From Nitrososphaerota archaeon (lineage in GTDB: Archaea > Thermoproteota > Nitrososphaeria_A > Caldarchaeales > Wolframiiraptoraceae), in the NCBI GenBank assembly GCA_021160205.1, contig JAGHCZ010000107.1:1-5378 (forward strand): a stretch of DNA of 5,378 nucleotides, written 5' to 3'. Shown here piece by piece: positions 1-5,378 of this stretch. A model generated the notes under the pieces. It had not been told where the DNA came from, made no database searches, and saw nothing but the letters and a program-made list of their open reading frames with translations. The translations under genes and the position numbers were made by a program. How positions within the stretch are numbered: the first letter of the stretch is position 1; each line of letters opens with the position of its first letter.

Positions 1-2899
1 GGTTTATGTATTCTTTGGCGATGCCTAATCCGACTTGGGAAACGGTCGTAGCATCCGTCCTATGATATGTTATTAAGCCCGCTTCGAAAAGCTCTTGAGC
101 GACCCGCATCGCATCCGCAGCGGATAATTTCAGATAGTTGAATGCGTCTCTGAGAAGAGTGTCGGTTGTGTAAGGCGGGAGGGGGTTAATCGTCCGCTCC
201 TCTTCTACTACTTGCTTTACCCTGACCTTCAGCTTCTTTTCGTCCCAGGCCTTTGCGATTTCGTCAAGGTTTTCAGGATCCAGGATGTCGATCGTTGGGC
301 CGTTTTTCAGCCTAATTCTCAGGAGACGTTTCTTCTTCTTTGCCTGTTCCGTCGCGTTCACGATCCAGCCTAAGACGGGGGTTTGAACTCTTCCAGCGGA
401 GAGCCATCTGCTCCCAAACTTATCCCAAAGCTTCATGCTGAGCTCGAATCCTATCCACCTATCCTGGATCCTTCTCAAAAGCTGGGCTTCAACTAAATTG
501 AAGTTTATCTCCCTCTTCTTTTGTAAGGCGTTTAGAAGCGCTCTCCTAGTGACTTCGTGGAACTCAAGTCTATAGATTCTCGGATTATATGGTTTAATTA
601 AGCACATCAGATCATACGCTATTTTCTCCCCTTCTGCGTCGGGATCCGTGGCGATATACACGTCGTTATATTCTAGAGCGAGCTTCCTAACGGCATCGAT
701 TATCTCCTCCTTGTCGTAGATCTCCTCCGAACCACATGAAGGACATTTGTTACCATCAGCCCATTGATCACCGCAGTTTAGGCACCTTTTGATTATCCCG
801 TATATCGGGACAAATCTGCCGTCTAATTTCTCTACGCCGTGTATTCCTCTTCCAATTATGAGGTCCGTGATGTGCCCCTGCGTCGCCGTAACTCCGACGA
901 TGACCCCTCCCATAGTTGCCTCATAGACCGTTAGATTTCCAATCCTTCTCCTGAAAGGCCTGCCGAAGAGATAGGATATGGTTCTCGCCTTAGTCGGAGA
1001 CTCGACGAGCATCAACGCCGCTCTAACTATATCTTTTGCCTTCAGCTCGGCTCGTCCCGAAATTATCTCCTTTATGATCTTCCGCTCATTATCTATTTGC
1101 TTGAAAACGAGCTTCGCGTTTTCAGGATCGTACGGGACGAATTCTATCTCCTCGAGCTGAGCCTTTAGCCTCGTGGTTAAGCCTCTAAAAGCTTTTTCGT
1201 CATCAACTAAAATTATGCTCGCGCCCTTAGCTACTCCGTATGGATATAGCCTGGAGGTCCTGCCAGAAGCCTGAATGTATCCCGTCGTGTCAGGTATTAT
1301 CAACGAGAAGCCTTCTTCAACGGGCTTAACGGTGATGTCGAGTTCGGATGCTATTTTCTCGACGAATTCGGGCGTCAAGACCTTGTTCAAGAACTTCTTG
1401 GCCGCCGTTATCACGTCTTGCGCATATTTTTCAAATCCCTCAAGCTGCTCTCCTTCAATACATGCTTTCTTTATCTTCTCGATAAGAGCCTTATTCATAG
1501 GAATTATCTTCATCAGCTTGGCTACGGCCGCCTCGGCTTCCGACCGCTCACGTCTGTCTAACGAGGGAAGTATGTTATTGATTAATACCAAGAGCTTCAT
1601 CGGATTATATTCATCTCTTTCGATGAAAATTTCCCTCCTGGGAACGCCTACGAACACCGCGTATCTAATTCTCGCCGGCAAGTCTATTCCCCGAGTAAGT
1701 GGACTTCTCGAAGCAGCTATTCCAACCATTACGTCGATTTCACCTTCAGAAAACCTCTGAAGAATGTCGGCCTCCATTTTCTCATACCAGTAAACTTTCA
1801 ATCCGGCCTTCTCCAGCGCTTCGGCTACTTTTGCCGCGAATGATTTTCCAAGAGCGTGAGGAGTGAATATCAGGCATCCTCCTCCATGTCTTTTGACCAG
1901 TTTTATCGTTTCCTCAAATAAATCTGCGCCATCTACTTCGAGGTACATGTCTTCTATATTTCTCACGAATTCCTGGAACCTTCCTATCTCAAAGCCCAAA
2001 AGCTCTTCAAAGATCATTAACCTCCTAGTTTTCTTTCCTTTCAAGGTCGCCCCAGATACTACGAGGACCCCTTTTCTCCGCCTCTTTTCCTGCTCTACTT
2101 TCTTACTGAGCTTTTCATATTCTTCCCTAGACGCTTTAGCGGACCTCTTCGAGAGCTTGATTCTAAGCTCTATTAACTTCAGGGCTGCATCTACCGCTTC
2201 GGGTCTCAGCCCGAGAAGCCCTATTGCTTTATCGATGTTTTTAGGGGATTTCAAAAATGAATCCACGTCATCGACGAAAACGTAATCGAAGGTCTTTCCA
2301 GCTAAGAGGTTGCCGTGATCTACGAGAAATCTATCGGTCGTTATCAATAAAGCCGCCTTATGCTCCTTTATTTTCTCCAACGCGTTTTTCTTCTCGCTTT
2401 TGGAGAGACCAGCATGATAGGTTATGATCTTGCCTATTTTCTTCAGCCCCACCCTTTCCGCGAAGCTCAAAGCTTTTTCGTATAGCTGTTGCGCGAGCAT
2501 GCTGCTCGGCACCATTACGTAACATTTCTTACCTTTCGAGAACAAGTAAAGCGCCATGATAAGGCCTAGAACGGTTTTACCTATTCCCGTCGGCGCGACT
2601 ATCGCGAAATTATTTCCAGATAATATTCTCTTCGCCCAGATCTCTTGAAGAGCCCACGGCTCGAATCCAAGAGCCTTCTTGAAGAAGCTCTTAAAATCCT
2701 CGTAAGCCAGATGCAGATCTAAAACGCTTTTCAGCTTCTTAAGCTTGCCAGAAGATTTGAGGGCTTCCGCGGCCTTGATCACGTTCTCTTCCGGCAGCTT
2801 GAGACATCTGGGACAGACTCCGATCTCAAGAAGCCTCGCATCCGTTATTTCCCCACCGCAGTTAGCGCACGCAAAGCTGTAAACCGCCCTGACTTCCAT
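1..2899 (-). CDS. rgy: Reverse gyrase (3'-truncated by window edge)
   Basis: ATP-dependent topoisomerase that positively supercoils DNA, fusing a helicase-like half to a type IA topoisomerase half. I read 966 codons with no stop or frameshift; the C-terminal end, perhaps 150-250 residues by family length, lies beyond the left edge. Visible in order: N-terminal zinc finger (Cys11, Cys14, Cys29, Cys32); Walker A APTGIGKT (102-109); DDVD (210-213), the family's form of the DEAD box; SGAT motif III (282-285); RGIDLP (403-408); TOPRIM start LVESPTKA with catalytic Glu633; second zinc finger (Cys706, Cys709, Cys719, Cys722); TOPRIM ATDPDAEGE with Asp752 and Asp754; and LITYHRTD with the probable DNA-linking Tyr945. 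No intein is seen. The ATG at 2899 is preferred because a TATA box sits 30 bases upstream. An in-frame ATG at 2920 would add seven residues but leaves only about 9 bases to that box. Divergent from the RAM-domain gene. Confidence 0.97.
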   Translation of the reverse strand, partial: MEVRAVYSFACANCGGEITDARLLEIGVCPRCLKLPEENVIKAAEALKSSGKLKKLKSVLDLHLAYEDFKSFFKKALGFEPWALQEIWAKRILSGNNFAIVAPTGIGKTVLGLIMALYLFSKGKKCYVMVPSSMLAQQLYEKALSFAERVGLKKIGKIITYHAGLSKSEKKNALEKIKEHKAALLITTDRFLVDHGNLLAGKTFDYVFVDDVDSFLKSPKNIDKAIGLLGLRPEAVDAALKLIELRIKLSKRSAKASREEYEKLSKKVEQEKRRRKGVLVVSGATLKGKKTRRLMIFEELLGFEIGRFQEFVRNIEDMYLEVDGADLFEETIKLVKRHGGGCLIFTPHALGKSFAAKVAEALEKAGLKVYWYEKMEADILQRFSEGEIDVMVGIAASRSPLTRGIDLPARIRYAVFVGVPRREIFIERDEYNPMKLLVLINNILPSLDRRERSEAEAAVAKLMKIIPMNKALIEKIKKACIEGEQLEGFEKYAQDVITAAKKFLNKVLTPEFVEKIASELDITVKPVEEGFSLIIPDTTGYIQASGRTSRLYPYGVAKGASIILVDDEKAFRGLTTRLKAQLEEIEFVPYDPENAKLVFKQIDNERKIIKEIISGRAELKAKDIVRAALMLVESPTKARTISYLFGRPFRRRIGNLTVYEATMGGVIVGVTATQGHITDLIIGRGIHGVEKLDGRFVPIYGIIKRCLNCGDQWADGNKCPSCGSEEIYDKEEIIDAVRKLALEYNDVYIATDPDAEGEKIAYDLMCLIKPYNPRIYRLEFHEVTRRALLNALQKKREINFNLVEAQLLRRIQDRWIGFELSMKLWDKFGSRWLSAGRVQTPVLGWIVNATEQAKKKKRLLRIRLKNGPTIDILDPENLDEIAKAWDEKKLKVRVKQVVEEERTINPLPPYTTDTLLRDAFNYLKLSAADAMRVAQELFEAGLITYHRTDATTVSQVGLGIAKEYIN

Positions 2900-2925
2900 T
2901 CCACATGGGCGCTTTGACATGAGCC

Positions 2926-2932
2926 TTATAAA
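2926..2932 (-). promoter_or_regulatory. TATA box of reverse gyrase
   Basis: Reading the minus strand, TTTATAA is centred at 2929, 30 bases before the ATG at 2899. That spacing fits transcription starting at or just before the start codon, giving a leaderless or nearly leaderless mRNA. No Shine-Dalgarno sequence at useful spacing is visible. The core TTATAA is palindromic, so it could also serve a plus-strand transcript starting near 2955. Confidence 0.65.
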
Positions 2933-2946
2933 CTATTTTGCAATTA

Positions 2947-3010
2947 GGCTCGGCGGTGTCGAGCGGGCTGCGCGCTCATGGCCGGTTAGGGACGCTGTCT
3001 AAGCCGCGCT
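2947..3010. other. GC-rich, foldable intergenic stretch
   Basis: This non-coding stretch between two divergent promoters is 46 of 64 bases G or C (about 72%), clearly richer than the genes beside it. It can form GCTCG/CGAGC (2948-2952 with 2960-2964, 7-nt loop). It can alternatively form GAGCG/CGCTC (2961-2965 with 2973-2977, 7-nt loop), which uses overlapping bases and so excludes the first. A third hairpin pairs 2984-2993 with 2997-3005, with small bulges and a 3-nt loop. GC-rich islands in hyperthermophile intergenic DNA often mark structured RNA genes. I found no tRNA T-arm signature or C/D boxes on either strand. An ACA at 3018-3020 could fit an H/ACA RNA tail, but no kink-turn is evident. 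The function is unknown; it may only be promoter-spacing DNA. Confidence 0.3.
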
Positions 3011-3022
3011 TCTAGCAACAGA

Positions 3023-3029
3023 TTTATAA
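3023..3029 (+). promoter_or_regulatory. TATA box of the RAM-domain gene
   Basis: TTTATAA is centred at 3026, 27 bases before the ATG at 3053, again fitting a leaderless transcript. No Shine-Dalgarno sequence precedes the ATG. It mirrors the reverse gyrase box across the divergent gap, with centres about 97 bases apart. Confidence 0.7.
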
Positions 3030-3052
3030 CGTGGATTTACAGAGCTACTAAC

Positions 3053-3322
3053 ATGCCCACCGCATTTGTTCTGATAAATACCGAAATAGGATGCGAGGAG
3101 GAAATCCTGAAGGAATTGAAGAACATACCGAACGTGAAGGAAGCCTACGCCGTTTACGGCGTCTACGACATCGTGGCGAGAGTTGAAGGAGAGACGATGG
3201 ACGAATTAAAAGAAGTAATCTCCTGGAGGATAGCGCCTTAGGTTTCCTCCCTGGGCGCCCTCAGACGGAGACTGGATAAGGTTAGAAGTACTTTGACTAT
3301 GCTGGTGATCTCGGAATCCTAG
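3053..3322 (+). CDS. Stand-alone Lrp/AsnC C-terminal (RAM) domain protein, split by a 33-nt intron
   Basis: Proposed coding sequence is 3053-3231 joined to 3265-3322, giving 78 residues. It is a lone RAM domain (regulation of amino acid metabolism), the ligand-binding and oligomerising half of Lrp/AsnC regulators, without a DNA-binding helix-turn-helix. Such proteins form rings and may bind amino acids or modulate full-length regulators; the ligand here is unknown. Exon 1 encodes the family pattern MPTAFVLINTEIG, then PNVKEAYAVYGVYDIVARVEG and a helix ending VISWRI. Exon 2 supplies RRLDKVRSTLTMLVISES, the expected last helix turn and beta strand. Unspliced, the frame reads Ala-Pro after Ile60 and stops at TAG 3239-3241, giving 62 residues without the final strand. 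Both exons lie in the same frame because the intron is a multiple of three. The spliced stop (TAG 3320-3322) overlaps the tiaS stop. The alternative is a gene broken by a 33-bp insertion, but the BHB fold argues against it. Confidence 0.88.
3219..3271 (+). other. BHB splicing motif (hBHBh' fold)
   Basis: Central 4-bp helix GAGG/CCUC: 3226-3229 pairs with 3259-3262. The 5' bulge AUA (3230-3232) lies on the loop side and the 3' bulge AGA (3263-3265) on the exon side, the same topology as tRNA introns at position 37/38. Cutting after the second base of each bulge gives the intron ends 3232 and 3264. Inner helix: GCGCCU 3233-3238 with GGGCGC 3253-3258 (five Watson-Crick pairs plus one G-U). Outer helix: G3225-C3266, then UCUCC 3219-3223 with GGAGA 3267-3271, with U3224 bulged out. 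The 3-4-3 geometry is canonical rather than relaxed, so most archaeal endonuclease types should accept it. Confidence 0.85.
3232..3264 (+). other. Archaeal bulge-helix-bulge (BHB) intron, 33 nt
   Basis: This interrupts codon 60 of the RAM gene (AT|A) and contains an in-frame TAG (3239-3241). Removing it joins SWRI to RRLDKV exactly as the family expects. Excision would be by the tRNA splicing endonuclease and exon joining by an RtcB-type ligase, both standard in Archaea though not encoded here. A one-base shift of both cuts (after 3232 and 3265, both A) gives the same mRNA. The internal hairpin pairs 3233-3238 with 3253-3258 around a 14-nt loop. Confidence 0.87.
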
Positions 3323-4575
3323 AGCTGTAATTCTAGGGGCTTCGCTAAGTGCCTGCGAGCTGAGGGTGGAACTTCGTAGAAGCCTGTTTTGATGACGCGT
3401 GGAACTTCGATTAACTCGGCGGAATCCTCTCCGACCCTTAATTTGCACCTTCTACACCTGTAGCCTTTTTCATATCCTAAGCTTTTCATCCTCTTCCCGC
3501 AGAGGGGACATGTGGGAGGTTTTTTAACAACTTTCTTGGCGAGCTTCTTGATCCGAACTTTTTCGAGGTTTAAAGTAAGGCCCTGCGGCTTCAGCTTCAC
3601 CGCGCCGTAGACCGTTACTTCATCTCCGGGAATAAGCCGCAAGACTACGTCCCTGAAGCTCTTTGTCGGCTCATAAGCCGCGCAAGTTATTTCTCCGGTT
3701 CCATCTTTAAGCTTGAAAAACACGTGGCCTCCGATATCCCTCCTCGGAGCTTGGGAAACAACGCCGTCCACCGTCGCGTTAGCTCCGTGCTTAAGGTCGC
3801 AGATCTTGTACTCCTGATAATGAACATCAGTCGCTTGATTCGTCTCGAATATCGTGATGAACTCGATGGGTTCATTGATTTTCAACATCTTGAAAGCATT
3901 CATCAAAATATTTGGATCAATTCCCCTGATTCCCAGCAGGACCGGGCACGGAGTATGAGGAGTGATTCTAACCTCATCTGATTCGTAGTCAATATTATCG
4001 AAAGTATAGGGCCTAGTTGCTTTGTCCATGTCGTAGACAGATTTGGGATCCACCTTCCTCACGGTTCCCCAGTATTCCTTCGTTCTATGGGCAATTAGCT
4101 CGTAAGTCTTTCCGGAGCTTAGATCAGCTCCGATCGCGGCGAGGGCGCCCACGACCCCTTTTCCATCGCCGTAATGAACTAATTCGGCCCCTATTTCTTC
4201 CGCGAGCTTAAACGCGTCTTCTATGGGAATTATTTCATGTACAGCCCTCGAGTAAAAGTTTCTCAATCTCGAGTCTGGTTCTCCTCGAAGAAACGCTACC
4301 CCGGTTTCAGCGCCCTCACTTAGCTCGGAATATTCTTCAACGACATCAATTACAACTTTCTTAACGGGGTCTAGATCGCCGGTTTCGATTTTAACCGCGA
4401 TCGCCGCATTTCCGCGGGTTTTATATGGGCAATTAGGATTCAACCTGATGAGCCTGGGGAAGCCTATGACTTTTGCGCCGAGATCCTTCAGCCTCCTAAT
4501 TATGACTGCCGCTACGTAAGTCGTGCATCCGCCTTTCTTCGAATCCGTGTCGTCGACGCCGATCCAGAGGATCAT
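3319..4575 (-). CDS. tiaS: tRNA(Ile2) 2-agmatinylcytidine synthetase TiaS
   Basis: Uses ATP and agmatine to convert C34 of the tRNA-Ile2 CAU anticodon to agmatidine, so the tRNA reads AUA as isoleucine rather than AUG. This is the archaeal counterpart of bacterial TilS. At 418 residues it has family-typical length. The N-terminal kinase-like domain opens with IGVDDTDSKKGGCTTY (5-20), followed by TRGNAAIA (53-60), GKGVVGALAAIGA (138-150) and TYELIAHR (157-164). A middle part carries GIRG (215-218) and FETNQATDVHY (243-253). An OB fold spans about 265-345, and a zinc ribbon has Cys356, Cys359, Cys374 and Cys377, all of which help bind the tRNA. The ATG at 4575 has its own TATA box 28 bases upstream and no Shine-Dalgarno, so it is probably leaderless and transcribed separately from the B3/B4 gene 35 bases before it. 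Its TAG shares CTAG with the spliced stop of the convergent RAM gene. Confidence 0.96.
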   Translation of the reverse strand: MILWIGVDDTDSKKGGCTTYVAAVIIRRLKDLGAKVIGFPRLIRLNPNCPYKTRGNAAIAVKIETGDLDPVKKVVIDVVEEYSELSEGAETGVAFLRGEPDSRLRNFYSRAVHEIIPIEDAFKLAEEIGAELVHYGDGKGVVGALAAIGADLSSGKTYELIAHRTKEYWGTVRKVDPKSVYDMDKATRPYTFDNIDYESDEVRITPHTPCPVLLGIRGIDPNILMNAFKMLKINEPIEFITIFETNQATDVHYQEYKICDLKHGANATVDGVVSQAPRRDIGGHVFFKLKDGTGEITCAAYEPTKSFRDVVLRLIPGDEVTVYGAVKLKPQGLTLNLEKVRIKKLAKKVVKKPPTCPLCGKRMKSLGYEKGYRCRRCKLRVGEDSAELIEVPRVIKTGFYEVPPSARRHLAKPLELQL

Positions 4576-4599
4576 CGCTCATAGAGAGAACGCAGCTTC

Positions 4600-4606
4600 A
4601 TATAAA
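4600..4606 (-). promoter_or_regulatory. TATA box of tiaS
   Basis: On the minus strand TTTATAT is centred at 4603, 28 bases before the tiaS ATG at 4575. It lies within the 35-base gap just after the stop of the upstream B3/B4 gene. tiaS therefore probably has its own promoter even if some read-through also occurs. Confidence 0.7.
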
Positions 4607-4610
4607 CCGA

Positions 4611-5270
4611 TCAGGCTCTTTCTCCGCCGCAGAACTTGGTTATGTAATGGATCGCTAGGTTTTCAGCTTCCTTTAGTTTTTCAGAGGTTATTCCGGGGAC
4701 CCCGCACGTCATTAAGTAAACGTTTTCAGTGTCGAAGGTCACCTTACTATAATCCGCGTCTCGATAAGGATATATAGCTATGAGCCTCTCGGAATCGGAT
4801 ACCACTATTTCGCCGCCTCTTAGGATCTTGGGCTTATTCATCCCTATTCCGAGAAATTCTTCGCCTTCTTTTGCAAACCTCATGAGCATGTTTCCCTCGA
4901 TTTTTTCCGCGTCAAACGCGGCCAACGCTATGCGAGACTCCGCCGAGGCCAGGTTATAAGCGTCCACCAAAGTGTTTATGGTGGGCAGATCTCTACCGCT
5001 CAAAATCCTCCGTATTAGAGCTTCAGCGGCAGGCCTGATCTTCGTGGGATCTATCCCAATACTCCAGAAGAAGTCCCTGTAAGCTCTTATTATCGGATCG
5101 CTCCTAAGATCGGGCAGATTTAGCTCGTTCCTAATTTTTTGATAAATCTTCTTTTTGAAGTCTTCTAGCTCTTTGGATCTGCGATCAACCTTAACTCCCC
5201 TAACCTCGGCGACAAATACCTTGAGATCCGGAAAACGCTTCTTTACCTCATCATCCAAGAATATTTTCAC
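4611..5270 (-). CDS. Free-standing B3/B4-domain protein (PheRS beta editing-domain-like)
   Basis: A 219-residue protein of the group annotated as DNA/RNA-binding domain of phenylalanyl-tRNA-synthetase-like proteins (COG3382 type). In bacterial-type PheRS beta the B3/B4 domain hydrolyses mischarged Tyr-tRNA-Phe. Free-standing copies are suspected tRNA-quality factors, but the substrate here is unknown. Recognisable stretches are a charged N-terminal region (1-50), then FFWSIGIDPTKIRPAAEALIRR (68-88), GRDLPTINTLVDAYNLAS (92-109), AAFDAEKI (117-124), and a C-terminal VYLMTCGVPGITSEKL (184-199). There is no signal peptide or membrane segment, so it should be cytoplasmic. Start choice: GTG at 5270 follows GGAGGTG (5280-5286) by 9 bases and gives MKIFLDDEVKKRFPDL. 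The in-frame GTG at 5282 lies inside that Shine-Dalgarno sequence and is unlikely. Translation initiation by Shine-Dalgarno, unlike the other three genes, suggests it is a downstream cistron of an operon continuing to the right. Confidence 0.88.
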   Translation of the reverse strand: MKIFLDDEVKKRFPDLKVFVAEVRGVKVDRRSKELEDFKKKIYQKIRNELNLPDLRSDPIIRAYRDFFWSIGIDPTKIRPAAEALIRRILSGRDLPTINTLVDAYNLASAESRIALAAFDAEKIEGNMLMRFAKEGEEFLGIGMNKPKILRGGEIVVSDSERLIAIYPYRDADYSKVTFDTENVYLMTCGVPGITSEKLKEAENLAIHYITKFCGGERA

Positions 5271-5279
5271 ACCGCAACC

Positions 5280-5286
5280 CACCTCC
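5280..5286 (-). promoter_or_regulatory. Shine-Dalgarno sequence of the B3/B4 gene
   Basis: Minus-strand GGAGGTG complements the 3' end of archaeal 16S rRNA and lies 9 bases before the GTG at 5270. It overlaps the alternative GTG at 5282, which decides the start downstream. It also directly abuts the stop codon (5286-5288) of the presumed upstream gene, suggesting coupled translation. Confidence 0.7.
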
Positions 5287-5378
5287 TAACCTCTCGCATA
5301 TTTACTCTTAATTTTTTCCAAATCCAAAACCTTGAGAATCTTGCTGAAAGACGAAGCCCAATAAAATAATTGGAAAGA
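5286..5378 (-). CDS. C-terminal tail of an upstream gene (partial, unidentified)
   Basis: The 30 codons from the right window edge to a TAG at 5286-5288 encode a helix-like, charged tail ending KILKVLDLEKIKSKYARG. I do not recognise the protein. The two other minus-strand frames are also open for much of this stretch, but one gives an implausible Arg/Trp/aromatic-rich peptide and the other a Gly/Phe/Gln-rich one. The chosen frame has normal composition, and its stop touches the Shine-Dalgarno sequence of the next gene, as in a compact operon. The segment is short, so the call is tentative. A weak TATA-like TAAATAT near 5300 means the B3/B4 gene could instead have its own promoter. Confidence 0.5.
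   Translation of the reverse strand, partial: SFQLFYWASSFSKILKVLDLEKIKSKYARG

What the first reader, a model, noticed from the sequence alone, without database searches (positions are those of the whole stretch)
3232..3264. Probable BHB intron in the mRNA of a small Lrp/AsnC (RAM) protein
Three independent signs agree. First, the uninterrupted frame stops early, but the missing family C-terminus (RRLDKVRSTLTM) is present just downstream. Second, the sequence between folds as a canonical 3-nt bulge, 4-bp helix, 3-nt bulge with inner and outer helices. Third, cutting after the second base of each bulge gives a seamless WRI|RRLD junction to the nucleotide. BHB introns are common in archaeal tRNA and rRNA. 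In protein genes the case I know is cbf5, and I am not aware of one in this family. At 33 nt it is very short, and it is invisible to standard gene callers.
Basis: partly seen in the sequence, partly recalled or inferred. Interest (0 to 1): 0.95.

Follow-up and report, generated by a model that had tools for sequence, protein, structure and literature searches.

The report
Tiny splice-out intron in archaeal gene
In an archaeon related to Wolframiiraptor, a small Lrp/AsnC-type gene is interrupted by 33 DNA letters that are predicted to be cut out of its messenger RNA by the enzyme that normally splices tRNAs, and relatives carry similar inserts at two other places in the same gene, although the papers I read report such introns in the coding part of only one cellular archaeal protein gene, cbf5.

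Summary
Nine related loci carry an insertion at the same nucleotide, 29-39 nt long. Four of the 10 lengths (window included) are not multiples of three, yet removing 3232-3264 or its equivalent restores the conserved C-terminus in all 10. All 10 show the same canonical bulge-helix-bulge (BHB), with covarying inner pairs. The first 12 codons of exon 2 show 229 synonymous and 0 nonsynonymous pairwise codon differences. Read-through, a truncated product and an assembly error do not fit. The same gene carries BHB introns at two other positions in two other lineages: in codon 12 (6 genomes, 25-27 nt) and after codon 45 (2 genomes, 21 nt). Comparing two genomes also exposed a BHB intron in EF-2 (7 of 44 genomes) and cbf5 introns of 13-23 nt (DNA read in 14 genomes) at the site reported for crenarchaeal cbf5. 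A splicing endonuclease is found in 44 of 44 genomes of the class, RtcB in 40. Splicing itself is predicted, not shown. Verdict: real; a new host gene for a rare known kind of intron, and part of a wider set of protein-gene introns.

The parts
3023..3030 (+). TATA-like TTTATAAC, about 25 nt before the ATG; fits a leaderless transcript (inferred)
   Evidence: read by eye
3053..3231 (+). exon 1 of the RAM gene (59 codons plus AT of the Ile60 codon)
3232..3264 (+). 33-nt predicted BHB intron; in-frame TAG at 3239-3241
3265..3322 (+). exon 2 (A of Ile60, then RRLDKVRSTLTMLVISES, stop TAG 3320-3322)
   Evidence: 229 synonymous versus 0 nonsynonymous differences in its first 12 codons
3226..3229 (+). 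exon strand GAGG of the 4-bp central helix, pairs with 3259-3262
   Evidence: invariant in 10 loci
3259..3262 (+). intron strand CCUC of the central helix
3230..3232 (+). 5' bulge AU|A, predicted cut after 3231
3263..3265 (+). 3' bulge AG|A, predicted cut after 3264
3233..3238 (+). inner helix 5' arm GCGCCU, pairs with 3253-3258
   Evidence: covarying pairs
3253..3258 (+). inner helix 3' arm GGGCGC
3219..3225 (+). outer (exon-exon) helix 5' arm UCUCC plus G3225, with U3224 bulged
   Evidence: pair counts
3266..3271 (+). outer helix 3' arm CGGAGA
3319..4575 (-). tiaS (neighbour); its stop shares the palindrome CTAG 3319-3322 with the exon-2 stop
   Evidence: overlap read from the sequence

Best explanation
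Positions 3232-3264 interrupt the coding sequence of a stand-alone Lrp/AsnC ligand-binding (RAM) protein and are likely a pre-mRNA intron: the transcript is predicted to fold into a canonical bulge-helix-bulge, to be cut after the second base of each bulge by the tRNA splicing endonuclease, and to be joined by RtcB into a 237-nt reading frame. Structure, splice sites and restored frame are shown here by sequence and comparison. Cutting, ligation and the enzymes involved are inferred from archaeal tRNA and cbf5 splicing. Without splicing the protein would lack its last strand (residues 66-74 in the model of the 97% identical protein P0001), so splicing would be needed for the normal fold. The intron is shared by a Wolframiiraptor-like clade, and the same gene gained different BHB introns at two other positions in two other lineages.
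For: Same insertion site in 9 other loci with lengths 32, 30, 37, 31, 29, 30, 39, 33 and 30 nt; 4 of the 10 including the window are not multiples of 3, and the downstream exon sits in all three frames, yet splicing restores the family C-terminus in all 10 (L117 lacks its N-terminus at a contig end). Canonical BHB with cuts after base 2 of each bulge in 10 of 10. 96.3% of pair cells are standard pairs versus 40-55% when slid, with changes on both sides at 3 inner pairs. Exon 2: 229 synonymous, 0 nonsynonymous pairwise codon differences in the first 12 codons. Continuous homologs are collinear with the spliced product. Endonuclease family PF01974 in 44 of 44 and RtcB in 40 of 44 class genomes. 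Different BHB introns at site B (6 genomes) and site C (2 genomes) of the same gene.
Against: No RNA data. The single-sequence fold energy is ordinary (z -0.72). In L024 the minimum-energy fold is a different structure, and in L112 and L113 of site B the drawn outer helix is absent or shifted. The central exon-intron helix is invariant at site A, so it cannot covary there; two of the five shuffle measures (pairs with a change on both sides, 256 of 500; further pair types, 336 of 500) do not exceed shuffles. P0001-P0004 (91-97% identical) are continuous, so close kin may lack the intron. RtcB was not found in G006 (site A) or in G011, G030 and G043, which may be incomplete. The enzymes could not be checked in the window's own genome.
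Confidence: 0.95

Rival explanations
1. The insert is not removed; the product is the 62-aa protein and the downstream part is a decaying remnant.
For: The 62-aa open frame exists and is what databases hold (P0045). It still scores 41 bits to PF01037.
Against: Exon 2 is under strong purifying selection (229 versus 0). The truncated ends differ between relatives. It lacks 17 of 73 profile positions, which include the last strand. At site B the unspliced product would be only about 15-20 residues.
Confidence: 0.02
2. Both forms matter: splicing is regulated and the 62-aa form has its own role.
For: Yokobori et al. discuss the cbf5 intron as a negative regulator of expression (PMC2738675). The clade has kept the intron.
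Against: Length and end of the unspliced product are not conserved among site-A loci, and sites B and C would give quite different truncations.
Confidence: 0.1
3. The stop is read through (pyrrolysine or suppression) and the 11 extra residues stay in the protein.
For: 33 is a multiple of three and the stop is TAG.
Against: 4 of 10 introns shift the frame, the stops vary (TAG, TAA, TGA), and 4 of 6 site-B introns are 25 nt.
Confidence: 0.005
4. Assembly artefact or chimaera.
For: The records are nearly all metagenome assemblies; L002 lies on a 3.2-kb contig of a MAG named Thermoprotei and may be mis-binned.
Against: The insertion recurs at one nucleotide with different sequences in 10 loci from different records, each with the BHB geometry.
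Confidence: 0.003

Closest known systems
cbf5 pre-mRNA intron of Crenarchaeota (Watanabe 2002, cited not read; Yokobori 2009, PMC2738675: abstract, results section and passages read)
   Same: Short BHB intron inside a protein-coding sequence, cut between the second and third residue of each bulge, no homing gene, variable length (16-44 bp there), lineage-specific presence
   Different: Different gene and position. The crenarchaeal structures are mostly described as unconventional BHBs, whereas the RAM structures here are canonical. No cDNA or cleavage proof here
Archaeal tRNA introns removed by the splicing endonuclease and joined by RtcB (general knowledge; reviews seen only in search listings)
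   Same: Same BHB geometry and cut sites; size within the 11-175 nt given for tRNA introns (PMC2738675)
   Different: The host RNA is an mRNA, with no tRNA body to help recognition
HVO_1309 mRNA BHB in Haloferax volcanii (PMC7714728, passages only)
   Same: mRNA substrate of the splicing endonuclease
   Different: The BHB lies in the 5' UTR, not in the coding sequence
Putative 12-bp introns in an archaeal virus (Peng et al., as told in PMC2738675)
   Same: Short inserts in coding genes of an archaeal system
   Different: [quoted passage not shown] here the insert often shifts the frame
Stand-alone RAM proteins such as 2zbc of the PDB
   Same: The spliced product aligns end to end (78.6 bits, residues 1-76)
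   Different: The gene is interrupted here

Membership tests
Archaeal BHB intron | Two 3-nt bulges on opposite strands separated by a 4-bp helix between exon 1 and the intron's 3' end, plus an inner helix | tested here: met
   10 of 10 site-A, 6 of 6 site-B and 2 of 2 site-C loci
Archaeal BHB intron | Cuts after the second base of each bulge give the exact exon junction | tested here: met
   Spliced frames restore the family sequence in all 18 loci
Archaeal BHB intron | Pairing is maintained by covariation | tested here: met
   Site A: covariation score 0 of 500 shuffles, but two other measures do not exceed shuffles. Site B: one exon-intron pair U-A to C-G, 23 of 500 shuffles, and one slid version scores as high
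Archaeal BHB intron | Host encodes a BHB endonuclease and a ligase | tested here: inconclusive
   Met in relatives (PF01974 44 of 44; RtcB 40 of 44); the window's own genome is not held
Archaeal BHB intron | The intron is removed from the RNA in vivo, or cut by the endonuclease in vitro | not testable with these tools
   no RNA reads, no bench
cbf5 intron | Lies in the cbf5 gene at the catalytic Asp codon | tested here: not met
   The window gene is a RAM gene; mechanism alike, locus different
Stand-alone RAM (Lrp/AsnC ligand-binding) protein | Complete PF01037 domain without a helix-turn-helix | tested here: met
   Spliced protein covers PF01037 1-73 of 73, no HTH hit; unspliced covers 1-56

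The most novel reading that the evidence does not exclude
Splicing of protein-gene transcripts by the tRNA endonuclease is a recurring process in this archaeal phylum rather than a cbf5 oddity: one RAM gene gained BHB introns three separate times, EF-2 was interrupted inside its GTP-binding motif, and the cbf5 intron at the catalytic Asp codon is shared by Caldarchaeia-like archaea and Crenarchaeota, so it may predate their split.
Probability: 0.7. Interest if true: 0.92.

Novelty: new member of a known kind. Interest (0 to 1): 0.87.

Why it matters
In the papers read here, a BHB intron inside a cellular coding sequence was known from one gene, cbf5 (PMC7714728, passages). A second gene with three independent gains, plus EF-2, would turn gain and loss of archaeal pre-mRNA introns into a comparative subject: where they land, how they arrive without a homing gene, how they are lost. 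RAM sites A and B border invariant residues of the family (alignment A4); the EF-2 and cbf5 sites lie in the GTP-binding and catalytic motifs (motif roles recalled for EF-2, from PMC2738675 for cbf5). Databases hold the truncated form of the window gene (P0045), so gene callers miss such products. It would also widen the natural substrate range of the tRNA splicing endonuclease.

Tried and rejected
Free energy of the single sequence: not informative. Own genome of the window: not held. Viral contigs: one weak partial match over 16 residues, L319, no help. A scan for split alignments without a structure rule was too noisy to use and its output was cut. In the structure-based scan hits with a stop or frameshift were 8 and 7, against 7 and 5 for a non-complementary control; before that filter 18 and 17 against 27 and 9. 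EF-2 (score sum 88), cbf5 (82) and RAM site A (81) exceed the best control (69), but RAM site B (66) does not. I accept these four because other genomes repeat them; the other real hits look like the control and are not claimed. Whether P0001-P0004 are intron-less genomes or cDNA could not be settled (no metagenome scan was allowed). Read-through, pseudogene and artefact were considered and rejected (see rivals).

Full report
What is there. The window holds part of a reverse gyrase (minus strand; named from its sequence, not from a call), a small plus-strand gene, tiaS and a B3/4-domain gene (both minus strand; Pfam). The small gene's open frame, 3053-3241, ends after 62 residues; the rest of the family's C-terminus is encoded at 3266-3322. 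The fold energy is ordinary for the composition (z -0.72), so by itself it proves little. The exact geometry is rare: with at least 6 inner pairs about 1 in 27,000-30,000 per place and length, with at least 4 about 1 in 4,100-4,300.

Comparison. A scan of genome contigs with the 62 residues gave 80 loci; 72 of the 80 carry the protein without interruption and 8 do not. Those eight (L001-L006, L008, L024; record titles name Wolframiiraptor, Benthortus, Thaumarchaeota, Thermoprotei and 'archaeon'), one more found by the class search (L117) and the window all have an insertion at one nucleotide, in the Ile codon of SWRI|RRLD. Lengths are 33 (window), 32, 30, 37, 31, 29, 30, 39, 33 and 30 nt; one search gives nine of them, and L002, missed by my first pattern, is. 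Four of 10 are not multiples of three. Splicing at the BHB restores the family C-terminus in all 10 (L117 lacks its N-terminus at a contig end). All 10 have AU|A as 5' bulge, a 4-of-4 central helix and 6-10 inner pairs. In L024 the minimum-energy fold is a different structure. Pair counts: 96.3% of cells paired against 40-55% for slid versions; covariation score above all 500 shuffles; changes on both sides at three inner pairs, a count that shuffles reach in 256 of 500; the central helix is invariant. The first 12 codons of exon 2 show 229 synonymous and 0 nonsynonymous pairwise codon differences.

Distribution. The order and the class of G003 give the same 44 held genomes. 38 have the gene at E 1e-18; of the other six, G045 shows 18 residues at a contig end and the rest only distant relatives. 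Of the 38, 24 are continuous, 8 have the intron described here (site A) and 6 have an intron elsewhere (site B), in codon 12 between NTEI and GSEEE or GAEEE, 25-27 nt, again AU|A. L002's genome, G002, is not among the 44. At site B one central exon-intron pair is U-A in four genomes and C-G in two; 23 of 500 shuffles reach the score and one slid version scores as high, so this is weak support. Among the 120 listed database proteins none matches the spliced site-B product above 82% identity. In a sample of 161 genomes of the phylum 118 had a match at E 1e-20; the list of matches was cut. Two genomes outside the 44 have a third site (C), VARVE|ADTME after codon 45, 21 nt, canonical; the two sequences are near-copies. 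On a tree of the neighbouring TiaS protein (41 rows) site-A rows need one change (support 64/86, not strong), with five intron-less genomes in the same larger group, and site-B rows one (100/100). As the positions differ, I take the three sites as independent gains.

Other protein genes. I fetched one site-A genome (G003) and one site-B genome (G036) and looked for canonical BHBs whose removal joins segments that are contiguous in the other genome (controls are told under Tried and rejected). Besides the RAM introns this gave EF-2 (33 nt in IAH|VDHGKTT) and cbf5 (20 nt) in G036. EF-2: all 44 genomes match; 7 show the intron in DNA (G036-G039, G041, G029, G030; 30-33 nt, all canonical), and G040 of the same group does not. 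The central helix changes from GCCC/GGGU to GCGC/GCGU, with a synonymous Ala codon. G016 starts at a contig edge and G015 has a partial match with stops that I did not read. cbf5: by the search, 27 of 41 informative genomes are split or carry a stop near residue 80, 14 are continuous and 3 are uninformative. I read the DNA of 14 of the 27; all 14 have 13-23 nt between the first and second base of the Asp codon in GGTL-D-P. The script placed 12 of these: 6 canonical, 6 relaxed, and for one of the relaxed, L314, its junction was off and was read by eye; L316 and L317 were read by eye alone. PMC2738675 gives the same position for crenarchaeal cbf5 (passage). Seven site-A genomes have a continuous cbf5; in G001 it is only in pieces.

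Machinery. PF01974 matches in 44 of 44 genomes: 38 have two copies, 5 one, 1 three, which suggests the two-subunit type of enzyme (inference). RtcB is found in 40 of 44; it is missing from G006, G011, G030 and G043, of which G006 carries site A and G030 the EF-2 intron. Neither enzyme could be checked in the window's own genome.

Protein. Spliced, it covers PF01037 completely; unspliced it lacks the last 17 profile positions. The model of P0001 (97% identical, continuous in the database; 36-row alignment) has mean pLDDT 95 and puts the last strand at residues 66-74, in exon 2. The best solved relative by sequence is 2zbc.

Novelty. PMC7714728 (passages only) says that only one additional BHB intron, in cbf5 mRNA, had been reported, and itself adds a 5' UTR case. 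PMC2738675: abstract, results section and passages; it also tells of putative 12-bp introns in an archaeal virus, splicing not shown. PMC12397907, PMC13149111, PMC11291895 and PMC3293823: passages only. None of these passages reports a RAM or EF-2 intron. The searches behind 'not in print' were made, in an open-licence library that lacks most subscription journals.

Shown and inferred. Shown: structure, site, frame restoration, variable length, selection on exon 2, three different sites. Inferred: cleavage, ligation, the enzymes, the need for splicing. Unknown: why this gene, how the introns arrive, and whether P0001-P0004 are intron-less kin or cDNA.

Noticed in passing
G036:C1 about 191353-191385; L299-L304: Predicted 30-33-nt canonical BHB intron in the EF-2 gene, inside IAH|VDHGKTT, in 7 of 44 genomes; one genome of the same group (G040, L305) lacks it.
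   Followed up: partly
G036:C3 about 13950-13969; L306-L318: cbf5 introns of 13-23 nt between bases 1 and 2 of the catalytic Asp codon, the site reported for crenarchaeal cbf5; several have a very short or no inner helix.
   Followed up: partly
L320, L321: Third intron site in the RAM gene (21 nt after codon 45) in two genomes of another lineage of the phylum.
   Followed up: yes
P0001-P0004: Continuous RAM proteins 91-97% identical to the window's spliced product: recent intron loss or cDNA assemblies.
   Followed up: no
G009, G012, G013, G018, G022, G034, G040 (rtcB genes): RtcB open frames of about 890-980 residues with the domain match split near position 50-84, which would fit an intein.
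   Followed up: no
window 3319-3322: The exon-2 stop and the tiaS stop share one CTAG palindrome on opposite strands, a tight tail-to-tail overlap that marks the spliced frame's end as the gene's end.
   Followed up: partly
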